Shown in pieces: positions 1 to 64,000 of a stretch of 64,000 nucleotides of DNA. Positions within the stretch are counted from its first letter, which is position 1. Each line of letters opens with the position of its first letter. The notes under the pieces are model-generated. The model made no database searches, was not told where the DNA came from, and saw nothing but the letters and a program-made list of their open reading frames with translations. Where the stretch lies: contig NZ_JAGGPS010000007.1 of NCBI RefSeq assembly GCF_018613725.1, positions 117,463 to 181,462 on the forward strand. The letters run 5' to 3'. The stretch comes from Hymenobacter sp. ISL-91. Lineage in GTDB: Bacteria; Bacteroidota; Bacteroidia; Cytophagales; Hymenobacteraceae. The translations under genes and the position numbers were made by a program.

Positions 1-1042
1 GCTTTTATAGCAGATGGTTATTGGTCTGAAATACCTCTAATACCGCCCCTTATTACTATAAATTAGGCGTAAGGCGGTTGCAACTACGTTATCTGGTGTC
101 CCTCAGCGAATTTCATCCTGCCCCTCGTAGCACCGAGGGCTATTGCGTGCTTTCCTTGAATCGAGGCCGGATATCAGCCATTATGCAATGGCTCCGCAAA
201 GTAGCGCGGTTGTGCAGGCAGGTACATTATAGCAACGTTGATGCTTCAGGGGCAACATTAATCATTCACGCATTGCATCGGCTGGGTGACGGGGGCTGTG
301 CTTATTGCCACTCAGTATTGCTACTATGCTACCCTGCAAAGATTTGTTGTGTAAGGTCGACGAAAGCTAATAAATGCGTAGTCATATCATTTGGGCTGAT
401 GATAGGGTGTAGAGCTTGTGCATGCCCGCTATTGAAGGGCCCGGACTTGGATTGGCAATGGTGGGCGGAGACAGGCCCCACACTCTTTATCAGTAAGTCT
501 TAGCCGTGTAATGCGAGTGAATAACTCCTCTGATTTAATGAGTTGCGAAGTAGATGCCCTCTGATGGAAAGGAGAGGGTGCCAGTGAGTTAGAGCAAGGA
601 ACAAAGGCATACGGTAATCCGACTGGTGCCTGGTGCAGAACAACAACGCATGGATACTCCCTTTTGCCAGCGCTTCTTTAGCACTAAGCAGAAAGTACCA
701 TCCTTATAAGCCATTTTCAACCGATTGCACAGATCAACCTACTCTCTCCTCTTATCACTTTGGAGGATAGTGTATAGGAGTAACTGTGAATCGAAGGTCG
801 TTATGGATGTTCATGTATGTGTAAGATAAAGACTTCTAGCTGCTTGTGGTAAAAATAGGCTGTGATTATAATAGAACCGGAATGTAATTTTTTATGCAAA
901 TAAAATATAACTAAAAAAATATTGTTTTTAACTATACTCATTTAATGTTGATTATGAGGCACATACGATATATACGCTCAATGGCGTTCTTGAAAATATA
1001 ATATTGTAGTGTAAAAGTGTAACTAAACTTTTTAAAAGCCTG
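1..1042. other. Gene-free region upstream of the curli genes
   Basis: I see no supportable gene on either strand. The one longer open frame here (about 78-503) starts at a non-ATG codon and has an irregular Cys/His-rich composition unlike any family I know. The last 200 bases before the curlin promoter are strongly AT-rich, as is usual for a regulatory region. Confidence 0.6.
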
Positions 1043-1072
1043 TTGCATGTTGATTATTCTTATTTATATTTG
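1043..1072 (+). promoter_or_regulatory. Bacteroidota-type promoter for the first curlin gene
   Basis: TATATTTG at 1065-1072 is a perfect match to the Bacteroidota -7 element TAnnTTTG. A TTG at 1043-1045 lies 19 bases upstream, the expected place for the -33 element. Transcription would start near 1079 and leave a leader of about 100 bases before the ATG at 1181. Confidence 0.65.
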
Positions 1073-1180
1073 TCTCAATCAAAGGGCAAGGATAATCTTA
1101 AAAGGGAATAGTTCCTTTCTAGGGCCAGGCTTACCCACCGAATTTTTCCTCATATTTTTTTCACTCTTTTCCCCATTACC

Positions 1181-1945
1181 ATGAAAAAAGTACAACTCCT
1201 CGCCGCTGCGGCCGTTCTGTTCGCTAGCTCCGCTTACGCCCAGTCGGGTACCCGCGAATCCTTTCGCGCAATTAACGCCTGCATAGGTTGCGAGCCTCTT
1301 GCACCTTCAATTCGTGAAGCTAGCCAGACTAACCCTAATGGTACGCCTGCTCTCGCCGCTATCGACAACTGCTCGGTAGTAGTACAAGGGGGCGCTGGTG
1401 TTACAACCGGAAGCGACAACCGGGCCGTTGTTGACCAGTCTGGTAATGGTAACCGCGCTGCGCTGTTTCAGCGTGAAGGCGACCGTAACTACGGACTGCA
1501 GGTGCAAACGGGTAACTCTAACCAAGCTACTGCAGTTGTTTGGGGCAACCGTAATACCTCCCTGCAGCTCCAGAGCGGTGACCGTAACAGAGCAGGTATC
1601 AATGTAGACCAGGTAGAAGGGTCGGAGAGCCCACGCGGTACGCAGAACGGTAACGACAACTGGGCTGAGCAGAACCAAGCTGGAAATGACAACAACGCCG
1701 ACATCAGAACTTACGGCAATTCCAACTATGCCTCGCAAAACCAAGTAGGTAGCCGCAACAGCGGTAGCATCATGCAGCGCGTAAATGGTAGTGCTGCCAC
1801 CCAGTCGCAGATTGGTAACGACAATACTGCTGTAACCATGCAGGGCGGGCTAGCCAACGTGCCTTCCTCTATCAGCGGTCAGCGTAGCTGCATCGAGCAG
1901 GGTGGCAACAGCAACCAGGCTTTGGTACTGCAGGATCGTCGCTAG
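1181..1945 (+). CDS. Curlin-repeat amyloid subunit (CsgA/CsgB-like)
   Basis: This 254-residue protein is a secreted curli-type fibre subunit. It opens with a clear signal peptide (MKKVQLLAAAAVLFASSAYAQ). From about residue 75 to the end it is built of short repeats of the form G-x-x-N-x-A-x-x-x-Q, for example GNGNRAALFQ, GNSNQATAVV, GNDNWAEQNQ and GNSNYASQNQ. These regularly spaced Gly, Asn and Gln residues form the beta-strand rungs of curli amyloid. Cys residues at about 34 and 37, near the N-terminus, and one near the C-terminus (RSCIEQ) are unusual for curlins. A second curlin gene and a CsgH-like gene follow on the same strand. No csgE, csgF or csgG is in the window, so the export apparatus must lie elsewhere. 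I cannot say whether this is the major subunit or the nucleator. Confidence 0.85.
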   Translation: MKKVQLLAAAAVLFASSAYAQSGTRESFRAINACIGCEPLAPSIREASQTNPNGTPALAAIDNCSVVVQGGAGVTTGSDNRAVVDQSGNGNRAALFQREGDRNYGLQVQTGNSNQATAVVWGNRNTSLQLQSGDRNRAGINVDQVEGSESPRGTQNGNDNWAEQNQAGNDNNADIRTYGNSNYASQNQVGSRNSGSIMQRVNGSAATQSQIGNDNTAVTMQGGLANVPSSISGQRSCIEQGGNSNQALVLQDRR

Positions 1946-1988
1946 GCCTTCGGGTATAGCAAGCTAAGCCTGTAAGGCAGGTAACAAC

Positions 1989-2028
1989 GGCCGGGCCCCT
2001 TTTCTCGCCGGAGAAAGGAGGCCCGGCC
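1989..2028 (+). other. GC-rich stem-loop between the two curlin genes
   Basis: An 18-base arm (1989-2006) pairs almost completely with 2011-2028 around a GCCG tetraloop. No T-tract follows, so it is not a standard terminator. It could protect the 3' end of the first curlin mRNA or cause partial termination, lowering expression of the second gene. Confidence 0.6.
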
Positions 2029-2134
2029 AATGCCTGCTTCTATCGGGTAAGTAGTAGGGTGGGAACGTTCTTAAGCGTCTGCCCGACTTCCTGAATAGCT
2101 CTATTCTACAGGACTTTGTGTAACTTCCACTCCT

Positions 2135-2734
2135 ATGAAACAGCTCCGTTTTTTCGCATCTGCCGGCCTGCTGACCTGTTTGCTGAGTTGGGCCAATGTG
2201 GCGCAGGCACAACAGGAAGGCCAAAGTGAGGCCAATAGCGTATCTCAGCGCTTGGTCGAGGACTTTGGTTTCTCCGCGCTCGACCAGTTGGTGACGCCAG
2301 CAACGCTTAACACCCGTAACCTGGCAAAATTGGTACAGCTAGGTAGCTTCAATAAAGCCCGGGCCGAGCAGGACAACCCTGGAAGCTTTGCTAACCAGGC
2401 GTATATCTTACAGGTAGGTTCCTCCAACGAAGCTACACTGACTCAGAGGGGTAGCGGTAATACGACAACCCTTAATCAATTGGGTTACAATAACAAAGCC
2501 ACGAGCAAGGTGCAGGGTGATAATAATACCACTAAGCTCAACCAGATCGGCAATGGTAATGACTTCGTGCGTGATGTAGCTACCAACCAGACTGATTTCA
2601 AGCTAACGCAACTAGGCAACAATAACCAGCTCCGTCAGACCGGTACCGAGTCGTTAGCTCCTCCGCGCTACGAAGTGGAGATGAAGGGCAATGGTATTCA
2701 ACTCTCAATTCAAAACGGCCGAATCGGCCAGTAG
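2135..2734 (+). CDS. Second curlin-repeat protein (CsgB/CsgA-like)
   Basis: A 199-residue secreted protein with a signal peptide (residues 1-25, ending NVAQAQ). A non-repetitive stretch of about 60 residues precedes curlin-type repeats such as GSFNKARAEQ, GSSNEATLTQ, GSGNTTTLNQ, GYNNKATSKV, GNGNDFVRDV and GNNNQLRQTG. The Q-x-G-x-x-N spacing matches curlins. It lies 189 bases after the first curlin gene on the same strand, separated by a stable stem-loop, so the two may be co-transcribed at different levels. A long linker before few repeats would suit a nucleator (CsgB role), but this is inference. An intrinsic terminator follows directly. Confidence 0.8.
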   Translation: MKQLRFFASAGLLTCLLSWANVAQAQQEGQSEANSVSQRLVEDFGFSALDQLVTPATLNTRNLAKLVQLGSFNKARAEQDNPGSFANQAYILQVGSSNEATLTQRGSGNTTTLNQLGYNNKATSKVQGDNNTTKLNQIGNGNDFVRDVATNQTDFKLTQLGNNNQLRQTGTESLAPPRYEVEMKGNGIQLSIQNGRIGQ

Positions 2735-2774
2735 CGAAACGACTGCGTGTCGTGCCATATCTGGCCAATGTTGA

Positions 2775-2808
2775 CAAACACCCGCCCTCTCAAAGTGGCG
2801 GGTGTTTG
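2775..2808 (+). terminator. Intrinsic terminator after the second curlin gene
   Basis: A perfect 12-bp stem (CAAACACCCGCC at 2775-2786 with 2797-2808) around a 10-base loop, about 40 bases after the stop codon. The following T content is limited to the GTTTG at the stem end. Confidence 0.75.
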
Positions 2809-2881
2809 CGTGTTTGAAATACAGGTTATGTGAGGGCTATAAATAATCTGAGTTTAATGGTACTATGTTTCTAAAAAAAGG

Positions 2882-2889
2882 TATATTTG
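2882..2889 (+). promoter_or_regulatory. -7 element for the CsgH-like gene
   Basis: TATATTTG matches the Bacteroidota -7 consensus perfectly, 26 bases before the ATG at 2916. The -33 element is not clear. The gene therefore seems to have its own promoter despite its position behind the curlin genes. Confidence 0.5.
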
Positions 2890-2915
2890 ACGTAAATAAA
2901 AAATGCTAAACTACT

Positions 2916-3299
2916 ATGTATACTGCCTTGTTTTTTCTGGCTGGCTGGGCCGCGCTAATGGGAGTCAGCCAAGCTGCATCTGGTCCACCCTATCGGGTCT
3001 GGTTGGAAGCTACGCCCCGTGGTAATATGCTGGAAATGAGTGGCAATTGTGCGAACCTGACAAAAAAAACAGCCTCACTCAGATATGAGATGACATTGGA
3101 GCGCCAGTCAGCCGGTGGGCGTTCAAGCAGTCAGCAGGGCGGTAAATTCGAGTTGACTCCTGGCCAATCGGTAGTGCTATCTAGTACACGCATAAATGTT
3201 GATGGGCAGACCACTTATATTGGCCATCTAGGCGTCTTCGATGCGCATAATGTTTTAGTAGCGCAGGATTCTATCCGGCATGAGCCGGAAAATAAGTAG
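2916..3299 (+). CDS. csgH: CsgH-like curli assembly/amyloid-inhibitor protein
   Basis: A 127-residue protein with a signal peptide (about residues 1-21, ending SQAAS). Its body, with LRYEMTLERQSAGGRSSSQQ, then GGKFELTPGQSV and SSTRINVD, has the layout I know from CsgH: a small secreted immunoglobulin-like fold whose S/G-rich loop precedes a G-x-F-x-L-x-x-G-x-x-x-x-L motif. CsgH and the related CsgC keep curlin subunits from forming amyloid in the periplasm. The location straight after two curlin genes supports the call. One Cys lies in the mature part (SGNCANL). CsgH is best known from Alphaproteobacteria, so its presence here is of interest. The family call is from memory of motifs and needs a profile search. 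Confidence 0.6.
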   Translation: MYTALFFLAGWAALMGVSQAASGPPYRVWLEATPRGNMLEMSGNCANLTKKTASLRYEMTLERQSAGGRSSSQQGGKFELTPGQSVVLSSTRINVDGQTTYIGHLGVFDAHNVLVAQDSIRHEPENK

Positions 3300-3386
3300 T
3301 TTTCAATACGCCTTAGCCTGTCGGTAATCAGTTGCCGGTGCAGCATGCAAGTTCCCTCCGTTTTTCATTGCATTATCCTCCCACCC

Positions 3387-4913
3387 ATGTTGCTCTCCAT
3401 CCGCTCCCGAACGCTGTGGCTGCTATTAATTATCTCTTCGCTGTGGCTCACGAGTTGCGAGGATAATCCGGTCGAGCCTGTGCTATTTGGCAAGGTAACC
3501 GGTACCGTTCGCGACGCTCGCAACAACCAGCCGCTGGCCAATGCCTCTATTACCACAACACCTGCCACATCTTCGGTGGTAACCGATGCCCAAGGAAATT
3601 TCGAGCTAACGGGTGTACCTACTGGCCGTTTGACTGTTGTGGCAACCAAAGTCGATTACCGCTCGGTGACAGTAGCTGTAACCGTGGAAGATAAAGCCAC
3701 CGCGGCTATGGCTATTGTACTGGAAAAAAACCTGTCGACCACACCGCCCTCGCCACCGGTACGGCCCGCGCCTGCCGACCAAGCCACGGTTCCTGGACCA
3801 GACGTGAAGCTGGAGTGGCATCCGGCAGCAGGAACGAGCAGAGGCGACTCATTGCGTTACGATGTAATATTGTACCAGGGCACGAATGGTGTTGCCCGCA
3901 ATCTGCTCACCAATAGCCGCGATACTACGGTGGTAGCTAAACAGCTGAGCTACAACACCACGTATTTTTGGCAGGTAACGGTGCGCAATGCGGGTGGCAG
4001 TTCGGCTCGTTCGCCACTTTGGAGCTTCCGGACCGGAGCGCAACCTGACAACCGTTACCTCTTTGCACGCACCGAAAATGGTAACACCGACATCTATTCC
4101 AGCAACGAAACCGGCACCACACTAACGCGCCTCACCACTTCGGCTTTCGTGGAAGCCAATCCCCGGCTCAGCCCCAACCGCGACCGGATAGCGTATACCT
4201 CCAATGCTACGGGTCAGTTTCAGCTCTACACGATGAACCGCGACGGTTCCGATGTGCGGCAGGTAACCCTGCAACCCGTAGATGGCTACTTCAACCAGGG
4301 AGTGGGCTACAGCTGGTCGCCTGATGGGGGGCAGCTGGTCTACAGCAGCTTCAATAAGCTCTACCGCATCAACCGCGACGGTACTGGCTTGGTGCTGCTG
4401 GCTATGGCCCCGGCTGAACGGCATTTCCGGGAGGTAGACTGGACGGGGCAGGGCAACCGCATTGTAGTGCAGACGGTAGGGGTAAGCATCTACGATTCGG
4501 AATTCTACCTACTCAACGCCGATGGATCGAACTTTACACAGCTCATCGGCAACCTTCCCGGTCGCCTCGATTCTCCCTCCTTCAGTGTAGACGGGCAACG
4601 CATTGTGTATACCCGCGACATAGACGCATTCAACGATGCTAACGGCCGGCAGCTTAATGCGCACATTTTTACGCAGAACCTCGACGGCAGTGGCCTGGTA
4701 GATGTATCAGCAGGCTCGGGTGGCACCACCAATTCTACTAAGCCTGCTGGCTTCAACGACGTGTTTCCTCGCTACTCGCCTGACGGAGCCCGGATTATAT
4801 TTGTGCAGGTGAACAACGTAGCCCAATCGGTACCCGAGATTTTTACGGTTGACTTGACTGGCCGGAACAGAGCAAAGCTATTTGATAATGCCACGATGCC
4901 TGACTGGAAATAA
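3387..4913 (+). CDS. Lipoprotein with carboxypeptidase-like, Fn3 and TolB-type propeller domains
   Basis: A 508-residue outer-membrane or surface lipoprotein. I chose the ATG at 3387 because it places a lipobox (LWLTSC) about residue 24 after a compact hydrophobic signal; the upstream in-frame ATG at 3345 would lengthen the signal to an unlikely size. Domain order: a carboxypeptidase-regulatory-like domain (about 32-115, GTVRDARNNQPLANASI), a fibronectin-III-like domain (about 120-218, ending FWQVTVRNAGGSSARSPLW), then WD40-like beta-propeller repeats (about 222-508) with TolB-type motifs such as PRLSPNRDRIAYTS and YSWSPDGGQLVYSS. Such proteins are thought to bind partners at the envelope; no enzymatic motif is visible. 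A strong hairpin terminator follows. Confidence 0.75.
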   Translation: MLLSIRSRTLWLLLIISSLWLTSCEDNPVEPVLFGKVTGTVRDARNNQPLANASITTTPATSSVVTDAQGNFELTGVPTGRLTVVATKVDYRSVTVAVTVEDKATAAMAIVLEKNLSTTPPSPPVRPAPADQATVPGPDVKLEWHPAAGTSRGDSLRYDVILYQGTNGVARNLLTNSRDTTVVAKQLSYNTTYFWQVTVRNAGGSSARSPLWSFRTGAQPDNRYLFARTENGNTDIYSSNETGTTLTRLTTSAFVEANPRLSPNRDRIAYTSNATGQFQLYTMNRDGSDVRQVTLQPVDGYFNQGVGYSWSPDGGQLVYSSFNKLYRINRDGTGLVLLAMAPAERHFREVDWTGQGNRIVVQTVGVSIYDSEFYLLNADGSNFTQLIGNLPGRLDSPSFSVDGQRIVYTRDIDAFNDANGRQLNAHIFTQNLDGSGLVDVSAGSGGTTNSTKPAGFNDVFPRYSPDGARIIFVQVNNVAQSVPEIFTVDLTGRNRAKLFDNATMPDWK

Positions 4914-4920
4914 AAATAGC

Positions 4921-4984
4921 TACCAGTTGACCCAGAAGAGGGCCACCCGCAGAAGTCGGGTGGCCCTCTTCTGGTTTAACTGGT
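4921..4984 (+). terminator. Long hairpin terminator
   Basis: A perfect 18-bp inner stem (4932-4949 with 4957-4974, loop CAGAAGT) is extended by TACCAGTT at 4921-4928 pairing with AACTGGTA at 4977-4984. It starts 8 bases after the stop codon of the lipoprotein gene. Confidence 0.8.
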
Positions 4985-5616
4985 AGATAAACAATCATAT
5001 GGCATGTTATTGGTGCTTTATCAGTTGTCAAGTGTATTTAGAAAGGAAGGGACATGAGTGGTAATGTCTCCTTCCGCTCGCCATTAGCGGATTTGTTACA
5101 AGAGGATATTCAGGCAGATAAAACAGCTTCGGCGCCTGGAAAAGTATCTATATATGAATAGTTATATAAATACTTGTCTTTTAAAGCATGATTATATGAA
5201 CAATGCAGGTTAACTTTGCAGCTGCAAAATAGGGTAGGTCTAGTAAGTGTCTATATGTAAGTTATATAGTGTCTCCTGCGCGCTGGTATAATACTTGAAG
5301 CCAGTTGCTTAGAAACATACAAGTTTATTTTTCAAAGGATTAACACAAAGATGAAATTATGTTGTATTACTAGGTTTCAATTGTATAGGGCGTATGCATA
5401 CTAAAAGTAGGTAGATATTTATGTGTCATATATCCAATTTAAAATGAAAAAAATCATACACCGTGCCGTGCGTGCGCCCGTATAAGACGGTATTTCAGAC
5501 AAGGCTTTATATAAAGAAGCCGAAGTTTGGCATACTCGTTGCGGAAACAACCTGTTGCTCCGCGACATCCTCTAAGAAGAAACCTTCCAATCGTAAACAG
5601 TTCATTCATCATACTC
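4985..5616 (+). other. AT-rich gene-free leader of the first T9SS gene
   Basis: This 630-base spacer is much more AT-rich than the flanking genes and has no supportable gene. A TAACTTTG at 5211-5218 matches the -7 consensus, but the -33 element is weak, and a start there would give a leader of about 400 bases. Other AT-rich stretches nearer the gene could also act as promoters. Confidence 0.4.
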
Positions 5617-8600
5617 ATGAAAAAGAAATACTTACGCAATAGCAAGGCCGGCTCGGACGGGCGCTTGTGGGCCTTACTGGCCCTGCTGTGGTTTGCGCCC
5701 TTACTGGGCCAGGCTCAGACATTTACAGAATCAATGGGCAATACGGCCACTGAGGGGCAATCTGTAGCTTCTTACACCTCGGCCCTTGGCTTTGATAATG
5801 ATAACGAGAGAGGACTGAGTTACCTTGCCAACGGTACCGATGCTCCAGTGCTTTCGCTGGCTAATCCGGGCGGGGTATCTGGCGGTGTCAACGTACTCTT
5901 CCCGAATAGTAGCTCAGCAGCCAACTTCTTTATTCGCGACATCAGCACGGCTGGTTTCAGTTCTGCTTCTCTTACGTTTCAGTTAAACGCCCCTATTAAC
6001 CAAATCCCAGGAACCAATGCGTCGGCTACAGGCCGGTTTCGTATTGCATACAGCGTGGGCTCGGTAAATGACGCGGGCAACGATACATATGGTAACTATG
6101 TAAACTTGCCTTACACTTACACTGCTGGAAGTTCAGGGGGCTGGGGTGCTGTTACGGTTGATCTTCCGGCTGCTTTTGTAGGCAATTCGCTGGTAGCACT
6201 TCGGTTCCAGCGGGTTGGAGGTGCTACAGGTGATTTCCGGATCGATGACGTGCAATTGAGTGGCACCACGACTCCGGTTGTAACCGGCCTGCCATCCAAC
6301 CTCGACTTCGATAATGTCGCGGTGGGTTCCAACAGTGCCATTCAGAACATTCGTGTTAGCGGCCAGCAGCTAACTGGTAACCTCACTGTAACGGCACCTG
6401 CCGGTTATGAAATCCGGGTTAGCGGTCAGTTTGTACAGAGCATTTCTTTTGCTCCTATTAATGGAGTGGTGCCCGGTACGCGGGTACAGGTGCGTTTCGC
6501 GCCGACGGCAGCGGGCCCTAACAATGCTTCTTTAATTGTGTCGAGCCTCAATGCTGATGAGGTAGCTATTGCTTTGACGGGTAATGGTACTGTTCCTACG
6601 CTTGTCGCCTCACCAGCTTCCGTAGATTTCGGAACCACTTTTGTTGGGCAGGAGACGCCAGCAACCAGCATAACGGTTTCAGGTACTAATGTAGTAAGCC
6701 CTGTAACGGTGACTGCGCCGGCCGGTTTCTCGGTGCGTCGTACGTCTGCCGACGCTTACACGCAGTCAATTGTGCTGACGGCCGCCGAAGCTAACGCAGG
6801 CTTTGCTTTCCAGGCGCGCTTTAACCCAGCAACTTCTGGTGCTTATAACGCCGCCATTCAGATTACTACCCCAAATGCCAGCACGTCGGTAGCAGTACAA
6901 GGGCAGGCTACAGTAGCTCCAACCGGTCCGTTTATTGTTGTTAGCCCAACCAATCTGGACTTCCAGACGGTTTCCGGAAGTGGTTCAGCCCAGACATTGG
7001 CCTTCTCTATCAACGCTGGAAATCTAGACGATCCATTGGTGTTGACCGGCTCCAATAACAATATCGTCTTCCGGGATGCCTCGGCTGGTGGTGATTTTGT
7101 GAATGGCCCTATCACCATTAATCCTACCGACGGTACGGTTTCTCTGCGCGAGATAGAAGTGCGACTGGTTGCTCCAGTGCCTAGCGGCGCATTCGCTGGT
7201 ACTATTACTGCTACCAGCACAGGCGCAGCCCCCAAAGTTGTTACTATTCAAGCCAATGCCATCCAAGGTAACTCGACTATTAACATTGAGGGTGTACTGG
7301 CTCAGTTCTCCACTGTACCTGGCATACCTTCCGATGTGCAGTCGTACTTCGTAACGGGTACTAACTTACTACAGGATCTGAGAATAGCCGCGCCGCAATT
7401 TTTCCAGGTTTCGCTCGACCCTACTTTTGCAGGGGTTGTAGGTACTGGTAATTCGTTCTCGATTACACCGAGCTCAAGTGGTGAGGTGCCTAGGACGCAA
7501 GTATACGTACGCTTCTTGCCTCCATCAGCTCTTACTATTACCGATGTTATCATCAACTCCAGCAGCCCTGCCACCTCGCAGGCTGTTCAGGCCAATGGTA
7601 CCAGCGAGCCCAGCATTCAGATCCTGAATCAATTCGTGGAGGTGCGCAACGTTGTGATCAACACAACTTCTGCTTCGCAGGCAATTACTATCAATGCTAA
7701 GCGAGTGTTGCAGCCTATCACAATTTCAAAGTTGCTGACGCCAAGCTCGCTCAATGTTAATAATGAGCAGCAGTTTCAGCTGTCGTTGGACAATGTGACA
7801 TTTACCAATAGCATTGTCTTGACTCCTAATTCTATGACTAACGAAGTCAACCAAGAGATTTTTGTACGCTACCGTCCAACTTACCTCGGCACTGGCCAGT
7901 CTACTTTACGGTTCCAGAGCAATGACTTCGCTAATCAGAACACCCAGTCGTTTGGTGCAAATGACTTACTCTCCGGCCGTTCTATTGACGTGGAGCCTAC
8001 CTTGCGGAGTGCTGTTAACGTGACGCGTAATGGTGCAACTGCCACTGTAACGTTCACGCTGCCTGCCAACTATGCCGCTATTGGTTACGGTGAAGGTCGT
8101 TTGATTGTCGCCAGCGAATCGGCAACATTGCCATCCACAAGCCAGCCTGCCGATGGAACGCCCTACACTACAGGCAACCAGACTTACGGCGTAGGTCCGC
8201 AGATTGCACCCGGCTTCTTCGTTGTGTACTCGGGAGCCAACAGCTCGGTTATTATCGATGGCCTGAATCCGGCGGTTACCTATTACTTCTATACGTTTGA
8301 GTACAACAACATTCAGAACAACCTGAACATTGCTGTACCCGGTGCCGAGAACTACCTGTCGCCGCCAACGCCTAACCTGATTCCGGGCATTGAAGCTCCA
8401 GGTGAGCCGCCACTGCCTGTAACGCTCGTATCGTTCTCGGCTAAAGCCAGCGGTTCGCAGGTAGCTATTCGTTGGGAAACCGCTTCCGAGCTCAATAACA
8501 AGCACTTTGTAGTTGAGCGTAGCCGCGACAGCCGTGCATTTGTACCTGTGATTACGCGTGCCGGCCAAGGAACCACCAACGCCGCTACTGTATACAATGA

Positions 8601-8940
8601 GGTAGACCGTCAGCCGCTGAATGGCCTGTCGTACTACCGCCTGAAGCAGGTAGACCTTGATGGCAAGACCAGCTACAGCAGCATTGTGGCAGTAAGCCTC
8701 CTGAAGGCCGGTGAAGTAGTTATGTACCCCAACCCGGTTACCGACCAGCTCACTATCACGATGAACGGCGGTACTGAAGGTGTATCAGCAACCATCACCG
8801 ATTTGTCGGGCCGCACTATTCAGGTACAGCAGCTGCGAGCCGATGGAAAACTCAATGTGGCTAACCTGAAGGCTGGCACCTATCTGGTGACAGTTGGTAA
8901 CGGTAGCGCCAAAGTGACCCGTCGCATTGTGAAGCAGTAA
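5617..8940 (+). CDS. Large T9SS-secreted protein with choice-of-anchor/HYDIN-like repeats
   Basis: A 1107-residue secreted protein. The ATG at 5617 (MKKKYLRNSK) gives a normal signal peptide ending LLGQAQ at about residue 34; the open frame extends 30 codons further upstream but without a signal-like start. Residues of about 35-225 form a jelly-roll-like N-terminal region. Then come several repeated Ig-like modules with sentences such as PTLVASPASVDFGTTFVGQ, typical of choice-of-anchor D (ASPM/SPD-2/Hydin-like) domains. Near the C-terminus a module with RWETASELNNKHFVVERS and GLSYYRLKQVDLDGKTSYS is followed by a type A sorting domain (about 1035-1107, VVMYPNPVTDQLTI to VTRRIVKQ). That domain directs export by the type IX system and cleavage by PorU. 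Substrate or partner is unknown; an adhesin role is inference. Confidence 0.85.
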   Translation: MKKKYLRNSKAGSDGRLWALLALLWFAPLLGQAQTFTESMGNTATEGQSVASYTSALGFDNDNERGLSYLANGTDAPVLSLANPGGVSGGVNVLFPNSSSAANFFIRDISTAGFSSASLTFQLNAPINQIPGTNASATGRFRIAYSVGSVNDAGNDTYGNYVNLPYTYTAGSSGGWGAVTVDLPAAFVGNSLVALRFQRVGGATGDFRIDDVQLSGTTTPVVTGLPSNLDFDNVAVGSNSAIQNIRVSGQQLTGNLTVTAPAGYEIRVSGQFVQSISFAPINGVVPGTRVQVRFAPTAAGPNNASLIVSSLNADEVAIALTGNGTVPTLVASPASVDFGTTFVGQETPATSITVSGTNVVSPVTVTAPAGFSVRRTSADAYTQSIVLTAAEANAGFAFQARFNPATSGAYNAAIQITTPNASTSVAVQGQATVAPTGPFIVVSPTNLDFQTVSGSGSAQTLAFSINAGNLDDPLVLTGSNNNIVFRDASAGGDFVNGPITINPTDGTVSLREIEVRLVAPVPSGAFAGTITATSTGAAPKVVTIQANAIQGNSTINIEGVLAQFSTVPGIPSDVQSYFVTGTNLLQDLRIAAPQFFQVSLDPTFAGVVGTGNSFSITPSSSGEVPRTQVYVRFLPPSALTITDVIINSSSPATSQAVQANGTSEPSIQILNQFVEVRNVVINTTSASQAITINAKRVLQPITISKLLTPSSLNVNNEQQFQLSLDNVTFTNSIVLTPNSMTNEVNQEIFVRYRPTYLGTGQSTLRFQSNDFANQNTQSFGANDLLSGRSIDVEPTLRSAVNVTRNGATATVTFTLPANYAAIGYGEGRLIVASESATLPSTSQPADGTPYTTGNQTYGVGPQIAPGFFVVYSGANSSVIIDGLNPAVTYYFYTFEYNNIQNNLNIAVPGAENYLSPPTPNLIPGIEAPGEPPLPVTLVSFSAKASGSQVAIRWETASELNNKHFVVERSRDSRAFVPVITRAGQGTTNAATVYNEVDRQPLNGLSYYRLKQVDLDGKTSYSSIVAVSLLKAGEVVMYPNPVTDQLTITMNGGTEGVSATITDLSGRTIQVQQLRADGKLNVANLKAGTYLVTVGNGSAKVTRRIVKQ

Positions 8941-8962
8941 GCATCTGCTTTAAGCCAATCAG

Positions 8963-8996
8963 AAAAAAGCGCCTCCATACTGGAGGCGCTTTTTTT
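8963..8996 (+). terminator. Intrinsic terminator
   Basis: The stem AAAAAAGCGCCTCCA pairs with TGGAGGCGCTTTTTT around a TAC loop, with a T-run, 22 bases after the stop codon of the T9SS gene. Confidence 0.9.
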
Positions 8997-9098
8997 GTTC
9001 ATACGACTCTATTCTTCAAGCTTAAAAACAAAAAATAATTGATAAAATCTTGTTTTTGTAATTTTATATGGGTATACTGAGTTATCAATCTATGCTCT

Positions 9099-12000
9099 AT
9101 GCCTGTGAAAGCTTTTTCCTCTTCTCAGTCGGTTTATGCTCAGTCAACCCACTTACTGTGGAGCCTATTGTTGACTATATTGACACTGTTGACTCCTACA
9201 ATGGGCTGGGGGCAGGCTAGTTTGCCTACAGCCCATAATGGTCCATGGGCTAATGGCTTACCTAGCGGCTGGGTCCAAAACGGACTGGGGGCCGACTATC
9301 CGAGTAGTTTGGGCACCAACAATGCCAATGGATCAGCTAAATTCGATGACACAGGAGATGTTTTAACCATACGAGTATCGGAGGCGGTTGGCAATGTCAG
9401 TTATTATCTGAAGGGTAATCCTGGCAGTGGACAGAATACGCAAGGAACATTTATAATAGAGGAATCAGCTGATGAATCCAGTTACAGTGTACTCAATAGT
9501 ATTTCGGATAAGAGTAATGTAGTAGAATATTTCAGTAGCCAACCGCTTCCTTCTTCCCGATATATCCGGTTTCGATATGTATTGAAAACAGCGGGAAACA
9601 TTCAGCTGGATCAGGTAGCCTTAACAGCAGCAGATGCTAATCCGGCTACCATAACCGTACCGGCCGGGCCACTCACTTTTAGTACTACGGTAGGTACGCC
9701 TTCAGCCGAGCAGAGCTATACTGTGACAGCGGCCAACCTTGCGGAGCTAATCAACCTCGCGGCTCCGGCGGGTTACCAGCTTTCGGCCACTGCCGACAGT
9801 TATGAAAGTGCCACCAACACATTGCAGTTGCCAGCTACTGGTGGCACGGTATACGTGCGGTTGGGCGGCACTACTGCAGGCACCTATAATGGCAGTATTA
9901 CGCACAGTAGTTTAGGCGCTGCTACGGCTAGCGTAGCCGTGCAAGGCAGCGTAACAGCGGCTCCCGTTGCCTCAATAGCAGCCAACCCTACCAGTATCAA
10001 TGGCCTGAGTACTACGCAGGGAACGGCCTCGCCCCCGCAGATGTACACCCTGACACCAAATGGTCTTGGAGCCCCAATTACCGTTACGGCACCCGTTGGG
10101 TTCGAGGTGTCGTTGGCGTCAGCATCCGGTTTCGCAGCTAGTGTTACAGCTTCCCGCACAGCCGCTACCGATATCTATGTGCGTATCGCGGCCACTACGC
10201 CGGCCGGACCTGTAAGTGGCACGATTAGCAACGTGTCGGGGAGTACCTCGCAGGATGTGCCAGTAAGTGGCACGGTAAATACAGCGCCGGTAGGGGGAGC
10301 AGTATGCTTGAGCGACAACTTCAATGACTTCAACGGAAATGATGGTATCCGTTCATCCGGGGTGATAACATCAGGTCTTACTATATATAATACTAACAAT
10401 AGTTCGGGTGCTTCCCCTAATTCTGCCCAATTTAACTCTATCGGTGATAGACTTGAAACTCCTCTTCTTACTGGGACGGCGACAGAGCTAGCTTTTTTTA
10501 TAAAAGGTAATGGTACGAATGCAACATCAGGTCTGCTTATAGAAGGATACAATGGATCTGGCTACATAGCTATAGCTACTATTTCCCCCTTACCAACAAC
10601 TGGCACAACTGTTACTTATAACGCCACTTCCTCGCCGAGCTTAGCCGCTGGAATATATACACGCTTCCGGTTTACTTACACTAAGAGTGCCGGTAATCTG
10701 GCATTCGATGATCTGTCTGTTACGTGTGGTGCGCCAACGCCTGCTGCCCAACCCACCGTGCAGCCCACGGTAAGTGTTACTGATATTACTTCCGGTACGG
10801 CCAATATCAATGTGGTGGGTGGTGATGGCGCGGCCCGCCTCGTTGTGATACGGCCCACGGCGGTAGCAGCAGCTGCGCCTTCCGATGGGGCCACTTACAC
10901 CGCCAGTGCCACCTACGCCGCAGGCAGTGCTACTGGCCCCGAAAATTATGTGTTGGCCGCTGATGGAACCACCGGCAGCTTGACGGTAACAGGCCTGAGT
11001 CCGCTGACTGATTATACTGTGGATGTGTACGCCTACAACGGCAGCGCAGGTGCTCAGAACTACCTCACGACGCTGCCCGGCACGGCGCCTTTTACTACAC
11101 TTGCTCCGGTTGCTACCACCTACACCTGGAACGGTACGGGCAGTAGCTGGAGCGCCGCTGGTAGCTGGACACCCGCCCGCACCACGCCCGCAAACAATGA
11201 TATACTGGTATTTGATGGCAACGTAACGCCTTCTGCTACTGCTGCTCTGGATTTCACCTCTTCGCAAACCATTGCTCAGCTACAGCTTACCAATCGGGTG
11301 TCAGTCACGCTTACCAACGCCGGAGCACCCCGCACTCTCCTGCTCGACGGGAATGTAGCCGGCGACGACCTGGCAATTGGTACCAGCTCGGCGCTCCGAC
11401 TGGAGCCATCTACAGCCGGAGCGCCTATTGTTATCGACGTTACCGCCGGCGAAACGGCTCGCATTGCCGGCGCCTTTACCTCCGATGCTGCTACTGGCGT
11501 TACGGGTACCAACCGCCTGATCGGGCGTGAGGCCATTGCCATTGTGGTGCCCGCAGGCGGCCTGTTTGTTGCCGGGGCAAACACCACAGGCGGCCCCTTC
11601 GATGGCAGCGTACCGAATGCCGTGGTATTTGAGCGTGGTGCCAACTACCGGCAGGAGGGGGGCTCCAGTCCCTTCGACCTGCCCCAACCTGCTACCTTGG
11701 TAGAGTTCCAGAGTGGCAGTATCTATGACTTTGCCCGAACGGATGGTTCGCCGGCACTATCGGGCCGTACCTATGGACTACTGCGCTTCTCCACTATTAG
11801 CTCAGGCCTAGCCAACATGGAAGGCAGCTCACCGCTTACTATCCTCAACAACCTGGAGGTGGCGGCCCCTACCACTGTGGGCATTAACTTAACCAACGGT
11901 ATTTTCATTGGAGGAAATATTCTGGTGGATGCCGGCGGTTCGCTTACTTTCGACCCGGGTTCTGCCAGTGCTGTTGTCTTCGATGGGACAGTACCCCAAA

Positions 12001-13220
12001 CCGTTAGTGGCCCTGGACCTGTGGTGTTTGGTTCGGCCGCTACGCTTACCATTAACAACGCCAGTGGGATTACGCTGCTTGCTCCCGTACGAGCCAATGG
12101 AGGGCTTGATTTGCAAAGTGGCCTTCTCACAACTACCAGTATCAACCTGCTAACACTGGCAGCCACTTCAGTTGTTGAGGGAGGTAGTGCTACCAGCTTC
12201 GTGAATGGCCCGGTAGCCCGGGTGTTGCCCGCCAATACCACTGCCAGCCAGCTGTTTCCGGTGGGCAAGCAGAGTGCCTACCGCCCCGTAACCCTAACCC
12301 CGGCTACGCTTACGCAGGCTACCACTGTTACGGTAGAGCAGATGGAGGGCGCACCTGCTCCGCAGCCCTTCAACGATGGTATTACCCGGGTGTCGGGCGT
12401 TCGACGCTATGCTATTTCGGCCAGTCCGGGCATCACGACTCCGGGTATTTTTACCGGTACCGTCACGCTCAGCTTCGGCCCCGACGACAAGGTAACCGAC
12501 CCCGCGCAGCCCTCGTTGGTAATTGCGCAGAGCGACGGTACCGTTTGGAACAGTGTCGGCCGATCGGCCAGTACCGGCGTGGCCGGCACCCCGCCCGAGG
12601 TATTTGTTGCTGGTACGCTCACGTCAGCGCCATTCCAGACCTTTGATGCGTTCAGCGTGTTCGCGCTGGCCAGCACCGACCCCGATGCCTCCAACAACCC
12701 GTTGCCGGTGCAGTTGCTCAGCTTTGGGGCCGAACGGCGGCCGGCAGGAGTGCAGGTTCGGTGGGCAACCGCTACCGAGCAGAACAGCGCCCGTTTCGAA
12801 GTGCAGCGCTCCGCCACAGGCCAGGCGTTCCGCACTATTGCATCCGTGGCGGCCCAAGGCAACAGCAACAGCCGCCACGAGTACACCGTCTTCGATCAAC
12901 AGCCCCTAACCGGCACCGGTTACTATCGCCTGCATCAGCTCGACCACGATGGCAAAAGCAGCTACTCGGCCGTTATAAGTGTAACTGCTCCGGGTGAGAT
13001 GCGCGTGTACCCGAACCCCGTGCTGACGAAACTGACGGTAGAGTTGCCTGCAGCCGGAGGACGCTACCGGATTCTCAGCATGCTGGGCGGCACACTGATG
13101 GCTGGAGAGTTATTCGACAGCAAAGCCGAGCTTGATATGACTACCCTGCCAACCGGACTATACCAACTGGAGATAAGCACTCCGGCCGGCCGCGAAATGC
13201 GTAAAATCATCAAGCAATAA
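9099..13220 (+). CDS. Very large T9SS-secreted multidomain protein
   Basis: A 1373-residue secreted protein with a signal peptide (hydrophobic LLWSLLLTILTLLTPTMG, cleavage near residue 40). Residues 60-190 and about 405-550 look like two copies of a lectin-like jelly-roll module (LDQVALTAAD; LAFDDLSVTCG). Between them are two related Ig-like modules containing PAGYQLSATAD and PVGFEVSLASAS. A fibronectin-like segment follows (about 560-690), then a beta-rich region starting YTWNGTGSSWSAAGSW, which resembles the opening of right-handed beta-helix surface proteins. The C-terminus has the same penultimate module as the preceding gene (QVRWATATEQNSARFEVQRS) and a type A sorting domain (MRVYPNPVLTKLTVEL to MRKIIKQ). 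It has the same strand and C-terminal plan as its neighbour at 5617. Function is unknown; a surface adhesin or matrix protein is likely. Confidence 0.85.
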   Translation: MPVKAFSSSQSVYAQSTHLLWSLLLTILTLLTPTMGWGQASLPTAHNGPWANGLPSGWVQNGLGADYPSSLGTNNANGSAKFDDTGDVLTIRVSEAVGNVSYYLKGNPGSGQNTQGTFIIEESADESSYSVLNSISDKSNVVEYFSSQPLPSSRYIRFRYVLKTAGNIQLDQVALTAADANPATITVPAGPLTFSTTVGTPSAEQSYTVTAANLAELINLAAPAGYQLSATADSYESATNTLQLPATGGTVYVRLGGTTAGTYNGSITHSSLGAATASVAVQGSVTAAPVASIAANPTSINGLSTTQGTASPPQMYTLTPNGLGAPITVTAPVGFEVSLASASGFAASVTASRTAATDIYVRIAATTPAGPVSGTISNVSGSTSQDVPVSGTVNTAPVGGAVCLSDNFNDFNGNDGIRSSGVITSGLTIYNTNNSSGASPNSAQFNSIGDRLETPLLTGTATELAFFIKGNGTNATSGLLIEGYNGSGYIAIATISPLPTTGTTVTYNATSSPSLAAGIYTRFRFTYTKSAGNLAFDDLSVTCGAPTPAAQPTVQPTVSVTDITSGTANINVVGGDGAARLVVIRPTAVAAAAPSDGATYTASATYAAGSATGPENYVLAADGTTGSLTVTGLSPLTDYTVDVYAYNGSAGAQNYLTTLPGTAPFTTLAPVATTYTWNGTGSSWSAAGSWTPARTTPANNDILVFDGNVTPSATAALDFTSSQTIAQLQLTNRVSVTLTNAGAPRTLLLDGNVAGDDLAIGTSSALRLEPSTAGAPIVIDVTAGETARIAGAFTSDAATGVTGTNRLIGREAIAIVVPAGGLFVAGANTTGGPFDGSVPNAVVFERGANYRQEGGSSPFDLPQPATLVEFQSGSIYDFARTDGSPALSGRTYGLLRFSTISSGLANMEGSSPLTILNNLEVAAPTTVGINLTNGIFIGGNILVDAGGSLTFDPGSASAVVFDGTVPQTVSGPGPVVFGSAATLTINNASGITLLAPVRANGGLDLQSGLLTTTSINLLTLAATSVVEGGSATSFVNGPVARVLPANTTASQLFPVGKQSAYRPVTLTPATLTQATTVTVEQMEGAPAPQPFNDGITRVSGVRRYAISASPGITTPGIFTGTVTLSFGPDDKVTDPAQPSLVIAQSDGTVWNSVGRSASTGVAGTPPEVFVAGTLTSAPFQTFDAFSVFALASTDPDASNNPLPVQLLSFGAERRPAGVQVRWATATEQNSARFEVQRSATGQAFRTIASVAAQGNSNSRHEYTVFDQQPLTGTGYYRLHQLDHDGKSSYSAVISVTAPGEMRVYPNPVLTKLTVELPAAGGRYRILSMLGGTLMAGELFDSKAELDMTTLPTGLYQLEISTPAGREMRKIIKQ

Positions 13221-13304
13221 ACCCTGCTGTCCGAGGTGCTCCCATTGAGCTGTTACCAGCAGAAGTGTTTTGCACAGCCCGCACGCAGATATATAGAAGG
13301 TATG

Positions 13305-13340
13305 AAAAAAGGGTTCTGCCAGCCGGCAGAACCCTTTTTT
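13305..13340. terminator. Bidirectional intrinsic terminator
   Basis: AAAAAAGGGTTCTGCC pairs perfectly with GGCAGAACCCTTTTTT around an AGCC loop. It has A and T runs on both sides and lies between the convergent T9SS gene and iscA, so it can serve both. Confidence 0.9.
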
Positions 13341-13365
13341 GTAAAAAACAAATTGCGTAGAACCC

Positions 13366-13692
13366 CTATACCGAGAAACTCTCGCCGCAACCGCAGGTGC
13401 GGGATGCGTTGGGGTTGTCGAAGTAGAAGCCTTTGCCGTTGAGGCCGTCGGAGAAGTCGAGTTCGGTGCCGGCCAGATAGAGGAAGCTTTTCATATCCAC
13501 TACCACCTTTACCCCCTTGTCCTCGAACTCCTGATCCATGGGCTTCATTTCGTTGTCGAAGTCGAGCTTGTAGCTCAGGCCCGAGCAGCCGCCGCCCGCT
13601 ACCGAGGCCCGCAGGCGGTAGGTAGCGTCCAGCTCCGCATCGTGCATAAGCCGCTCTACTTTTTCCTTTGCTTTATCCGAAACAGTAATCAT
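13366..13692 (-). CDS. iscA: A-type Fe-S carrier IscA/HesB family
   Basis: A 108-residue A-type carrier that receives and delivers iron-sulfur clusters. The three family Cys residues are present: Cys36 in VAGGGCSGLSY, and Cys100 and Cys102 in RTCGCGESFSV at the C-terminus. Length is standard. It is the last gene of the minus-strand set iscS-iscU-iscA, 74 bases after iscU, and reads into the bidirectional terminator at 13305-13340. The acidic insert near residues 46-58 (DNEMKPMDQEFEDKG) is common in Bacteroidota members. The symbol could equally be erpA or sufA; context favours an Isc-type set. Confidence 0.9.
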   Translation of the reverse strand: MITVSDKAKEKVERLMHDAELDATYRLRASVAGGGCSGLSYKLDFDNEMKPMDQEFEDKGVKVVVDMKSFLYLAGTELDFSDGLNGKGFYFDNPNASRTCGCGESFSV

Positions 13693-13730
13693 AGCAGTAA
13701 GTCTTTTAAGCTGATGGTCTGAAAAAGGTT

Positions 13731-13770
13731 AACAGCTAGAAGCTAATGGCTATCAGCTTGTAACGGCTAG
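13731..13770. repeat. AGCTGATAGC-type intergenic repeat, degenerate copy
   Basis: The iscU-iscA spacer holds a run of near-palindromic AGCT words (AACAGCTAGAAGCTAATGGC, then TATCAGCTTG) like those in the spacer at 23517-23668. The last bases overlap the iscU stop codon. Confidence 0.4.
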
Positions 13771-14183
13771 TGGTGCGACTTGGCCATTTCCAGCTCGGGC
13801 ATACCGTTTTTCACACGGTAGTCGTTGATGGCCGACTTAATGGCATCTTCGGCCAGCACCGAGCAGTGGATTTTAACGGGCGGCAAAGCCAGCTCTTCCA
13901 CAATCTCCATGTTGTCGATAGCCAGTGCCTCGTCTACGGTCTTGCCTTTCAGCCACTCCGTTGCGAGTGAAGAAGAAGCAATGGCCGAACCGCAACCAAA
14001 CGTTTTGAACTTGGCGTCGGTGATGGTGTTGGTTGCCTCGTCCACCTCAATCTGCAGGCGCATTACGTCGCCGCACTCAGGCGCGCCTACAAGGCCCGTG
14101 CCTACGCTTTTCTTGTTTTTATCCAGCGTACCCACGTTGCGGGGGTTGCTGTAGTGGTCGATTACTTTATCGGAATAAGCCAT
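13767..14183 (-). CDS. iscU: Fe-S cluster assembly scaffold IscU
   Basis: The 138-residue scaffold on which IscS-derived sulfur and iron are built into [2Fe-2S] clusters. Ligands are visible: Cys37 and Asp39 (APECGDVM), Cys64 (TFGCGSA) and His106-Cys107 in the chaperone-recognition segment LPPVKIHCSVLAEDAI. It is full length, with a C-terminal extension ending KSHH. It sits between iscS and iscA on the minus strand. No hscA, hscB or fdx is adjacent, as is usual in Bacteroidota. Confidence 0.95.
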   Translation of the reverse strand: MAYSDKVIDHYSNPRNVGTLDKNKKSVGTGLVGAPECGDVMRLQIEVDEATNTITDAKFKTFGCGSAIASSSLATEWLKGKTVDEALAIDNMEIVEELALPPVKIHCSVLAEDAIKSAINDYRVKNGMPELEMAKSHH

Positions 14184-14187
14184 GTTT

Positions 14188-14291
14188 TTTCAATTAAGAA
14201 TTTTGAATTTTAGATTATGAATTAAGCTCTGAATTGTGCGAATGGCTCAGGCGGCCAATTCGAAATTCAAAATTCCTAATCCATAATTAAC
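14188..14291. repeat. AT-rich inverted repeat between iscS and iscU
   Basis: AATTAAGAATTTTGAATTTT at the left and the complement of AATTCGAAATTCAAAATTCC at the right form an imperfect inverted repeat filling the spacer. It belongs to the AATTCAAAATTC type of simple intergenic repeat and differs in base composition from the surrounding genes. Confidence 0.55.
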
Positions 14292-14294
14292 GCG

Positions 14295-15509
14295 CTAGTG
14301 CTCGGCCCACTCAATTTTGTCGAGGTCGATGCCGTCCTGGAACATCTCCCATAGGGGCGACATTTCACGCAGCTTCGTAACGGCTTCTTTTACGTGGTTG
14401 ATGGCGTAATCGATTTGCTCATCGGTAGTAAACCGGCTCAGACCGAAGCGCAACGAGCTATGGGCCAGGTCGTCGCTCAGGCCCAAGGCTTTGAGTACGT
14501 ACGATGGCTCCAGTGAGGCCGAAGTACAGGCCGAACCCGACGATACTGCCAGATCCTTTACGCCCATCATCAGGCCTTCACCTTCTACATACTTGAAGGA
14601 GATGTTGGCCACGTGCGGCAGGCGGCGTTCCACCGAGCCGTTCACATAGCTCTCCTCCAGCGTCAGCAGTTCCTTTTCGAGCCGGTCGCGCATGGCACTG
14701 AGGCGGGCAGCATCGGCGGCCATTTCCTGCTTGGCCAGTTCGCAGGCCTTGCCCAGGCCCACAATGCCGGGCACGTTGAGCGTCCCCGAACGCATGCCCC
14801 GCTCGTGGCCGCCACCGTCCATCTGGGCAGTAACCTTCACGCGTGGGTTCTTGCGGCGCACGTACATGGCACCCACGCCCTTAGGGCCGTACATCTTGTG
14901 GGCCGTGAAAGCCATCAGGTCGATGCCATCGGCCTGCACGTCAACCGGAATCTTGCCTACGGCCTGGGTGCCATCGGTCATGAACAGCGCACCGTGCTTG
15001 TGGGCAATGGCGGCAATTTCGCGGATGGGCTGAATAGTGCCCGTCTCGTTGTTGCCGAACATAATGCTCACTAAAATGGTCTGGGGCGTCATGGCAGCTT
15101 CCAGCTCAGCCAGGTCAATCAGGCCCTCCGAATTCACGGGCAGATAGGTAACCTTGCCACCGATTTTCTCGATGTGCTTGCAGGTGTCCAGTACGGCCTT
15201 GTGCTCGGTGGTGGCGGTGATGATGTGGTTGCCCTTCTGGGCATACATCTCGTAGATGCCCTTGATGGCCAGGTTGTCCGACTCAGTAGCACCCGACGTG
15301 AAGATAATTTCCTTTGGGTCGCAGTTGATGAGGCCGGCAATCTGGTCGCGGGCGTAGTCAACAGCTTCTTCGGCAGCCCAGCCAAACGGGTGGTTACGCG
15401 AAGCCGCGTTGCCGAATACCTCGGTCAGGTACGGCATCATGGCTTCCAGAACCCGCGGGTCGAGGGGCGTGGTGGCGTTGTTATCGAGGTAAATGGGTAA
15501 TTTGAGCAT
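14295..15509 (-). CDS. iscS: Cysteine desulfurase IscS
   Basis: A 404-residue PLP enzyme that takes sulfur from cysteine and passes it to IscU and other acceptors. Visible features: the N-terminal [14 protein letters not shown], the PLP-binding Lys205 in [10 protein letters not shown], His104 in [11 protein letters not shown], and the active-site Cys328 in the long flexible loop [14 protein letters not shown]. That loop length is typical of IscS (group I) rather than SufS. It is the first gene of the minus-strand isc set, with a promoter candidate about 95 bases upstream. The divergent neighbour is methylmalonyl-CoA epimerase. Confidence 0.95.
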
Positions 15510-15602
15510 AGCCCGGAGTTCTGGTTTGTCAGCGGAGAATCATTCGTAGGTAGAACACAAAACCCGGCAAACAGGTTTAGTTTCGCCCTACATTCGTAGC
15601 TA

Positions 15603-15610
15603 CAAAAGTA
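15603..15610 (-). promoter_or_regulatory. -7 element of the isc set
   Basis: On the minus strand this reads TACTTTTG, a full match to TAnnTTTG, with T-rich TTTG words upstream though not at ideal spacing. It would start the iscS transcript near 15597, about 90 bases before the ATG. Confidence 0.45.
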
Positions 15611-15666
15611 GAACAAAACCAAAGAAGCCGCGCTATCCGGTAGCGGCCCCCTGCCATTCCTTCTGC

Positions 15667-16092
15667 ATGTTTACCAACCTAGAGCACCTCGGCCTGGCCG
15701 TTAACGACCTCGAAGCGGCTACGGCCCTGTATACCACCCTACTTGGCCAGCCCCCCTACAAGCGCGAACATGTGGCTTCCGAAGCCGTAGACACGGTTTT
15801 TTTTCAGGTTGGCGGCTCCAAAATAGAACTGCTGGCCGGCACATCGCCCGATAGCGCCATCACCAAGTTTCTGGCGAAGAAACCCGAGGGTATTCACCAC
15901 GTTGCTTTCGAGGTAACTGATATTCGCGCCGAAATGGAACGCCTGCGGGCAGCGGGCTTTACGCTACTCAATGAAGAGCCCAAGCGCGGGGCCGACAATA
16001 AGCTCGTGTGCTTTGTGCACCCCAAATCGGCTGCCGGCGTGCTGGTCGAGCTGTGCCAGTCGGTAGGAGATGCCCAGAGCGCAACAGAGTAG
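15667..16092 (+). CDS. mce: Methylmalonyl-CoA epimerase
   Basis: A 141-residue vicinal-oxygen-chelate protein that interconverts the (R) and (S) forms of methylmalonyl-CoA, linking propionate or odd-chain catabolism to succinyl-CoA. The paired beta-alpha-beta-beta-beta halves are seen as NLEHLGLAVNDLEAATALY and GIHHVAFEVTDIRAEMERL. Metal ligands are His8, a Glu (KIELL), His near residue 77 (IHHVAFEV) and a C-terminal Glu (VLVELCQ). Length fits the family. The gene is divergent from iscS and lies 47 bases before tsaC on the same strand. No mutase gene is in the window. Confidence 0.9.
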   Translation: MFTNLEHLGLAVNDLEAATALYTTLLGQPPYKREHVASEAVDTVFFQVGGSKIELLAGTSPDSAITKFLAKKPEGIHHVAFEVTDIRAEMERLRAAGFTLLNEEPKRGADNKLVCFVHPKSAAGVLVELCQSVGDAQSATE

Positions 16093-16139
16093 CTCCTATC
16101 TGGCCTCTTCGCCTTCCTCACATATTATTCTTCCGACTT

Positions 16140-16721
16140 ATGTCCCCAAAATTCCTGCGTTCCGAGGCCGATGCGGCCGTAGATGCGCTGCTGATGCAAC
16201 AGGTGATACTGTACCCCACCGATACCGTGTGGGGGCTGGGCTGTGATGCGGAACTGTCGCGAGCCGTAGAGCAGCTGTACAAGCTTAAAAACCGGCCGGC
16301 CGAGAAGGGCTGCATTGTACTGGTGGCCGATGAAACTATGTTTGCCCGCTACGCCTCTGTGGTGCCCACCAACCTGCCCGAGCTGCTGGCCACCCAAACT
16401 CGGCCCACCACCTACATCGTGCCCGGCAGCCGCCACCTGGCCCCCAACCTGCTGGCCCCCGACGGTACCATTGGTCTGCGCGTGGCACTCACCGACGAGT
16501 TCTGCCGGCTGGTGTTGCGGCGGCTGGGGCACGGGCTGGTATCCACCTCGGCTAATACCAGCGGGCAGCCCACCCCGGCTACGTTCGGCGAGGTGGATCC
16601 TGAGCTTGTGCGCAAAGCAGATTATGTAGTGAACTGGCGGCAGGATGACACCACCCGCGCTGCACCGTCGCGGGTGGTGCGGGTGCTGCCCGATGGCACA
16701 CTGGAAACGATACGGGAATAA
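16140..16721 (+). CDS. tsaC: L-threonylcarbamoyladenylate synthase (TsaC/Sua5/YwlC)
   Basis: A 193-residue YrdC-fold enzyme making threonylcarbamoyl-AMP from Thr, bicarbonate and ATP, the first step of the t6A modification of tRNAs reading ANN codons. The ATG at 16140 gives MSPKFLRSEADAAVDALL followed by YPTDTVWGLGCDAEL. Other family motifs are YKLKNRPAEKG, GTIGLRVALTDE and LVSTSANTSGQPT. It lacks the C-terminal Sua5 domain, so it is the short form. It follows mce closely and may share its transcript. Confidence 0.9.
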   Translation: MSPKFLRSEADAAVDALLMQQVILYPTDTVWGLGCDAELSRAVEQLYKLKNRPAEKGCIVLVADETMFARYASVVPTNLPELLATQTRPTTYIVPGSRHLAPNLLAPDGTIGLRVALTDEFCRLVLRRLGHGLVSTSANTSGQPTPATFGEVDPELVRKADYVVNWRQDDTTRAAPSRVVRVLPDGTLETIRE

Positions 16722-16816
16722 ATTTTTTTAAAAAAGTAAGCTCGACAGGGGGTTACGTTTTGCAGGTAGTTGGTATGAAGCCCCAAATCATCTTACCACA
16801 CTTCTATAAACTGACC

Positions 16817-17083
16817 ATGAAATTCTCGTTCAAAAACCTGCTCGTATTGGCCGCTTTCGCTCCTTTCGCCCTTGCTTCGTGCTCGGAGAAGACCCAGGAA
16901 AACGCTGAGGCTACTGCCGAAAGCGCTGCTACCGATGCTGCCAACACCACCGATGCTGCCGGTAACGCCATCGAGAACACAGCCGACCAGGCTGCCGCTG
17001 AAATGGCTCCTGAGACTGGCGACACCGCTGTAGTAAAGGACGTACCCGCCGACAAACTGGTGGAAGAAGTTCCAGCTCAGTAA
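16817..17083 (+). CDS. Small Ala/Glu-rich lipoprotein
   Basis: An 88-residue lipoprotein of unknown function. The ATG at 16817 starts MKFSFKNLLVLAAFAPFALA with a lipobox LASC at Cys22. The mature part (EKTQENAEATAESAATDAAN and onward) is low-complexity, rich in Ala, Glu, Asp and Thr, with no Cys or aromatic residues, and is probably disordered or helical. Similar small entericidin- or Lpp-like lipoproteins are common in this group. A possible -7 element TACGTTTT lies near 16754. A strong terminator follows 30 bases after the stop, so it is a single-gene unit. Confidence 0.75.
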   Translation: MKFSFKNLLVLAAFAPFALASCSEKTQENAEATAESAATDAANTTDAAGNAIENTADQAAAEMAPETGDTAVVKDVPADKLVEEVPAQ

Positions 17084-17112
17084 GCATACAGCCGGCAACG
17101 GCTCGCACAAAT

Positions 17113-17149
17113 AAAAGCGCCTCCTGGATTTTCCAGAGGCGCTTTTTTT
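17113..17149 (+). terminator. Intrinsic terminator
   Basis: AAAAGCGCCTC pairs with GAGGCGCTTTT, with inner pairing CTGG/CCAG and a seven-T run, 30 bases after the small lipoprotein gene. Confidence 0.9.
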
Positions 17150-17215
17150 GTGTGGGTCGCTCATGATGACGTCAACTGGTCCGGTCCCGGATTCAGCCCA
17201 TACTGGGGGGCTTGT

Positions 17216-17223
17216 TACCTTTG
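17216..17223 (+). promoter_or_regulatory. -7 element placed to give a near-leaderless cca mRNA
   Basis: TACCTTTG is a perfect TAnnTTTG match ending only 4 bases before the cca ATG at 17228. Initiation at the usual distance (about 5-8 bases after the element) would start the mRNA at or next to the ATG. A -33 element is not clear. Confidence 0.45.
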
Positions 17224-17227
17224 CGCC

Positions 17228-18646
17228 ATGCAAACGCCGCAACTCCCCGACCTGCCCTTGTTCCAGACCATTGCCGCCGCCGCCGCTGCCCAGGGGGCGT
17301 CGGCCTACGTGATTGGTGGCTTTGTGCGCGACCTGGCTTTGAACCGACCCAGCAAAGACGTAGACGTGGTGTGCGTGGGCGACGGTATTGCGCTGGCCCA
17401 AGAGGTAAGCCGCCGCCTGCCCGGCCGTCCGCGCGTGACGGTGTTCAAGAACTTCGGCACCGCCATGCTGCCCACACCCGATATCGAAGTGGAGTTTGTG
17501 GGTGCCCGCCGCGAAAGCTACCGGGCCGAGAGTCGCAAGCCCGAGGTGGAGGCCGGCACGCTCGAAGAAGACCTAGCCCGTCGCGACTTCACCATCAATG
17601 CCCTGGGACTGAGCTTGAACGAGGCCGACTTTGGGGCGCTGGTAGACCGCTATGACGGTATAGGCGACTTGGCCCGCAAGCTCATCCGCACGCCGCTCGA
17701 CCCCGATATTACGTTTTCGGACGACCCGTTGCGGATGCTGCGCGCCGTGCGCTTCGCCGCCCAGCTCAACTTCGATATCGAGCCCGATACGTTTGATGCG
17801 CTAGCCCGCAACAAGGAGCGGATTAAGATTGTGTCGCAGGAACGGATTACAACCGAAATCAACAAAATGCTGCTGGTGCCCAAGCCCAGCTACGGCTTCA
17901 AGTTGCTATTCAGCAGCGGGCTGTTGGCCCTCATCTTCCCGAAGATGGCCGGCCTGCACGGGGTAGAGAAAGTGGGCCAGCACGCCCACAAAGACAACTT
18001 CTACCACACGCTGCAGGTGCTCGACAACGTGGCCGCGGCCGGCGGCGGCCTGTGGCTGCGCTGGGCCGCCGTACTCCACGACATTGCCAAGCCCGCTACC
18101 AAGCGCTACGACAAGCGTGTGGGCTGGACGTTCCATGGCCACGAAGACAAGGGTGCGCGTTGGGTGCCGGGTATTTTCACTGATTTTAAGCTGCCGCTGG
18201 GCGAGGAGATGCGCCAGGTGCAGAAGCTGGTGAAGCTGCACCTGCGGCCCATTGCGCTGGTAAAAGAAGTGGTAACCGACTCGGCCGTGCGCCGCCTGCT
18301 GTTCGAGGCCGGCGACGACATTGACCGGCTGATGCTGCTGTGCCGCGCCGATATTACGAGCAAAGACCACAACCGCGTGGCCCGCTACCTGCGCAACTTC
18401 GATGTGGTGGAGCAGAAGCTGAAAGAAGTGGAGGAGAAGGACAGCCTGCGCAACTTCAAGCCCGTCATTACGGGCGAAATTATCATGGAAACCTTCGGCC
18501 TGAAGCCCAGCCGCGCCGTGGGCGAACTGAAGGAGGCCCTGCTGGAAGCCATTCTGGAGGGCCGGGTGCGCAACGAGTACGACGAAGCCTTTGCGCTGCT
18601 GCTGGAGTTGGGCCATCGGCAAGGTTTGGTGCCGGTAGCGGGGTAA
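17228..18646 (+). CDS. cca: CCA tRNA nucleotidyltransferase with HD domain
   Basis: A 472-residue class II nucleotidyltransferase that adds or repairs the 3' CCA of tRNAs. The N-terminal catalytic head shows GGFVRDLALNRPSKDVDVV (about 30-48) with the metal-binding D-x-D, then RRDFTINALGLSL and the DPLRMLRAVRFAAQLNF neck segment. An HD domain follows, with HDIAKP at about residue 282 and GHEDKGA. The ATG at 17228 begins MQTPQLPDLPLF; the frame is open further upstream but that part does not resemble the family. The gene stands alone between two terminators. Confidence 0.93.
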   Translation: MQTPQLPDLPLFQTIAAAAAAQGASAYVIGGFVRDLALNRPSKDVDVVCVGDGIALAQEVSRRLPGRPRVTVFKNFGTAMLPTPDIEVEFVGARRESYRAESRKPEVEAGTLEEDLARRDFTINALGLSLNEADFGALVDRYDGIGDLARKLIRTPLDPDITFSDDPLRMLRAVRFAAQLNFDIEPDTFDALARNKERIKIVSQERITTEINKMLLVPKPSYGFKLLFSSGLLALIFPKMAGLHGVEKVGQHAHKDNFYHTLQVLDNVAAAGGGLWLRWAAVLHDIAKPATKRYDKRVGWTFHGHEDKGARWVPGIFTDFKLPLGEEMRQVQKLVKLHLRPIALVKEVVTDSAVRRLLFEAGDDIDRLMLLCRADITSKDHNRVARYLRNFDVVEQKLKEVEEKDSLRNFKPVITGEIIMETFGLKPSRAVGELKEALLEAILEGRVRNEYDEAFALLLELGHRQGLVPVAG

Positions 18647-18770
18647 GTTGTTTCGATACCGAACAGTTGCTGCATCGAGCTGACCTCAACCCGGGCGGCG
18701 ACCCTGCCAACACCAGCCACCAGCGCGGGTTTTTATGAGTCGGCGACTCTGCGGCAATCAAGCATCAACC

Positions 18771-18808
18771 AAAAAGCGGCCGGCCCCAGAGTGGGGCCGG
18801 CCGCTTTT
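18771..18808 (+). terminator. Intrinsic terminator after cca
   Basis: AAAAAGCGGCCGGCCCC pairs with GGGGCCGGCCGCTTTT around an AGAGT loop, 124 bases after the cca stop codon. Confidence 0.85.
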
Positions 18809-18841
18809 GCGTTTGCCGAGTAAGCGGCAGGCGGAAAAAGA

Positions 18842-18885
18842 AAGCCCCAACCCTCCTGTTGCAGCAGGGAAACAGGCTGGGGCTC
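18842..18885 (-). terminator. Terminator candidate for the PspC gene
   Basis: AGCCCCA (18843-18849) pairs with TGGGGCT (18878-18884), with inner CCTGTT/AACAGG pairing. On the minus strand it is followed by a T-rich tract. The 220 bases between it and the gene end at 19109 hold nothing else that I can identify. Confidence 0.6.
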
Positions 18886-19108
18886 TCCGGGTCGCATTTT
18901 TTTCACTCACATACGGACCCTTACTCAAGGTACCCTGGGGCACTACGCTGTAGCGGAATAAAAACCGGGCCAACAGCTAGCTGCCGGGGAATGCCTTTAT
19001 GCCTAGTAGAACGGCTAAGAAGCCAGTGGGTTACAGCAGCAGAAGAATGATAGGGGCAAGCCGACTGTGGAGCCTGCCCCTACTGTGCGGAGCCGCGTGC
19101 CGGGCTGT

Positions 19109-21745
19109 TTAGTCGCGCACGGCCCGGATGCTGGAGGCCCCCACGGCGCTACGGCGCACATTGGTAGGCGAGCCGGTGTACTCGATTACGCTGGCTCCGG
19201 TGGCCTCGGCCTGCAGCTCGCCGGTTACATTCAGGCGTACTTTGCTGGCGCCCACCACATCAATGTTGGCATTGCGGGCCGTGAAGTTGGGGGCGGTTAC
19301 CTCGCAGGCACCGGCTCCGTCAATCATCAGCTCGGTGGCCGAGCCGCGCAGTGCTGCCCGGCAGGCGCCGGCCAGGTCCAGGCTCAGTTGGCCAAATTGG
19401 CCGTCCAGGCTCAGCTGGCTGCCGCCGGCCTGCTCCACTTGCAGGTCGCCGGTGCCAAAGCCGCTTACCTGGGCGCGGGCCCCACCCACCAGCTCCAACT
19501 CGTTCAACTCAGGAAGCTCCACGGTTATCAGTACGCGGCTGGCTTCCGAAGAAAAATCGCCCATCCGGAACACGCTGCGGTTGCGGGGCTTGATAACCAA
19601 CTCGCTGCCGTTGCGCTCTACCAGCAGCTGGCGCAGGGCCTCGTCGGAGCCGGCGGCTTTGACGGAGTAGCTGCTGCCGGGGCGCACTACCAGCCGGTAG
19701 GGTCCCGCCACCGATACATGGTCGAAGTCCGACTCGGTGTAGCTGCGCCGGCCGCTGCCGTAGCCGCTTTCGGAGGTGTCGAAGCGGTCTACGCCGCCAA
19801 AGTCGAGGTTGATGTTGGCATCGGCGCGACCTTCGTCGTAATCGGCGCTGGTTTCGTCGTCGGCAGTGTCCTCGTTGGTGCCACGCAGGTCGGCGTCGGT
19901 GCAGTTCAGGCATTCCAGTCGGCTGCCCTGCATGCGGTACACAAAGTTCTCCGGCTTGTAGGGTTGGCGGCCGGTCACATAGTCTTCCGGAGCAAGCCAG
20001 TTGGCAAAGTTCTCCGTCATGCGGAAGGTCCGGCCGCGGGGCATGAGCAGGCGCAGGTGCATCTGCTGGTCGCGTAGGCGGGCATTGGGCTGGTACGTGA
20101 AGTGGTCGTCTACGCTCAGGGTCGAGTCGTTGAGGACGCGCAGGTTGTGGGTAGTGGATGTGGCCGCCGTGCGGCGGGCCAGCGAATCGGACGAGCCTTT
20201 GGCGGAGATGATGCGCTCAAATCGGGGTGCCTGGGCGCTGTCAATACCAATCATGTCCAGGCCTACCCACTGGTCGTTATCGAGCTGGCGGCGCTCCAGT
20301 ACTAGTCGGGCGCTGGTCAGGCCGTTGAGGGCCACCGTTTGCGTAACCTCCGACTCGCGCTGAAACTCACGGCTGGCCCGTACGCCCGCCATCGAGCTGC
20401 CCACGATGCCCAGCAGCCACAAACCCAGCAGCGTGAGGTTGGCCGCCCTCGACAGTACCGGCCGGCGCAGCAGCATGCTTATGCCGGTAAGCAGCAGTGC
20501 CAGCGCCGGAATGCCGACCAGCAGAAAGAACGACAGCACGGCCCAGACGGAAATATCGTTGAAGAGCAGGAAGGGCTGCAGCGGGCCCACATCCACCCAA
20601 TCGGGTGCCGTCGTCATGCCCAGGCCAACTCCCAGGCCCAGAATAATGGGCAGCAGCAGGCTGAAACCGGTCAGGATGAGCAGGCCCCCTACGATGGCCC
20701 GGATGATGCCGCCAATACCGTTGAGCACCGGCCGGATGTTGCTGAACGAGTCTTCCAGAAACGTGCCTACGGGCCGGTTATTAGGCGTGCCGGTGTCAGA
20801 GCCAGCCGCATACGGATTATCGCGCAGGTTGCTGTCGAGGGCCGAGAGCGTAACGGCCGAGCCGCGCATGCGGAGCCGGTCGGAGGCCGTTTTGGCTTCG
20901 GGCAGTAGAATCCAGAGGGCAATGTAGAGCGGGAAAGCGAAGCCTCCGGCAATCAAACCCACCAGGAACAGAATCCGGATCAGCACCACATCGACCCGGA
21001 AATAAGCGGCCAGACCGGCCGATACGCCGCCCACTTTGCCGTTGTCGGTGTCGCGGTAGAGCTTTTTGAAGGTCGGGTCCTCGTCGGCCGGCGTGGCACC
21101 GTAGTGCTTTGGCAGGGCAATCCAGAGTACGATGTAGGCCAGCACCGCGAAACCACCCAGGCTGAACCCCTCGAAGCGGAACGACTCATCGTCGAAGTCG
21201 AACACGCCCCGGGAAATGGGCTTGATAAGCGCCAGGACCAGAAAACCCAGCCGGATCCAGAGTGGATTGACGGCGAAGTAGCGGGCAATACCAGCGGCCA
21301 CACCCGCTACTTTGCGGTTGGCCATGTCGCGGTACAGGCGCTTGGTGCCCGTTTCGGTTTCATCGGTGGTGGGGGGCACATCGGTAGTGCTGCTGCCGCC
21401 GGTGTTGCCGGTGTAGGTGCCCTCAGCCGAGCCGTTGGCCACGGCCGAAGCCAACAGCTGCTCGTCTTCATCGGCCTCGTCGGCGGGCTGGAAGTCGCTC
21501 ACGCGGCCCATCTTGGCGGTCATGCTTTCCACGTCTTCCAGGGTAATTACCTGCTTGAGTGGCGTGATGCGGGCGGCGAAAAGCTCGGCAATACGGCTCT
21601 CAATATCGGCCACGATTTCCTCGTGCCCACGGTAGCCGCTGAAGTGGGCCTTTACCTCGGTGAGGTAGCGGCTGAGCACTTCGTATCCGTCTTCCTCAAT
21701 GTGGAAGATCATGCCCTGGAGGTTGATGCTGATGTTCTTTTTCAT
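19109..21745 (-). CDS. Envelope protein with two PspC domains and a head-GIN (DUF2807) domain
   Basis: An 878-residue inner-membrane protein. Residues 1-90 (KKNISINLQGMIFHIEEDGY and onward) form the cytoplasmic domain often found before PspC in Bacteroidota. Two PspC domains follow at about 137-205 (RLYRDMANRKVAGVAAGIAR) and 215-285 (KLYRDTDNGKVGGVSAGLAA), each with a membrane helix. A further membrane region (about 335-455) has several hydrophobic segments. The periplasmic C-terminal part ends in a DUF2807 head-GIN domain (about 665-878), a beta-helix built of repeated short strands such as LELVGGARAQVSGFGTGDLQ. PspC proteins sense envelope stress. A PadR regulator lies 50 bases upstream in the same direction, so the pair is probably one operon. 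Confidence 0.85.
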   Translation of the reverse strand: MKKNISINLQGMIFHIEEDGYEVLSRYLTEVKAHFSGYRGHEEIVADIESRIAELFAARITPLKQVITLEDVESMTAKMGRVSDFQPADEADEDEQLLASAVANGSAEGTYTGNTGGSSTTDVPPTTDETETGTKRLYRDMANRKVAGVAAGIARYFAVNPLWIRLGFLVLALIKPISRGVFDFDDESFRFEGFSLGGFAVLAYIVLWIALPKHYGATPADEDPTFKKLYRDTDNGKVGGVSAGLAAYFRVDVVLIRILFLVGLIAGGFAFPLYIALWILLPEAKTASDRLRMRGSAVTLSALDSNLRDNPYAAGSDTGTPNNRPVGTFLEDSFSNIRPVLNGIGGIIRAIVGGLLILTGFSLLLPIILGLGVGLGMTTAPDWVDVGPLQPFLLFNDISVWAVLSFFLLVGIPALALLLTGISMLLRRPVLSRAANLTLLGLWLLGIVGSSMAGVRASREFQRESEVTQTVALNGLTSARLVLERRQLDNDQWVGLDMIGIDSAQAPRFERIISAKGSSDSLARRTAATSTTHNLRVLNDSTLSVDDHFTYQPNARLRDQQMHLRLLMPRGRTFRMTENFANWLAPEDYVTGRQPYKPENFVYRMQGSRLECLNCTDADLRGTNEDTADDETSADYDEGRADANINLDFGGVDRFDTSESGYGSGRRSYTESDFDHVSVAGPYRLVVRPGSSYSVKAAGSDEALRQLLVERNGSELVIKPRNRSVFRMGDFSSEASRVLITVELPELNELELVGGARAQVSGFGTGDLQVEQAGGSQLSLDGQFGQLSLDLAGACRAALRGSATELMIDGAGACEVTAPNFTARNANIDVVGASKVRLNVTGELQAEATGASVIEYTGSPTNVRRSAVGASSIRAVRD

Positions 21746-21795
21746 CGTAGTTGCTGCAACAAGTCAACAATAGGAGTAGGGAAGGGAAGCGGCGC

Positions 21796-22143
21796 TTAGA
21801 GCGCGGGCGCGGAGCCGGGATGCTGGCGGATGATGCGCACCGACTCCTGGACTTCTTCCCAGGTCAGGCGCAGTTGGTGCAGAAAGTCCTGCCCGACCTC
21901 GGTGAGCGTGTAATACTTGCGAGGCGGGCCACTCATGGATTCTTTCCAGGTGTAGTCCAGCAAGCCTGCGTTTTTGAGGCGCGTGAGCAGTGGGTAGAGC
22001 GTTCCTTCTACTACCAGCATGCGGGCCGCCGTCAGCTCCTCGAGCATATCGGAGGCATATACTTCGCCGCGGGCAATGATTTCAAGGATGCAGAACTCCA
22101 GAATGCCCTTCCGCATCTGCACTTGGGTGTTCTCGACTTTCAT
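21796..22143 (-). CDS. PadR-family transcriptional regulator
   Basis: A 115-residue repressor of the compact PadR type (PadR-s2-like). The ATG at 22143 gives MKVENTQVQMRKGILEFCIL. The winged helix is clear: EVYASDMLEELTAARMLVVE, then GTLYPLLTRLKNAGLLDYTW and GPPRKYYTLTEVGQDFL. A short C-terminal dimerisation helix follows. It precedes the PspC/head-GIN gene by 50 bases on the same strand and probably controls that operon together with itself. The promoter region upstream holds repeated GGTAC and AAAGGTA words that could be its operator. Confidence 0.9.
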   Translation of the reverse strand: MKVENTQVQMRKGILEFCILEIIARGEVYASDMLEELTAARMLVVEGTLYPLLTRLKNAGLLDYTWKESMSGPPRKYYTLTEVGQDFLHQLRLTWEEVQESVRIIRQHPGSAPAL

Positions 22144-22175
22144 AAGTGAAGACAGATTGGGGGTGAAGAATGAGT

Positions 22176-22183
22176 CAAAGGTA
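22176..22183 (-). promoter_or_regulatory. PadR promoter with repeated GGTAC words
   Basis: On the minus strand this reads TACCTTTG, a perfect -7 element, with TTG about 20 bases upstream. The interval 22176-22212 carries CAAAGGTA, AAAAGGTAC and CAAGGTAC in series, which overlap the promoter and are candidate binding sites for PadR autoregulation. Confidence 0.5.
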
Positions 22184-22264
22184 GCAAAAGGTACTATGTA
22201 ACACAAGGTACTGTTGAAATATATTTTTTGTTGCCTGATTTTAGGGCTTCCAGCGCATTTTCAA

Positions 22265-22296
22265 TTGTAGGGCTAAGTGGCAGGAGCGTATCTTTG
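22265..22296 (+). promoter_or_regulatory. Promoter of the PorV-like gene
   Basis: TATCTTTG at 22289-22296 matches TAnnTTTG perfectly, with TTG at 22265-22267, 21 bases upstream. It would give a leader of about 115 bases before the ATG at 22419. Confidence 0.55.
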
Positions 22297-22418
22297 GGCC
22301 TGCTTTTTAGCTTTTTAGCAGGCAAGGCAATCCGCGACGCACTATTACTAAGTATCTTGCGTTGCTGCCGAACAGTGTTTTTCTTCCTTTATCGGACTCG
22401 AATCTGGCCTACTTTTCT

Positions 22419-23516
22419 ATGCTCCACTTTTCCTTTCACAAAGCCCTGTTGCTGGGGGCCGGCCTAACCGTGGCAGTACTGTCGCCGGCGCTGGCCCAAA
22501 CCAAAACGCCCAAATACAGCAACGAATTTCTGAACGTGGGCGTGGGTGGCCGGGCGCTGGGCATGGGTAAAGTACAGGTCAGCTTGGCCGACGATGCCAC
22601 CGCCGGCTACTGGAATCCGGCCGGCCTGGTGAGCCAGAAAACCAAGTACGACGGGGTGCTGATGCACTCCGAGCTGTTTTCGGGCATCGTGAAGAACGAC
22701 TATGCCGGCTTCGGCATGAAGCTCGACGACAAAAGCGCCCTGGGCGTGAGCCTGATCCGGCTGGGCGTTGATGACATTGCCGACACCCGCAACCTGGTGA
22801 ACGAGTACGGCTACATCGACTACAATAACATCCGCTACTTCTCGGTGGCCGATTACGCACTGCTGCTCTCCTACGCCCGCCAGATAAGCTCTATTGAGGG
22901 CCTGCAAGTGGGCGCCAACGCCAAGGTCATCTACCGCAACATTGGCTCGTTTGCCGATGCCATTGGCTTTGGCATTGATGCCGGCGTGCAGTATCGGCGC
23001 AACGGCTGGCAGCTGGGCCTGATGGCCCGCGACATCACCACCACCTACAACGCCTGGACCATTCACCGCGACCAGTTCGAGGGCCCAGCCAACGCCCTTG
23101 ACCAGATTCCGGAAAACAGCACCGAAATCACGCTGCCGCTGTTCGTGTTCGGCGGCAGCCGGCGCTTCGAGTTGCCCGGCGAGTTTACCGCCTTGGCTGC
23201 CCTCGACATGGAGTTGAGTACCGATGGCCAGCGCAACACGCTGGTATCGAGCAAGGCCATAAACCTCGACCCGCGCGCCGGCCTGGAGTTGGGCTACAAA
23301 AACCTGGTGTACCTGCGCGGTGGCGTGGGCAACGCCCAGCAGGTGCAGTCCTTCACGGGTTCCGAGACCTGGAAAGTGCAACCCAGCCTAGGCCTGGGCG
23401 TAGCCCTGAGCGGCCTGCGCCTCGATATGGCTTTAACCCGGCTGGCCGTGGAAAAGCTGGGCCAACGCTCACAGCCCACTTCCATTATTGTGTCGTTGGG
23501 CTACGGAATAAAGTGA
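22419..23516 (+). CDS. PorV/PorQ-family outer-membrane barrel protein
   Basis: A 365-residue outer-membrane beta-barrel of the FadL-like PorV/PorQ family, linked to type IX secretion. The ATG at 22419 starts a signal peptide ending SPALAQ. The mature protein begins with the family signature NVGVGGRALGMGKVQVSLAD then DDATAGYWNPAGLV. The chain ends with the amphipathic strand IIVSLGYGIK. The canonical PorV start (a motif around APDARSGGMG) is not the one seen here, so I regard it as a PorV paralogue. It lies 160 bases before the PorU2-like sortase on the same strand, which matches the usual pairing of a PorV-type shuttle with a PorU-type enzyme. Confidence 0.75.
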   Translation: MLHFSFHKALLLGAGLTVAVLSPALAQTKTPKYSNEFLNVGVGGRALGMGKVQVSLADDATAGYWNPAGLVSQKTKYDGVLMHSELFSGIVKNDYAGFGMKLDDKSALGVSLIRLGVDDIADTRNLVNEYGYIDYNNIRYFSVADYALLLSYARQISSIEGLQVGANAKVIYRNIGSFADAIGFGIDAGVQYRRNGWQLGLMARDITTTYNAWTIHRDQFEGPANALDQIPENSTEITLPLFVFGGSRRFELPGEFTALAALDMELSTDGQRNTLVSSKAINLDPRAGLELGYKNLVYLRGGVGNAQQVQSFTGSETWKVQPSLGLGVALSGLRLDMALTRLAVEKLGQRSQPTSIIVSLGYGIK

Positions 23517-23668
23517 GCTGATAGCTGAGAGCTATTAGCGGTTAGCTTTTCGTGCTGACGGATAATGGTTTTCAGTTGGAACAGTACGGTTATGAGCCGG
23601 TCAGCTCGATGTTCCTGGCCCATTTTTTGGAACGAAGACTAACCGCTATCAGCTAAAAGCATACAGCT
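23517..23668. repeat. AGCTGATAGC-type inverted repeat in the PorV-PorU2 spacer
   Basis: GCTGATAGCTGAGAGCTATT with AGCGGTTAGCTTTT directly after the stop codon is mirrored near the next start by AACCGCTATCAGCTAAAAGC. The imperfect arms flank a spacer of about 90 bases. The repeat begins at the base after the stop codon. Confidence 0.55.
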
Positions 23669-23676
23669 TAAAAAAT

Positions 23677-26600
23677 ATGAAACACCACTACCTGAAAACC
23701 GCGTGGCTGGTACTACTGCTGAGCCTGCTGGGCACCGCCGCCTCAGCTCAGTCGGGCCCCTACGGCAACGAGTGGCTGGTACCCGGTCAGCCGTACTATA
23801 AAATTAAGGTCGCGAAGGACGGTATCTACCGGCTCGACTACGCTTACCTGCAGCGCGCCGGCATTACCACTGCCGACCCGCGGCGGCTGCAGCTGTGGCG
23901 GCGGGGCAAGGAGGTAGCCGTGCATGTTGGCGGCAACGCCACCGCCCTGGATGCCAGCTCGTTCGTCGAGTTTTTTGGCCAGCGCAACGACGGCCAGCTC
24001 GACCGGGGGATGCATAAAAACTCCGCCGACCAGCTCAACCCGCTTTATAGCTTGTTTACCGACACGGCCGCGTATTTCCTGACCGTGTCGCCCGCTGCAC
24101 TGGGCAAGCGGATGGCGCAATCCCAGGTGGCGGCAGCTACGCTCCACCCCAACTGGCTGGGCCAACGCACCCAGCTCCGCACCGAGAATTACGCCGATAT
24201 CAGCGAGGAAAAGCAGATATATATGCCTTGGATGGAAGCCGGTGAAGGCTTCACGTCGGGGCCGATTGGCTTCCGCAACACAACAGAGGTAGGTGCCGCC
24301 TACAACACCTTTACACTTGACTCGCTAAGCACCGTTGCGGGTGCACCTGTTGTAGAGGTACTGGTATCTGGCTTCCGGCAGATAACCCGCACCGTCATCG
24401 TGTCGTTGGTATCGGGGGGGAACCCCCGCGAAATCGGCCGCTTCGACTTGGCGGGCTTCAACAAAAAACTGTTCCGGGCCACGCTGCAGCCCACTGATGT
24501 TGATGCTGACGGCAAGCTGCGCATCAGGGTGGTGGCTCCCCAGGTGCCAGGCTTCACCAAGGACAACTTCGTAACTGTTGGCTACGCTCGCCTGACGTAT
24601 CCGCAGGCTCCCCGCTGGGTAGCAGGCCAGGCGGGCGTAACCTTCCGCTCTGACTCGACGCTGGCCGGGCCGGCCGCTTACTCCGTTGCGGCTCTGCCCG
24701 CTACCGTGCTGGGCTATGATGTGACAGACCCCTACAACGTGACGCGCGTGCTGCCCCAGCCGGCAGGCGCTGCCAGCCAGGTGGTATTTGCAACGGCCGG
24801 AGGGAATAGCCGGGAGCTTCGGCTGCACGATCTGGCCCGGGCGCTGGTGCCGCCGCTACCGGCCCAGCCAGTGCGCTTCCGGGCGCTGCCGGCTACGGCC
24901 AACTTTTTAATAGTAAGCGCCCGCGGACTGATGCGGCCCAGCACCGATGGAGCCACCGCTAATGCGGCGCATAGCTACGCCAGCTACCGGGCTTCGGCAA
25001 CGGGCGGCGGCTACGATACGCTGGTGGTAAGTACCGAGCAGCTCTATGACCAGTTCCACTACGGCGAGAAATCGGCGCTGGCTATCCGGCAGTTTGCGCA
25101 GTGGGCGCAGGCTACCGGCGGGGCTCGCGCCCGCTACCTCCTGTTGCTGGGCAAAGGCTACGAAACGGGGCAGAAGATAGCCAACAATGTATACCACCGG
25201 CAGACGTCGCCTACCCGCTACGGCTTCAGCTCCGACTATGTGCCTACCAGCTCACGGGGCGCCTCTGACATCTTTTTCACTGCCGACTGGCAGAAGGACG
25301 ACTACATTCCCAAAATCGCTACTGGCCGGGTTTCGGCCCAGAACCCCGACCAGATTATGAGCTACCTGCGTAAGCTGCAGGAGCACGAGGGGCTGGGACT
25401 GGAACCCTGGCGGCGCAATGTGCTATTGCTGGCCGGTGGACAGACGGTATCCGAGCAGGAAGAATTCCGGGACTACCTGCAACAGTATGGGCAGATTATG
25501 CAGAAGCCCTTTTTTGGCGGCCGTATCGTGCGCTTTGATGACCGCGTTGGGCGGGTGAGCAGCGAAACGGTAACTGTTGATATTGCGCCGCAGGTAAACG
25601 CCGGACTGTCGGTTATCAGCTACTTCGGCCACGGCGGAGTCCGCGACATCGACCTGACTCCGACCAACATTCTGGCCCCAGCCAGCGGCTACGCCAATAA
25701 GGGGCGTTACCCGGTAATGTTCATCAGTGGCTGCTCGGCCGGCAACGCCTTTCAGCCCTTCGGCTCTATGGGTGAGGATTGGCTGCTGACTGCTGATAAA
25801 GGGTGCATCGGCTTTCTGGCTTCTTCCTGGCTCGATGTGGCACCCAATATTCATCTGGTGGATGAACTGACGTATAAGCTGCTGTTCAATGACCCGCAGT
25901 GGTATGGTAAGCCTGTAGTTGAGGTGCATGCCGAAGCCTTGCGCCGTCTGCAAACCAGACTCCTGACGGGCGCTAACAACCTTTATTCCATCCCAACGCT
26001 GATGAGCACCATCTGGCAGGGCGACCCGGCCCTGCGGTTGTTCTCGCCCGAACGCCCCGATTTCCAGACTTCCGACAGCCGCCTGCAACTGGCCGCCGCC
26101 GTGGTACCAGCTACGCCGGGCGCCTCATTCCAGTTGAAACTGGGCGTAAGCAACCCCGGCAAAATCACCACCGGCCCACTCCCGATTCGGGTAACGCGCA
26201 CTGTGGGCAGTACCACAAGCACCTTCGATTTTGTGGTGCCCCAGCCCCGTCAGGATACCACCTACACGCTGGCGCTGGTCAACCCCATCACCGGCAGTGT
26301 GGCCGGCCAGAATACGTTTCAGGTGGATATCGACCCTGATAACACTATTCCCGAACTCGATGAAACGAACAATCGAGCCACGCTCAACTATACTTTCCTG
26401 ACGGGTGGGGTAACTACGCTCAGCCCGCCCGAGTTTGCCATTGTGGGCTCGAACGAGGTACGGCTGGTAGCCCAGAGCAACGTGCCCACCACCGTCAGCC
26501 GCGAGTACGATTTTGAGTTGGATACTACCCAGACTTTTGCCCGCCCGCTGCGGCAGGCCAAGCTGACGGCCATAATGGTGCCCGAATGGGCGCCTGCACT

Positions 26601-28212
26601 GCCTGTATTGCCCGGCCAGCCCGACAGCATAGTGTGGTACTGGCGCGTGCGCCTGCACGCGCCGCAGGGCGACGAAAGCTCCGACTGGGCCGTCAGCTCG
26701 TTCCGGGTATTAAAGGGCCGCACCCAGGGCGGCTGGTCGCAGAGCCACCCCGGCCAATTCCGCCGCGACGAGCGGAGCGGGGTAGAGGTAGCCGTGCCCG
26801 GTGGGCAATGGAGCTTCAACGAAAATACAAAGCAGGCGACCATAACGTCAACCCGTATCGGTCCGGCCCAGCAGTGGGAGACGCTCTTCCACACTATCCG
26901 CACCACTCCAGGTACCGACTATACGCTTCAACTGTTGGGTATCGACAGCCTGGGTGCTACCACGGTCCTTAATCCCAATATCACGAACCGGGCGTTGGCT
27001 CTGGGCGGGGTATCGGCTAAAGAGTACCGGTATCTGCAGCTGCAGGCTACTTTCAGCACCGACAATCCCGGCGACGCGACTCCGCAGCTGGAGCAGTGGC
27101 TGGTAACCTACCAGGGCGTACCCGAAGGGGTAGTGCGCCCCAGCACCACGCCGCTTACGGCCGCGCAACTAACGGAGCAGGCCCAGAAAACGGGCGCGGT
27201 TACGGTGCCGGTAGCCTTCCAGAACGTATCAGATTTTGATTTCAAGGCGCCGCTCGTGGGCTACATCGTGTTGCGGTCGGGCACGGCTGGTGTTCCGCGC
27301 GAGCGGTACTACCCGCTCAGCGGCCCGGCCCTGCGGGCCCATACGCAGCAGACCTACAACGTTACGCTCGATGCCCGCGGCCTCTACGGGCCCCTGTCGG
27401 GACAGGTAGTGCTTAACCCGCGACGCCAGCCCGAGCAGGATTACTTCAACAACGAACTGTCCATAGTGCCCTTCGAGGTAACCAACAACGACACCCCGCC
27501 GGTGCTCGATGTGGCTTTCGACGGCCGCCACCTGCTCAACGGCGAAATCGTGTCGTCGCGGCCCAGTATCAGCATTCAGCTGCGCGATTTGGATAAGCTG
27601 CGCCCGGTTACCAGCCGCGGAAACTTCCTGCTGGTGCTCACCCGCCCCGGTGGGGCCGGCCAGGCCATCGACCTGAATGGAGCCAGCATCACGTCTTTCC
27701 AGGCCGATTCGGCCCAGGGCCTGGCCCGCATGGTGTTCGAGCCGGGCAAGAGCCAGCCCCTCACCGATGGCATGTATACGTTGGAGGTACAGGGCAAAGA
27801 CGGTAGCGGCAATGCGGCCGGTACCGAGCCTTACCGCATCACGTTCGAAGTCGTTTCCAGTGCCGGTATCACCAACGTATTCCCGTATCCGAACCCGGTA
27901 ACCAGCAAAACCCGCTTCGTTTTCACGTTAACCGGAGCTGCGCCGCCGCGCAACATGAAAATCCAGATCGTGAGCCTGACAGGCCGCGTAGTAAAGGAGA
28001 TTATGATGGCAGACATGGGCCCCTTGCGCATCGGTAACAACATCACCGAGCAGTACTGGGACGGCACCGACACCTACGGCGACCGGCTGGCCAACGGCAC
28101 CTACCTCTACCGCGTGGTGCTCGATGACCCCACCGGCGAATTCAAGCAGCGCGCCACCGCCGCCGACAAAGCCTTCAAAAAAGATTGGGGCAAACTGGTG
28201 TTGCTCCGGTGA
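23677..28212 (+). CDS. porU2: PorU2-like C25 cysteine peptidase, putative T9SS sortase
   Basis: A 1511-residue protein with a signal peptide ending ASAQ. The gingipain-type C25 domain lies at about residues 410-790. The catalytic pair is visible: His652 in SYFGHGGVRD and Cys686 in VMFISGCSAGNAF. Upstream is an N-terminal region starting YYKIKVAKDGIYRLDYAYLQ, as in PorU. After the catalytic domain come a CARDB-like module (about 815-910, FQVDIDPDNTIPELDETNNR), further beta domains and a C-terminal FlgD-like Ig domain (YWDGTDTYGDRLANGTYLYR). PorU cleaves the C-terminal signal of T9SS cargo and attaches the protein to lipopolysaccharide. At 1511 residues this is longer than classical PorU (about 1160), which fits the PorU2 group. 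The preceding PorV-like gene is its likely partner. Confidence 0.8.
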   Translation: MKHHYLKTAWLVLLLSLLGTAASAQSGPYGNEWLVPGQPYYKIKVAKDGIYRLDYAYLQRAGITTADPRRLQLWRRGKEVAVHVGGNATALDASSFVEFFGQRNDGQLDRGMHKNSADQLNPLYSLFTDTAAYFLTVSPAALGKRMAQSQVAAATLHPNWLGQRTQLRTENYADISEEKQIYMPWMEAGEGFTSGPIGFRNTTEVGAAYNTFTLDSLSTVAGAPVVEVLVSGFRQITRTVIVSLVSGGNPREIGRFDLAGFNKKLFRATLQPTDVDADGKLRIRVVAPQVPGFTKDNFVTVGYARLTYPQAPRWVAGQAGVTFRSDSTLAGPAAYSVAALPATVLGYDVTDPYNVTRVLPQPAGAASQVVFATAGGNSRELRLHDLARALVPPLPAQPVRFRALPATANFLIVSARGLMRPSTDGATANAAHSYASYRASATGGGYDTLVVSTEQLYDQFHYGEKSALAIRQFAQWAQATGGARARYLLLLGKGYETGQKIANNVYHRQTSPTRYGFSSDYVPTSSRGASDIFFTADWQKDDYIPKIATGRVSAQNPDQIMSYLRKLQEHEGLGLEPWRRNVLLLAGGQTVSEQEEFRDYLQQYGQIMQKPFFGGRIVRFDDRVGRVSSETVTVDIAPQVNAGLSVISYFGHGGVRDIDLTPTNILAPASGYANKGRYPVMFISGCSAGNAFQPFGSMGEDWLLTADKGCIGFLASSWLDVAPNIHLVDELTYKLLFNDPQWYGKPVVEVHAEALRRLQTRLLTGANNLYSIPTLMSTIWQGDPALRLFSPERPDFQTSDSRLQLAAAVVPATPGASFQLKLGVSNPGKITTGPLPIRVTRTVGSTTSTFDFVVPQPRQDTTYTLALVNPITGSVAGQNTFQVDIDPDNTIPELDETNNRATLNYTFLTGGVTTLSPPEFAIVGSNEVRLVAQSNVPTTVSREYDFELDTTQTFARPLRQAKLTAIMVPEWAPALPVLPGQPDSIVWYWRVRLHAPQGDESSDWAVSSFRVLKGRTQGGWSQSHPGQFRRDERSGVEVAVPGGQWSFNENTKQATITSTRIGPAQQWETLFHTIRTTPGTDYTLQLLGIDSLGATTVLNPNITNRALALGGVSAKEYRYLQLQATFSTDNPGDATPQLEQWLVTYQGVPEGVVRPSTTPLTAAQLTEQAQKTGAVTVPVAFQNVSDFDFKAPLVGYIVLRSGTAGVPRERYYPLSGPALRAHTQQTYNVTLDARGLYGPLSGQVVLNPRRQPEQDYFNNELSIVPFEVTNNDTPPVLDVAFDGRHLLNGEIVSSRPSISIQLRDLDKLRPVTSRGNFLLVLTRPGGAGQAIDLNGASITSFQADSAQGLARMVFEPGKSQPLTDGMYTLEVQGKDGSGNAAGTEPYRITFEVVSSAGITNVFPYPNPVTSKTRFVFTLTGAAPPRNMKIQIVSLTGRVVKEIMMADMGPLRIGNNITEQYWDGTDTYGDRLANGTYLYRVVLDDPTGEFKQRATAADKAFKKDWGKLVLLR

Positions 28213-28224
28213 GCAGGTAAAAAC

Positions 28225-28325
28225 CCGTCATCCTGAGCAAAGCGAAGGACCTTATCACGCAAGAACGACCGTAACACCGATTCGTTCTTGCGTGATAAGG
28301 TCCTTCGCTTTGCTCAGGATGACGG
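28225..28325. repeat. Perfect 44-bp inverted repeat (GTCATCCTGAGC family)
   Basis: Arms 28225-28268 and 28282-28325 are exact reverse complements, beginning CCGTCATCCTGAGCAAAGCG, around a 13-base loop. The element starts 13 bases after the PorU2 stop and lies before the convergent folA. Related words occur at 28898-28929 and inside the MITE at 55224-55374. Confidence 0.9.
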
Positions 28326-28354
28326 CTTTCTTTATGTCAAGTCCTGTTTGCTTT

Positions 28355-28840
28355 TTACCGCCGCCGCAGCGTCACGAAGCTGAAGGCATAGTCGTGGGTG
28401 GCGTCGGGCTCGTGCCGCTCACGGGTTTCCTCGCGCCACTCGCCGGGGTGCAGTTCGGGGAAGGTTATGTCGCCCTCAAAGGCATGGTGTACTTCGGTCA
28501 GGTACACGGTGTCGGCGGCGGGCAGGGCCTGCTGGTAGATTTCGCCGCCCCCGATAACGAAGATGTCTTCATCGGTGGTGCGGGCCATTTCCAGGGCCTG
28601 CAGTACCGAGGCGGCCGTTTCGCAGCCCTCTGCCTGCCAACCAGCCTGGCGGGTAACCACGATATTACGCCGCTTGGGTAGAGCCCGGCCGATGCTGTCG
28701 TAGGTGCGCCGGCCCATGATGATGGGGTGGCCCAGTGTGAGTTGCTTGAAATGCTTTAAATCGAGCGGCAGGTGCCAGAGCAGGCGGTTTTCGCCCCCGA
28801 TAACGCCGTTATCAGCCACGGCTACAACGAGTGCGGTCAT
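28355..28840 (-). CDS. folA: Dihydrofolate reductase
   Basis: A 161-residue enzyme reducing dihydrofolate to tetrahydrofolate with NADPH. Motifs: ALVVAVADNGVIGGENRLLW at the N-terminus with the W/L-rich Met20-like loop, LPLDLKHFKQLTLGHPIIMG then RRTYDSIGRALPKRRNIVVT, and the cofactor loop FVIGGGEIYQQAL. The substrate acid is the Asp in LPLDLKHF. Length is standard. It is followed downstream on the minus strand by the long hairpin at 28225-28325 and preceded by fmt. No thyA is in the window. Confidence 0.95.
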   Translation of the reverse strand: MTALVVAVADNGVIGGENRLLWHLPLDLKHFKQLTLGHPIIMGRRTYDSIGRALPKRRNIVVTRQAGWQAEGCETAASVLQALEMARTTDEDIFVIGGGEIYQQALPAADTVYLTEVHHAFEGDITFPELHPGEWREETRERHEPDATHDYAFSFVTLRRR

Positions 28841-28897
28841 AGAGTAGAATGGTGAAAAAATGAACGAATGAGTTGCCGGTCAAAAGGAAATAAAAGA

Positions 28898-28929
28898 ACG
28901 TCATGCTGAGCAGAGTCGAAGCATGACGT
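28898..28929. repeat. Short copy of the GTCATGCTGAGC palindrome
   Basis: ACGTCATGCT (28898-28907) pairs with AGCATGACGT (28920-28929) around GAGCAGAGTCGA. The sequence GTCATGCTGAGC...GAAGCAT is shared with the inner palindrome of the MITE at 55224-55374. It lies between folA and fmt, 27 bases after the fmt stop. Confidence 0.75.
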
Positions 28930-28955
28930 GCCCCTTCTGGCAACTAACAGCCGAC

Positions 28956-29903
28956 TTAGCCAAGCAGCTTCACATCGAAGCCGCGCAGAAAGTCTTGGAT
29001 GGACATGCGCTTTTTGCCTTCCAGCTGTACATCAAGCAGGTCGAGCAGACCGTCGGCTGTTTGCAGGCGCAGGTAGTTGCGGCCGTCGGTGTACCAGTGG
29101 CCGGCGCCGCCCATGTCGGGGCCGCTGGCTTCCTCGTCGCTGAATGGCTGGGCTTTGAATACTTTGAGCGTGCGGCCGTCGGGCAGCTGGATAAAAGCGG
29201 TGGGGATGGGAGCGAGGCCGCGCACCAAGTTGGCCAGCGCCGGCGCCGACTGTTGCATGGGGTCGAGGCGGCCGGTTTCTTTGGTGAGCTTGGGTGCGGG
29301 CCGGAGCTCCGGCAGCTCGGGCTGCGGAATGCTGGGCGCTTCGCCGGCAGCAATGGCCTGCACCGAACGGAGCGCCAGTTTCGCCCCGGCCGCCTTCAGC
29401 TTTTCGTAGAGCGAGCCGAAGTCGTCTTCCGGCGCAATGTCCACGGCATCCTGGTAAATAAGGTTACCGGTGTCGATTTCATGGCGCAGGAAAAAGCTGG
29501 TCACGCCCGTTTGCGTATCGCCGTGGATGAGGGCCCAGTTGATGGGCGCCGCGCCCCGGTATTGGGGCAGCAGCGAGGCGTGCACGTTGATAGAGCCGAG
29601 CGGCGGCATGTTCCAAACGGCCTCGGGCAGCATCCGGAAAGCCACCACTACCTGCAAATTGACCCCGTAGCCCTTCAGCTCGGCCTGAAATTCGGGGGCC
29701 TTGAGGTTGGTGGGCTGGAGCACCGGCAGGCCGTGGGCCTCGGCCGCCGCCTTCACGGCCGAGCCCTGCAGCTGTCGTCCGCGTCCGGCGGGCTTGTCGG
29801 GCGCCGTTACCACGGCCACCACCCGGCAGCCGTCCCAGCCCAGCAGGGCTTCGAGCGTGGGCACCGCAAATTCGGGCGTGCCCATGAAGATGATGTTTAG
29901 CAT
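28956..29903 (-). CDS. fmt: Methionyl-tRNA formyltransferase
   Basis: A 315-residue enzyme that formylates initiator Met-tRNA with 10-formyl-tetrahydrofolate. The ATG at 29903 gives MLNIIFMGTPEFAVPTLEAL. The catalytic block is seen in SINVHASLLPQYRGAAPINW then ALIHGDTQTGVTSF with the family's Asn, His and Asp. A C-terminal OB-like tRNA-binding domain follows (about 210-315). It lies just upstream of folA on the same strand, a sensible pairing because both act in one-carbon folate chemistry. A perfect 36-bp inverted repeat lies in its 5' spacer. Confidence 0.95.
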   Translation of the reverse strand: MLNIIFMGTPEFAVPTLEALLGWDGCRVVAVVTAPDKPAGRGRQLQGSAVKAAAEAHGLPVLQPTNLKAPEFQAELKGYGVNLQVVVAFRMLPEAVWNMPPLGSINVHASLLPQYRGAAPINWALIHGDTQTGVTSFFLRHEIDTGNLIYQDAVDIAPEDDFGSLYEKLKAAGAKLALRSVQAIAAGEAPSIPQPELPELRPAPKLTKETGRLDPMQQSAPALANLVRGLAPIPTAFIQLPDGRTLKVFKAQPFSDEEASGPDMGGAGHWYTDGRNYLRLQTADGLLDLLDVQLEGKKRMSIQDFLRGFDVKLLG

Positions 29904-29925
29904 GGTAGTTCGGGAGTTTTTAGCT

Positions 29926-30013
29926 CGCAGAGGACGCAGTGTTTTCGCAGAAGGCGCAGTGCAGTTCAATAGAACGACACTGCGCCTTCTGCGAAAACAC
30001 TGCGTCCTCTGCG
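29926..30013. repeat. Perfect 36-bp inverted repeat (CGCAGAGGACGCAG family)
   Basis: Arms 29926-29961 and 29978-30013 are exact complements, starting CGCAGAGGACGCAGTGTTTT, with a 16-base loop. It fills the space between the namZ stop (30030) and the fmt start (29903). A related unpaired segment lies at 56251-56292. Confidence 0.9.
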
Positions 30014-30029
30014 GGAAATGATGACAGAA

Positions 30030-31286
30030 CTACTCAAAATCCGGATACAGCAGATACTTCTGGCGCATCACCTTATAGGCGCCCAGTTTCGGCTCCCAGG
30101 ATGCCCGGATTTCGGCTTCCGACTTACCAGCAATAATTTGCTGGCGCGTGTCGGCCGTACCCATCAGCCGCTCGAAGCCCGAGGTGAAGAACTTGTCTTT
30201 GGCTGTGCTCTGCTTGTAGTAGTCAATCAGATACGACAGCGTGAAACCGACCTCGCCGACGCCTTTCAACTCCTGGCCGTAGCAGCGCTTGCCGTTCTGG
30301 GGCGGGGCCGTGGAGCCGGGATTGGGCGTGGGCACAAAGCTAAACGGACGACTAGAGGGTTGCGTAGGCGCCCCGATTACCTCAAACGGCCGGTCGGTAC
30401 CGCGGCCCACACTCACGTCGGTGCCCTCGAACAGGCAAAGGCTGGGATACAAATTCACTGAATGGGCCGTGGGCAGGTTGGGGGAGGGGCGCACCGGCAG
30501 CTCGTAGCGCGTGGCGTGGGTGTAGCCGGCTACCGGAATAACCGTCAGGCGGCATTGTTTGCCACCGGCCAGCCATTTTTCGCCGTTTATCATCTGGGCC
30601 AGCTCGCCCACCGTGAGGCCGTGCACCACCGGAATGGGGTGCATGCCCACGAAGGTTTTGTACTTGGGCTCCAGCACCGGCCCGTCCACGTACCAGCCGT
30701 TGGGGTTGGGCCTGTCAAGGATGATGACCTCCTTGTTCTGCTCGGCGGCGGCCTCCATTACGTAGTGCATCGTGCTGATGAAGGTGTAGAAGCGTGCGCC
30801 CACGTCCTGAATATCGAACACCAGCACGTCGATGTCGCGCAGCATCTCGGGGGTGGGCTTTTTGGTGGCGCCGTACAAGCTCAGGGCCGGCAGGCCACTA
30901 CGGGCGTCTTTACCATCTTTAATAGTAGCCCCATCGGCTGCCTCGCCCCGGAAACCGTGCTCGGGGCCGAAAATCACCTTCACGTTCACGCCCCGGCTCA
31001 GCAGCGTATCCACCAGAAACGCTTGGCCCACGCGGGCGGTCTGGTTTACGACCAAGCCTACTCGTTTGCCCTGCAGCAGCGGCAGGTATTTGTCGAACTG
31101 CGCGGCGGCTACCTGCAGCGGCGCGGCAGCCGGTTGTTCCAGCACTACCTGGGGCGGCGCGGCCACCGTTTGGGCGGCCGACGCAGGGGGCAAAGCGGCT
31201 GTAGGCGAACCTGTCTGGGCCGGGCGGGTACAGTCGGTGAGCAGGAGCGCGAGGCTGAGCAGACTCTGGGGCAGGAAAGAAGGCAT
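30030..31286 (-). CDS. namZ: NamZ-type exo-beta-N-acetylmuramidase (DUF1343), lipoprotein
   Basis: A 418-residue lipoprotein of the former DUF1343 family, whose studied member NamZ removes N-acetylmuramic acid from peptidoglycan fragments during wall recycling. The ATG at 31286 gives a signal with lipobox LLTDC near residue 18. Family motifs: GKRVGLVVNQTARVG, IFGPEHGFRGEAADG, DVLVFDIQDVGARFYTFIST, IILDRPNPNGWYVDGPVLEP and GTDVSVGRGTDRPFE. Residues after the lipobox are Pro/Ala-rich. It is divergent from the permease gene, with only 44 bases between the two starts I favour, so the promoters must overlap or sit inside the coding ends. Confidence 0.85.
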   Translation of the reverse strand: MPSFLPQSLLSLALLLTDCTRPAQTGSPTAALPPASAAQTVAAPPQVVLEQPAAAPLQVAAAQFDKYLPLLQGKRVGLVVNQTARVGQAFLVDTLLSRGVNVKVIFGPEHGFRGEAADGATIKDGKDARSGLPALSLYGATKKPTPEMLRDIDVLVFDIQDVGARFYTFISTMHYVMEAAAEQNKEVIILDRPNPNGWYVDGPVLEPKYKTFVGMHPIPVVHGLTVGELAQMINGEKWLAGGKQCRLTVIPVAGYTHATRYELPVRPSPNLPTAHSVNLYPSLCLFEGTDVSVGRGTDRPFEVIGAPTQPSSRPFSFVPTPNPGSTAPPQNGKRCYGQELKGVGEVGFTLSYLIDYYKQSTAKDKFFTSGFERLMGTADTRQQIIAGKSEAEIRASWEPKLGAYKVMRQKYLLYPDFE

Positions 31287-31330
31287 GGGCAGGGGTGGAA
31301 AACTACTCGGATTCATCTAGCTTTACGCCG

Positions 31331-32545
31331 GTGAACGTTTCGCAGTACATATCTCATAAGATTGACGGGGCCGATGCGGGCTCGTTCACCTCGTCGGTGA
31401 CAAAGATAGCCATCATCAGCATTGCCATGGGATTGGCCGTGATGGTGGTATCGTTTGCCATTCTGGAGGGTTTCCGCAACGAAATCCAGAACAAAATCTT
31501 CTCTTTCGGCTCGCACCTGCAAATCAGCAAGTACGACACTAACAACTCGCTCGAAGCCGAGCCCATCGGACAGCCGCAGCTTATGCGCGAGTTGGGCGAG
31601 AACCCCCAGGTAGCCACTATTCAGCCTTTCGCCCGCAAAACGGCCATCATCAAAACCAAGGATGAGGTGCTGGGCGTGGTGATTAAGGGCATCGACGAAA
31701 AGACCAGCCCCTCGTCGATGCGCCAGAACCTGGCTGCCGGCAAGTTCATCTCCTTCCCCGACTCCTCAGCCAGCAACGACGTGCTGGTGTCGCGCAAGGT
31801 GGCCGACAAGCTCCGGCTCAAGGTCGGCGACAAGGCCCTGTTCTACTTTATCCAGAGTCCGCCGCGGGTGCGGCAGTTCGTGGTCAGTGGCATCTACCAA
31901 ACCGGTCTCGACGAGTTCGATGAGGCCTTTGTTATCGGCGACATCCGGCAGATCCGCGACCTGAATGCCTGGCCCGACACGCTGGTGGGCGGGCTCGAAG
32001 TAACGCTCAAGGACTTCAACCGCCTCGACCCGGTAGCCGACAACCTCTACGAAAACCTGCGCTACGACCTCAAGCTCGATAAAATCACCGAGCAATATGT
32101 GCAGTTGTTCGAGTGGCTGAAGCTGCTCAACCGCAACGTAGTTATCTTCCTGGTGCTGATAATTTTCGTGGCCACTTTCAACATGGTAGCCACCATTTTC
32201 ATCATGATTCTGGAGCGCACCAACATGATCGGGGTGCTCAAAGCCATTGGGGCTACCGACAACCAGATCCGGAGCATGTTCTTCTTTAGGGGCCTGAGCC
32301 TGACGGTGCGCGGCATTCTGTGGGGTAACCTGATCGGGCTGGGCTTCTGCGCCATGCAGTATTACCTGCACCTCATCCCGCTCGACCCCGAAAACTACTA
32401 CATGGACCGCGTGCCGATTCATTGGGACTGGGCCATCATTCTGATGCTGAACGCGGCCACGTTCTTTACCTCCCTGCTGGCCGTGCTCATCCCAACCTAC
32501 CTGATTTCGCGCATCAAACCCGTCGCGGCCATCAAGTTCGACTGA
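31331..32545 (+). CDS. FtsX/LolC-type ABC transporter permease
   Basis: A permease of about 404 residues of the MacB/LolC-E family, which moves lipoproteins or other envelope substrates with a separate ATPase. One N-terminal membrane helix (IISIAMGLAVMVVSFAILEG), a periplasmic domain of about 210 residues, and three C-terminal helices (VVIFLVLIIFVATFNMVATI, then SLTVRGILWGNLIGLGFCAM, then IILMLNAATFFTSLLAVLIP) give the family topology. I chose the GTG at 31331 (VNVSQYISHKI) because homologues start this way; another in-frame GTG at 31295 is possible. The ATPase gene is not adjacent. The stop codon TGA overlaps the first arm of the repeat at 32544. Confidence 0.8.
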   Translation: MNVSQYISHKIDGADAGSFTSSVTKIAIISIAMGLAVMVVSFAILEGFRNEIQNKIFSFGSHLQISKYDTNNSLEAEPIGQPQLMRELGENPQVATIQPFARKTAIIKTKDEVLGVVIKGIDEKTSPSSMRQNLAAGKFISFPDSSASNDVLVSRKVADKLRLKVGDKALFYFIQSPPRVRQFVVSGIYQTGLDEFDEAFVIGDIRQIRDLNAWPDTLVGGLEVTLKDFNRLDPVADNLYENLRYDLKLDKITEQYVQLFEWLKLLNRNVVIFLVLIIFVATFNMVATIFIMILERTNMIGVLKAIGATDNQIRSMFFFRGLSLTVRGILWGNLIGLGFCAMQYYLHLIPLDPENYYMDRVPIHWDWAIILMLNAATFFTSLLAVLIPTYLISRIKPVAAIKFD

Positions 32546-32725
32546 TCACGGAGTAGCACGGGTTTTAGCGGATTTCACGGATTCTGTAGACGATTAAAAA
32601 AGGGCCACCCTACGCAGGGTGGCCCTTTTTCGTTCAACTCAAGGGGAGGTACCTGTGATTTAATAGTTGACCGCGCCAGCTACAAAATCCGTGAAATCCG
32701 CTTAAATCCGTGCTAATCCGTGATC
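32544..32725. repeat. Inverted repeat spanning both stop codons of convergent genes
   Basis: Arm 32544-32587 (GATCACGGAGTAGCACGGGT and onward) pairs imperfectly with 32680-32725 (ending CCGTGCTAATCCGTGATC). The left arm overlaps the TGA stop of the permease. The right arm contains the TAG stop and last four codons of the M23 gene. An intrinsic terminator lies between the arms. The ATCCGTGAAATCCG words mark a separate family from the other repeats. Confidence 0.85.
32596..32630. terminator. Bidirectional intrinsic terminator
   Basis: AAAAAGGGCCACCCT pairs perfectly with AGGGTGGCCCTTTTT around a short ACGC loop. It serves the convergent permease and M23 genes. Confidence 0.9.
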
Positions 32726-33399
32726 TGGAGAATCAGGTTTGGGTCGGGGCACAGGGCGGCCCACGTGTCGCGCTCCGATACCAGCGCTACGCCGGGAAAG
32801 TCGCCTACGCGGCCCTGCAAATCGGCAATTACCTGGAAATGCAGGTGCGGCGGCCAGTCGCCGTTTTCGGGTGCTGGGCCGACTTCGGCGAAGGTCTGGC
32901 CCTGTTCGATGGTGAGGCCCGGGCGCAGCAGGGCCGTTTCGCGGCGCGTGAGGTGGCCGTAGAGCGTGTAGAAAATGACCCCTTCCAACTCGTGCTCCAG
33001 AATAACGGTGGGGCCGTAGTTGCCGTGGCCTTCGTTGTCGGCGAGGCTGTGTACGGTGGCCGGCAGCGGGGCCAGCACCGGCGTGCCGGCGCGCACCCAC
33101 ACATCGACGCCCAAATGCAGCGAGCGGGCCGGGGCGGTGGGGTCGGCGTCGAAGAGGCCGGGGCTACGGCGGTAGATTACCCGGTCTTCGAGGTAGCCGC
33201 CCACGCCAATCAGGGCGTTCTTATCGGCCAGCAGCCGGGCTACCAGCTGGTCGAAGGCGGCTGTGTCGTGTAGGTTGGCAGCCGTAAGCAGCGGGTTAGC
33301 GGCCGTAAAATCGAGGCGCGCCACCTCGGGCGCGTTCAGGTCGAGGGGCAGTACCTGCCCGAACTCGGTTTGGTGGCGGCGGAGTAAGTCGGAAAGCAT
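32713..33399 (-). CDS. M23-family (LytM-type) peptidase, no signal peptide
   Basis: A 228-residue protein with an M23 zinc-peptidase domain (about 85-205). The zinc and catalytic motifs are visible: HLGVDVW (H-x-x-x-D), YGHL and HLHFQV (H-x-H). Such enzymes cut peptide cross-links in peptidoglycan. The N-terminal MLSDLLRRHQTEFGQVLPLD is not a signal peptide, so location is uncertain: either cytoplasmic or exported by another route. The last codons and stop lie in the inverted repeat at 32544-32725, so the C-terminal ITD residues are repeat-encoded. It is convergent with the permease and divergent from the reductase gene. Confidence 0.85.
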   Translation of the reverse strand: MLSDLLRRHQTEFGQVLPLDLNAPEVARLDFTAANPLLTAANLHDTAAFDQLVARLLADKNALIGVGGYLEDRVIYRRSPGLFDADPTAPARSLHLGVDVWVRAGTPVLAPLPATVHSLADNEGHGNYGPTVILEHELEGVIFYTLYGHLTRRETALLRPGLTIEQGQTFAEVGPAPENGDWPPHLHFQVIADLQGRVGDFPGVALVSERDTWAALCPDPNLILQITD

Positions 33400-33577
33400 T
33401 GGGGTGGGTTAAGGGAAATTGTTAAGCGGAGCGAAGGTGTAAGATGAAGGACGACATCGTTCTGTTTGTCTGGCCTGGCACCGCGCCAATCAGTTCCGCC
33501 TCACATTCCGTACAAGAAACAAATATCGAATTACGAACTTTGTGTTCAAACCCACCCCGAAAGTTCTGATAGCCCCT

Positions 33578-34684
33578 ATGAGTAGCCCTTACCTGACGCT
33601 GAACGTTGTTGAACTGACCCAGGAAACCCCCGACGCCGTTACCATCCATTTCGAGCGGCCCGACCGCCAGCCCGTTGCCTGCCAGCCGGGCCAGTTCCTG
33701 ACCCTGATTTTGCCCTGCGGACCCGGTGGTAAAAAGGAGCGCCGCGCCTATTCGCTCAGCAGCACCCCGGGCGAGGCCCCACGCCTGGCCGTTACGATAA
33801 AGCGCGTAACGGGCGGTTTGGTGAGCAATTACCTGCTCGACACTGTGCAAGTAGGCCAGCAACTGGAGGTAATGGCCCCGCTGGGCAACTTCGTGCTGGC
33901 GCCCCAGCCTCAGGCGGCGCGCTCCATTGTGCTGGTGGGGGCCGGCTCGGGCATTACCCCGCTCATGAGTATGCTCAAAGCCATTCTCCGCGACGAGCCC
34001 AAAAGCCACGTGCTGCTCATTTATGGCAACCGCAACGAGGATTCGGTGATTTTTGCTGACCAGCTGCAGAAGTTGGAGCAGCAGTACGCCGGCCGCTTCC
34101 AGATCGAGCACGTCTTCAGCCAGCCCCTGCGCCCGTCGGCCGAGCACAAGCACACGGGCCGCCTCAACCGCACCACGCTGCTGCGCATTCTGGAGCAGCG
34201 CCACCAGTTTCCGGCTGCCCAGGCCGAGTATTTCCTCTGCGGCCCCGATGGCCTGATGCTGGAAGCACAATCGGCGCTGGAGCTGCTGGGCGTGCCACTT
34301 GCCCGCGTGCGCCGCGAGAGTTTCGTGGCCGCCGCCGACACGGCCGAGGCTGCGGCTCAGTCGGGCGGACACGGCGACGTATCGGCCGCTGCCGATGAGG
34401 AGCAAAGCAGCTCCCGCAACGTCACCATTCACTACGAGGGCGCTGAGTACCAGTTCGAGGTCAGCCCCGAGCAGACCATTCTCGAAGCCGCCCTCGACCA
34501 GGACATCGACCTGCCCTACAGCTGCCAGGCGGGCCTGTGTACTGCCTGCCGCGGCAAGTGCCTCTCGGGCAAAGTCCACCTCGACGAGCGCGAAGGACTT
34601 TCCGACTCCGAGATGAACCAGGGCTATGTGCTCACCTGCGTTGGCCACCCGCTCACGAGCGACGTGGTGATTGAGATTGGCTAG
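33578..34684 (+). CDS. FAD/NAD(P)H reductase with 2Fe-2S ferredoxin domain (PaaE-like)
   Basis: A 368-residue electron-transfer protein. The ATG at 33578 starts MSSPYLTLNVVELTQETPDA. Order: an FAD-binding barrel (about 1-105, with RAYSLSS at 56-62), a NAD(P)H-binding domain (about 110-245, with GAGSGITPLMSML and CGPDGLM), a linker rich in Ala and Gly, and a C-terminal plant-type ferredoxin (about 280-368) with CQAGLCTAC plus a last Cys in LTCVG. This order is typical of PaaE/class IB oxygenase reductases. No oxygenase subunit is nearby, so its electron acceptor is unknown. The linker of about 35 residues before the ferredoxin is long. Confidence 0.88.
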   Translation: MSSPYLTLNVVELTQETPDAVTIHFERPDRQPVACQPGQFLTLILPCGPGGKKERRAYSLSSTPGEAPRLAVTIKRVTGGLVSNYLLDTVQVGQQLEVMAPLGNFVLAPQPQAARSIVLVGAGSGITPLMSMLKAILRDEPKSHVLLIYGNRNEDSVIFADQLQKLEQQYAGRFQIEHVFSQPLRPSAEHKHTGRLNRTTLLRILEQRHQFPAAQAEYFLCGPDGLMLEAQSALELLGVPLARVRRESFVAAADTAEAAAQSGGHGDVSAAADEEQSSSRNVTIHYEGAEYQFEVSPEQTILEAALDQDIDLPYSCQAGLCTACRGKCLSGKVHLDEREGLSDSEMNQGYVLTCVGHPLTSDVVIEIG

Positions 34685-34702
34685 GCTGTTTTAAGAAACT
34701 GG

Positions 34703-34746
34703 AATGGCCAGTAGCGCGAAGCTGGAGCTTCGCGCTACTGGCCATT
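34703..34746. repeat. Perfect 21-bp inverted repeat (GTAGCGCGAAGCT family)
   Basis: AATGGCCAGTAGCGCGAAGC and one further T (34703-34723) pair exactly with 34726-34746 around a GG loop. It lies in the 99-base spacer between the reductase and the oligopeptidase. It has no T-run and is not an ordinary terminator, though it could still stop or stabilise transcripts. Confidence 0.85.
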
Positions 34747-34783
34747 CTGGCCCCCCGCTTCCAAACTTTCCAGCTTCCCCGAA

Positions 34784-36523
34784 ATGCCCCCTTCTATGCC
34801 CGCCGCCACCCTTGCTACCGACACCCAGCGGCCCCCGCGCCAGTACCTGCCCGAGTCGTTTACCGTGACCGACTGGGCCACGATAGAGCCGTATTTTCTG
34901 GAGTTGCGCGACCGGGAGGTGGGCTCGGTTGCCGAGTTGGAGCGTTGGCTGCTGAACCGCTCGGAACTGGAGGCAGTGCTCGGCGAAGATTTGGCCTGGC
35001 GCTACATCCGCATGACCTCCGACACCCAGGACAATGCGCGCACCGAGGCGTTTCAGTTTTTCGTGAACGAGATTGAGCCGCACGTTGCGCCCCACGACCA
35101 CGCGCTCAACGAAAAGATGCTGGCCTCGGCGTTTCTGAGCGAGTTGGATGAAAACCGCTACCGGGTGTTTGTGCGGTCGGTACGGCAGGCGCTGGCCATC
35201 TACCGGCCCGAAAACGTGCCGCTCAAAACCGAAATCAGCACCCAGCAGCAGCAGTACGCCGCCCTGGCCGGGGCCATGACCGTAACGCTCGACGGCGAGG
35301 AGCTGACCCTGCCCCGCGCCGCCGACCGCCTCAAAAGCCCCGACCGGCAGGTGCGCGAAACCGCTTGGCGGGCCGTGCAGGAACGCCGCCTGCAGGATGC
35401 CAAGGCCCTTGATGAGCTGTATACCCGCCTGATCGGGCTACGCCACCAGATGGCGCTGAACGCGGGTTTCGCCAACTTCCGCGACTATATGTTTGCCGCC
35501 CTGGGCCGCTTCGACTACACGCCCCAGGATACGCTGAACTTCCACCGCGCCATCCGCGAAACCGTGGTTCCCCTCATCGACAACCTCGACCTGGAGCGCC
35601 GCCAGGACCTAGCGCTGGCCGAGCTGCGCCCCTGGGACCTGGATGTGGACGTATCGGGGAAGGCCCCGCTGCGGCCGTTTGAGACGGGGGCCGAGTTGCT
35701 GGAGAAAACAACCGTCGTCTTCGACCGACTCGACCCATTTCTGGGCCAGTGCCTGCGCACAATGGGCCAGATGGGCAACCTCGACCTGGAAAGCCGCAAG
35801 GGCAAGGCCCCCGGCGGCTACAACTACCCGCTCGACGAAACAGGGGTGCCTTTCATCTTTATGAATGCCACCAGCAGCCTGCGCGATGTGGTAACCATGC
35901 TGCACGAGGGCGGCCACGCCGTGCATAGCTTCCTCACGCGCCGCCTGCCGCTGGGCGCCGACAAGCACCCGCCTTCCGAAGTAGCCGAACTGGCTTCCAT
36001 GAGCATGGAGCTGCTCAGCCTCGACCACTGGGACGTGTTTTTCTCCAACCCCGACGAGCTGCGGCGGGCCAAGCGCACCCACCTCGAAAGCGTGCTCGAA
36101 ACCTTCCCGTGGGTGGCCACCATCGACAAGTTTCAGCACTGGGTGTACGAGAATCCAACCCACACCGAGGAGCAGCGCCACGCCCGCTGGGTCGAGCTGT
36201 TCGACGAGTTCAACCAGCGTACCGTGAGCTGGAAAGGACTGGAGCATATCAAGCCTTACCTCTGGCAGAAGCAGCTGCACCTCTACGAAGTGCCGTTTTA
36301 CTACATCGAGTACGCCATGGCCCAGCTCGGCGCCATTGCCGTGTGGCGCAACTACCGCCAGAACCCGCAGGATGCCTTAGCTGGCTACCAGCGCGCCTTG
36401 GCCCTCGGCTATACCGCGCCCATCGGCGACATCTACGCGGCGGCTGGCATCCGCTTCGATTTCAGCACCGAATACCTGCGTACCCTGGCCGACTTCGTAC
36501 AGGATGAAATGGCAAAAATATAG
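34784..36523 (+). CDS. M3-family oligoendopeptidase (PepF-like)
   Basis: A 579-residue cytoplasmic zinc metallopeptidase cleaving short peptides. The thermolysin-type motif HEGGH is at 374-378 within TMLHEGGHAVHSFL, with the second Glu ligand in the ELASMSMELLSLDHW helix. The N-terminal helical bundle (about 25-200) contains the PepF features YIRMTSDTQDNARTEAFQFF and others. Start ATG 34784 gives MPPSMPAATLATD; an internal Met 4 codons later is an alternative. No signal peptide is present. The gene reads alone from a spacer with a hairpin repeat. Confidence 0.9.
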   Translation: MPPSMPAATLATDTQRPPRQYLPESFTVTDWATIEPYFLELRDREVGSVAELERWLLNRSELEAVLGEDLAWRYIRMTSDTQDNARTEAFQFFVNEIEPHVAPHDHALNEKMLASAFLSELDENRYRVFVRSVRQALAIYRPENVPLKTEISTQQQQYAALAGAMTVTLDGEELTLPRAADRLKSPDRQVRETAWRAVQERRLQDAKALDELYTRLIGLRHQMALNAGFANFRDYMFAALGRFDYTPQDTLNFHRAIRETVVPLIDNLDLERRQDLALAELRPWDLDVDVSGKAPLRPFETGAELLEKTTVVFDRLDPFLGQCLRTMGQMGNLDLESRKGKAPGGYNYPLDETGVPFIFMNATSSLRDVVTMLHEGGHAVHSFLTRRLPLGADKHPPSEVAELASMSMELLSLDHWDVFFSNPDELRRAKRTHLESVLETFPWVATIDKFQHWVYENPTHTEEQRHARWVELFDEFNQRTVSWKGLEHIKPYLWQKQLHLYEVPFYYIEYAMAQLGAIAVWRNYRQNPQDALAGYQRALALGYTAPIGDIYAAAGIRFDFSTEYLRTLADFVQDEMAKI

Positions 36524-36630
36524 CGGCTGCTCCTTTGCAGAAGAATAGGAGGGTAATAAACAATTTTGATTGATTGTCAGGCCATTGAACGGTGAACAGC
36601 GCGAACTGAGGTGAAAAGTACCGCCTTTGC

Positions 36631-36661
36631 TTGCACCGTCCGAATAAGCCTGCTACTTTTG
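36631..36661 (+). promoter_or_regulatory. Promoter of tRNA-Lys
   Basis: TACTTTTG at 36654-36661 is a perfect TAnnTTTG element, with TTG at 36631-36633, about 20 bases upstream. It lies about 40 bases before the tRNA and is one of the best promoter matches in the window. Confidence 0.7.
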
Positions 36662-36701
36662 CACTCCCTTCTGAAAAGGCTTTGGCCTGGTGGAGTGGAC
36701 T

Positions 36702-36777
36702 GATTCTGTAGCTCAGCTGGTAGAGCAATACACTTTTAATGTATGGGTCCTGGGTTCGAATCCCAGCGGGATCACCA
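36702..36777 (+). tRNA. tRNA-Lys (anticodon TTT)
   Basis: A full cloverleaf: acceptor arm GATTCTG with CGGGATC, D stem GCTC/GAGC, anticodon stem ATACA/TGTAT around loop CTTTTAA with the anticodon TTT at 36735-36737, and a T arm with GGTTCGAATCC. The discriminator base is A and CCA is encoded at 36775-36777. A promoter and terminator flank it, so it is a single-tRNA unit. Confidence 0.95.
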
Positions 36778-36812
36778 AAACCCCTTGCTACGTTTCGTAG
36801 TGAGGGGTTTTT
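36777..36812 (+). terminator. Terminator after tRNA-Lys
   Basis: AAAACCCCTTGCTACG pairs with CGTAGTGAGGGGTTTT around TTT, with wobble in the middle, ending in a T-run. It begins at the last base of the encoded CCA. Confidence 0.85.
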
Positions 36813-36854
36813 CGTTGATAGGGCTGATGCCGGCCGGCCACGTATCTTGCAGCC

Positions 36855-37532
36855 ATGAAAATTTTGCTGGTTGAAGACGAACCTAAGGTAGCCGCGTTTC
36901 TGCATCAGGGCCTGAGCGAACAGCACCACCAGGTAGATTTGGCGGCCGACGGTCTGCTGGGCCTGCGCCTGGCCAAGCAAGGAGGCTACGATTTGCTCAT
37001 CCTCGACACGCTGCTACCGGGCCTGAACGGACTGGAAGTGTGCCGGCAGGTGCGGGCCCAGAACACGGGTGTGCCCATCCTCATGCTGACGGCCCTGGGC
37101 GAAACCGACGACAAAATCCGGGGCCTCGACGCCGGGGCCGACGACTACCTGGTGAAGCCCTTTGCGTTTCAGGAGTTGCTGGCCCGCATCCGGGCCCTCA
37201 CGCGCCGCCGCCACGATGTAACCCCGGCCGGGGGTACGCTCCAACTGGCCGACCTCACCCTCGATCCGGCCAGCAAAATGGTACACCGGGCCGGCCAGCC
37301 CATCCAACTAACGGCCCGCGAGTTTGCCTTGCTCGAATACCTGCTGCGCAACCAGAACCGGGTGGTGTCGCGGGTAGATATTCTGGAGCAGGTCTGGGAT
37401 ACGAGCTTCGATACCGGCTCCAACGTCATTGATGTGTACATCAACTTCCTGCGTAAAAAGCTCGATAAAGACTTCACGCCCAAGCTCATCCACACGCTTG
37501 TGGGCATGGGCTACGTGATGAAGGAAGAGTAA
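36855..37532 (+). CDS. OmpR-family response regulator
   Basis: A 225-residue two-component regulator. The receiver domain (1-118) shows the acidic pair in LLVEDEPK, the phosphoacceptor Asp51 in LLILDTLLPG, and the Lys in DDYLVKPFAF. A winged-helix DNA-binding domain (about 128-225) contains LTAREFALLEYLLRNQNRVV and the C-terminal wing TLVGMGYVMKEE. It resembles the CusR/CopR type. The histidine kinase follows 81 bases downstream on the same strand and is its partner. Targets cannot be read from the sequence; the next genes are the SulP transporter and carbonic anhydrase. Confidence 0.93.
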   Translation: MKILLVEDEPKVAAFLHQGLSEQHHQVDLAADGLLGLRLAKQGGYDLLILDTLLPGLNGLEVCRQVRAQNTGVPILMLTALGETDDKIRGLDAGADDYLVKPFAFQELLARIRALTRRRHDVTPAGGTLQLADLTLDPASKMVHRAGQPIQLTAREFALLEYLLRNQNRVVSRVDILEQVWDTSFDTGSNVIDVYINFLRKKLDKDFTPKLIHTLVGMGYVMKEE

Positions 37533-37613
37533 ATGAGTTGCTATTTGGCAGGATGCAACTCCATCCAGTGCCAGCCAGCTAACCCCCGGCAACCAACAAC
37601 CGAAAACTAACTG

Positions 37614-39017
37614 ATGACAATTCGGGCGCGGCTTACGGTGCAGTTTGCAGCCATTTTGGTGGTTACGCTGCTGCTGTTTGCCGCCGTAATCTACTTTTTT
37701 ACTTACCAGTCGCGGCACGAAGCGTTTACCGAAAGCCTGTTTTCGCGGGCCCGGGTGGTTGCGCATGTGTACCTCGATGGCACGCGCCGCGGCGACGAGC
37801 GTAGCCGGGCATCGTACCGCCGCTACCTGCGGCAGTTTTACCGCACGTTGCCAGCCGAAGAGGTATACGTGTTTGACGCCCGCAACCGGGTGGTGTTTCG
37901 CGAGGGCCGCAAGGGCAAGAATGTGCCGGTTACCCTGTTGCAGCAGGTGCGCCAAACCGGCCGGGAGGTACGGTTCAAGGGCCGTTTCCATCAAACAGTG
38001 GGCCTGCTTTACAAGGAGCCCGGCCGGGGCAACTTTGTGGTGGTAGCTTCATCGGCAGATGCCGACAGCAAAGAAAAGCTGGGCAACCTGCTAACGGTAC
38101 TCACCTTCGGGTTACTGGTTTCGCTTGTAGTAGTAGGGATTGGGGGGCTGGTTTTTGCCGGTCAGGCGCTTATGCCCATGAAGCGTATCATTCGCGAGGT
38201 GGATAGCATAACGGCTTCCGACCTGCATCAGCGCCTGAGCCCTGGCCAGGGTCGCGACGAAGTGTCGTTGCTGGCCCAGCGCTTCAACAGCCTGCTCGAT
38301 CGGCTCGAAACAGCTTTTGTAGGCCAGCGAACCTTTGTGCGCGACGCTTCGCACGAGTTGCGTACGCCTCTTGCCGCTATTATCGGGCAGCTCGAAGTAG
38401 CCCTGCTCCAGCAGGAGCGCACCCCCGAAGAGTACCAGCGGGTGCTGCGCACCACGCTCGATGCGGCCCGGCTACTCAAAGACCTGACCAACGGCCTGCT
38501 TCAGATTGCCCGCGCCTCCGACGACCCCAGCCAGGTACCACGCAGCCGGCTGCGCCTCGACGAGCTGCTGCTGCAGGCTTACGAAGAGTTGCACCGGCGT
38601 CATCCCACCCGACGCATCGACCTCGATTTCCACGAAACCCCCGGTGTGGCAGCTGCCGTGCCGTTTGCCGTGCTCGGCAACGAGGCGCTGGTGCTGGTGG
38701 CCTTCCTCAATATTCTGGAAAACGCCTGCAAATTCACCGCTACCAATCCGGCTGCTCCCATTGTGGCCACGCTTACCGCCACCCGTAGTCACATCCAGCT
38801 GCTCGTCGTCGACCAGGGACCGGGCATGAGTGAGGCCGACCGCCAGCAGGTATTCGTGCCTTTTTTCCGGGCTGAAGCGGTACGGACCGTGCCCGGCCAT
38901 GGTATCGGCCTGCCGCTTACGGCCAAAATAATGGAGCTGCATGGCGGACGCGTAGAAGTGGCCAGTACTCTGGGCCAGGGTACCCGTGTACAGCTCAGCT
39001 TCCCGGCAGCCGGTTAG
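37614..39017 (+). CDS. Sensor histidine kinase
   Basis: A 467-residue membrane kinase. Two membrane helices (about 8-31, FAAILVVTLLLFAAVIYFF; and about 163-188, LLVSLVVVGIGGLVFAGQAL) enclose a periplasmic domain of about 130 residues with no recognised fold. A HAMP domain follows, then HisKA with the phosphoacceptor His247 in DASHELRTPLAAI, and an HATPase domain with N-box (FLNILENACKF), G1 (VDQGPGMS) and G2 (GHGIGLPL). The layout is that of CusS-like sensors. It pairs with the regulator at 36855. The sensed signal is unknown. Confidence 0.92.
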   Translation: MTIRARLTVQFAAILVVTLLLFAAVIYFFTYQSRHEAFTESLFSRARVVAHVYLDGTRRGDERSRASYRRYLRQFYRTLPAEEVYVFDARNRVVFREGRKGKNVPVTLLQQVRQTGREVRFKGRFHQTVGLLYKEPGRGNFVVVASSADADSKEKLGNLLTVLTFGLLVSLVVVGIGGLVFAGQALMPMKRIIREVDSITASDLHQRLSPGQGRDEVSLLAQRFNSLLDRLETAFVGQRTFVRDASHELRTPLAAIIGQLEVALLQQERTPEEYQRVLRTTLDAARLLKDLTNGLLQIARASDDPSQVPRSRLRLDELLLQAYEELHRRHPTRRIDLDFHETPGVAAAVPFAVLGNEALVLVAFLNILENACKFTATNPAAPIVATLTATRSHIQLLVVDQGPGMSEADRQQVFVPFFRAEAVRTVPGHGIGLPLTAKIMELHGGRVEVASTLGQGTRVQLSFPAAG

Positions 39018-39251
39018 CTGCCTGACAATTTGGTAGATACTTCAAAACCTAAAAGGGGGCTAAATACGAAAAAAATAGCAGTAGGTACATAAATTAAATA
39101 TCTGTAAGAAAGGTGTTTACATAGTTTTAATCGGGCTTTAATTCATTTTTAACCAGAGTTTAACGAGCCGGCCGTACTGTTGCATTAGGGGGGTGATTTC
39201 GCTCAAGTGAGTGGATTGCCCTCCTGATTTTCTGCACTGCATCCCCTCGTT

Positions 39252-40859
39252 ATGATAAAAAATGCACCGGCCCCGAACAAGGAGGCTGTTCCGGTCGTTT
39301 CCGACCGCCTTCCATCACCGTTTAGTTCGCTGAGCCAGGATTTACCTGCCGGACTGGTGGTATTTCTGGTGGCATTGCCGCTATGCCTGGGCATTTCCCT
39401 GGCTTCGGGCGCACCGCTGCTGTCGGGTGTAATTGCCGGTATTGTGGGCGGCGTGGTCGTGTCCTGGCTTAGTGGCTCGGCTTTGAGTGTAAGCGGTCCG
39501 GCGGCCGGCCTCACAGCCATTATTGTAGCAGGTATTGCTACGCTGGGCTCATTTGAAGCCATGCTGGCAGCCACGGTAATGGCTGGCATTCTGCAGGTTG
39601 GCTTGGGCATAGCCCGGGCTGGTATCATCGGCCTCTACTTTCCTACCTCGGTTATTCGCGGTATGCTGGCTGCTATCGGCCTGATTCTGATTCTAAAGCA
39701 GATTCCTCATTTTTTGGGGGTTGATGCCGACTATTTCGAGGACCTGACCTTTACGCAACTCGACGGTTTTAACACCTTCAGCGAGATTGGCAATGCCCTG
39801 CAAAACATTCAGCCTGGTCCGGCTACAGTGGGTTTTGTAGCATTGGGGCTGTTGCTGTTCTGGGATAAGGTGCTGAGCAAGCGCGTGAAAGTGGCCAAGC
39901 TGGTGCCGGGGGCACTGGTAGTAGTAGTGGTAGCTATTCTGCTCAACGAGGCCTTCCGGGGCATGGCGCCCGGCCTGCTGATTGGCTCGGAGCACTTGGT
40001 GAGCCTGCCGCCCATCAACTCGCTGCAGGATGCGGCCGGACTTATTACAACCCCCGACTGGACGGCTTTCAGCCGCCCCGAAACCTACACGGTGGCGTTT
40101 ACCATTGCTATTGTAGCCTCGCTCGAAACCCTGCTTAGCGTAGAAGCTGTCGATAAGCTCGACCCGCACAAGCGTAATACGCCCACCAACCGCGAAATGA
40201 TGGCCCAAGGCGCGGGCAATATGATTAGCGGCCTGCTAGGTGGTTTGCCTATGACGGCTGTTATCGTCCGCAGCTCGGCCAACATTAATGCTGGTGCCCA
40301 AACCCGGATGTCGGCCTTTTTCCACGGCTTGTTGTTGCTCGTGAGCCTGCTGTTTCTGGCCCCGTTACTCAACCGGATTCCGTTGTCGGCGCTGGCGGCC
40401 ATTTTGCTCGTTATCGGCTATAAGCTCACCAACCCTACGCTGTACCGTACCCAGTGGAAGCTAGGGCTGCAGCAGTTCCTACCCTTTATCATCACCATTG
40501 TTGCCATTATGTTCACCGATCTGCTCAAGGGAGTGGTAATGGGCCTGGTAGTAGGAGTCTTTTATATCCTCAAAGCCAATTACGATTCGGCCTACTTCCG
40601 CAGCGAGCCAGGACAGGCAGCCGATGGTCCTATTGTTCTGCGGCTGGCCGAGCAGGTGTCGTTTCTGAACAAAGCCAGCATCATGCGGGCTCTGGAAGAA
40701 CTACCGCACGATACGCGTGTAGTTGTCGACGGCTCCGACTCGGTACATATTGATTACGATGTGCTGGAGGCCATCGAAAACTTCCGTCGGGGAGCACCCG
40801 AGCGGGGCATTGAGGTAGAGCTGCGCAATATTCCTCAGGTAGAGGTAATGGGCCACTAA
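39252..40859 (+). CDS. SulP-family anion (probably bicarbonate) transporter
   Basis: A 535-residue inner-membrane transporter of the SulP/SLC26 family. About a dozen hydrophobic segments include the family region LPAGLVVFLVALPLCLGISL, SGPAAGLTAIIVAGIATLG and VEAVDKLDPHKRNTPTNREM then AQGAGNMISGLLGGLPMTAV. A short STAS domain closes the protein (about 440-535, FLNKASIMRALEELPHDTRV with VVDGSDSVHIDYDV). A beta-carbonic anhydrase follows 101 bases downstream, as in BicA-type gene pairs, so bicarbonate is the most likely substrate; sulfate remains possible. The 234-base spacer before it is AT-rich and probably holds the promoter (TACTGTTG near 39175 is a 7 of 8 match). Confidence 0.88.
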   Translation: MIKNAPAPNKEAVPVVSDRLPSPFSSLSQDLPAGLVVFLVALPLCLGISLASGAPLLSGVIAGIVGGVVVSWLSGSALSVSGPAAGLTAIIVAGIATLGSFEAMLAATVMAGILQVGLGIARAGIIGLYFPTSVIRGMLAAIGLILILKQIPHFLGVDADYFEDLTFTQLDGFNTFSEIGNALQNIQPGPATVGFVALGLLLFWDKVLSKRVKVAKLVPGALVVVVVAILLNEAFRGMAPGLLIGSEHLVSLPPINSLQDAAGLITTPDWTAFSRPETYTVAFTIAIVASLETLLSVEAVDKLDPHKRNTPTNREMMAQGAGNMISGLLGGLPMTAVIVRSSANINAGAQTRMSAFFHGLLLLVSLLFLAPLLNRIPLSALAAILLVIGYKLTNPTLYRTQWKLGLQQFLPFIITIVAIMFTDLLKGVVMGLVVGVFYILKANYDSAYFRSEPGQAADGPIVLRLAEQVSFLNKASIMRALEELPHDTRVVVDGSDSVHIDYDVLEAIENFRRGAPERGIEVELRNIPQVEVMGH

Positions 40860-40960
40860 GGGCAGGCAAATAAGGGCCTCCGGTTGGCGCTACATCGTGC
40901 TGGCAGGTATGAGCTCTGTATAGTTTGATTGAAAATACACCGGTTACTCAACTTCAACCA

Positions 40961-41635
40961 ATGGAAGAAATACTAGAAAATAACCGCCGCTGGGCGGCCC
41001 AGAGCCGGCAGGCTGACCCTGAGTTTTTCAGCCGGCTGGCCAACGGACAGAAGCCTAAGTACCTCTTTATCGGCTGTTCCGATTCCCGGGTATCTGCTTC
41101 GGCCATAACCGGTACCGGCCCTGGCGAGATGTTCGTGCATCGCAACATTGCCAACCTGGTGGTGCCTACCGATTTCAATCTGCTCTCGGTGTTGCAGTAC
41201 GCTGTGGAAGTGCTTAAAGTAGAGATGGTGGTTGTGTGCGGCCACTACGGTTGCGGTGGTGTAACTGCAGCGGCCGGCGACAAGCAATACGGCCTGATCG
41301 ATGGCTGGCTGACCGGCATCCGCGACGTTATCCGGCTGCACGAAACGGAGTTTTCAGGCATTCAGGATGAAGCGGCCCGGTTACGACGTCTCGTGGAGTT
41401 GAACGTGATTGAGCAGGTACGCAACCTGACCAAAACCAGCATCATCCAGAACGCGCTGCGAGGCCCCAACCCCCCAAAGCTTTACGGCCTCGTCTACGAT
41501 ATCAATGACGGTCTGCTGAAGGATTTGCAGGTGGAAAACGAAAGCCTTGCTGACCTGGACCCCATTTACGGTATTATGTCTGCTGAAGAGAAGTCGGTGG
41601 CCCAGGAGGCTTCTGCCGCTTTCTCCAACTCATAA
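40961..41635 (+). CDS. can: Beta-class carbonic anhydrase
   Basis: A 224-residue zinc enzyme interconverting CO2 and bicarbonate. Zinc ligands are Cys39 (GCSDSRV), His95 and Cys98 (CGHYGCGG), with the Asp41-Arg43 dyad. The ATG at 40961 (MEEILENNRRWAAQ) matches the family start. It probably shares a transcript with the SulP transporter just upstream, giving a bicarbonate import and conversion unit that would feed carboxylation reactions. A terminator candidate lies at 41804-41836. Confidence 0.95.
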   Translation: MEEILENNRRWAAQSRQADPEFFSRLANGQKPKYLFIGCSDSRVSASAITGTGPGEMFVHRNIANLVVPTDFNLLSVLQYAVEVLKVEMVVVCGHYGCGGVTAAAGDKQYGLIDGWLTGIRDVIRLHETEFSGIQDEAARLRRLVELNVIEQVRNLTKTSIIQNALRGPNPPKLYGLVYDINDGLLKDLQVENESLADLDPIYGIMSAEEKSVAQEASAAFSNS

Positions 41636-41803
41636 GTCAACGCCCTCGCCCTGTTGCCGCAGATATGGCGCTAACGAGAAGGCAAGCGGCCGTGCGAAAT
41701 AGATGCATGGGTTTGCTACCCTTCCGGCATAAAAGCCGTCTGCGGTTATTGTGGGCAACCAAACATCTGGGCGCATTCTGAGGGGAGTGTGCCCGGATGG
41801 CTG

Positions 41804-41836
41804 AAACCGCTGTGCCTGTCAGGTGCGGCGGTTTTT
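41804..41836 (+). terminator. Intrinsic terminator after the carbonic anhydrase
   Basis: AAACCGC pairs with GCGGTTT, with a wobble-containing inner stem, followed by a T-run. It lies 170 bases after the stop. Confidence 0.65.
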
Positions 41837-42068
41837 TGCGTCCGCACGTTTGGGTCGGGACACCATAGCTTCCGGTAGCGGCATCTCCTTCTTACCCGCC
41901 ACGAAGAGTAGTCGATTAGATGGCTGGAAGCAAGTGATTTATTGTAATGACTTGAATTATAATTAATTGCAATGTTTAGGTGTAACCAAAGTTGCTTTAA
42001 AGCAGTCTACCCTATGGCTGCGGTTAGCTGCAGCCTAGTGCCTGCGCTTGCTTCCCAACTCTTTCGAT
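41837..42068 (+). other. Gene-free spacer before the glucose dehydrogenase gene
   Basis: No gene is seen. The part from about 41920 to 41985 is AT-rich and may carry the promoter, but no full TAnnTTTG element is present. Confidence 0.4.
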
Positions 42069-42887
42069 ATGCCTGCTCCCCTGTCATCCGACCGACTCAA
42101 AAACCAGATTGCCCTGATTACGGGCGGCAGCTCCGGCATTGGCGCGGGAGTAGCTAAGGCTATGGCCGCCGAGGGCGCAACGGTCGTGGTGAACTTCGCC
42201 CATAGCGCCGACGAGGCGGCGGCGGTAGTGAAGGAGATTACCGATGCCGGGGGGCAGGCCGTGCCGTTTCGGGCAGATGTGAGCAAGGAAGACGATGTGC
42301 TGCGCATGTTCGATTTTGTGCGCGAGAAGTTCGAGACCCTGCACATTCTGGTCAATAATTCGGGCATTCAAATGGACGCCAAGTTCGTGGACATGACCCT
42401 GGAGCAGTGGCAAAAGGTAATCGACGTAAACCTGACGGGGCAGTTCTTGTGTGCCCGTGAGGCGGCCCGCGAGTTTCTGCGCCGCGGCATGCAGGAGGAA
42501 ATTTCGAGTGCGCTGGGTAAGATTATCTGCATGAGCTCGGTGCACGAGGTAATTCCGTGGGCCGGGCACGTAAACTATGCCACCAGCAAGGGCGGCATTA
42601 TGCTGCTGATGAAGAGCATGGCCCAGGAGCTGGCTCCCGACAAAATCCGCATCAATAGCATTGCGCCGGGCGCTATTGCCACGCCCATCAACCTCACGGC
42701 CCGCGACACGCCCGAGGAAGAAAAGTCGCTGCTCACGCTCATTCCCTACGGCCGCATTGGCCAACCCCTCGATATTGGCAAGGTAGCCGTGTGGCTGGCT
42801 TCCGACGAGTCGGATTATGTAACCGGCACCAGCATTTTCGCCGATGGTGGCATGACCCTGTATCCGGGCTTTGCCGATAATGGCTGA
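42069..42887 (+). CDS. gdh: Short-chain dehydrogenase, glucose 1-dehydrogenase type
   Basis: A 272-residue SDR enzyme. The NAD(P)-binding TGGSSGIG is at 18-25 and the catalytic Ser157, Tyr170 and Lys174 are in place (SSVHEV; NYATSK). The segments MSSVHEVIPW and GAIATPIN, and the C-terminal GTSIFADGGMTLYPGF, are closely like those of Bacillus glucose 1-dehydrogenase, so oxidation of glucose to gluconolactone is likely. The ATG at 42069 starts MPAPLSSDRLKNQIALITGG. A sugar hydrolase and 6-phosphogluconate dehydrogenase follow on the same strand. Confidence 0.85.
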   Translation: MPAPLSSDRLKNQIALITGGSSGIGAGVAKAMAAEGATVVVNFAHSADEAAAVVKEITDAGGQAVPFRADVSKEDDVLRMFDFVREKFETLHILVNNSGIQMDAKFVDMTLEQWQKVIDVNLTGQFLCAREAAREFLRRGMQEEISSALGKIICMSSVHEVIPWAGHVNYATSKGGIMLLMKSMAQELAPDKIRINSIAPGAIATPINLTARDTPEEEKSLLTLIPYGRIGQPLDIGKVAVWLASDESDYVTGTSIFADGGMTLYPGFADNG

Positions 42888-42897
42888 AGCGTTTAGT

Positions 42898-43006
42898 CGT
42901 CAGTTGCTAGTTGTCAGTTGCTAGTTGTCAGTTGTTGGTTGTCCGGCTGTTCAGCGCCACCTTGCTACTGAACAGCCGGACAACTGACAACTAGCAACTG
43001 ACAACT
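42898..43006. repeat. CAGTTGCTAGTTGT direct and inverted repeat
   Basis: The left part has tandem words (CAGTTGCTAGTTGT copies) followed by GTCCGGCTGTTCAG. The right part, 42968-43006, is the reverse complement (CTGAACAGCCGGAC, then CAACTGACAACTAGCAACTG). The arms differ by a 7-base insertion. The repeat fills the spacer between the dehydrogenase and the hydrolase gene. Confidence 0.85.
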
Positions 43007-43021
43007 AAGAACCCCCAACGC

Positions 43022-45688
43022 ATGAACCAGGAGCAGCAGCGGCAGCAGGAACTGCGCGATGGTAAGGCCAAGTGGCACCGCTTCGGCCCGTACGTATCGG
43101 ACAGGCAATGGGGTACCGTGCGCGAAGACTACTCGGCCGATGGCCAGCCCTGGACCTACACTACCCACGACATGGCCCGCTCGTACGCCTACCGCTGGGG
43201 CGAAGAGGGCATTGGCGGCATCTGCGACGACGAGCAGCTACTGTGCTTGGCACCGGCCTTCTGGAACGGGCAGGATGCTATTCTGAAGGAGCGGCTGTTT
43301 GGGCTGGCCGGCCCCGAAGGTAACCACGGCGAAGACGTAAAGGAGCTGTACTACTACCTCGACAGCACGCCTACTCATTCCTACATGCGGATGCTCTACA
43401 AGTATCCGCAGCACGCTTTTCCGTACGACTGGCTGGTAACCGAAAACGCCCGGCGCGGCCGCGACAAGCCCGAATTCGATCTGATTGATACGCTCGTTTT
43501 CAAGCAGAACCGCTACTTCGATATTGTGATTGAATATGCCAAAGCCGGCCCCGACGACCTGCTGCTGCAGATAACAGTGCACAACCGCGGCGACCAGCCC
43601 GCCCCGCTGCATGTGTTGCCCCAGCTGTGGCTGCGCAACACCTGGGCCTGGGGCTACAACCAGTACCGGCCCGAGTTGCGGGCATCCGAATCGGATGCTT
43701 CTATAGCCGTCGACCACACCAGCCTGCCCGGCCTGGAGCTGTACTGCGAGCCGGCTGGTAAGCAGATGCCCGAACTGCTGTTCTGCGACAACGAAACCAA
43801 CGCCCAACGCCTTTTCAACTCGGAAAACCCGTCGGCCTACTGCAAAGATGGCATCAATGACTACCTGCTTCACGGCCAGGAGCAGGCCGTAAATCCGGCC
43901 CGCCGGGGCACCAAGGCCGCCGCGCATTACCTGCTGGAGGTACCGGCCGGCGAAAGCCGCACCGTGCGGCTGCGGCTGGCGGCCCCCGGCCTCGCGCAGC
44001 CCTTCGCCGATTTTGCCCCCTTGCTGGAGCAGCGCCAGCAGGAGGCCGATGCCTATTACCACGAGCTGCAGAAGGGGGTGGAGAGTGCCGACGCCCGCAA
44101 CGTGCAGCGCCAGGCGCTGGCCGGCATGCTCTGGAGCAAGCAGTACTACTACTACGATGTGGCCCAGTGGCTGCGCGGCGACCCTGCCTTGCCCGAGCCG
44201 CCCGCCAGCCGCCTGCACGGACGCAACCACAACTGGAAGCAGCTCAACAACGCCGACATCATCTCAATGCCCGACAAGTGGGAGTATCCGTGGTATGCGG
44301 CCTGGGACTTGGCTTTTCATTGCCTGCCGCTGGCCATGGTTGATGCTGACTTTGCCAAAAATCAGCTCCGGCTACTGTGCCGCGACTGGTACATGGCTCC
44401 TAATGGCCAGCTGCCGGCCTACGAGTGGAAGTTTAGTGATGTAAACCCGCCGGTGCACGCCTACGCCACCTGGCGGGTGTACAAAATCGACCAGAAACAG
44501 CGCGGCGGCACCGGCGACACGGTGTTTCTGGAAAGCGTCTTCCATCGGCTGCTGCTCAACTTTACCTGGTGGGTGAACCGCAAAGACCGCGACAACCGCA
44601 ACGTATTCGAAGGGGGCTTTCTGGGCCTCGACAACATTGGCGTATTCGACCGCTCGGCCCCGCTGCCCACCGGTGGCTACATCGAGCAGGCCGACGGCAC
44701 GGCCTGGATGGCCATGTTTGCCCTCAACATGATGCGCATTGCCCTGGAGTTGGCCCGCACCAACCCCGTGTATCAGGATCTGGCCAGCAAGTTTTTCGAG
44801 CATTTCCTGTACATCGCCCAGGCCATGACCCGCGTGTCGGATGAAAGTATCGACATGTGGGACGACGAGGACGGGTTCTACTACGACGTGCTGAATACGC
44901 CCGACAGTGGCCGCTTTCCGTTGCGGGTGCGCTCTATGGTGGGCCTCATTCCGTTGTTTGCCGTGGAGGTGCTCGATACGGCTACCCTACAGGATGTGCC
45001 TTGGTTTGTAAGCCGGCTGAACTGGTTTCTGGACAACCGCCCCGAGCTGGCCGCTTTGGTAAGCCGCTGGCAGGAGCCAGGCAAAGGCCAGAGCCACCTG
45101 CTGAGCCTGTTGCGCGGCCACCGCATGAAACTGCTGCTGCGCCGCATGCTCGACGAGGCCGAGTTCCTGTCTGAGCACGGCGTGCGCAGCCTCTCACGCT
45201 ACCACCTGCAGCACCCATATGTGTTCGATCATGAAGGGGACGTAAACGCGAAGGTTACGTACGAGCCGGCTGAGTCTACCACGTCGCTGTTCGGGGGCAA
45301 CAGCAACTGGCGCGGCCCCGTCTGGATGCCCACCAACTTCATGATTATCGAGTCGTTGCAGCGGTTTTACCACTATTATGGCCCCGAGTTCAAGGTGGAA
45401 TACCCCACGGGCTCGGGCACATACTGCACGATTCTCGAAATCTCACAGGCGCTATCCGAGAGGCTCATTAGCTTATTTCTGCGCGATGGAAATGGCCAGC
45501 GGGCCTGTTTCGGGGCCAACCAGCAGTTGCAGACCGACCCCCATTTCCGCGACCACCTGCTTTTTCACGAGTACTTCAATGGCGACACCGGCGAGGGCCT
45601 CGGCGCCACTCACCAAACCGGCTGGACTGGCCTCGTGGCCAAGCTCATTCAGCCCCACACCGATGAGATGCCGGGGATGCCGAAATGA
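43022..45688 (+). CDS. GH63/MGH1-like glycoside hydrolase
   Basis: An 888-residue protein of the (alpha/alpha)6 glycoside hydrolase group around GH63 and the MGH1-like domain. The N-terminal half is beta-rich. The catalytic barrel (about 380-870) has landmarks [72 protein letters not shown] and [13 protein letters not shown]. The Asp of WDLAFH and a later Glu are the likely acid and base. Members remove glucose or mannose from glycosides such as glucosylglycerate; the exact substrate is not evident. No signal peptide is present, so it acts on internal substrates. Its neighbours (glucose dehydrogenase before, gnd after) point to use of released glucose. Confidence 0.8.
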
Positions 45689-45748
45689 GGCCGGGCGTCT
45701 GCGTAGCGTCCTCAACACGGTTTGTCCCCGATTCTAAATCCCTGAACT

Positions 45749-46372
45749 ATGGAATGGCTTGATTTTACAACTCCCATCACCGACGGCATGGCCTACTGGC
45801 CCGATAATGCGCCGGTGCGCATCCGGCGCACCCTGAGCATGGCCGATGGCGCGGCGGCCAACGTGTCGGAAATTAGCATGAGCGTGCATACGGGCACGCA
45901 CGTTGATGCGCCGCTGCACTTCCTGGCCGACGGCTCCGACGCAGCCAGCCTCGATTTAAGCCACCTGATGGGACCGGCGCTAGTGGTAGCCGTCGATTCG
46001 GAAAAGGTTATTGCCCTGGCCGACGTGGAGCACCTAACGCTGGAGAAAGGCGCACGGGTGCTGTTCAAAACCCGCAACTCAGCCCGCAACTGGTCAACAG
46101 AGCCCTTCGACCCCGACTTTGTGCGCCTGGGAGCCGAAGCCGCCACCTGGCTGCGCGAGAAAGGCGTAGTGTGCGTGGGCGTCGATTACCTCTCGGTCGG
46201 CAACGCCGATACCCATCATATTCTGTTGGGCTCGGGCATCAGCGTCATTGAGGGGCTGGCGTTGCAGCACGCGCAGCCCGGCGAGTACGAGCTGCTGTGC
46301 CTGCCGCTGAAAATAAAAGGCACCGATGGGGCGCCCGCCCGCGTACTGGCCCGTTGGGTCGAGGCAGGGTAG
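45749..46372 (+). CDS. Cyclase-family (kynurenine formamidase-like) metal hydrolase
   Basis: A 207-residue member of the cyclase/KynB family. The signature HTGTHVDAPLHF is at 47-58, with metal ligands His47, His51 and Asp53, and a later His-His in NADTHHILL. Known members hydrolyse N-formylkynurenine or cyclic amides and esters. No other tryptophan-catabolism gene is close, so I do not call kynB. A lactone substrate would fit the sugar-oxidation neighbours, but this is speculation. It is followed by an inverted repeat and gnd. Confidence 0.8.
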   Translation: MEWLDFTTPITDGMAYWPDNAPVRIRRTLSMADGAAANVSEISMSVHTGTHVDAPLHFLADGSDAASLDLSHLMGPALVVAVDSEKVIALADVEHLTLEKGARVLFKTRNSARNWSTEPFDPDFVRLGAEAATWLREKGVVCVGVDYLSVGNADTHHILLGSGISVIEGLALQHAQPGEYELLCLPLKIKGTDGAPARVLARWVEAG

Positions 46373-46377
46373 ACAAA

Positions 46378-46529
46378 CTGTCATTGCGAGGAGGTAAGAC
46401 GAAGCAATCCGCTCGTACAAAACACGAAGCCTCGGAAAGAAATAAACTCCAACCGCAGGGCTTTTCGCTTATCAGGGCTTTGGGCATTGTCCCCATGGAT
46501 TGCTTCGTCGTGCCTCCTCGCAATGACAG
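46378..46529. repeat. Inverted repeat of the GTCATTGCGAGGAGG family
   Basis: Arm 46378-46410 (CTGTCATTGCGAGGAGGTAA and onward to GAAGCAATCC) pairs with 46497-46529 with 3 mismatches, enclosing an 86-base spacer. It begins 5 bases after the cyclase stop codon and ends 28 bases before the gnd ATG. Confidence 0.88.
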
Positions 46530-46557
46530 CTCATTCACCAACTCACGCATTCACCGC

Positions 46558-47547
46558 ATGAAAAAGACGCAAATAGGAATTATCGGCTTAGGGAAGATGG
46601 GGGCGGGCCTGGCCCTGCAGGCCGTTGAGAAGGGCTACCCCGTAGTGGGCATGGACATCCGGCCCCGGCCCGACCTCGAAACTGAAAACCTGCGCGTGGT
46701 AGGCACCGTGGCCGAGCTGGCGCAGCAACTGGAGCGCCCGCGCAAGGTATTCCTCTACATTCCGGCCGGCGCGGCTGTCGATGGCCTGCTCGACCAGCTG
46801 GAGCCGTATGTTGAGGAAGGCGACATTATCGTGGACGGCGGCAACTCCTATTGGGGCGACTCCATCCGCCGGGCCGACCGGCTCCGGCATAAGGGTATTT
46901 ACTTTATCGACTGCGGCACCAGCGGCGGCCCAACCGGTGCCCGCAATGGTGCCTGCTACATGGTGAGTGGCGAAGAAGCAGCCGTAAGCCAGCTGAAAGA
47001 CTTTTTTGTGGATACTGCGGTGCCCGAGGGCTTTCTGCACACTGGCCCAACTGGCACGGGCCACTACGTGAAGCTGGTGCACAATGGAATCGAGTTCGGC
47101 ATGCTGCAGGCTATCGGCGAAGGCATGGGCATGCTCACGCACTTCCGCGACCAGCTCGATATCAGCGCCATTCTGGGCCTCTGGAACAACGGCTCGGTGG
47201 TGCGCTCGTGGCTCGTGCAGCTCATGAAACAGATGTACGACCAGGAAGGCGGCAGCTTCGATGTACCCAGCTACATTGAAGACACCGGCGAAGTGAACTG
47301 GCTGGTAGCCGATGCGCTGCGCATGGAAGTGCCCATTCCGGTTATTTCGCAATCCATTATGCAGCTCTTCACCTCCCGCGACCAAAACCCCACCTGGGCC
47401 AAGGCCATTGCCATGATGCGCCACGGCTTTGGCGGCCACCCTTATGGCGAAGACGAAGGACTGAAGCATGAACGGCGCTTTGGCCGCGTGGGCGAGTACG
47501 AAATGCCGAAATTTGCAAAAGGAGGGCAGCCGCAGCAAAAGGAGTGA
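46558..47547 (+). CDS. gnd: 6-phosphogluconate dehydrogenase, decarboxylating, short form
   Basis: A 329-residue enzyme making ribulose 5-phosphate, CO2 and NAD(P)H from 6-phosphogluconate. The ATG at 46558 gives MKKTQIGIIGLGKMGAGLAL with the Rossmann glycine motif. Other motifs: DGGNSYWGDSIRRADRL, GTSGGPTGARNGACYMVSGE, and the catalytic KLVHNGIEFGMLQAIGEGMG. At about 330 residues it is the short GntZ/YqeC type, which commonly prefers NAD and works in gluconate use rather than the classic pathway. This agrees with the glucose dehydrogenase upstream; a gluconokinase is not in the window. Confidence 0.92.
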   Translation: MKKTQIGIIGLGKMGAGLALQAVEKGYPVVGMDIRPRPDLETENLRVVGTVAELAQQLERPRKVFLYIPAGAAVDGLLDQLEPYVEEGDIIVDGGNSYWGDSIRRADRLRHKGIYFIDCGTSGGPTGARNGACYMVSGEEAAVSQLKDFFVDTAVPEGFLHTGPTGTGHYVKLVHNGIEFGMLQAIGEGMGMLTHFRDQLDISAILGLWNNGSVVRSWLVQLMKQMYDQEGGSFDVPSYIEDTGEVNWLVADALRMEVPIPVISQSIMQLFTSRDQNPTWAKAIAMMRHGFGGHPYGEDEGLKHERRFGRVGEYEMPKFAKGGQPQQKE

Positions 47548-47607
47548 GCCAGACCTCCTTATTCCGGCCAGGCCCAACTATCCTTTCCGTTCTGCTGTTC
47601 TTCTTCC

Positions 47608-48342
47608 GTGACTGACTCAACCGCTACGCCACTGCCCGCCCGCCCCGATCTGCTGCGCATCCCCTACGATGACTACCGCGTCCTGCCGGCCATTGCCAAC
47701 TCCGACCTTTCGCGCCTGCGCGACGCCCTCAATGGCCGCCCGCCGCGACCCCATAGCAGCGTGGGCGGAGCGCTGGGCCTGGGCACGGCCTTCCATACGG
47801 CTCTGCTCGAACCCGACCTCTACGAGGCCGGCCAGCCCGGCATCAACGATACGCTCATCTGGTGGATGGTGGAAGGCGTGCAGCTCGACCCCGAGGTAAA
47901 GGTGCTGCTTGAGGTAGGCACGCCCGAGCCTAGCTGCATCTTCACCGAGCCGGTTACGGGTACGCTCTGCAAGCTGCGCGCCGATCTGGTCATCGACCAC
48001 CCTGGCTACCCCTATACGGTTGTGGATTTCAAAACCACCATGGCCCGCGACTACAACCACTTCGTGGAGCAGTGCACCTACTACGACTACGACCGGCAGG
48101 CGGCCTTTTATGCGGATGCGCTGCAGGCTGAGCGGTTTTTGCTGATAGGCGTTCAGAAAACGGAACCCTTTAAAGTGTTTGTATATGCCGTGCCGCCGCT
48201 GATGCGTTCGGAAGGCCGGGCCAAGTACTTGCGGCTGTTGCACCTGCTACACCCCGAAGCGCCCGTGCCGCTGTCGGTGCTGCCCGCCGTGCGTACTGTG
48301 CGCCACGCGCTAAACGGCGAGCCGGATGACGAACCCGCGTAG
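47608..48342 (+). CDS. Stand-alone PD-(D/E)XK nuclease-like protein (RecE/DUF3799-like)
   Basis: A 244-residue protein with a GTG start (MTDSTATPLPARPD). The PD-(D/E)XK pattern is visible: an upstream helix segment LGLGTAFHTALLEPD, then KLRADLVIDHPG with the first Asp, VVDFKTT as the D-x-K strand, and RQAAFYADAL, the Q-x-x-x-Y helix found in RecE/Cas4/YqaJ-type nucleases. The region before it, YRVLPAIANSDLSRLRDAL, is also typical of the exonuclease VIII-like DUF3799 family, usually found in phages beside a RecT annealing protein. No recT or other phage gene is nearby. It may be a domesticated phage gene or a single-gene DNA-end processing enzyme. Confidence 0.75.
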   Translation: MTDSTATPLPARPDLLRIPYDDYRVLPAIANSDLSRLRDALNGRPPRPHSSVGGALGLGTAFHTALLEPDLYEAGQPGINDTLIWWMVEGVQLDPEVKVLLEVGTPEPSCIFTEPVTGTLCKLRADLVIDHPGYPYTVVDFKTTMARDYNHFVEQCTYYDYDRQAAFYADALQAERFLLIGVQKTEPFKVFVYAVPPLMRSEGRAKYLRLLHLLHPEAPVPLSVLPAVRTVRHALNGEPDDEPA

Positions 48343-48384
48343 CAGGCCACACAGCAGGATAAACAAAAATATGTGGATAAAAAC

Positions 48385-48415
48385 TTGCAAATAATATAGC
48401 GTCTTGCTATACTTG
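48385..48415 (+). promoter_or_regulatory. Promoter of the asnA leader
   Basis: TATACTTG at 48408-48415 matches TAnnTTTG at seven of eight positions and has TTG at 48385-48387, 20 bases upstream. Transcription would start near 48422, just before the leader ORF. Confidence 0.6.
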
Positions 48416-48444
48416 TATAACCCCTGAATAAACGGGGTATTCCA

Positions 48445-48534
48445 ATGCGCCACTTTCGCAATATCCGCCAGAATAATAACTCGAATAATAATCTTATTCG
48501 GGACTGGAAGGCTATTGCTCCCTGGGAAAACTAA
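48445..48534 (+). CDS. Asparagine-rich leader peptide of asnA
   Basis: A 29-codon open frame, ATG at 48445 and TAA at 48532. Eight of the 29 residues are Asn, six of them in the block QNNNSNNN (codons 48472-48492). The peptide continues LIRDWKAIAPWEN. Promoter upstream, terminator hairpin downstream and an asparagine-synthetase gene as the next coding region form the standard layout of a transcription-attenuation leader: a ribosome delayed at the Asn codons by scarcity of charged tRNA-Asn would change folding of the RNA. Whether the frame is translated is not shown by the sequence; no clear Shine-Dalgarno is present, as is common in this phylum. Confidence 0.75.
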   Translation: MRHFRNIRQNNNSNNNLIRDWKAIAPWEN

Positions 48535-48567
48535 AAATCAGTAATTGATTTTTTTCTCAAGCCTTCC
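48506..48567 (+). promoter_or_regulatory. Antiterminator pairing segments of the asnA attenuator
   Basis: GGAAGGCT at 48506-48513, inside the leader ORF (codons TGG AAG GCT), is identical to the 3' arm of the terminator at 48573-48580. It can therefore pair with AGCCTTCC at 48560-48567 instead. It starts 14 bases after the last Asn codon of the block, so a ribosome paused there would leave it free. A second, all-AT hairpin (AAAAATCA 48533-48540 with TGATTTTT 48546-48553) overlaps the leader stop codon. Confidence 0.65.
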
Positions 48568-48587
48568 TCTCCGGAAGGCTTTTTTTT
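48559..48587 (+). terminator. Attenuator terminator upstream of asnA
   Basis: AAGCCTTCC (48559-48567) pairs perfectly with GGAAGGCTT (48573-48581) around a TCTCC loop, with eight T residues at 48580-48587. It lies between the leader peptide and asnA, 160 bases before the asnA start, so it can only act as a regulated or premature terminator for this gene. Confidence 0.88.
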
Positions 48588-48750
48588 GTGCCTTTGAAGC
48601 AGAAATAGCCCTGCAACGGCTGATTGCTGCGTCGGAGCTTAAATGAATTTGGTAGAATAAAAATCGAAAAAATGCTCCGGCCGGAGCAGGGAAACCTGTG
48701 TGCCTTTTTGAAAATAAAAACTCTCTCAAAACTCTTTAAAAGACAGCGCC

Positions 48751-49782
48751 ATGATGACCACCATTACCGCCGAAATGACCACCACCGACCTGCTCGAAAC
48801 CGAAGAGGCAATTAGCCTGGTAAAAAGCGTATTTGCCCGCGAGCTGGCCCGCCGCCTGCGCCTGAGCTGTGTTTCGGCCCCCATTGTCGTGCTCGATGGT
48901 ACCGGCATCAACGACGACCTGAACGGGATAGAGCGGCCGGTTGCTTTCCCGGTAAAGGCCCTGGCCGAGCGCCGGGCCGTAGTGGTGCATTCGCTGGCCA
49001 AGTGGAAGCGGCTGCGGCTGCGCGAGCTGGGCATAACGGCCGGCCGTGGCCTGCTCACCGACATGCGCGCCCTGCGCCCCGACGAGGATTACTCGCCCAT
49101 TCACTCCATCTATGTTGACCAGTGGGATTGGGAGCAGTGCATCACCGCCGAGCAGCGGACACCGGAGTTCCTGCGCGCTACTGTCGAGCAGATTTACGAG
49201 GCCCTGCGGGCTACCGAGGCCGAAGTGGCTGCCCGATACCCCGATATTCTGCCAGTGCTACCCGGCCGCATCACGTTTCTGCACGCCGAAGATTTGCTGC
49301 GCCAGTACCCCGAGCTTACCCCTAAAGAGCGCGAGCATGAGGCCGCCCGGCAGTACGGGGCTGTGTTTCTGATGGGCATTGGGGGCGCGCTCGGCAACGG
49401 GGAGGCCCACGACGGCCGCGCCCCCGATTACGACGACTGGAGCACCGAAACTGCCCCCGGCTACCGTGGCCTCAACGGCGACCTGCTGGTGTGGCACCCG
49501 GTGCTGCAAACGGCCCTGGAGCTGTCGTCGATGGGCATTCGGGTGGATAGCCTGGCGCTGATGCGGCAGCTGACCGTGCGCGGCTGCGAGCAGCGTCAGG
49601 AGCTGGATTTCCATGGCCGACTGCTGCGGGGCGAACTGCCCGAAAGCATTGGGGGCGGCATTGGCCAGAGCCGGGTGTGCATGTTCATGCTCCGCAAAGG
49701 CCACATTGGCGAGGTGCAGGTGAGCATCTGGCCCGAGGAAGTGCGCCGCGAAATGGCCGACGCAGGGGTTACGTTGCTGTAA
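48751..49782 (+). CDS. asnA: Asparagine synthetase A (aspartate-ammonia ligase)
   Basis: A 343-residue class II tRNA-synthetase-like enzyme that makes Asn from Asp, ammonia and ATP. Motifs: VSAPIVVLDGTGINDDLNGI, HSLAKWKRLRLRELGI, IYVDQWDWEQCI, GAVFLMGIGGALGNGEAHDG and GGGIGQSRVCMFMLRKGHIG. Full length. The start ATG at 48751 is followed by a second Met; an alternative at Met9 cannot be ruled out. The 400-base upstream region holds an Asn-rich leader peptide and an attenuator, so expression is probably controlled by the charging level of tRNA-Asn. A 16-base perfect palindrome (48673-48688, TGCTCCGG/CCGGAGCA) lies in the rest of the leader. A terminator follows. Confidence 0.95.
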   Translation: MMTTITAEMTTTDLLETEEAISLVKSVFARELARRLRLSCVSAPIVVLDGTGINDDLNGIERPVAFPVKALAERRAVVVHSLAKWKRLRLRELGITAGRGLLTDMRALRPDEDYSPIHSIYVDQWDWEQCITAEQRTPEFLRATVEQIYEALRATEAEVAARYPDILPVLPGRITFLHAEDLLRQYPELTPKEREHEAARQYGAVFLMGIGGALGNGEAHDGRAPDYDDWSTETAPGYRGLNGDLLVWHPVLQTALELSSMGIRVDSLALMRQLTVRGCEQRQELDFHGRLLRGELPESIGGGIGQSRVCMFMLRKGHIGEVQVSIWPEEVRREMADAGVTLL

Positions 49783-49809
49783 GCTGCTGCGCAAAAGCTG
49801 AATGCGCGG

Positions 49810-49856
49810 AAGGGTGGAGAAGCAGGGCCGACGCCTGATGCTTCTCCACCCTTTTG
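49810..49856 (+). terminator. Intrinsic terminator after asnA
   Basis: AAGGGTGGAGAAGCA (49810-49824) pairs perfectly with TGCTTCTCCACCCTT (49839-49853) and ends in a short T-run. Confidence 0.75.
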
Positions 49857-49947
49857 CGTGGGGTCGGGCGTAACCGGTACCACAGGCACTGCGTTGAAGA
49901 AACGGGCTAACTGCGGTCCATACTTCCTCATTTAAAACTACCTGCTT

Positions 49948-50298
49948 ATGGCTGCCAACGACCACGATTCCGATACTATCTACACCGAATTCAAAAACGA
50001 CGTGAACATGACGGCGACGGAGCTGGAGAAGTGGCTGAAAACCGACGACTCAAAGTCGGTGGGCCAGGACAGCGGCGACGGTAGCAGCATTGGCCACCAC
50101 TCGGGCGAGAAAATCGTGCAGATTCTGCAGAAGAAAAAAGCCGACCTCACCGCCGCCGACCACGACCACATGCACAAGGTGCATAGTTACATCAGCCGCC
50201 ACCTGGCCCAGGGCGGCCCCGATGACAAAAGCACAACCGACACCTCGCCCTGGCGCTACTCCCTCATGAACTGGGGCCACGATCCACTGAAAAAGTAG
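49948..50298 (+). CDS. DUF3140 family protein
   Basis: A 116-residue protein of unknown function. The family pattern is clear: FKNDVNMTATELEKWLKTDD then SVGQDSGDGSSIGHHSGEKI, VQILQKKKADLTAADHDHMH with KVHSYISRHLAQGG, and the C-terminal WRYSLMNWGHDPLKK. It is small, charged and helical, without signal or membrane segments. Such proteins occur in many bacteria, often near stress genes; here the neighbour is a universal stress protein on the opposite strand. No reaction can be assigned. Confidence 0.85.
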   Translation: MAANDHDSDTIYTEFKNDVNMTATELEKWLKTDDSKSVGQDSGDGSSIGHHSGEKIVQILQKKKADLTAADHDHMHKVHSYISRHLAQGGPDDKSTTDTSPWRYSLMNWGHDPLKK

Positions 50299-50335
50299 CA
50301 ACCCCAAGCTGCGCGCTATACGCCTGCCAGCACGC

Positions 50336-50517
50336 TGTAGGGGCGGGGACAAGCCCTGCACCGTCCGAATATTCTGTGCAAAACGATGCCACCAGAACGG
50401 ATAAGCATAAAAGGTGTAGGGGCGAAGCTTGTCCCCGCCCGCCGGTGAACGATTCCTGTTGAACAAAACCGTTGCAGCGGCGCGGACGGCGGGCGGGGAC
50501 AAGCCCCGCCCCTACAC
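50336..50517. repeat. GTAGGGGCGGGGACAAGC repeat, three copies
   Basis: Direct copy at 50336-50356 (GTAGGGGCGGGGACAAGCCC region), a second at about 50415-50444 and an inverted third at 50488-50517. The second and third form an inverted repeat of 30 bases with 2 mismatches. It lies between the convergent DUF3140 and universal stress genes. Confidence 0.85.
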
Positions 50518-50580
50518 CGTGCTGATAAACACAAACTACCATGCTCCATAAGGCCGCAAAGCAGCCTGCGGCTATACGTG

Positions 50581-51426
50581 CTACACGTGTACTGTAAGTA
50601 CCGGTGGAGCCGCATGCAGGGCTACCGATTCGGAGATGCTGCCCTGCAGCAGGTGGCTGAGGACGGAACGGCCGTGCGTGAGCATTACTACGAGGTCGGC
50701 ATGGGCCTGCTCGGCGAAGCGTGGGATGCCGGTGCTGACGCGGGGGGCATCGAACACGTCGGGTTCGTAGTGGCTGAACTGGTGGCGCCTGGCAAATGCG
50801 TGGATGGCCTCCAGGGCCCTGGCATGGTGGCCGGCGCTGGGTACCACATCGAGCAGGTGTAGCATGGCATCCGGAAAAAGGCCTAGTAGCTGCTGCAATG
50901 TCGGTACTACCTGGTTGGCCTCGGCCGAGAAGTCGGAGGCAAATACCAGGTGGCGTACATCGAAGTTATTGACCGGATGCTTCACGGTGAGCACCGGGCA
51001 GGGTGCTTCGCGCATGATCTGCTCGGTATGCGAACTGAGGAAAAAGCGGGTCCAGGAAGTGTTTTCGTGTGCTCCCAGCACCACCAGGTCAATGTTTCGC
51101 TCGCGAACAATTTCCGGAATGGCTGTTTCGGGCTCCTCCGTGAGCACCAGCTCGTGCACCGGTACGCCGGGCGCCAGCTCCCGGGCTTGGTCCATCAGCT
51201 CGTGCATGCGGCGCTTAACGGCCTGCAGGCTTTTGAGTACGTACACATCGTTGAGGCCATGACTGCCCACCAGCCCGCCGGTGGTGGAAATATTAGAGTC
51301 GATAGGAGGGACGAAGCAGTGCAGCAACAGCAGATGCCCCCCACTGCGCTGTGCCAGCTGCAGCGCCGCCTCAAAGGCATACCGGGATTCGGGGGAGAAA
51401 TCGGTGGGAACCAGAATGTTTTTCAT
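50581..51426 (-). CDS. Tandem universal stress protein
   Basis: A 281-residue protein of two Usp domains, at about 1-145 and 150-281. The start ATG at 51426 gives MKNILVPTDFSPESRYAFEA, the classic Usp opening. Domain one has VVLGAHENTSWTRFFLSSHT then EQIMREAPCPVLTV. Domain two starts NFDVRHLVFASDFSAEANQV and ends with THGRSVLSHLLQGSISESVA then APPVLTVHV. The G-x2-G-x9-G nucleotide motif is only partly kept in both, so ATP binding is uncertain. Such proteins support survival under stress. It is convergent with DUF3140 and divergent from the amine oxidase gene. Confidence 0.9.
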   Translation of the reverse strand: MKNILVPTDFSPESRYAFEAALQLAQRSGGHLLLLHCFVPPIDSNISTTGGLVGSHGLNDVYVLKSLQAVKRRMHELMDQARELAPGVPVHELVLTEEPETAIPEIVRERNIDLVVLGAHENTSWTRFFLSSHTEQIMREAPCPVLTVKHPVNNFDVRHLVFASDFSAEANQVVPTLQQLLGLFPDAMLHLLDVVPSAGHHARALEAIHAFARRHQFSHYEPDVFDAPRVSTGIPRFAEQAHADLVVMLTHGRSVLSHLLQGSISESVALHAAPPVLTVHV

Positions 51427-51621
51427 GGTACGGTGGCGAAAGGTGGGAGAAATCTGCCGAGAACCAGCAGCAGGACAGTGTATTAATATATAGATAAAGG
51501 AATTTATTTGCAACTGCCAACGCCTCGCAAACTCCGCTGGTATTGGGCTGACATCCACCTGAAACGGCCGATTGAGTGTATTGGCCTGTTACTTTGCAGC
51601 CCCATAGCTGTTAAGGAGCCT

Positions 51622-52714
51622 ATGACAGATTCTTCTTCGGTTATTATATTGGGGGCCGGACTTTCGGGCTTGGTGGCGGCCCGGCGGCTGGTGGCAGCCG
51701 GCCGCACCGTGCGGGTGCTGGAGGCTCGCCACCGGGTGGGCGGCCGTACCCATGCCGTGCCCGCCCTCGCCGGTGCCGCCCCCGCCGACCTGGGCGCCAC
51801 CTGGGGCTGGAGCCATCAGCCGCAATTATTGGCGCTGGCACAGGAGGTACAACTCGCGCTATTCGAGCAGTTCAGCGCCGGAGCTACCGCCTACGAAACG
51901 GGCGGCGTAGTACACCGGCTGCCCAACCCATCGGGCTCGGCGGGCTACCTGCGGTTTGCGGGCGGTGCGGCGGCGCTGGCCCAGCGCCTGGCTGCGGCGC
52001 TTCCCAGTGGCACCGTGCAGCTGGGCACCCGCGCCACCGCCCTGCGGCAGCTGCCCGATGGGATAGAGGTAACAACAGAGAAAAACGGGCAGCCACGCAC
52101 CTACCAGGCCGATGCAGTGGTGGTGGCGCTGCCGCCGCGCCTGGCTGCCCACAACCTGGCTTTTGAGCCCATGCTGCCCGCCGCCGTGCAGGCCGCCCAG
52201 CAGCAACTGCCTACCTGGATGAGCCACTCCATGAAAAGCCTGGTGACCTACGAAACGCCGTTCTGGCGCGACCAGGGTTGGTCGGGTTTTGCCGTGAGCC
52301 AGCAGGGGCCTCTCACAGAAATCCACGATGCCAGCCCGCCCGAAGGCCGGCTGGGCGTGCTGTTTGGGTTTTTCGCTGCGCCTCATCCGCTGCGTAGTGC
52401 TCCGCTTGCCATCCGTGAGGCAGCCGTAGTGGACCAGCTGGTGCGGGTGTTCGGGCCGGATGCTGCCCGCCCGCTGGCTTACCAGGAACTCGACTGGGCC
52501 CAAGAACCATTTACCAGCACGCCCGTCGGAAGCCCCGCCGCTATCCGTGCCGCTGCAGGGCCCACCCGAGCTGCGTACACCGCTCTGGCAGGGCCGTCTC
52601 GTCTGGGCAGGGGCTGAAACTGCCACCGGCGAGTGGGGCCGCCTCAATGGGGCCGTGGAAGCTGGCACCAGGGACGCCGGGCAGGTGCTGGCTGGCACCG
52701 GATCAAATGCCTGA
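51622..52714 (+). CDS. FAD-dependent amine oxidase, interrupted by a frameshift
   Basis: A flavin amine oxidase or protoporphyrinogen-oxidase-like protein. The ATG at 51622, behind AAGGAG, starts MTDSSSVIILGAGLSGLVAA with the FAD-binding glycines and VLEARHRVGGRTH. The open frame ends at 52617 after residues that no longer resemble the family. The expected C-terminal FAD motif (PLWQGRLVWAGAETATGEWG, then LNGAVEAGTRDA) is present in the next frame up to the stop at 52714. The frame change falls between about 52505 and 52560. The joined product would be about 364 residues, a normal length. This could be a real mutation, making it a pseudogene, or a sequencing error. The substrate is unknown. 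Confidence 0.75.
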
Positions 52715-52723
52715 CAATAGTTA

Positions 52724-53302
52724 TCAGCCGTTGACTCCGGGTTTGTTGGTTGGCAGCACCTTGGCCCCAGCATACAGCAGGCCCCGCCGGAGGTAGGCGT
52801 GCAGCACCAGGCCAACCAGCCCCAATCCGGTGCCAATTAGCATGGGCAGCACGGCCCCGAAGGTATAGGTCATGCCCAGCACAAAGCCCAGCAGGCACTC
52901 CGGCCGGTAAATCGGGACAAAAAAGGCAAATGCAAACAGACCAAGCAGCAAATTACCCGCCATATCCGATTTGCCGGCCGTAAACAAAACGGCTATCAGG
53001 ACCCCAAACAGCAAAGCCCCCACAAACCCGTACAGGGCACGCAGCAACGCCTGAGTGGGTGTTGAATGCGAGTCAGTCTGGCTAAGGGCTTGCTTCCGGA
53101 TGCGGAAGAGCAGCAACCCGGCAAGCAGCGGCAGCAACAGCCCGCCCCACCAGTTTGATATTTCGGGCATATCTGCCCGGGCCAGGAAATGATGGCTTGG
53201 CACGCCGCCGTGGTAATGGCTCCAGGCCAGCAGCGCCCAGACAGCTACTGTTATGAGGACTGTGCCAGCCAGGGGAACCTTGGAAAAGCTATTTTCATTC
53301 AT
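52724..53302 (-). CDS. Hypothetical multi-pass membrane protein
   Basis: A 192-residue protein I do not recognise. About five to six hydrophobic segments are visible: LAGTVLITVAVWALLAWS, GGLLLPLLAGLLLF, LYGFVGALLFGVLIAVLFTA, LLLGLFAFAFFVPIY, LLGFVLGMTYTFGAVLPMLI and TGLGLVGLVLHAYL. No catalytic motif is visible. The gene is convergent with the amine oxidase, 9 bases apart, and divergent from selO. Confidence 0.65.
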   Translation of the reverse strand: MNENSFSKVPLAGTVLITVAVWALLAWSHYHGGVPSHHFLARADMPEISNWWGGLLLPLLAGLLLFRIRKQALSQTDSHSTPTQALLRALYGFVGALLFGVLIAVLFTAGKSDMAGNLLLGLFAFAFFVPIYRPECLLGFVLGMTYTFGAVLPMLIGTGLGLVGLVLHAYLRRGLLYAGAKVLPTNKPGVNG

Positions 53303-53547
53303 GCGTTCTGCCGGTGAGTGCTCGTAGTATGCGCTGCTTACCCCGTAAGCGGAAGTAATATAGGTATAATAAGATACTTGCTCTTCTCACCGTTGCCTCC
53401 TATTGCTGCCTGGGGGAAGCAGGCTTACTAGAAGCGGCACCAGCTGCCAAATGCAGCCGGGTTACGTTTCATAGATTAGCATTGCAGCAGAGACGATGCG
53501 ACTTCGCTCAGCATCGGCCTTCGTTCGTTTACCCTCAACTACGCCCC

Positions 53548-55143
53548 ATGAAACCACTTGAAACTGCCACGTTTACCAATTCCTTCGTCGATGAGCTGGC
53601 CGGCGACCCTTCGCGCGAGAACGTGCCGCGCCAAGTGCCGGGCTACCACTATTCGCCCGTAGCGCCTACGCCCGTGGCCAACCCGCAGCTGCTGCAGTGG
53701 TCGGCAGAGATGGGGGCGGAGCTGGGCCTGGAGCGGCCGCCGGAGCAGGGTGCGGCTGTAGAGCTGCTGGCCGGCAACCGCGTGGCCGACTCAATGCGGC
53801 CCTACGCTGCCCGCTACGGCGGCCACCAGTTTGGCAACTGGGCCGGCCAGCTCGGCGACGGGCGGGCCATTTCGTTGGGCGAGCTGCCGGGCCAGGACGG
53901 ACGACGCTGGGAAGTGCAGCTGAAAGGGGCCGGGCCTACACCGTACTCGCGCCGGGCCGATGGCCGGGCCGTGCTGCGCTCCTCGGTGCGCGAGTTTCTG
54001 TGTTCCGAGGCCATGCACCACCTGGGCGTGCCCACCACCCGGGCCCTGAGTTTGGTGAGCACCGGTGATGAGGTGCTGCGCGACATGTTTTACGACGGCA
54101 ACGCCCGGCCCGAGCCGGGCGCCATCGTGGCCCGGGTGGCGCCCTCGTTCGTGCGCTTCGGCAACTTCCAGATATTGCTGGCCCACCAGGAAACCGACAA
54201 CCTGCGGGCGCTGGCCGATTACGTAATCCGCCAGCACTTCCCCGAGTTGGGCGCCCCCGATTCGCCAGAGGTGTATGTGGCCTGGCTGACTGAAATAGCG
54301 CGCCGCACGGCCGAGATGGTGGCGCACTGGCAAACGGTGGGCTTCGTGCACGGCGTGCTCAACACCGACAACATGAGCATCCTGGGCCTGACCATCGACT
54401 ACGGCCCCTACGGCTGGCTGGAACCCTACGAGCCCGGCTGGACGCCCAACACCACCGACTTCACCAACTACCGCTACGCCTTCGGGCAGCAGCCGCAGGT
54501 ATGCCTCTGGAACCTCACACAATTGGCCCAGGCCCTCACGCCCCTGGTACCCGACCCTGAGCTGCTGCGCCCGGCCCTCAACCAGTACGTGGCCACCTTC
54601 AACCGCAGCCACCACGTGCGCCTGCTGGCCAAGCTCGGCCTCACGGCTTCCACCGATGAGGCTGCCGACAAGCTGCTGGTTGGGAGCCTGCTGCCGGCCA
54701 TGGAAGGAGCGCAGGTGGATATGACGCTCTTCTACCGCCACCTGTCCCACCTCGTGCCCCGGCTACTGGCCGACGAATCGGCGGAGGGACTGGCAACGGA
54801 GTTGCTGAGCGCCGTTTCGTACGCCGCACCCGAGGCTGCCGGAGCCGCGCCGTTGCGGGCCTGGCTGGAGGAGTATGCTGCCCGGCTGCGGCAGGAGCCA
54901 GGCACACCCGAAGCCATTCGGGCCGGCATGCTGGCCGTGAACCCCAAGTACGTGCTGCGTAACTACCTGGCCCAGCAGGCCATCGAAGCCGCCGAGGCGG
55001 GCAACCTGGCCCCGCTGCACACCCTGCACGAAGTGCTGAAACGGCCTTTTGACGAGCAGCCTGAGCACGAGACCCTGGCAGCCCGCCGCCCCGCGTGGGC
55101 CGCTACCAAGCCCGGAAGCGCCACGCTTTCGTGCAGCTCGTAG
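53548..55143 (+). CDS. selO: Protein adenylyltransferase SelO (YdiU)
   Basis: A 531-residue pseudokinase-fold enzyme that transfers AMP to Ser, Thr or Tyr of target proteins and is linked to redox defence. The ATG at 53548 begins MKPLETATFTNSFVDEL. Motifs: GGHQFGNWAGQLGDGRAISL, QLKGAGPTPYSRRADGRAVL then SSVREFLCSEAMHHLGVPTT, and the metal-binding HGVLNTDNMSILGLTIDYGP. The protein ends LSCSS, matching the conserved C-terminal Cys (Sec in animal SelO) third from the end. MsrB, which repairs oxidised methionine, follows two genes on. The frame extends upstream to a TTG at 53482, but family members start near the chosen ATG. Confidence 0.93.
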   Translation: MKPLETATFTNSFVDELAGDPSRENVPRQVPGYHYSPVAPTPVANPQLLQWSAEMGAELGLERPPEQGAAVELLAGNRVADSMRPYAARYGGHQFGNWAGQLGDGRAISLGELPGQDGRRWEVQLKGAGPTPYSRRADGRAVLRSSVREFLCSEAMHHLGVPTTRALSLVSTGDEVLRDMFYDGNARPEPGAIVARVAPSFVRFGNFQILLAHQETDNLRALADYVIRQHFPELGAPDSPEVYVAWLTEIARRTAEMVAHWQTVGFVHGVLNTDNMSILGLTIDYGPYGWLEPYEPGWTPNTTDFTNYRYAFGQQPQVCLWNLTQLAQALTPLVPDPELLRPALNQYVATFNRSHHVRLLAKLGLTASTDEAADKLLVGSLLPAMEGAQVDMTLFYRHLSHLVPRLLADESAEGLATELLSAVSYAAPEAAGAAPLRAWLEEYAARLRQEPGTPEAIRAGMLAVNPKYVLRNYLAQQAIEAAEAGNLAPLHTLHEVLKRPFDEQPEHETLAARRPAWAATKPGSATLSCSS

Positions 55144-55165
55144 CCGCTGCCCGGTGTGGTGTCGG

Positions 55166-55718
55166 TTAGTAGCGGCCCTGGCGCACGAGCCAGCTGTAGG
55201 CCGTGGCCACATCATCAAACAGCGAAGCTGTTTAGGAAGTCGTCAGGCGGTCATGCTGAGCTTGTCGAAGCATCTCTACCGCTTCGTCAGGTTCGTTCAA
55301 TGAAGCGGTAGAGATGCTTCGACAAGCTCAGCATGACGTCCAACCTTGAATTCTCAGACTTCCTAAACAGCTTCAGCACCACGGTGGGCGTGGTAATGAA
55401 GAGCATGGCCGTTTCCATGCTCTTGCGCGCCGACCAGTTGGTGGCGCACACCCAGGCCACGTAGCGCATCTGCAGGTCGGCTAACTCTGGGTAAAAGTCG
55501 TTCCCTACCCAGCGGGCAGCTGGCTCCCAATCATTCGTTACCAGTGTGTTGTCGTTGAGCATTTTGTGGCAGGGCTTCTGGCGCAGGCAGGCTAGTACCT
55601 GCTCGCCCCCGCTAAGGGCGCTGGCTGCCGTATGGCTCCCGCGCCACTCCACGTAGAGCCATTCGTGAGCCGGATCGTAGGAAATAGCAAGTGGCGGTGA
55701 GTCGTAGAGGACTTCCAT
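55166..55718 (-). pseudogene. Small STAS-like protein gene split by a MITE
   Basis: The gene starts at 55718 (MEVLYDSPPLAISYDPAHEW). In its present form it reads to a stop at 55287, giving 143 residues whose tail RLDVMLSLSKHLYRFIERT is encoded by the inserted element. The element occupies 55224-55374. Removing it with one copy of the 3-base duplication (AGC) joins TPTVVL to LFDDVATAYSWLVRQGRY-type codons and ends at a TAA at 55166-55168, giving exactly 132 codons plus stop. The family looks like the short STAS/SpoIIAA-like hypothetical proteins common in this group; no function is known. The altered protein may still be made. Confidence 0.8.
55224..55374. mobile_element. 151-bp MITE with 18-bp terminal inverted repeats
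   Basis: The ends GAAGCTGTTTAGGAAGTC (55224-55241) and GACTTCCTAAACAGCTTC (55357-55374) are perfect inverted repeats, flanked by AGC on both sides (55221-55223 and 55375-55377), a 3-base target duplication. Inside is a second perfect dyad, 36-bp arms at 55250-55285 and 55302-55337, of the GTCATGCTGAGCTTGTCGAA family. There is no transposase frame, so mobility would depend on an enzyme elsewhere. The TGTTTAGG-type end reminds me of some IS5-like ends, but this is a guess. Confidence 0.85.
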
Positions 55719-55758
55719 ATCTGGGAGTGCTTTGTAGGAAATCTTCAGAGCTAAATGT

Positions 55759-56235
55759 ATGGAAATTGAAGCGCTTGGCCCTAGGCCGCTGCTGCGCTGG
55801 CGCGACGTGCTGACATACGCCCGCTACGGCAACCCCGAACCCCCGCACCGCCTGGAGCTACCGGAAACCGAGTGGGCCGCCCGGCTCACGGCGCGGCAGT
55901 TTCGGGTGTTGCGCGGAGCCGAAACCGAGCCGGCTTACCGCAACGAATTCTGCCGCTCCTACGCGCCGGGCCGCTACTGCTGTGCCGGCTGCGGGCAGCT
56001 GCTGTTCGATTCGGCCACCAAGTACCACGCCATTTCCGGCTGGCCCAGCTTCACCCAGCCGGCCAGCCGCCACGCCTTGCGGTTTCAGTTTGATGACAGC
56101 CACCACATGCACCGCGTGGAAGTGCGCTGCAACATGTGCGCCGGCCACCTGGGCCACGTTTCGGCCGATGGGCCCGCGCCGGCCGGGCTGCGGTTCTGCA
56201 TCAACTCGGCCAGTTTGGTGCTGGTAGACGAATAG
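55759..56235 (+). CDS. msrB: Peptide methionine-(R)-S-oxide reductase
   Basis: A 158-residue zinc-containing MsrB that repairs (R)-methionine sulfoxide in proteins. Zinc ligands are Cys75, Cys78, Cys124 and Cys127 (CAGCG and CNMC). The catalytic Cys147 is in LRFCINSASL, and the family motif AISGWPSF is at about 91-98. A resolving Cys at residue 65 (NEFCRSY) is in the usual position. The N-terminal 30 residues (MEIEALGPRPLLRWRDVLTY) are extra to the minimal domain; there is no signal peptide. It is divergent from the broken gene by 40 bases and lies near selO, another redox gene. Confidence 0.93.
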   Translation: MEIEALGPRPLLRWRDVLTYARYGNPEPPHRLELPETEWAARLTARQFRVLRGAETEPAYRNEFCRSYAPGRYCCAGCGQLLFDSATKYHAISGWPSFTQPASRHALRFQFDDSHHMHRVEVRCNMCAGHLGHVSADGPAPAGLRFCINSASLVLVDE

Positions 56236-56250
56236 GGGCGGACGGCTTCC

Positions 56251-56292
56251 CCGCAGAGGTCCGCGGAGGGTTGCGCAGAGGAAACGCAGAGC
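56251..56292. repeat. Unpaired CGCAGAGG-type repeat fragment
   Basis: CCGCAGAGGTCCGCGGAGGG and GCGCAGAGGAAACGCAGAG lie between msrB and the uvrA gene. They share the CGCAGAGGnCGC motif with the perfect inverted repeat at 29926-30013 but lack a partner arm. Confidence 0.5.
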
Positions 56293-56374
56293 TGTTTTGC
56301 TGGAGTAAAGCCTGGCTTATTCGGCAAAAGGGGTGAATTCTGCGTATTGCCGGGTTCTACTTTACGCTGAATGT

Positions 56375-58942
56375 ATGCCGGAATTGAAAGCTGAACAGCC
56401 AACTATTGGCTTCGTGCAAGTGCGCGGGGCGCGGGAGCACAACCTGAAAAACGTAGACGTGGATGTACCCCGCGACGCGCTGGTGGTGTTTACCGGCGTG
56501 TCGGGCTCGGGCAAAAGCAGCCTGGCGTTCGGCACCCTGTACGCCGAGGCTCAGCGCCGCTATCTGGAGTCGGTTTCGCCGTATGCGCGGCGGCTGTTTC
56601 ATCAGATGGCGGTGCCTGAGGTGGATTCTATTGAAGGTTTGCCGCCAGCTGTAGCCCTGCAGCAGCAGCGCGGCACGCCCACTACCCGCTCATCGGTGGG
56701 CTCGGTTACCACGCTCTCCAACCTCGTGCGCATGCTGTATTCGCGGGCCGGCGACTACCCCAAGGGGCAAAGTATCATCTATGCCGAAGCGTTTTCGGCC
56801 AACACGCCCGAGGGCGCCTGCCCCACTTGCCACGGGCTGGGCCGCGTGTATGAGGTAACCGAGCAGAGCATGGTGCCCGACCCCACGCTCACCATTCGCG
56901 AGCGGGCCATTGCCGCCTGGCCCCAGGCCTGGGGCGGCCAGAACCAGCGCGACATCCTCGTGACGCTGGGCTACGACGTGGACACGCCCTGGCAGGATTT
57001 GCCCCAGCAGCAGCGCGACTGGATACTGTTCACCGACGAGCAGCCGGTGGTGCCGGTGTACCCCGGCTACTCGCCCGAGCAAACCCAGCGGGCTGTTAAG
57101 CGGAAGCAGGAACCCAATTACATGGGCACCTTCAGCAGCGCCCGGCGGCACGTGCTCTATACCTTCGCCAACACCCAAAGCGCCCAGATGAAAAAGCGGG
57201 TGCAACAGTACATGCTGAGCACCGCGTGCCCTACCTGCCACGGCAAGCGCCTGCGCCGCGAGTCGCTGAGCGTGACGTTTGCGGGCCTCGATATTGCCGA
57301 CTTCTCGGCCCTGCCGCTCAAGCAGGTAGCGGCCCTGCTGCAGCCCTACGAGGCCGGCACCGAAACCGGCCATGCCCAACACGCCGCCCACGACCCGGCT
57401 CAGGTGGAGGCCGCCCGCCGCATTGCCGAAGACCTGCGGGCCCGGCTGGCGGTGCTGCTCGATTTGGGTCTGGGCTACCTCTCCCTGGAACGAAGTACGC
57501 CCAGCCTTTCGCCCGGCGAGCTGCAGCGGCTGCGGCTGGCCACTCAGCTCTATTCCAACCTGTTTGGGGTGGTGTACGTGCTCGATGAGCCCTCGGCGGG
57601 CCTGCACCCGGCCGATACGGAGGCCCTGCTCACGGCCCTGGCCAGCCTGCGCCGCGTCGGCAACTCGCTGTTCGTAGTCGAGCACAACCTCGACGTGGTG
57701 CGCCGCGCCGACTGGCTCGTGGACGTGGGGCCGCAGGCGGGCGAGCAGGGCGGCCAGATTCTGTACAGCGGCCCGCCCGAGGGACTGAGGCAGGTAGCGG
57801 CCTCCCACACGCGCCGGTTTCTGTTTCCGGAAGAAGAGGATAAACCAGCCGCCCCAGCCGAAACCCGCGAGCCAGCCGGTTGGCTGGCCCTTTCGGGCAT
57901 TACCCGCCACAACCTGCACGACCTTTCGGTGCGCTTCCTGCTGGGCGTGCTCACGACCATCACGGGCGTGTCGGGTTCGGGCAAATCGAGTTTGGTGAGC
58001 CAGCTGCTGAAGCTGGAAGTGAAAGGAGCCCGCGAGAAAACCCCGATGGAGGACGAGCCGGAAACTGACGACGAACGGCTGGCTCTGGACCGCGACGATC
58101 AGGACGATGCAACCGGTGCGGCCCTCACGTTCAGCTTCTCGCCCGGCGCGGCCCCGCTCACCCGGCTGGTGCAGGTCGACCAGAAGCCCATCGGCCGCAC
58201 GCCGCGCTCGAACATGGCCACCTACACCGGTCTGTTCGACCACGTGCGGCGGCTGTTCGCGGCCACGCCCGAGGCCCGCCGGCGCCGCTACGATGCCGGG
58301 CAGTTCTCCTTCAACGTGAAAAAAGGCCGCTGCCCAAACTGCCAGGGTGAGGGTTTCGTGATGGTGGAGCTGCTGTTTCTGCCCAGCGTGTACGCGCCCT
58401 GCCCCGTCTGCCACGGCACCCGCTACAACGAGCAAACCCTCGAAATTGAGTACAACGGCCAGAACATTGCCCAGGTGCTGGGCATGACGGTGGATGCGGC
58501 CAGCACCTTTTTCGCCGACGAGCCGCCCGTGCATCGGGTCCTGACGGTGTTGCGCGAAGTGGGCCTGGGCTACCTGCGCCTGGGCCAGCCGGCCACCGAG
58601 CTAAGCGGGGGCGAGGCCCAGCGCATCAAGCTGGCCACCGAGCTGCAGCGCCCCGCCCGCGGCCACACCCTCTACGTGCTCGACGAGCCCACCACCGGTC
58701 TGCACCCCGCCGATGTGGAGCGCCTGCTCGTGCAGCTGCAGGCGCTGGTTTCGGCCGGCAACACGGTGGTAGTAGTGGAGCACGACATGCGCGTGGTGGC
58801 CGCTTCCGACTGGGTAATCGACATGGGGCCCGGCGCCGGCGACGAGGGCGGCCAGGTGGTAGCCGAAGGTTCGCCGGCCACGGTAGCCAGGTCGGAAGCC
58901 AGCAAAACGGCTCCGTACCTGCGGCGGTTCATGAGGCAGTAA
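56375..58942 (+). CDS. Class II UvrA-like ABC ATPase
   Basis: An 855-residue UvrA paralogue with two ABC ATPase modules. Walker A motifs GVSGSGKSS are near residues 41-49 and again near 535. Signatures LSPGELQRL and LSGGEAQRI precede Walker B motifs [13 protein letters not shown] and [13 protein letters not shown]. Zinc-module Cys pairs CPTC, CPTC, CPNC and CPVC are present. It is about 85 residues shorter than E. coli UvrA (940), which fits class II UvrA (UvrA2), lacking much of the UvrB-binding region. Such proteins have been linked to tolerance of DNA-binding drugs and radiation. The ATG at 56375 gives [18 protein letters not shown]. It is not a replacement for a normal uvrA, which should lie elsewhere. 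Confidence 0.9.
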
Positions 58943-59085
58943 ATTGCTGCTTCCGCTTCGCGTAGTATTCACCGGAGCCAGTAGAGCGTCAGCCGGGCAA
59001 GCGTGACTTTCGGGCCGGCCGGCTTCCGGAAGTATTTCAGCGGCTCTGATACACGCGCTTTTCAAGCAAGCCGTATGAAGTAGCG

Positions 59086-59155
59086 GAAGCCCAACGAGCG
59101 AGTATTCCAAAGCATATTTTCGGGGTACTCGCTCGTTGGGCTTCTGCTCTTTTTT
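59086..59155. terminator. Long hairpin terminator between convergent genes
   Basis: GAAGCCCAACGAGCGAGTA (59086-59104) pairs perfectly with TACTCGCTCGTTGGGCTTC (59126-59144), followed by a T-run at 59149-59155. It serves the UvrA-like gene and may also act on the convergent FG-GAP gene. Confidence 0.88.
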
Positions 59156-59193
59156 CAGGCCGTAAAATCACTTCGGCAGCACATCTGCCAAAA

Positions 59194-62100
59194 TCAGTTC
59201 CTGATAAGTAAGCGGCTTTCGGAGCCCTGTGGGGTAACTGACCGCAACAGGTAGGCCCCGGCCGGGAGCGTGCCGATATCCAGCAATACCTGGTTATCGG
59301 TGGGCAGTACGGTGCGGGAAAGCAGGAGCTGGCCGGTCAGATTATACAGGTTAAGGAGGGTGGTCTGGCCGCGCTTGTTTGGCAGCAACACGGTTAGGCG
59401 GCCATCGGGCGTGGGGTTAGGATACACCTGCAGAGCAGTAGGCACCGATGAGGAACGGGTTGTGGTGATGACCAGCGGCAGAGAAGGCTGTGAAGCGCAA
59501 CCCTGGTCCGAGGTTGTGATGACCGTGTAGCTACCCTGGGCCGCATGGGGGTCGGTGGCCAGGGTAGTGGCCGTCGCACCGGGCAGCGCTGTTCCGTTCA
59601 GGTACCATTGGTTGCCGGTTGGGGCGCTGCTGGTTAATACCGGCCCCGGCGCGTAGCTCACCGATACCGTTGGGCGAACCGGAACGGGATTTACGCGCAC
59701 GACTACCGCGCCCGAAACCGTGCTGCAGCCGGCGGAGCTGGTAACCCGAACCGTGTAGGAACCACTGGCGGTAGCCGCGTAAATGGTAGCCGTGGCGCTG
59801 GCAATCGGCTGCCCGTCGCGCAGAAACTGGTAGGTGTAGCCCGGCGCATCGGTGGTGGTGGTAAGCCGAACCGAAGTGTCGGCGCAAACCGTAGTCGGGC
59901 CCGCCGCCGCTAGTGCCACTACGGGCAGCGGCAGCACCGTAATGGTTACCGGCTCGGAATACACGATTTCGTTGGCCGGGTTGCGCAATACGGCCCGGAA
60001 GGTGGTGGTGGCGGAGAGGTTGGTAAACGTAAAGGCCAGCTCGGTGCCGGGCAGGTTGGTGTAGCCGGAACCCGTGTTGGCCTGGTAGCCGAGCACCGTG
60101 CCTACGGCGTAGTTTAGCGTAAGCGTGCCTTGGTTGGAGCCCGCGCAGACCGTCGTTGCCGGGCTGCTTAGCACGCCGCCGCCATCGGTGTTGAGGCGGA
60201 CACTGACCGCACTGTTGCTCTGGCCCACGGTCAGCACATCCACGTCACCATCGCCATCCACGTCGCCCAGCGCCAGGCCCTGAGGTGAGATGCCGACTTC
60301 GTAGTTGCCTTCGCCCGAAAAAACGCCGGTGTTAGAGCCCGAATTATCGCCCCCGTTCAGCCGCACGCTCACCGAGGTGCTGATGCTGCCGTAAGTGATG
60401 GCCAGATCCAGGTCGCCATCGGCATCAAGGTCGGCCAGGGCAATGCGGCGAGGCGTGCCGGCCACTGCCACGCCGGTAGCCGGCCCAAACAGGGGCGCGC
60501 CGCTGCCCGAAGTTGCTCCGGTGTTGCGGTACACCAGCACCTTGCTCACGCCGTCCTGCTCGTTGCCCACCAGCAAGTCCAGGTGGCCGTCGCCGTCAAT
60601 GTCGGCCAGCAGCAGGTTAGCGGGGGTGTTGCCGTTCAGCAGCTCCTGCGCGGGTTGGGGGTTGAAGCGTCCCCCGTAGCCGCCCCTTTCGTTGCCCTCG
60701 TTGAGGCAAATGCGCACGGTGCCGTCGCCGCCGCTGGCAAATACCAGGTCCAGGTCGCCGTCGCCATCCACGTCGCCCAGCGCCACGCCGCTGGGGTCGC
60801 GCCCGGCCGGAATCCGGTAATTGACGCCAAAAAGACCCGCCCCTCCGTTGCCGGTTACATGGATGTAGCCCAGGCTGCGGTCGGCCGTTACCATATCCAG
60901 GTCGCCGTCGCCGTCGATGTCGCCCAGCGCCAGGTTGTAGGGGCTGGATAGGTCGCGGATATCATTGCCGCCCGAGAACCGGCCGGTATTGGAGCCCGAG
61001 GCGTCGCCCCCATTCAGGCGCACGCTCACCTGGCCGCCGGTATAGCCCTCGCAGGCCAGCACCAGGTCCAGGTCGCCGTCGCCATCCACGTCGGCCGGAT
61101 GCACCTGGCGCGGTCCTTTGGTCGTTTCAATAGTTTGCCCACCCGAAAACCGGCCGGTATTGGAGCCGGAGGCGTCGCCCCCGTTCAGGCGCACGCTCAC
61201 GGTGGCGGCATATTGGTTGGTCGTAATCATATCCAGGTCGCCGTCGCCATCCACATCGGCCAGCGCCACGCTACTGGGGTAGTAGCCCACGGCTACCTCG
61301 GAGCCGGGACGCAGGTAGCTGCGGCCCGCGCCCGAAGTGGCCGCGTGAAACTGGTACACGTAGGGCCGCCGAAACAGCGTATCGGTTACGCTACGCGGGC
61401 CGCGCAGCACGGTAGCAAACAGCTTCTCGCCGGGCATGAACGTGTATTTGGGCTGCAGACGGAGCGTGCTGCCACTCACGCTGGCCGCGCCCGTCAGCCA
61501 GCCGCCGCGCTGGGCACTGCTCACCCGCAGGGCCTGGCGGGTGGCGGCAACATCCTGCATGGGCGAAGAGAATGTAACGGCCACGCCACCGGCGCGGGGC
61601 GCATTGGGCTGGTTGCGGGCCGGGTTCAAACCGGCCACAACCAAGGTAGGCAGCGTGGGCGGGGGCAGCACGAAAAACGAAGTGCTACTCACGGCTTCCC
61701 CATTGGGTGTGCGCACTGTGATGGGGCCGGTACTAGCCCCGGCCGGCACCGTCGCCGTAAGCCGCGTGGCAGAGACGACCGTTACGCGGGTTGCCGCCAC
61801 GCCATTGAACAGCACGGTGGTGGCGCTGGTAAACGTAGTGCCCGACACGGTTACCTCGGTGCCTACCAGCCCGCTGGTGGGGCTGAAGGCGGTAATGGTG
61901 GGCGCCGGCAACGCATCGGTGGGCTGGTTGAACCGGACGCTGACCATACCCCCGGAGTTGGTGCTGACGATGTCCAGGTCACCGTCGCCATCCACGTCGC
62001 CCAGGGCCGCCCCCGTTACAAATTCGCCGATGGCTACATTAGGAGTGGTTGGTGGTGCCTCGAAGGTACCGTTGCCCATATTAACGCGCACGTTAACCGA

Positions 62101-63426
62101 GTTGAGCGAGCCGGCCGATGCCACCACGTCCAGGTCGCCGTCCGCGTCCACGTCGCCCAGCAGCAGGCTGTAGGCGTTGCCCACGTAGGCGTTGGGGCCG
62201 TTGCTGAAGCTGGCATTACCGTTGTTGAGGCGCACGTTCAGCTGGCCGGGGCCGCCGTCGTTGGTGCCTACCACCAGGTCCAGGTCGCCGTCGGCGTCCA
62301 CATCGCCCAGCGCCAGACTAACCGGATTCAGTCCCACCCGGATAGCGCCGTTGGTGGCGGGCAGCTGAAAATTGGCCGTCTGCTGCCCCGTATTGAGCAA
62401 CACGTTCACCAGGGAAGGCAGCGCCCCGTAGTTGGCGGCCACGATGTCCAGGTCGCCGTCGCCATCCAGGTCGCCCAGCGCCACAAACTTGAGGGTGTTG
62501 CCTAACTGGGGGTCGGGGTTGAGGGCCGGCGGGGTAAAGCGCCCGCTGCCGTTGTTGAGGCGGATGCTCACCGAGCCGGTTTCGTTGGCCGTTACCAGGT
62601 CCAGGTCACCGTCGCCGTCTACGTCGCCCAGGGCCAGGTGCACGGGGTGGGTGCCCACTGCCACCTCGGCGTTGGCAGCCGGCGCGCTGAAAGAGCCGTG
62701 GCCATCGTTGAGGCGGACGCTGACGCTGCCCGGACCGTTGTAATTGGCGTTGGCCGTGAGCAGGTCCAGGTCGCCGTCGCCGTCTACGTCGGCCAACGCT
62801 GCCCGCAGGCAGTAGTGGCCCACTGCCACTTCGGCGTTGGTAGCGGGCGGCGCAAAAACGCCGCTGCCGTTGTTTAACCTGACACTAACTGTGCCCGGAC
62901 CGGTGAAGTTGGGGCTGGGCGCAACCAAGTCCAGGTCGCCGTCGCCGTCGATGTCGCCCAGCATTACATCGCGGGCCGAAGAGGCTACGGCCACATCGGG
63001 GGCGGCGGCCGCGGGCAGGAAATTGCTACGGCCCGTACCGCCCGTGGCCGTTGTAAACTCGAACACCCGCGGCGTACCTAGCGCCTGGCCCGCCGGGTTG
63101 CGGAGGCCCGTTGTCAGGGTGGCCCGCACGGTTTCGCCGGGTTGCCAGGCATAAGTGGGGGCAAAGGCCACGGTGTTGCCGCTAACGGTAGTAGTGCCGC
63201 TGGAGCCGCTACGCAGCCCCCCGCGCCGGTTACTGTGTACCAGCAGCGCTCCGGTGCTTGCAGGATCCAGCACCTCGCTAAGCGTGGCGCTTACCGTGCT
63301 TTGCCGGGACGCACTAAGCGTGTTGGCCACGGGAGAAACTGACAGTACAGTTGGTTGTGCGTGGCCACCGAAAGCCAGCAGATTCAGCCCTAAACACCAG
63401 GGCAGCGCAAGTAGACTTGTTTTCAT
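59194..63426 (-). CDS. Giant FG-GAP/VCBS-repeat T9SS-secreted protein
   Basis: A 1410-residue secreted protein. The ATG at 63426 gives MKTSLLALPWCLGLNLLAFG with cleavage after GGHAQ. The body has two matching halves. Each starts with a Big_5-like Ig domain (SPVANTLSASRQSTVSATLS; LNPARNQPNAPRAGGVAVTF) and then has seven VCBS/FG-GAP repeats of the form GDVDGDGDLDLV, 14 in total, which bind calcium in beta-propellers. An IPT/TIG domain (about 545-625, SPTSGLVGTEVTVSG) joins the halves. After them come Ig-like modules (about 1110-1310) and a type A sorting domain (about 1335-1410, ALQVYPNPTPDGRLTVLLPN to SRLLIRN). The DNA of the repeats is itself repetitive. The next gene has the same plan, so the two form a tandem pair of surface proteins; an adhesive role is inferred. 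Confidence 0.88.
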   Translation of the reverse strand: MKTSLLALPWCLGLNLLAFGGHAQPTVLSVSPVANTLSASRQSTVSATLSEVLDPASTGALLVHSNRRGGLRSGSSGTTTVSGNTVAFAPTYAWQPGETVRATLTTGLRNPAGQALGTPRVFEFTTATGGTGRSNFLPAAAAPDVAVASSARDVMLGDIDGDGDLDLVAPSPNFTGPGTVSVRLNNGSGVFAPPATNAEVAVGHYCLRAALADVDGDGDLDLLTANANYNGPGSVSVRLNDGHGSFSAPAANAEVAVGTHPVHLALGDVDGDGDLDLVTANETGSVSIRLNNGSGRFTPPALNPDPQLGNTLKFVALGDLDGDGDLDIVAANYGALPSLVNVLLNTGQQTANFQLPATNGAIRVGLNPVSLALGDVDADGDLDLVVGTNDGGPGQLNVRLNNGNASFSNGPNAYVGNAYSLLLGDVDADGDLDVVASAGSLNSVNVRVNMGNGTFEAPPTTPNVAIGEFVTGAALGDVDGDGDLDIVSTNSGGMVSVRFNQPTDALPAPTITAFSPTSGLVGTEVTVSGTTFTSATTVLFNGVAATRVTVVSATRLTATVPAGASTGPITVRTPNGEAVSSTSFFVLPPPTLPTLVVAGLNPARNQPNAPRAGGVAVTFSSPMQDVAATRQALRVSSAQRGGWLTGAASVSGSTLRLQPKYTFMPGEKLFATVLRGPRSVTDTLFRRPYVYQFHAATSGAGRSYLRPGSEVAVGYYPSSVALADVDGDGDLDMITTNQYAATVSVRLNGGDASGSNTGRFSGGQTIETTKGPRQVHPADVDGDGDLDLVLACEGYTGGQVSVRLNGGDASGSNTGRFSGGNDIRDLSSPYNLALGDIDGDGDLDMVTADRSLGYIHVTGNGGAGLFGVNYRIPAGRDPSGVALGDVDGDGDLDLVFASGGDGTVRICLNEGNERGGYGGRFNPQPAQELLNGNTPANLLLADIDGDGHLDLLVGNEQDGVSKVLVYRNTGATSGSGAPLFGPATGVAVAGTPRRIALADLDADGDLDLAITYGSISTSVSVRLNGGDNSGSNTGVFSGEGNYEVGISPQGLALGDVDGDGDVDVLTVGQSNSAVSVRLNTDGGGVLSSPATTVCAGSNQGTLTLNYAVGTVLGYQANTGSGYTNLPGTELAFTFTNLSATTTFRAVLRNPANEIVYSEPVTITVLPLPVVALAAAGPTTVCADTSVRLTTTTDAPGYTYQFLRDGQPIASATATIYAATASGSYTVRVTSSAGCSTVSGAVVVRVNPVPVRPTVSVSYAPGPVLTSSAPTGNQWYLNGTALPGATATTLATDPHAAQGSYTVITTSDQGCASQPSLPLVITTTRSSSVPTALQVYPNPTPDGRLTVLLPNKRGQTTLLNLYNLTGQLLLSRTVLPTDNQVLLDIGTLPAGAYLLRSVTPQGSESRLLIRN

Positions 63427-63573
63427 TAAAAAGCGGAAAATGCGGAGGAATAGGGGGCTAAGCAAGGAGGTAAGCAACCCAGGATAAAATCAAGGTAGTC
63501 GTAGGGAAAGCGGGTGAGCTTTGGGATAGGCATGGCGCACGGCCAAAAAAGCACTATACCTCGGCCGGGCCGC

Positions 63574-64000
63574 CTACTGAAGCACCACGCGCCGGCTGAA
63601 TCCCTGGCTGCCGATGCTGCCCTGAAGCAGGTACATGCCAGGCGCCAGGCCGGCCGCATCAACTTCTGCCGTGGTTTCGGTGGCGGGCAGCTGCAGCTGC
63701 TGGCTCCGTACCACTTGGCCCAGGTTGTTGCGTAGCGTGAGACGGAGCGAAGCCGGCTGGGGCCGGGCCGGCAGCATGAGGCTGAACCGCTGGCTGGCCG
63801 GATTTGGGAAAAGGCGCACCGCGGCCGTGAAATCGGGCGCCGTGGTGGTGGTGGTGATGACGCCGGGGTTCAGGCTGATGCGCACATTGCTGTCGGTCGA
63901 CTGGCACATGAGCAGGTCCAGGTCCAGGTCGCCGTCGAGGTCGGCCAGAACCACACCGATGGGGTTTTGGTCCGTCGCAAGGTTGGCAGTGCCGCCGAAC
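63574..64000 (-). CDS. C-terminal part of a second FG-GAP/T9SS protein (cut by window end)
   Basis: About 142 codons are visible and the frame stays open to the window edge, so the N-terminal part lies beyond 64000. The visible part has a last VCBS repeat (VVLADLDGDLDLDLLMCQST) and, after a Thr-rich linker (VITTTTTAPD), a type A sorting domain (VRLFPNPASQRFSLMLPA to FSRRVVLQ). It is upstream of, and in the same direction as, the FG-GAP gene at 59194, 147 bases away, and shares its architecture, so the two are probably duplicates. Confidence 0.85.
   Translation of the reverse strand, partial: FGGTANLATDQNPIGVVLADLDGDLDLDLLMCQSTDSNVRISLNPGVITTTTTAPDFTAAVRLFPNPASQRFSLMLPARPQPASLRLTLRNNLGQVVRSQQLQLPATETTAEVDAAGLAPGMYLLQGSIGSQGFSRRVVLQ

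Follow-up and report, generated by a model that had tools for sequence, protein, structure and literature searches.

The window analysed here, a stretch of 64,000 nucleotides from Hymenobacter sp. ISL-91, carries on its forward strand the gene asnA (48751-49782), which encodes aspartate--ammonia ligase, preceded by a compact leader region. The gene scores 399 bits against TIGR00669 (cut-off 293) and 324 bits against PF03590, for which it is the sole match in the genome, and an upstream ORF on the same strand ends at 48342. A promoter-like site, TTG-20-TATACTTG, has its TTG, which we take to be the -33 part, at 48385-48387 and the box TATACTTG at 48408-48415. This box is similar to TAnnTTTG, the promoter -7 consensus that was used for comparison (PMC9723704). 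Transcription from this putative promoter would start some 25 bases upstream of a leader ORF of 29 codons, MRHFRNIRQNNNSNNNLIRDWKAIAPWEN (48445-48534), with Asn at codons 6, 10-12, 14-16 and 29. Six of these eight residues form the control block NNNSNNN (48472-48492), and an intrinsic terminator (48559-48587) lies between the ORF and asnA. An earlier note, made from the letters alone, had described the promoter-like site and the Asn-rich ORF and had named the following gene as asnA; the sequence of the site, the coordinates and translation of the ORF and the family score of the gene all agree with it.

An ORF of this composition is exceptional. Among the 431 first-ATG ORFs of 10-60 amino acids in the window, the leader ORF is the only one with at least six Asn per eight residues, and none of 5,000 dinucleotide shuffles of the intergenic region (plus strand) yielded such an ORF, which excludes a chance product. 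Its Asn codons are AAT in six of eight cases; the count for asnA plus four further large ORFs in the window is AAT 13 and AAC 50.

Unguided folding of the full leader RNA gave -42.2 kcal/mol with a z-score of -4.53, a value that none of 200 shuffles reached. The predicted structure begins with a protector helix in which segment 1 (48458-48471), located before the Asn block, pairs with segment 2 (48504-48518), located after it. Enclosed by this helix are the Asn block and, at 48480-48502, an inner hairpin in which the Ser TCG codon lies together with Asn codons; the upper pairs of the inner hairpin are lost in some rows of the alignment. A middle hairpin follows (48523-48559) and then the terminator, formed by segments 3 and 4: 48559-48567 pairs with 48573-48581 to give a 9-bp stem with a 5-base loop, running into eight T at 48580-48587. 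Folded singly, the protector with the inner hairpin reached -18.5 kcal/mol and the terminator -14.2 kcal/mol (z -4.49). Of the nine bases that make up the first three Asn codons, the full fold leaves eight unpaired.

Segment 2 has a second possible partner. At 48506-48513, within the leader ORF, it carries GGAAGGCT, an exact 8-base copy of the terminator 3' arm, through which it can pair with the terminator 5' arm; the resulting antiterminator encloses the middle hairpin and folds singly at -20.1 kcal/mol. Since 13 of 5,000 shuffles of 48445-48558 contained GGAAGGCT, the likelihood of its occurrence by chance is small. The full-length fold pairs 48506-48513 with RNA that precedes the Asn codons, and the strand able to capture the terminator is thus sequestered. 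The earlier note had recognized the terminator, the arm copy and its potential to pair with the 5' arm, all of which stand, except that 13 bases and not 14 separate the copy from the Asn block. Its interpretation of the region as an attenuator is likewise supported, but it overlooked the protector helix and the inner hairpin, and the OFF state needs the protector.

The gap between the terminator and asnA contains a second hairpin (48668-48709, plus strand) that is conserved in the alignments and dispensable for the attenuator model. In much of Hymenobacter it is of the AAAACTCCC-GGGAG type, followed by GTGTGCC and T's; read on the minus strand it is terminator-like, and in the sister genus described below a different hairpin occupies its position.

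Sequence comparison within the genus tied the leader to asnA. The gene is found in 50 of 120 Hymenobacter genomes, and at every one of these loci an ATG-started Asn-rich ORF lies 262-333 bases ahead of the start of the asnA match. Across the family, asnA occurs in 67 of 204 genomes, namely the 50 Hymenobacter, eight members of a sister genus (g6) and nine members of two other genera. All eight sister-genus loci carry the leader, as MRQFANSLNNQNRNNNLFRDGRLLV and variants of it, and none of Hymenobacter kind was found at the nine asnA loci of the other two genera. A covariance model run over the 120 Hymenobacter genomes with stricter filters returned 55 genomes at 84-167 bits, corresponding to the 50 with asnA and five without it. 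Nine further rows at 30-34 bits were set aside because by eye they resemble plain terminators. The promoter box TATACTTG recurs at 34 of the 50 Hymenobacter loci and another match to the box appears at four, but 12 loci have no clear -7 box.

The Asn block holds six Asn in 34 of the Hymenobacter leaders, five in 14 and four in two, written as AAT 231 times and as AAC 51 times, and column entropies at codon positions 1-3 are 0.16, 0.20 and 0.29 in the block and 0.75, 1.00 and 1.05 in codons 2-9. For a joint alignment we combined 63 leaders, i.e. the 50 from Hymenobacter, the eight from the sister genus and the five without asnA. The frame is open from the ATG through the Asn block in all 63, and the length of the block varies by whole codons. 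Single-base gaps (L037, L038, L039, L043 and four sister-genus leaders) all fall past the block and three four-base gaps of the sister genus fall at its end; beyond such frame-shifting gaps the peptide is altered and the RNA kept. In one case (L014) the leader ORF extends through the terminator. The Ser codon in the block is TCG in all 50 Hymenobacter leaders and CGG (Arg) in all eight of the sister genus, where the opposite strand of the inner stem reads CCG, matching CGG. As the partner strand changed in step, RNA pairing explains the swap, and this codon is conserved for the sake of the inner stem.

We then counted pairing over the alignment using 25 pairs from protector and terminator and from the base of the inner hairpin, omitting five pairs of the ISL-91 fold that fail in 8-24 of the 50 Hymenobacter rows. 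With the structure taken from the ISL-91 fold, which favours it over slid versions, 94.6% of cells in the 63 leaders keep their pairing versus 32-53% when the structure is slid by 1-3 columns. Eight pairs changed on both sides (shuffled mean 4.9, with 3 of 500 shuffles as high), as did 39 individual cells (shuffled mean 12.7). With the five omitted pairs included and only the 50 Hymenobacter leaders counted, 90.7% of cells are kept versus 34-52% slid, seven pairs changed on both sides (4.8 shuffled; 38 of 500 as high) and so did 33 cells (11.8 shuffled; 0 of 500). One outer protector pair, for instance, is GC in 35 leaders, GU in 10, AU in nine, CG in eight and something else in one. The terminator keeps 99.3% of its pair cells over the 63 leaders, and RNAalifold, applied to the 50 Hymenobacter leaders with no structure supplied, recovered both protector and terminator as well as the base of the inner hairpin.

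For the antiterminator, 99.0% of cells in the 63 leaders keep their pairing, versus 34-68% when slid. A claim of covariation for this element alone was dropped, its strands being nearly invariant and its score matched by 31 of 500 shuffles; the strands hardly vary because segment 3 has two partners. The earlier note had looked to relatives for a conserved Asn-rich short ORF and for compensatory changes in the three pairing segments. The ORF is there at every Hymenobacter and sister-genus asnA locus, and the segments are kept, with compensatory changes in the protector, but covariation in the antiterminator is weak.

From the sequence and the folding calculations we consider it highly probable that asnA is under the control of a ribosome-mediated transcription attenuator in this region, with charged tRNA-Asn as the signal. 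Several elements that define such a device are found together: clustered control codons for the amino acid of the downstream gene, an intrinsic terminator between leader ORF and gene (in sequence and fold), an antiterminator whose computed pairing is exclusive with the terminator, and a protector exclusive with the antiterminator, a helix that, in the computed pairing and masking, opens when a ribosome occupies the control codons. Mechanistically, the nascent RNA would first form the protector hairpin from segments 1 and 2, leaving the terminator free to form, so that RNA polymerase would halt ahead of asnA. When Asn-tRNA is scarce, the ribosome would stall on the Asn block, cover segment 1 and release segment 2, which would then capture the 5' strand of the terminator; no terminator would form and asnA would be transcribed. 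A ribosome that moves past the block would restore termination, either through refolding of the protector behind it or through its own bulk between segments 2 and 3. Through this RNA switch, asnA would very probably be on only under asparagine shortage.

All 15 genomes examined for asnB and all six examined for asnS have the gene in question; a second synthetase is therefore available, and tRNA-Asn can be charged with free Asn. No Asn-run leader was seen upstream of asnB (16 loci) or asnS (six loci), where two of the 22 regions have an ORF with scattered Asn. Directly before asnS of G000 (L213) there is a long inverted repeat, TGTCATCCTGAGCTTGCGAAGGACC and its complement, of the interspersed-palindrome kind; repeat-like text similar to it occurs in the window near 46300-46550.

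To simulate the ribosome, we masked a footprint of presumed size during folding. A ribosome placed on the first Asn codon brought the pairing between segments 2 and 3 to a mean of 0.98, with all 50 Hymenobacter leaders above 0.5. With no ribosome and RNA reaching the end of the terminator 5' arm, the mean was 0.68 over the 50 leaders and the value in ISL-91 was 0.96. The full ISL-91 leader adopts the protector and the terminator, but when the RNA extends only as far as the terminator 5' arm, the equilibrium lies on the side of the antiterminator. We make no claim of a two-state equilibrium switch, which holds in only 14 of 50 Hymenobacter, five of eight sister-genus and two of five leaders without asnA. 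Because the antiterminator is preferred at equilibrium in the absence of a ribosome, termination would have to rest on the order of folding, the bulk of the ribosome or the later arm of the terminator. According to these calculations, equilibrium folding alone does not explain the OFF state in the clade of ISL-91. The OFF branch is likely to be kinetic: the protector, which is completed some 40 bases before segment 3 is made, can form first, or a passing ribosome would separate segments 2 and 3.

A ribosome terminating at the stop codon could also set the OFF state by masking segment 2, as in trp, with the protector as a mere helper. This version of ribosome-position attenuation suits the sister genus well, where seven of eight leaders have their stop 7 bases past segment 2 and a ribosome placed there reduces 2:3 pairing to 0.00; such masking also abolishes the pairing in 11 Hymenobacter leaders with stops 9-15 bases past segment 2. 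However, the position of the stop is loose, at 9-75 bases past segment 2 across the 50 Hymenobacter leaders, and in 24 of them, ISL-91 included, the distance is 18 bases. Among those 24, 2:3 pairing stays at 0.88 or above in 23 when the ribosome sits at the stop (0.19 in L012). For RNA that ends with the terminator 5' arm, a ribosome at the stop gives a mean of 0.53 over the 50 leaders and a value of 0.99 in ISL-91, which is high because its stop lies 18 bases beyond segment 2. In ISL-91 a ribosome resting at the stop thus fails to cover segment 2 in any simple way, and turning the switch off would have to depend on the protector, the order of folding or ribosome bulk. On this evidence we find stop-codon masking doubtful.

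A second alternative accepts the RNA switch and replaces the sensor. Asparagine genes of Firmicutes are under control of the T-box, which binds uncharged tRNA directly and, while likewise responding to tRNA charging, needs no translated ORF. If a protein, a small molecule or uncharged tRNA were sensed here in a comparable way, the Asn codons would be a by-product of A/T-rich pairing, in keeping with the RNA being conserved better than the peptide past the block and with part of the block being contained in the inner hairpin. Nevertheless, the frame stays open through the block in all 63 leaders while block length shifts by whole codons, the Asn codons alternate between AAT and AAC, and the first three are almost entirely unpaired in the fold. 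Leaders in Flavobacteriales, described below, have a different arrangement of Asn codons. Moreover, an Rfam search of the window and seven loci gave no family at its cut-off, with known leader families below theirs (the top score in the window being Phe_leader, 23.2 bits against a gathering score of 55) and no T-box among the matches listed. A sensor other than the ribosome is thus very improbable. As for an ordinary terminator of the upstream gene, whose ORF does end on the same strand at 48342, combined with a chance ORF, it is almost certainly wrong, given that no shuffle produced the Asn ORF and that in both genera every genome with asnA, 58 of 58, has arm copy, protector and Asn ORF together with it as one unit.

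The five Hymenobacter genomes with a leader and no asnA (G050, G100, G112, G116 and G118) have orphan loci (L120, L121, L122, L123 and L124) in which leader and terminator are followed by a hairpin-rich stretch and a match to post-asnA sequence. Each matches 17-23 asnA-bearing relatives on the leader side and again at most 160 bases after asnA, with no match within asnA, and a search of the five loci for AsnA found no trace at E up to 1. With the flanks matching and the interior of asnA absent, the gene has been lost and the leader has stayed behind. The orphan blocks hold six, six, five, four and four Asn.

Beyond the family, we surveyed named genomes through the best 80 of at least 591 asnA candidates, seeking ORFs with at least four Asn in nine residues. 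The leader was present in five of five Hymenobacteraceae and, among the 75 other loci of these best 80, in Myroides sp. N17-2 and Vaginella massiliensis, three more having scattered Asn only. In a sample of the order around G535, probably Flavobacteriales to judge by an 82% match to a Myroides protein, eight of 395 genomes had an asnA match, one of them as fragments only, and three of the seven proper loci (G988, G915 and G1108) carry an Asn leader with a terminator. The RNA model built from Hymenobacter scored these five Flavobacteriales asnA leaders, the two from named genomes and the three from the sample, at 65.4, 60.5, 47.3, 41.4 and 38.5 bits (E 1.5e-12 to 1.7e-6). Eight other loci in the same search reached at most 24.9 bits. 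As controls, 182 further asnA loci, some few of which share a genome, did not exceed 29.8 bits, 15 of these control rows scoring 22.6-29.8 bits with E 0.001-0.044. When folded, L279, L305 and L306 gave the protector and terminator unmasked and the antiterminator when the first Asn pair was masked; for L243 and L307 masking made no difference, the fold being antiterminator-like either way. The pairing strands of G988, GGGAAGATT and GGTCTTCC, have changed jointly relative to Hymenobacter.

Two of these genomes have two serial Asn leaders, each with its terminator, before asnA: G988 (L305:1207-1457) and G915 (L307:2294-2551, minus strand). In G988 the second ORF, MKQRQTNNNNKSPPGPDFKSLI, starts 16 bases past the first T-run and the T-run of the second terminator ends 19 bases ahead of asnA; no protector was seen in the fold of this second leader. 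In G915 the second ORF, MYQINQNNSNANNSLHR, starts 3 bases past the first T-run, forms a hairpin over its own Asn codons and precedes the second terminator. The two loci have 46 and 32 first-ATG ORFs of 10-60 amino acids, respectively, and apart from the first leaders only MKQRQTNNNNKSPPGPDFKSLI and MYQINQNNSNANNSLHR reach four or more Asn in nine. A second promoter would scarcely fit between the leaders, which should therefore act in series.

Other branches of the phylum gave a different picture. In Cytophagales outside Hymenobacteraceae, none of 13 asnA loci has a leader of Hymenobacter kind and only ORFs with scattered Asn were seen. A sample of Bacteroidota contains asnA in 21 of 395 genomes, and an ORF search at 18 additional asnA loci of this sample found no Hymenobacter-kind leader, with G861 and G812 borderline. 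In the order of G861, none of 72 asnA upstream regions (71 of at least 300 bases and one of 61) is of this kind.

Several of these regions contain features of their own. At G812 (L173), an Asn-rich ORF ending in VNANLNSNLNLNANNNAMTAGG precedes asnA without a T-run terminator and may reflect translational control or chance. A weak case in the order of G861 is Rhinopithecimicrobium faecis (the genome of L171), where an ORF with four spaced Asn codons, MSNIYNSLLNYPCNLAGS, stands with a strong terminator right before asnA (L228:1372-1485); it scores 23.0 bits against the RNA model and is possibly a related or an independent attenuator. Terminators occur in 20 other regions among the 72, and L324/L325, from the same order of G861, have the ORF MIDLHQNNIINKTLNCIK with no terminator listed.

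To place the leader on the history of the protein, we built a tree of 50 chosen AsnA proteins, 16 of them leader-bearing, in which several branches are long. All 16 leader-bearing rows fall inside one part of 27 rows (support 89/75), and the leader label needs three changes versus 13.8 when shuffled (0 of 500 as low). A single gain of the leader followed by losses would fit this distribution; separate gains, or transfer together with the gene, could also have produced it. We see about an even chance that all these leaders belong to one old Asn-attenuator family, which would have accompanied a single lineage of AsnA in Cytophagales and Flavobacteriales and disappeared from some branches. At least two lineages would have acquired a second, serial copy that makes the response sharper, and in five Hymenobacter species the leader would have been orphaned and may act alone.

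Ribosome-mediated attenuators govern the trp, his, phe, thr, ilv and leu operons of enteric bacteria. The leader described here has in common with them a short ORF with a run of control codons, mutually exclusive protector, antiterminator and terminator, and a downstream gene for the same amino acid, and it differs in its Asn control codon, the gene asnA, the Bacteroidota host and the loose position of the stop. The mechanism is already classical, and asparagine is an amino acid for which we found no published leader peptide in the literature searched, in which subscription papers are thinly covered. Within the same phylum, clues to leader peptides upstream of amino acid biosynthesis operons come from Flavobacterium psychrophilum, where pheA and hisG are among the new structured 5' elements; the main text of that paper names no Asn leader and does not contain the word asparagine (PMC9723704). 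The same text reports Shine-Dalgarno sequences to be absent in Bacteroidota (PMC9723704), and leader-peptide attenuation in the phylum is also suggested in PMC7366714.

Taken globally, the Asn attenuator is well supported, and its spread and its two derivatives are unusual. If our reading is right, asparagine would join the amino acids sensed by leader-peptide attenuation, and would do so from a phylum where the papers found give only clues to the mechanism. The loose stop and the strong protector raise the question of whether the switch is turned off by ribosome masking or by RNA refolding behind the ribosome. With two attenuators in series before asnA, the two Flavobacteriales would allow a test of whether tandem units cooperate, while orphan leaders would show what remains once the regulated gene is lost.
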